This document shows, in pieces, positions 1 through 10,060 of a stretch of 10,060 nt of DNA. Position 1 is the stretch's first letter, and each line of letters opens with the position of its first letter. A program made the translations under genes and the position numbers. Under the pieces are notes generated by a model. The model was not told the origin of the DNA and did not search any database. It worked only from the letters and a program-made list of their open reading frames with translations. Origin of the DNA: Nitrospinota bacterium (lineage in GTDB: Bacteria; Nitrospinota; Nitrospinia; Nitrospinales; VA-1); assembly GCA_002731985.1 (NCBI GenBank), contig PCCT01000036.1:4897-14956 (forward strand), read 5' to 3'.

Positions 1-129
1 TTTATCACTAGAAGAAGCCGAAAGCTTTGCATCGTTTGCATTCAAACTTGGCTCTTCAATGACCCGGTTTTCTACCTTTTTCGGGTCGAGCAGAGTGGTT
101 TCCTTTTTACGAGATATCCTTGATTTCAT
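1..129 (-). CDS. N-terminal fragment of an unidentified protein (partial)
   Basis: An ATG at 127-129 opens a minus-strand frame with no stop through position 1, giving 43 complete codons. The N-terminus starts MKSRISRKKETTLLD and is very hydrophilic, rich in Lys, Arg, Glu and Ser, with no signal peptide or membrane segment. It looks like a disordered leader, and the folded part would lie outside the window. I do not recognise the family. No strong Shine-Dalgarno site precedes the ATG; the closest purine run is GGGACA directly before it. The frame is divergent from the flavoprotein gene at 416, so the two would share the 130-415 spacer. Because the frame is short and weakly supported it could be spurious. 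Confidence 0.4.
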   Translation of the reverse strand, partial: MKSRISRKKETTLLDPKKVENRVIEEPSLNANDAKLSASSSDK

Positions 130-235
130 TGTCCCATATGATCTTTTCCGGGCTAGATTCCATAATCAGAGGGCTCAGGGAGTAAATATTTAAGGAAATC
201 CTTTAATTTTCCCGATTTTACACTTCGATGAGAGA

Positions 236-264
236 TTGACATTCGGCCTTGAGGTGACTAGAAT
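236..264 (+). promoter_or_regulatory. sigma70-type promoter of the NuoF-like gene
   Basis: A perfect -35 box TTGACA (236-241) is followed after exactly 17 nt by TAGAAT (259-264), which is one base from the -10 consensus. Transcription would start near 271 and leave a leader of about 145 nt before the ATG at 416. In that leader I see only very short potential stems (for example AACC/GGTT at 363-374) and no recognisable riboswitch. The rest of the 130-415 spacer holds an AT-rich imperfect inverted repeat at 190-206 and nothing else I can name. Confidence 0.7.
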
Positions 265-415
265 TGCTGGAATTTTCCAGACTTTTGTGAGATTTTGATA
301 AGCGTTGCAGACCCTCTCTGGTTTGGTAAATCGGACGAGGAAACATAATAAAAAAGATTACGAACCTGCCGGTTGATTCATATATTTATTGTCAGAGTTT
401 TAAGGAGAAAATCCT

Positions 416-2242
416 ATGGAAGCGGTAGAAACAAAAGAGCAGGCTACCGAACAGAATAAGGGCACGGTAAAGATCACCGTTTGTAAAAGTCTCAGTGGAA
501 TCGCTGAGGGCAGTGAACTGGTGTATCAGGAATTTGAGAAGCAGATCAAAGAGCTTGAAGCCAATGCCGAGCTGGGCCCGGGAGGATGCAATATGGGCCA
601 GGTAGGTTGCCGGGGCTATTGCAGTAGAGATGTGCTGGTCGATGTCTACGTTCCTGGTCAGGATCCGGTGACTTATGAAAAGGTGAAACCGGAGATGGTG
701 GTAAAAATTCTTAAAGACCATGTCATCGGCGGCAAGGTATTCAAGAAAGCCGCGGCCAAGGATGACTACTACGAAAATCTTAAAAAGCAAACGCGGGTCG
801 CTCTTGAATTTGGCGGTCGCATTGATCCAGAAAATATAGACGAATATTTAGAAGTGGGTGGCTACACAGGGTTGAAGAAAGCCCTCACAATGAAGCCCGC
901 CGACATTATCGAAGAAATCATTTCCTCCGGTTTGCGCGGTAAGGGTGGCGGTGGATTTGTCACCGGTCACAAATGGAAAAAGGCCGCCAATGCACCGACT
1001 GATGACCTAGGCACACGCTACATTATGGTCAACGGCGATGAAGGAAACCCGGCGTCCTATATGGACCGCAGTATCATGGAGGGTTGTCCGCATCAGGTGA
1101 TTGAAGGTTTGATTGTTGGCGCTTATGCCATTCAGGCCACTGAAGGAATAATTTACACGCGATCCGATTACTCCATTGCGGTCAGGCGATTGAACATGGC
1201 TCTGGAGCAGGCGCGGGAACGAGGCTTGTTGGGTAAAAACATCAACGGTACTGATTTCAGTTTCGATGTTTATGTTCATGAAGGGGCCGAAGCGTTCATT
1301 GGTGGTGAGTCAACCGCTCTCATGATGTCGGTAGAAGGTAAACGTCCGATGCCTAAGGCACAACCACCGCATTCAGTGAATCAAGGATTGTGGGGCAAAC
1401 CCACACTGCTCAACAACGCAGAGACTTGGGCCACTGTTCCTTCCATCATTAATAAAGGAGCCGGTTGGTACTCCGCGATGGGGAATGATAATGCCAAGGG
1501 ATGCAAAGTCTGGGCACTCGCGGGAAATATAAAATATAACGGCCTCATGGAATTTGATATGAAGACCACCTTCCATGAGGTTATCGAAGATGTTTGTGGT
1601 GGTATTTCCAAGAAGAAAGAACTCAAGGTCATCCATGCCGGTGGTGTTACCGGTGGGTTCCTCCCGCCTTCAAAGGCGAATACGGCACTTGATTATGAGA
1701 GCCTGTTGAAGGAAGGGGTGCTCATGGGGCAGGCCAGTTTTGCGGCCTATGACCAGTCTGCTTGCGTCATCGACTTGGCCAAGTTTTCCATCGGATTCAA
1801 CGAGGCAGAAACTTGCGGTAAGTGCACTCCCTGTCGCATTGGATTAACATTGATCAAAAACAAGCTCGATGATATTTCAGAAGGACGCGGCAAGTTGGAG
1901 GATCTTGATAAACTGAAATCACTTTGTGAGGAAATCAACGTAACGTCACTTTGCGGATTGGGTGAGACAGCGGTCAAGGCGATTCTAACCGGTATCGAGT
2001 ATTTCCGCGCCGAATACGAACGCCACATCACCGACCAGATCTGCGATGCCGCACGTTGTACCGGATTGTACCGTTATATTGTCAAAGAAGATGATTGTGT
2101 CGCCTGCGGTCAGTGTATCAAGCCCTGTCCCACAGGAGCCATCACAGGTGGCACCAGAAAAGTTGCGGCGCACATTGATATGGACTTATGTATCAACTGC
2201 AACGCTTGTTATGATGCCTGCGGTTTTCTGGCGATAGTATAA
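416..2242 (+). CDS. nuoF: NuoF/HydB-like NADH-binding flavoprotein with C-terminal 2x[4Fe-4S] ferredoxin
   Basis: This 608-residue protein belongs to the 51-kDa (NuoF/HoxF/HydB) family, which passes electrons between NAD(H) and iron-sulfur clusters through FMN. Residues 18-80 form a thioredoxin-like ferredoxin domain with C23, C58, C65 and C69; the usual second Cys of the first pair is missing. The FMN/NADH core carries GLRGKGGGGFVTGHKW (172-187), NGDEGNPASYMDR (206-218), GAEAFIGGESTAL (290-302) and GLWGKPTLLNNAE (324-336). The N3-type [4Fe-4S] ligands are C467, C470, C473 and C513. The tail holds two ferredoxin clusters: C561/C564/C567/C571 and C592/C595/C598/C602. The start is supported by AAGGAG at 402-407, 8 nt before the ATG. 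This architecture is typical of soluble NAD-dependent hydrogenase, formate dehydrogenase or BamH-like complexes rather than of plain complex I. No NuoE, NuoG or catalytic partner gene is beside it, so the partner is unknown and the symbol is family-level only. Confidence 0.9.
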   Translation: MEAVETKEQATEQNKGTVKITVCKSLSGIAEGSELVYQEFEKQIKELEANAELGPGGCNMGQVGCRGYCSRDVLVDVYVPGQDPVTYEKVKPEMVVKILKDHVIGGKVFKKAAAKDDYYENLKKQTRVALEFGGRIDPENIDEYLEVGGYTGLKKALTMKPADIIEEIISSGLRGKGGGGFVTGHKWKKAANAPTDDLGTRYIMVNGDEGNPASYMDRSIMEGCPHQVIEGLIVGAYAIQATEGIIYTRSDYSIAVRRLNMALEQARERGLLGKNINGTDFSFDVYVHEGAEAFIGGESTALMMSVEGKRPMPKAQPPHSVNQGLWGKPTLLNNAETWATVPSIINKGAGWYSAMGNDNAKGCKVWALAGNIKYNGLMEFDMKTTFHEVIEDVCGGISKKKELKVIHAGGVTGGFLPPSKANTALDYESLLKEGVLMGQASFAAYDQSACVIDLAKFSIGFNEAETCGKCTPCRIGLTLIKNKLDDISEGRGKLEDLDKLKSLCEEINVTSLCGLGETAVKAILTGIEYFRAEYERHITDQICDAARCTGLYRYIVKEDDCVACGQCIKPCPTGAITGGTRKVAAHIDMDLCINCNACYDACGFLAIV

Positions 2243-2263
2243 ATTTTAGTTGGAACAATTACA

Positions 2264-2293
2264 GCCCTCGGAGGTTTTCCTCCGGGGGCTTTT
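2264..2293 (+). terminator. intrinsic terminator after the NuoF-like gene
   Basis: An 11-bp stem (GCCCTCGGAGG at 2264-2274 with CCTCCGGGGGC at 2279-2289, one G-T wobble) closes a TTTT loop and runs straight into TTTT at 2290-2293. It begins 21 nt after the stop codon. On the minus strand the hairpin has no following T-run, so it acts mainly on plus-strand transcription. Confidence 0.88.
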
Positions 2294-2342
2294 CTAATTT
2301 CCCTACATATATTTGGTGTGAAAAGAGGCGCTTTAAATGATT

Positions 2343-2360
2343 CCCCTTTCCACGAAGGGG
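2343..2360 (-). terminator. hairpin downstream of the hut operon, possible weak terminator
   Basis: On the minus strand, CCCCTT and AAGGGG (6 bp) enclose a 6-nt loop about 25 nt after the stop of the last hut gene. The trailing sequence AATCATTT is only moderately T-rich, so termination would be weak or Rho-assisted. The surrounding sequence, a CCCCTT...AAGGGGG hairpin followed by GCTAGGGAGA, has the look of a small dispersed palindromic repeat, but only one copy is visible here. Confidence 0.4.
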
Positions 2361-2384
2361 GCTAGGGAGATTTTGGTTATTTTC

Positions 2385-4103
2385 TCATTCTCTAGGCAAA
2401 TTAACTTTACGTTTTCTGGCGACCTTTTTAGCAGCGCTGTACCCCGCATCAACGTGTCTGGCAATACCGAGTCCGGGATCGTGTGTTAAGACGCGTTCTA
2501 GTCGTGCTTCTTTTTTTCGGGTGCCATCGGCGACAATGACCATTCCTGCATGAAGGGAGTTGCCAATTCCCACGCCACCGCCGTGGTGGAAACTCACCCA
2601 ACTCGCACCGGAAACAGCGTTCAAGGAAAAATTAAGTAAAGGCCAGTCGGCCACAGCATCGCTCCCATCAAGCATTTTTTCAGTTTCCCGGTTGGGCGAG
2701 GCAACGCTACCGCAGTCCAAATGGTCCCGCCCGATCACAATGGGGGCTGATACTTTTCCGGTTTTTACCAACTGACTCATGACCAATCCCATCTTGACGC
2801 GCTCGTCATAACCCAGCCAGCAGACTCGTGTCGGCAGACCCAGTATCGGTACCTGATTTTGAGCTTTCTCAATCCATCTTTTGAGAGAAGGTTTGTTGGG
2901 GAACGTTTTGATCACCGCCTGATCCACTGTCAACAAATCCTTCTTGCGGCCTGAAAGCAGTGCCCAGCGAAAAGGCCCCTGGCCTTCGCAAAAAAGCGGA
3001 CGAATGTACTCCGGGACGAATCCCGGGTAAGCAAAGGTGCCGTCCTTTTTACGAATGAGGAGTCCGCCTTTTTCCGCCTGACCCCGAAGGTTGTTGCCAT
3101 AATCGAAAACAATGGCTCCTTTTTTTTGCAGTGCCATGAGTGCGCGTGCGTGTTTGATAACGGTTGCCTGAGAATGCTTGAGATATTCTGTCGGATCTTT
3201 GTCACGGAGCTTCTGGAACCATTGGAAACTTTTTCCTTCCGGAACGTAATTCATGAAGTTATGCGCCGGTGTTTGATCTGTGACGATGTCAGGAATACGT
3301 TTTCTCTTAATCAGTTCCTGTGCGACAGTTGCTCCGTTTTGTACAATGCAGACACTGACAGGTTTTTTCTCGCCGAGAGACTGGTCGATCCATTTCAGCG
3401 CTTCACCCAAAGAGTCGGTCACTCGATTGAGATAGCCCTCTTTGATTCTTCGTTGCGCCTGTTTTGCATCGACCTCGGCAACAAGAACGCAGGCCTGGTT
3501 CATTGTTCCCGCAAGAGGCTGTGCTCCGCCCATGTTGCCCAGTCCGGAAGTGAAAATCCATTTGCCTGCAAGATTGGAGGATAGAAAATGTTTCTGCGCG
3601 CAGGCGCCAAACGTTTCGTAGGTTCCCTGCAGGATGCCCTGGGTGCCGATATAAATCCAACTCCCGGCTGTCATTTGCCCATACATTGTGAGTCCCATAA
3701 GATCGAGTTGATCAAAGTGCTCCTGAGTCGCGTGGCTGGGCACAAGGTTGGAGTTAGCAATTAAAACACGCGGTGCTTCGGGATGGGTTTGGGCAATGTA
3801 TACCGGTTTTCCGGATTGTATGCAGAGCGTTTGGTCGGATTTTAATCTCTTAAGCTCGGCGACGATGCGGTGGTACTCCTGCCAGTTTCTTGCGGCACGT
3901 CCGCTACCGCCGTAGACGATAAGTTGTTTCCAGTTCAGAGCTACATTTTCATCAAGATTATTTTGCAACATGCGCAAAGCGGCTTCCGTATCCCAGTCGC
4001 AACAACGTGGCTTTAAAGAGCGGCTTGCGCGCGGCGCAGATTTGGGACATTTTCCCATAGCCATGGGTCGTCGTGCAGTTTGTTTAGAGGAGCTTTTACT
4101 CAT
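2385..4103 (-). CDS. hutU: urocanate hydratase, canonical paralogue (HutU1)
   Basis: Urocanase uses tightly bound NAD+ as an electrophile to hydrate urocanate to 4-imidazolone-5-propionate, step two of histidine breakdown in the cytosol. The 572-residue length fits the family (about 550-560). Canonical segments are VYGGSGRAARNW (63-74), MYGQMTAGSWIYIGTQGI (140-157), the glycine-rich GLGNMGGAQPLA (187-198), DQTPAH (276-281), FCEGQGPFRW (371-380), the signature LGLPTRVCWLGYDER (421-435) with the conserved Cys428, GRDHLDCGSVASPNRET (458-474) and HHGGGVGIG (506-514). R379 sits where the family binds the substrate carboxylate. I chose the ATG at 4101-4103: it lies 1 nt after the hutG stop (TAATATG), and its N-terminus MSKSSSK resembles the MNKSTSK start of the other urocanase. 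The frame stays open 26 codons further upstream, but that would overlap hutG by 77 nt. There is no strong Shine-Dalgarno site, so translation is probably coupled to hutG. Confidence 0.95.
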   Translation of the reverse strand: MSKSSSKQTARRPMAMGKCPKSAPRASRSLKPRCCDWDTEAALRMLQNNLDENVALNWKQLIVYGGSGRAARNWQEYHRIVAELKRLKSDQTLCIQSGKPVYIAQTHPEAPRVLIANSNLVPSHATQEHFDQLDLMGLTMYGQMTAGSWIYIGTQGILQGTYETFGACAQKHFLSSNLAGKWIFTSGLGNMGGAQPLAGTMNQACVLVAEVDAKQAQRRIKEGYLNRVTDSLGEALKWIDQSLGEKKPVSVCIVQNGATVAQELIKRKRIPDIVTDQTPAHNFMNYVPEGKSFQWFQKLRDKDPTEYLKHSQATVIKHARALMALQKKGAIVFDYGNNLRGQAEKGGLLIRKKDGTFAYPGFVPEYIRPLFCEGQGPFRWALLSGRKKDLLTVDQAVIKTFPNKPSLKRWIEKAQNQVPILGLPTRVCWLGYDERVKMGLVMSQLVKTGKVSAPIVIGRDHLDCGSVASPNRETEKMLDGSDAVADWPLLNFSLNAVSGASWVSFHHGGGVGIGNSLHAGMVIVADGTRKKEARLERVLTHDPGLGIARHVDAGYSAAKKVARKRKVNLPRE

Positions 4104-4104
4104 A

Positions 4105-5016
4105 TTATTTTTGTTTTCTCTGTAAATAGCCGAGACAGAACTGATGGAAAATCGAGGCGGCGAGACGTCCCGTACGCTCATCTTCTATTACCGGATTGTA
4201 TTCGGATAGATCGAACAATTCCACTGCAGGATGCTCCCCGGCATGGAAGGCAATTGCGGTGGCTTCATCGGCATTCAATCCGGTCACGCCCGGACATGAA
4301 ACACCCGGAGCGTCGTTCCCGGCAATAGAGTCAAGATCGAAGCTCACGAAAATTGACTGGCACTCCTTAGCCAGTTTGCCGAGAGCAGACCGAAATGTAT
4401 CAATGATCGCACCTTGTTTACAGATTTCCTCCAGCCAGTAGATACTTCCATAATTACCCAGAACAAATTGAGTGTGTTCACTAGAGCATTGGTTTCCCTG
4501 AGAAGCAAATTCTACGAAATGATTTCCAAAAAATCGCTCGTCTTCCAGTAGCAGTCGGAAAGGGGACCCGCTGTGCGCACGTCCTTTTTTCAAAGGCCGC
4601 ACATCCAGATGAGCGTCAACGTTGATCACGCCAATCACTTGTTCCGATTTTTTATCAAGCAGGGCAGAAGCGTTTGGGTAGGACTGGTCGTTACTTCCAC
4701 CAACAACGAACGGAATGGAATCCGATTGTAAAATTTCTCTAGTTCGGAAGGTCAGCTCCGAGTGAGCTTCCTCAAGTGGAAGATTTGGGGAGATGTCTCC
4801 TGCGTCCGCTATTATCAAATTGGATAAATCGGATTCAGTATGCATACTCCCAACAGCGTCATATTTGTTAATCCAGAACCGGAATTTTTCAGGCCCATGT
4901 TTTGCCCCAGGTCGACCTTTGTTGATAGCGACACCTTCATCGTGAGGGAAGCCCAGCAAAACGACATCGCCTTCTTTCCCCGGGCGGATGATATTTTCAA
5001 ATTTGTTATTGTTCAC
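4105..5016 (-). CDS. hutG: arginase-family hydrolase, probable formimidoylglutamase
   Basis: This 303-residue protein is a ureohydrolase-fold enzyme. Its place between hutI and hutU points to hydrolysis of N-formimino-L-glutamate to glutamate and formamide, the last hut step. Recognisable motifs are the N-terminal DVVLLGFPHDEGVAINKGRPG (17-37), VVGGSNDQSYPN (104-115), NVDAHLDVRP (132-141) with metal ligands D134, H136 and D138, FVSFDLDS (223-230) with D227 and D229, and APGVSCPG (236-243). The first motif is usually GGDHS or GGGHE; here the ligand His is replaced by Asn109. Some formimidoylglutamase-like proteins appear to vary at this site, so it may mark a subfamily rather than loss of function. 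The start is GTG at 5014-5016, just after an in-frame TGA, with no convincing Shine-Dalgarno site. A 79-nt spacer separates it from hutI, the only sizeable gap in the operon. Agmatinase is an alternative but context argues against it. Confidence 0.85.
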   Translation of the reverse strand: MNNNKFENIIRPGKEGDVVLLGFPHDEGVAINKGRPGAKHGPEKFRFWINKYDAVGSMHTESDLSNLIIADAGDISPNLPLEEAHSELTFRTREILQSDSIPFVVGGSNDQSYPNASALLDKKSEQVIGVINVDAHLDVRPLKKGRAHSGSPFRLLLEDERFFGNHFVEFASQGNQCSSEHTQFVLGNYGSIYWLEEICKQGAIIDTFRSALGKLAKECQSIFVSFDLDSIAGNDAPGVSCPGVTGLNADEATAIAFHAGEHPAVELFDLSEYNPVIEDERTGRLAASIFHQFCLGYLQRKQK

Positions 5017-5095
5017 AGCTTTTCATTTTATAAATGGGCTGAGTAGAGAATTAAAAAAAGCTAACGGATGACATTCTCAATTCTGCCACCTGGCA

Positions 5096-6331
5096 TTATT
5101 CGATTGCAGGGTTTTTAGGAATACGGACGGGGTTGCCCTGTATAAAAGTTTGGTCTACGAAATTTTCACCGAAATAATAAAACAAGTCCCTGTAGTCTTT
5201 CGTTTTAAGCGTGAGAAAATCTGCGCGTTGTCCGGGTTGGAGCGAGCCGTATTCCTTGTGGCCTTCCAGGGCTTTAGCCGAGCCGTAAGTCGCGGCAACA
5301 AGCGCTTGCTCAGGTGTGATGCGATACAGGTGACAGGCAAGGTTAAGAACAGTTTGCATATTGTAAGTGGGGGAACTGCCCGGATTGCAGTCTGTTGCCA
5401 GAGCAAGGGTGACCCCGGCGTCCAGCATGCTGTGAACAAGCGGTATTTTTTCTCCGCCGAGAAAGAAGGTGACGCCGGGCATGAGGACGGCGACAGTGTC
5501 ACCGTGTTTCATGGCGCGAATGTCTCGAGGATTCGCGTATTCCAAGTGATCGCAGGAGACAGCTCCCAACCGGGCGGCTTCAGCGCACCCCCCTTGATAT
5601 GATAGCTCTTCGACATGCGCCCGAAGTTGGGTGAACCCGACCAGTTTAGCGTGCAGGAAGAGGCGCTTGAGATCCTTAACCGAGAACACGTCCTCTTCGC
5701 AAAAGATGTCAACACCATCGGCAAGGTCGCGGAACTGAGGTAGATGTTCCATTATGAAATCGAAATATTCCGACCGCGTTGAGCCATCGGGTACCGCATG
5801 TGCTCCCAAGTAAGTGAGAGTCACGGGAACAGAGAGTTCTTTTTTTAAACGGCTGCCTACGGAGAGTATTTTTTTTTCGGTATCGAGATCAAGTCCGTAT
5901 CCAGATTTAATTTCAAACGCGGTGGTGCCCAACGCCACCATTCGCCTCATGCGTGCCTTGGCTGTTTTGAGCAGGGACTTTTCATCGGCTTCGCGTGTAG
6001 CGTTAACAGTGTTTAGAATGCCACCGCCACTTTGAAGGATATCCAGATAAGATGATCCACTCAGCCGGCATTCCATTTCACTTTTACGTTCACCCGCATA
6101 GATCAGATGCGTATGGCAGTCTACGAGACCGGGGATAACGGTTTTACCTTTCAGGTCGATTACTTTGGAATAGTTGGAAGACTTTAATCCTGAACCCTTG
6201 AGCACCTTTTCAACGCGCCCGTTTTTAACAATGAGGGCACGCCCGTCTGAGATTTTTAAACGGGGTGGTTGGCTTGTAGCATCCACCTGTACCAGTTGCC
6301 CGATATTTCTGAAACAGATCGTGTCGTTCAT
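5096..6331 (-). CDS. hutI: imidazolonepropionase (HutI)
   Basis: This 411-residue amidohydrolase opens the imidazolone ring of 4-imidazolone-5-propionate to give N-formimino-L-glutamate, step three of histidine degradation. The length matches the family. The metal ligands are visible as H73 and H75 in VIPGLVDCHTHLIYAG (65-80), H239 in RAHVEELS (237-244) and D314 in LATDCNPGSSPTYNMQT (311-327). Substrate-pocket segments include ERKSEMECRLSG (81-92), KSGYGLDLDTE (142-152) and TYLGAHAVP (173-181), with H178 in the last. The ATG (6329-6331) shares one base with the stop codon of the upstream urocanase paralogue in a TAATG overlap, so the two are translationally coupled. Nothing in the protein looks broken or unusual. 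Confidence 0.95.
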   Translation of the reverse strand: MNDTICFRNIGQLVQVDATSQPPRLKISDGRALIVKNGRVEKVLKGSGLKSSNYSKVIDLKGKTVIPGLVDCHTHLIYAGERKSEMECRLSGSSYLDILQSGGGILNTVNATREADEKSLLKTAKARMRRMVALGTTAFEIKSGYGLDLDTEKKILSVGSRLKKELSVPVTLTYLGAHAVPDGSTRSEYFDFIMEHLPQFRDLADGVDIFCEEDVFSVKDLKRLFLHAKLVGFTQLRAHVEELSYQGGCAEAARLGAVSCDHLEYANPRDIRAMKHGDTVAVLMPGVTFFLGGEKIPLVHSMLDAGVTLALATDCNPGSSPTYNMQTVLNLACHLYRITPEQALVAATYGSAKALEGHKEYGSLQPGQRADFLTLKTKDYRDLFYYFGENFVDQTFIQGNPVRIPKNPAIE

Positions 6332-8082
6332 TATCTCTTGGGAAGATTGATTTTGTTTTTAGCGGCAAACTTTTTAGCCTTGCTGTAACCGGCATCTGCG
6401 TGTCGGGCGATGCCCAGTCCGGGATCATTTGTTAAAACACGTTCAATTCGGATTTCTTTATCTCGCGTTCCATCAGCGACAATGATCATTCCTGTATGGA
6501 GAGATTTCCCGATGCCCGCTTCACCGCCATGGTGGAAGCTCACCCAACTGGCACCGGAAACGGCATTGAGTGAAAAATTGAGCAAAGGCCAATCGGCCAC
6601 AGCATCGCTTCCATCAAGCATGTTGGACGTTTCCCTTGAAGGCGAGGCGATGCTTCCGCAATCGATGTGGTCGCGTCCGATAACAACAGGAGCCGCCACT
6701 TTTCCAGATTTTACCAGCTGATTGATGATGAGTCCCATTTTGACACGTTCTCTGTAGCCAAGCCAGCAGACCCGGCTTGGCAGACCAAGAATGTCCACCT
6801 GGTTTTGAGCTTTTTCGATCCACCGTTTGAGTGCGGTATTTTTCGGAAACGCTTTAATCAATGCTTTGTCGATAGTGAACAGGTCCTTTTTTAAACCGGA
6901 AAGCACTGTCCAGTGTAAGGCTCCCTGGCCCTGGCAAAAAAGCGGACGTATGTATCCCTCAATAAAACCGGGGTAGGCAAAAGATCCATCCTTATTACGG
7001 ATGGAGAGTCCGTATCGTTCTGCCTGTTCGCGTAGTTGGTTGCCATAATCAAAAACGACGGCTCCCTTTTTTTGCAGTTCCATAAGTGCACGGGCGTGCT
7101 TGACGACAGTGGCCTTGGATCGCTCAAGATATTCTTCAGGATCTTTGTCGCGAAACCATAAGTTCCAGCTATAGCTTTTTCCTTCAGGGATATATTCCAT
7201 GAGGTCGTGTGCCGGGGTTTGGTCGGTGACAATATCTGGAATGCGTTTTCGTTTAAGAAGTTCCCGTGCTACCGTTGCGGCATTTTCAACGATGCAGACA
7301 CTGATGGGTTTCTTTTCTCTGATTCCTTTATCGATCCATTCGAGTGCTGTATCCAACGAGTCAGTCACCCAGTTCAGGTAGCCATCGTTTACCTGTTGTT
7401 GAGCTTCCTCCGCATTGACTTCGGCTATAAGAACACAAGCTTCGTTCATTGTTCCCGCGAGCGGTTGTGCTTCGCCCGCGTAGCCGAGTCCTGACGTGAA
7501 AATCCATTTGCCCGCCAAGCTGGAAGTTTTGAAATGTTTATGGGCGCAGGCGTTGAAGGTTTCGTAGGTACCTTGAAGTATTCCCTGCGGTCCGGTGTAG
7601 TTCCAGCTTCCTGCAGTCATTTGTCCGTCCATCATGAGACCCATGAGGTCCAGTTGGTCGAATGTTTTTTGTGTGGCATGGCTGGGAACAAGATTGCTGT
7701 TGGCAATGATAACCCTTGGCGCTCCATGATGTGTCTCGGCAACATAGACAGGTTTCCCAGACTGAATGCAAAGAGTCTGGTCAGATTTCAACCGCTTGAG
7801 TTCCGCAACGATGCGGTGATATTCTTTCCAGTTTCGGGCGGCGCGGCCTGCTTCTCCATAAACGTTAAGCTGTTTCCAATCGATAGCAATATCATCGTCA
7901 AGGTTATTCTGCAACATACGCAAAGCGGCCTCTACATCCCAATCGCAACACTTGGGTTTCAAAGCGCGGCTTGCCCGCGGGGCAGACTTCGGACACTTCC
8001 CCATAACCATAGGTCTCTTGTCCGGCAAGGTTTTGGAGTTTTTGCGACGGGTTGAAGTTTCTTTTGATGTGCTCTTGTTCAT
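6331..8082 (-). CDS. hutU: urocanase-family protein, divergent active-site paralogue (HutU2)
   Basis: This 583-residue urocanase paralogue is first in the operon. It aligns without large gaps to the urocanase at 2385-4103 and keeps the signature LGLPSRVCWLGYRER (432-446) with Cys439, as well as DQTPAHD (287-293). Many cofactor and substrate loops differ from the canonical family: YGG to YGE (E77), MYGQ to MDGQ (D152), SWIYIGTQ to SWNYTGPQ (N161, T163, P165), GLGNMGGAQ to GLGYAGEAQ (Y201, A202, E204), CEGQGPFRW to CQGQGALHW (Q384, A388, L389, H390), ASPNRET to ASPSRET (S482) and HHGGGVG to HHGGEAG (E521, A522). It may act on a modified urocanate, such as the thio- and S-methylthio-urocanates used by known family members, or be a non-catalytic partner of the other urocanase. 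The frame is intact. Start: ATG 8080-8082 with AAGGA (8094-8098) 11 nt upstream. Membership in the family is certain; urocanate hydratase activity is not. Confidence 0.9.
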   Translation of the reverse strand: MNKSTSKETSTRRKNSKTLPDKRPMVMGKCPKSAPRASRALKPKCCDWDVEAALRMLQNNLDDDIAIDWKQLNVYGEAGRAARNWKEYHRIVAELKRLKSDQTLCIQSGKPVYVAETHHGAPRVIIANSNLVPSHATQKTFDQLDLMGLMMDGQMTAGSWNYTGPQGILQGTYETFNACAHKHFKTSSLAGKWIFTSGLGYAGEAQPLAGTMNEACVLIAEVNAEEAQQQVNDGYLNWVTDSLDTALEWIDKGIREKKPISVCIVENAATVARELLKRKRIPDIVTDQTPAHDLMEYIPEGKSYSWNLWFRDKDPEEYLERSKATVVKHARALMELQKKGAVVFDYGNQLREQAERYGLSIRNKDGSFAYPGFIEGYIRPLFCQGQGALHWTVLSGLKKDLFTIDKALIKAFPKNTALKRWIEKAQNQVDILGLPSRVCWLGYRERVKMGLIINQLVKSGKVAAPVVIGRDHIDCGSIASPSRETSNMLDGSDAVADWPLLNFSLNAVSGASWVSFHHGGEAGIGKSLHTGMIIVADGTRDKEIRIERVLTNDPGLGIARHADAGYSKAKKFAAKNKINLPKR

Positions 8083-8120
8083 GGGTGTGAATTTCCTTTC
8101 ATGGAGTCGATCATAGTATG

Positions 8121-8149
8121 TTTATAGAGTTAGAAAAGGGATTTGTAAA
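8121..8149 (-). promoter_or_regulatory. sigma70-type promoter of the hut operon
   Basis: Read on the minus strand, TTTACA (8149-8144) and TATAAA (8126-8121) are separated by exactly 17 nt, and each is one base from consensus. Transcription would start near 8114 and give a leader of about 30 nt containing the AAGGA ribosome site of the first urocanase gene. I see no clear operator palindrome over the boxes. Confidence 0.65.
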
Positions 8150-8235
8150 CCATCGTATTTACGGTAGTAAATTGGCGTCCGGGAGTAATTGAAATTTAAG
8201 GAATTGTAGTTATAGTAGTTTTGGGATTGATTTGC

Positions 8236-8264
8236 TTGTGCAGAAAGTGGTCTTTTGGTATATT
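8236..8264 (+). promoter_or_regulatory. candidate promoter of the ferritin-like gene
   Basis: TTGTGC (8236-8241) and TATATT (8259-8264) are 17 nt apart. The -10 box is good but the -35 box matches only in its TTG, so the call is tentative. It would put the transcript start about 50 nt before the ATG at 8319 and makes this region divergent from the hut promoter, with about 90 nt between the two -35 boxes. Confidence 0.35.
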
Positions 8265-8318
8265 TTTAAGTACGAAATCCATTAAACTCAATGAGCCTTT
8301 TATCGGGAGATTAAGAAT

Positions 8319-8693
8319 ATGACAGATGCTGTTAGCGCACTTAAATTAGCAATCGAGCTTGAAAAGCAAGCTCTGGAAAAGTACAGGGAAGCGCTTCTTC
8401 ATGTAACCCATGCGCAGACGCGCCAGGCAGTTGAAAGGTATGCTTCAGAAAAAAACCAGCAAATTGATTCCCTTCACTGGATGATTATGGCCGAAGAGGG
8501 AACGCTGGAAACGGAAGAGGCTCCTGCCGCCGTCGAAGAAGAAAAACCCAAAGCTGGGAAATGCCCCTTCTCCGGAGCGCTGGCGGAAATGGGAGTGGAT
8601 ATAACTAAGATGGGTGATATGGGCAAGACGGGCGATATGAGTAAAATGGCTGAAATGATGAAAGGAATGTCGCCCGACGAACCTAAGTCCTGA
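8319..8693 (+). CDS. small ferritin/rubrerythrin-like helical-hairpin protein with CPF motif and Met-rich tail
   Basis: This 124-residue, probably cytosolic protein has three parts. Residues 4-60 form two amphipathic helices resembling half of a rubrerythrin/ferritin-like four-helix bundle, with E13, E15, E20, Y22, E44 and H53; a pair of hairpins could build a bundle by dimerisation. The usual E-x-x-H of the second helix reads E44-K-N-Q47, so a normal di-iron site is doubtful. An acidic, proline-containing linker (62-78) follows, then GKCPFSG (80-86) with the only Cys. The tail (91-117) has repeated Met-Gly-Asp and Met-Ser/Ala-Lys/Glu steps and nine methionines. GGAGA (8306-8310, within GGGAGA) lies 8 nt before the ATG. 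It is followed after 30 nt by the zinc-ribbon gene and is probably co-transcribed with it. I do not know a characterised protein with this layout; metal binding or stress sensing is a guess. Confidence 0.85.
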   Translation: MTDAVSALKLAIELEKQALEKYREALLHVTHAQTRQAVERYASEKNQQIDSLHWMIMAEEGTLETEEAPAAVEEEKPKAGKCPFSGALAEMGVDITKMGDMGKTGDMSKMAEMMKGMSPDEPKS

Positions 8694-8723
8694 GCCATCT
8701 TATTTAAGGATATTTGAAGCGCC

Positions 8724-9149
8724 ATGAACAGTAAAACGCCTTATGATTTGTTGATAGAGTGCCGTAGTTGCGGCATAGAAAATAATATAGTTGATTACGT
8801 TCCAAGCATGCGTATATTTTGCAGTCAGTGCCGGGAACGATTGATAGATGCTGACATCGTAGAAACGCACCGCGAGTTTGTTTGTCAGAAGTGCGATATG
8901 AAGATGGTTTTGTTGCAGGCCACCGAGGTCAAACTGGGCGAGTCGGCCTGTTCATGCGGGAGCACCGATTTGCTTGAAGTGGGTCAAACCACCCTCCCTG
9001 ATGAAGCCGCTAAGGTGGGCGGATTGATTGATCTGGCGGAGGATGACAACGATGTATTGGAAGACACAGACTGGCTGAGGTCGGGCCTGAGTGAAATAGA
9101 TGATGATGACTATGACGAAATGTTCAATCAAGACCCTGGTCATAGTTAA
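8724..9149 (+). CDS. double zinc-ribbon protein with acidic C-terminal tail
   Basis: This 141-residue cytosolic protein has four cysteine pairs. C13-x2-C16 and C33-x2-C36 make the first zinc ribbon. C54-x2-C57 and C76-x-C78 make a second one whose last pair is a tighter CxC. From about residue 105 the tail is strongly acidic (DLAEDDNDVLEDTD and DDDDYDE), probably disordered, with a tryptophan at 117. Such zinc ribbons commonly serve nucleic-acid or protein contacts, and an acidic tail could mimic nucleic acid or bind a basic partner; neither role is shown here. AAGGA (8706-8710) lies 13 nt before the ATG, a longer gap than ideal. The gene starts 30 nt after the ferritin-like gene and likely shares its transcript. 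No terminator-like hairpin with a T-run was found between its stop and the next gene. Family not recognised. Confidence 0.82.
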   Translation: MNSKTPYDLLIECRSCGIENNIVDYVPSMRIFCSQCRERLIDADIVETHREFVCQKCDMKMVLLQATEVKLGESACSCGSTDLLEVGQTTLPDEAAKVGGLIDLAEDDNDVLEDTDWLRSGLSEIDDDDYDEMFNQDPGHS

Positions 9150-9322
9150 CTAATTGCTGGACAAACCCTTTCCGGCGACCAACTAATACCTTGAAAGCGT
9201 TGTGAATATCCTCCCTGTAGAATTTCAGGCTCCTATTTTTTAGTTCTTGAGTTTTTCTCGAACAGCGTTGTAACTTAATAACCTATTGAAATTATTAGTC
9301 TGCAAAGGTAAGACTTTTTGTC

Positions 9323-10060
9323 ATGTCGCAAAAGCATCCTATTGAAGGCGAGGCTTGGGCCAAGAATATCGACCGAGTCGTCGCGCTGATTGGGGAAAAG
9401 GAAAACTTTATTTTCTGCGGTGATATTGATCCCGATTCAGTCGGGTCCATGATGTCGTTAGCCCTATTTCTCAGGTTGATGGACAAACAGGCGTCTATAG
9501 TCCTTGAGAACGGATTGAATGAGAATCTGGATTACCTCATAAATATTCTTGAATACAACTCCATCCGGATACTCAAAACGGAAGATGAGATAGAGAGCGC
9601 AGGAAAAAGTGTGGATGCTATCGTTGTATGCGATACAGCAAACACCAAACTGGTGCCTTTTTATTCTGTATTATCGGATAAATTTTTTACGCGAAATTTT
9701 CCGGTGATTGAGATAGATCATCATTTCGGGGCGGACAGCGAGGATTTGACAGAAGAAGGGATAAAGCTGTTTCGAAAGGCCAATGCCACAACGGAGATCA
9801 TAGGCGAGTTGCTTCAAAAACTGATGAAACAATTTCCAGAAACTACGGATCCTTTCAACCAAAGAAATATTCTCATAGGTCTCATCACGGGTTTGCTTGG
9901 GGATACGGTTGGCGGCAAGGTTGTCCCATTAAGGGAAGACTTTGATTACTGGATGAAGGAGCTTGGGGGTCGCTTGGCCAAGAATACACGTTGGCGAGGA
10001 GCCAAGGAGGGGCGTCCGGCAGACAATAAGGATACTAAGTTTTCAAATCCGGAAAACATC
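9323..10060 (+). CDS. DHH-family phosphoesterase (N-terminal part, cut by window edge)
   Basis: The frame opens at ATG 9323 and has no stop to the last base, giving 246 residues. It shows the ordered motifs of the DHH superfamily (RecJ, NrnA-type oligoribonucleases, c-di-AMP phosphodiesterases): motif I CGDIDPDSVGS (32-42) with D36 and D38, motif II VVCDTAN (101-107) with D104, motif III IDHHFG (131-136) with D132, H133 and H134, and motif IV GLLGDT (190-195) with D194. These residues bind two Mn ions in the family. The His that usually opens motif I (as in HxxPDGD) is Cys32 here. The DHHA1 substrate-binding domain would follow outside the window. An in-frame TAG lies upstream and no other ATG fits, so the start is fairly secure although the ribosome site (AAAGG, 9304-9308) is weak and distant. 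Family-level call; the substrate cannot be told. Confidence 0.85.
   Translation, partial: MSQKHPIEGEAWAKNIDRVVALIGEKENFIFCGDIDPDSVGSMMSLALFLRLMDKQASIVLENGLNENLDYLINILEYNSIRILKTEDEIESAGKSVDAIVVCDTANTKLVPFYSVLSDKFFTRNFPVIEIDHHFGADSEDLTEEGIKLFRKANATTEIIGELLQKLMKQFPETTDPFNQRNILIGLITGLLGDTVGGKVVPLREDFDYWMKELGGRLAKNTRWRGAKEGRPADNKDTKFSNPENI

Follow-up and report, generated by a model that had tools for sequence, protein, structure and literature searches.

A diverged urocanase paralogue of Nitrospinota retained in relatives in which its pathway was not found

Two urocanase genes in one hut locus

The stretch of DNA analysed here (the window, 10,060 nucleotides) carries two urocanase genes that bracket hutI and a hutG-like gene, all four lying on the minus strand. 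The canonical copy, hutU1 (2385..4103, 572 aa counted from the inner methionine), is followed by the hutG-like gene of the arginase family (4105..5016), the imidazolonepropionase gene hutI (5096..6331) and the second paralogue, hutU2 (6331..8082, 583 aa), the stop of which is overlapped by the hutI start at position 6331. HutI scored above its family cut-off (TIGR01224, 405.9 bits vs a cut-off of 298.15), and the hutG-like product stayed under the one for TIGR01227 (160.6 bits; cut-off 229.15). Both urocanases matched the hutU family over their full length, and their scores (HutU2 725.9 and HutU1 794.2 bits) passed the TIGR01228 cut-off of 375. The open reading frame of hutU2 is intact and present as the first-pass annotation had placed it. 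The longest open reading frame of hutU1 (2385-4181) begins inside hutG, 26 codons upstream, and the inner methionine at 4103 fits the starts of its relatives better. Provided that HutU1 is read from this methionine, all 13 residue changes listed between the two copies in that annotation, as well as C439 of HutU2, are correct at their numbers. Its description of the flanking sequence as nearly identical was loose, since the two proteins are 75% identical overall, with 137 differences over 572 aligned residues, of which the 13 listed changes are a selection.

Upstream of hutU2, a conserved block (8092..8149, minus strand) consists of TTTACA (8149-8144), a spacing of 17 bases, TATAAA (8126-8121) and, further downstream, AAGGAAA (8098-8092). 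In an alignment of this region from the genome of the window species (G000), two further genomes (G046 and G048) and one contig (L031), TTTACA and AAGGAAA were found in 4/4 and TATAAA in 3/4. Judged by eye, the block looks promoter-like and ribosome-binding-site-like; a consensus scan did not list it. The locus is bordered on one side by a NuoF-like gene (416..2242, plus strand, 608 aa), which also borders it in relatives without hutI, hutG and hutU1, and on the other side by a divergent gene with a weak, below-cut-off match to DUF2383 (8319..8693, plus strand) and by a gene for a 141-aa protein without a Pfam match (8724..9149, plus strand), which adjoins the locus in G048 and L031 as well.

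The nearest named relatives are recorded as “uncultured Nitrospina sp.”, “Nitrospina sp.” and “Nitrospinaceae bacterium”; members of Nitrospina live in the sea and oxidise nitrite. In G000, which is 65% complete, hutH lies on another contig (G000:C2:2898-4394), and the window species therefore has hutH, hutU, hutI and a hutG-like gene; hutH and hutI are also present in G046.

Origin, retention and constraint of the second copy

The order hutG-hutU-hutI was observed in 15/15 single-copy loci compared within the order, three further genomes with matches being left out of this count, and the order hutU2-hutI-hutG-hutU1 in G000 and G046. In a rapid maximum-likelihood analysis of 66 rows, with SH-aLRT as the only measure of support, the two copies grouped together (SH-aLRT 99) and derived HutU2 fell into a single clade of 39 rows (SH-aLRT 100) with a stem of 0.16, the stem of the HutU1 pair being 0.067. 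Gene order and tree together suggest that a hutG-hutU-hutI block was duplicated in tandem in an ancestor of the genus, and that the present hutU2-hutI-hutG-hutU1 arrangement is what was left of the two blocks once the outer hutG and hutI had disappeared. Two canonical-type sequences, P0030 and P0031, branch at the base of the HutU2 side (SH-aLRT 96) and were excluded from the 39-row derived HutU2 counts; they may represent HutU2 before its change or misplaced HutU1 copies. Identity plotted along the sequence revealed two short stretches in which L031 is equally near to both copies, raising a question of gene conversion.

Of 7999 proteins scored, the best 120, drawn from catalogues that favour intact genes, included 33 clusters (639 member sequences) of derived HutU2 and three canonical-type clusters of the same lineage (P0030, P0031 and P0035). 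The same three clusters led again when HutU1 was the query, and no further canonical-type match above 78% appeared among the best listed.

A HutU2-type gene, 79-85% identical to HutU2 of the window, is the only urocanase at the locus in three genomes (G048, G049 and G050) and in L031, and hutI, hutG and hutU1 are absent beside it there. In these four hutU2-only loci hutU2 stops 52-56 bases short of the point where the NuoF-like gene ends, whereas the window has hutI, hutG and hutU1 in that place. Both flanks of the locus are visible in G048 and L031, and the contigs of G049 and G050 stop at or inside hutU2 on the upstream side. Searched as whole genomes, G048, G049 and G050, which are incomplete (85, 61 and 84% complete, respectively), yielded no hutH, no member of the PF00221 lyase family, no hutI, no hutG and no second urocanase; L031 was examined at the locus only. 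The chance that hutH was missed in each of the three genomes through incompleteness alone is about 0.01, taken as the product of the missing fractions. No urocanase at all was found in three of eight genus genomes (G047, G051 and G052; 71, 83 and 84% complete, with the locus not in view), and hutU2 is either not universal in the genus or was missed in these three. The L031 contig carries a Nitrospinaceae-type locus and is filed under Candidatus Neomarinimicrobiota, probably through a binning error. In G049, a single-cell genome, the hutU2 gene (L043 64-1811) is split over two frames near 1062-1077, which reflects either an assembly error or a real break.

This distribution bears on a proposal of the first-pass annotation, that the paralogue regulates the canonical copy. 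Urocanase is a homodimer, and both genes belong to a single gene run in the window and in G046, as would suit a HutU2 that forms a mixed dimer with HutU1 or regulates it; because four loci keep hutU2 without hutU1, however, and the three genomes searched show no second urocanase, HutU2 is very probably not only a regulator of HutU1. We have set aside partnership with, or regulation of, HutU1 as the sole role of HutU2, and an explanation of this kind appears very improbable.

Among the hutU2-only loci, pairwise Nei-Gojobori dN/dS of hutU2 ranged from 0.057 to 0.118 at dS 0.60-1.30 (nine comparisons), and single-copy urocanases gave 0.047-0.104 in 18 of 21 pairs, these being the unsaturated ones. 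Between G000 and G046 the values were 0.061 for hutU2, 0.078 for hutU1, 0.099 for hutI, 0.148 for hutG and 0.036 for NuoF; the hutG-like protein is the fastest-diverging one in the operon (78% identity between these two genomes). Under a codon model, omega was 0.118 for the hutU2-only set (four rows, with G049 represented by its second piece alone), 0.094 for hutU2 in five genomes and 0.061 for ten single-copy genes. HutU2 is under clear constraint, at about half the strictness seen in single-copy urocanases, and this roughly twofold omega means that relaxed constraint may explain part of the pattern. The suggestion that HutU2 is a paralogue that has diverged and remains under selection, its frame intact, was borne out by the dN/dS range, by both hutU2 omega values and by the strongly supported 39-row clade.

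Plain decay was set aside on dN/dS, omega being far below 1; HutU2 is unlikely to be a decayed relic, because it is constrained in the hutU2-only relatives (omega 0.118). A slower course, in which the pathway has gone and relaxed constraint lets the gene decay without a role, would fit the difference between 0.118 and 0.061, the frame break in G049, the 22 and 16 departures from canonical invariants in G048 and P0026 described below, and the three of eight genus genomes in which urocanase was not found. Against this stand an omega far below 1 even at dS 0.6-1.3, the conserved upstream blocks in two hutU2-only species, and novel residues held in up to 39/39 rows, an argument weakened by the bias of catalogues to intact copies; we regard such a relic as quite unlikely.

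Residue changes and ligand positions

Most of the changes listed in the first-pass annotation, numbered here on HutU1 from the inner methionine and compared with a canonical set of 105 rows, proved to be clade-wide. G66 is replaced in 38/38 derived HutU2 rows (E 36, Q 1, D 1), Y141 in 39/39 (D 38, E 1), I150 in 39/39 (S 32, N 4, C 2, G 1) and V511 in 38/38; I152 has become T in 38/39 rows, T154 has become P in 39/39 and G193 has become E in 39/39. N190 (Y 23, H 9, C 5, S 2) and N471 (S 34, L 5) are likewise replaced in 39/39 rows, serine at each of these positions also occurring in 4/105 canonical rows. By contrast, A202, L389, H390 and E521 occur in the window species alone or in it and a few kin (M191A 1/39, F378L 1/39, R379H 4/38, G510E 5/38). 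The clade-wide novel residues in HutU2 of the window are E77, D152, T163, P165, E204 and E226.

Across the family, 13 of 221 conserved canonical columns carry a different residue in 90% or more of the derived HutU2 rows, namely (in P. putida numbers, used from here on for family columns) G53, Y128, I137, I139, T141, E208, L286, A363, P401, L444, E457, V493 and A501. Among canonical rows, G53, Y128, I137, I139, T141 and V493 show 97% conservation or more, and G53 and Y128, replaced in 38/38 and 39/39 derived rows, are fully conserved there. Conversely, some columns that vary among canonical rows have become fixed in HutU2 (G179 to E, R/Q201 to E and R/K205 to Q, 39/39 each). In total, 18 of 559 columns hold a residue that is fixed in at least 95% of HutU2 rows and occurs in at most 2% of canonical rows. 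Seven fixed acidic residues fall among these HutU2-specific columns, of which one is a change from E to D and one lies where canonical rows often have D, so that the clear acidic gains number five; E77 (36/38) is just under the 95% limit. Overall charge does not separate HutU2 (canonical P0030 +14, HutU2 +16, HutU1 +29).

Much of the catalytic core is retained. The signature cysteine (C439 in HutU2 of the window, C410 in P. putida) is kept in 39/39 derived rows, in agreement with the annotation, as are the equivalents of Y322, H267, N242 and Q263, and of 147 canonical-invariant columns 101 are unchanged throughout derived HutU2; the window copy itself departs at 11 of 148 columns fully conserved in the 105 canonical rows. 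Other canonical invariants drift, including R454 (6/39), H488 (9/39), R361 (4/38) and Q130, T132 and H443 (3/39 each). This drift, together with pathway partners that were not found in the three hutU2-only genomes, would fit a pseudo-enzyme in which single catalytic residues drift, HutU2 no longer being catalytic and binding or sensing an imidazole compound or a nucleotide; the five core equivalents kept in every row and the 101 fully kept invariants speak against it, and we consider it a serious yet distinctly less probable explanation. The P0026 and G048 (P0029) sequences depart at 16 and 22 canonical-invariant columns, R454 and H488 among them in both and Y51 and Q130 among them in P0026, and these two lineages may be the furthest from catalysis.

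A further alternative is an ordinary urocanase with altered kinetics, which would hydrate urocanate, taken up from outside in the hutU2-only species, and whose changes would be nearly neutral. Both copies exceed the hutU cut-off, and hutU2 belongs to an otherwise complete hut gene set in the window and G046; nevertheless, hutI, which would use the product, was not found in the hutU2-only genomes, and the canonical-invariant G53 and Y128 are lost throughout derived HutU2, which makes this explanation improbable.

For the cofactor side, we used 20 NAD+/active-site positions in P. putida numbering, which we take to be those given by HAMAP and whose letters fit the P. putida sequence at 20/20. HutU2 of the window lies inside the canonical range at 15 of them and outside it at five (G53E, G176Y, M177A, R201E and G492E); the claim that canonical NAD+ residues had been lost thus appears overstated. 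Three tests of the accompanying claim, that changes cluster at the active site, gave weak results. Of the 13 clade-replaced columns, 3 lie at most three residues from one of the presumed ligand residues (permutation p 0.43; mean distance p 0.12), and clustering of the changes among themselves gave p 0.12 for the 17 columns kept in <90% of rows and p 0.011 for the 46 columns with any change. The NAD-domain region was not enriched in altered invariants relative to the core (p 0.41 for any change, 0.56 for columns kept in <90%). A contrast of three loops (128-151, 443-457 and 488-502) gave p 0.0001, but these loops were picked after the data had been seen, and the value is not relied on. In linear sequence, clustering at ligand residues is therefore not significant. 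No list of ligand residues was found in the passages of PMC2996407 consulted. The predicted model of HutU2 had a pLDDT of 86.1, with NAD-bound urocanase 7jfz as its best Foldseek match (TM 0.89), and the predicted models of both copies with their Foldseek matches confirm the urocanase fold only.

A putative role outside histidine degradation and comparison with known families

We propose, at a probability of roughly one half, that HutU2 is a repurposed urocanase that works outside histidine degradation with its catalytic core mostly intact. Following the tandem duplication, replacements would have been fixed on the HutU2 stem branch, including acidic residues at or next to the presumed cofactor loops (E77, D152, E204 and E226), while the predicted fold, the signature cysteine and most of the presumed NAD+ contacts were retained, as sequence and model show. 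HutU2 would then have become useful apart from histidine degradation, as in the relatives without hutI, hutG and hutU1 at the locus and with hutH apparently absent from the incomplete genomes searched, in which the gene and its upstream region have been maintained by purifying selection. The protein would keep the urocanase scaffold, probably hold NAD+ differently, and act on or bind a ligand other than urocanate; a modified hydratase-type reaction seems marginally more probable than a role in binding alone. A changed cofactor pocket (E77, E204 and E226) is possible, and a tentative, more specific version of the proposal builds on these three glutamates, which run through the clade and lie at or next to presumed NAD+ contacts. 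In this version the electrostatics of the dinucleotide pocket would have been rebuilt while the hydratase core stayed otherwise intact, and the protein, spread through a widespread lineage of Nitrospina relatives, would have a new role independent of histidine and urocanate, either as a hydratase for another conjugated acid or as a sensor with a borrowed active site.

Urocanase normally serves histidine degradation alone, and every HutU2 copy is labelled “urocanate hydratase” in databases. What is new is that hutU2 apparently outlives its own pathway. As selection maintains the gene in genomes that yielded no such pathway, this name is probably wrong for the whole clade. Species with the operon, paired with species that have hutU2 alone, provide a natural test of the role of HutU2 without histidine degradation. 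On the sequence comparisons presented here, HutU2 would be a genuine and rather unexpected case of a known enzyme put to new use. A urocanase paralogue like this one is the subject of none of the literature titles that were listed.

With classical HutU (TIGR01228; P. putida 1uwk/1uwl, B. subtilis 2fkn and Legionella 7jfz), HutU2 shares the full-length, above-cut-off match, the predicted fold, the signature cysteine and most of the presumed NAD+ contacts. It differs in the clade-wide replacement of G53, Y128, I137, I139, T141 and V493, and in its retention in G048, G049 and G050, where hutI, hutG and hutH were not found. The company of hutH and hutI expected of HutU is thus complete in G000 and G046, whereas neither gene was found in those three genomes. 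More distant matches included L035, L037 and L039 (Bacteroidetes/Ignavibacteriae records), in which a urocanase 52-54% identical to HutU2 occurs with hutI.

Two further families are urocanase relatives. S-methylthiourocanate hydratase (NF058531; 8q9u and 8q9v), compared by score and fold, has superfamily and fold in common with HutU2, and membership of HutU2 in this family was ruled out at 570.6 bits vs a cut-off of 880. Thiourocanate hydratase (NF058530; 7ned) is, like HutU2, a urocanase relative, and its family has a new substrate. One such hydratase, encoded on a Paracoccus plasmid (1040.5 bits; NF058530 cut-off 930), served to find 120 relatives; the cut-off was passed by 7/7 proteins scanned (the Paracoccus plasmid protein and six of the 120), and residues were compared in 41 rows (the same protein and 40 of the 120). 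Urocanase relatives occurred in 697 records of the plasmid collection, of which 227 are listed under Klebsiella.

HutU2 reached 550.4 bits against the NF058530 cut-off of 930, and this score together with the residue pattern ruled out its being a thiourocanate hydratase. Both groups replace G53, Y128, I137, T141, E208, A363 and V493, an overlap of 7 of the 13 columns that is borderline (p 0.051). Thiourocanate hydratases, however, replace Q130, Y322, C410 and R454 in 41/41 rows, whereas HutU2 of the window keeps all four; they keep G176, M177, G178, R201, N242-243, Q263-H267, Y273 and G492, and HutU2 largely shows the reverse pattern. This contrast between residue lists, rather than between structures, suggests that the changes in HutU2 lean to the presumed cofactor side.
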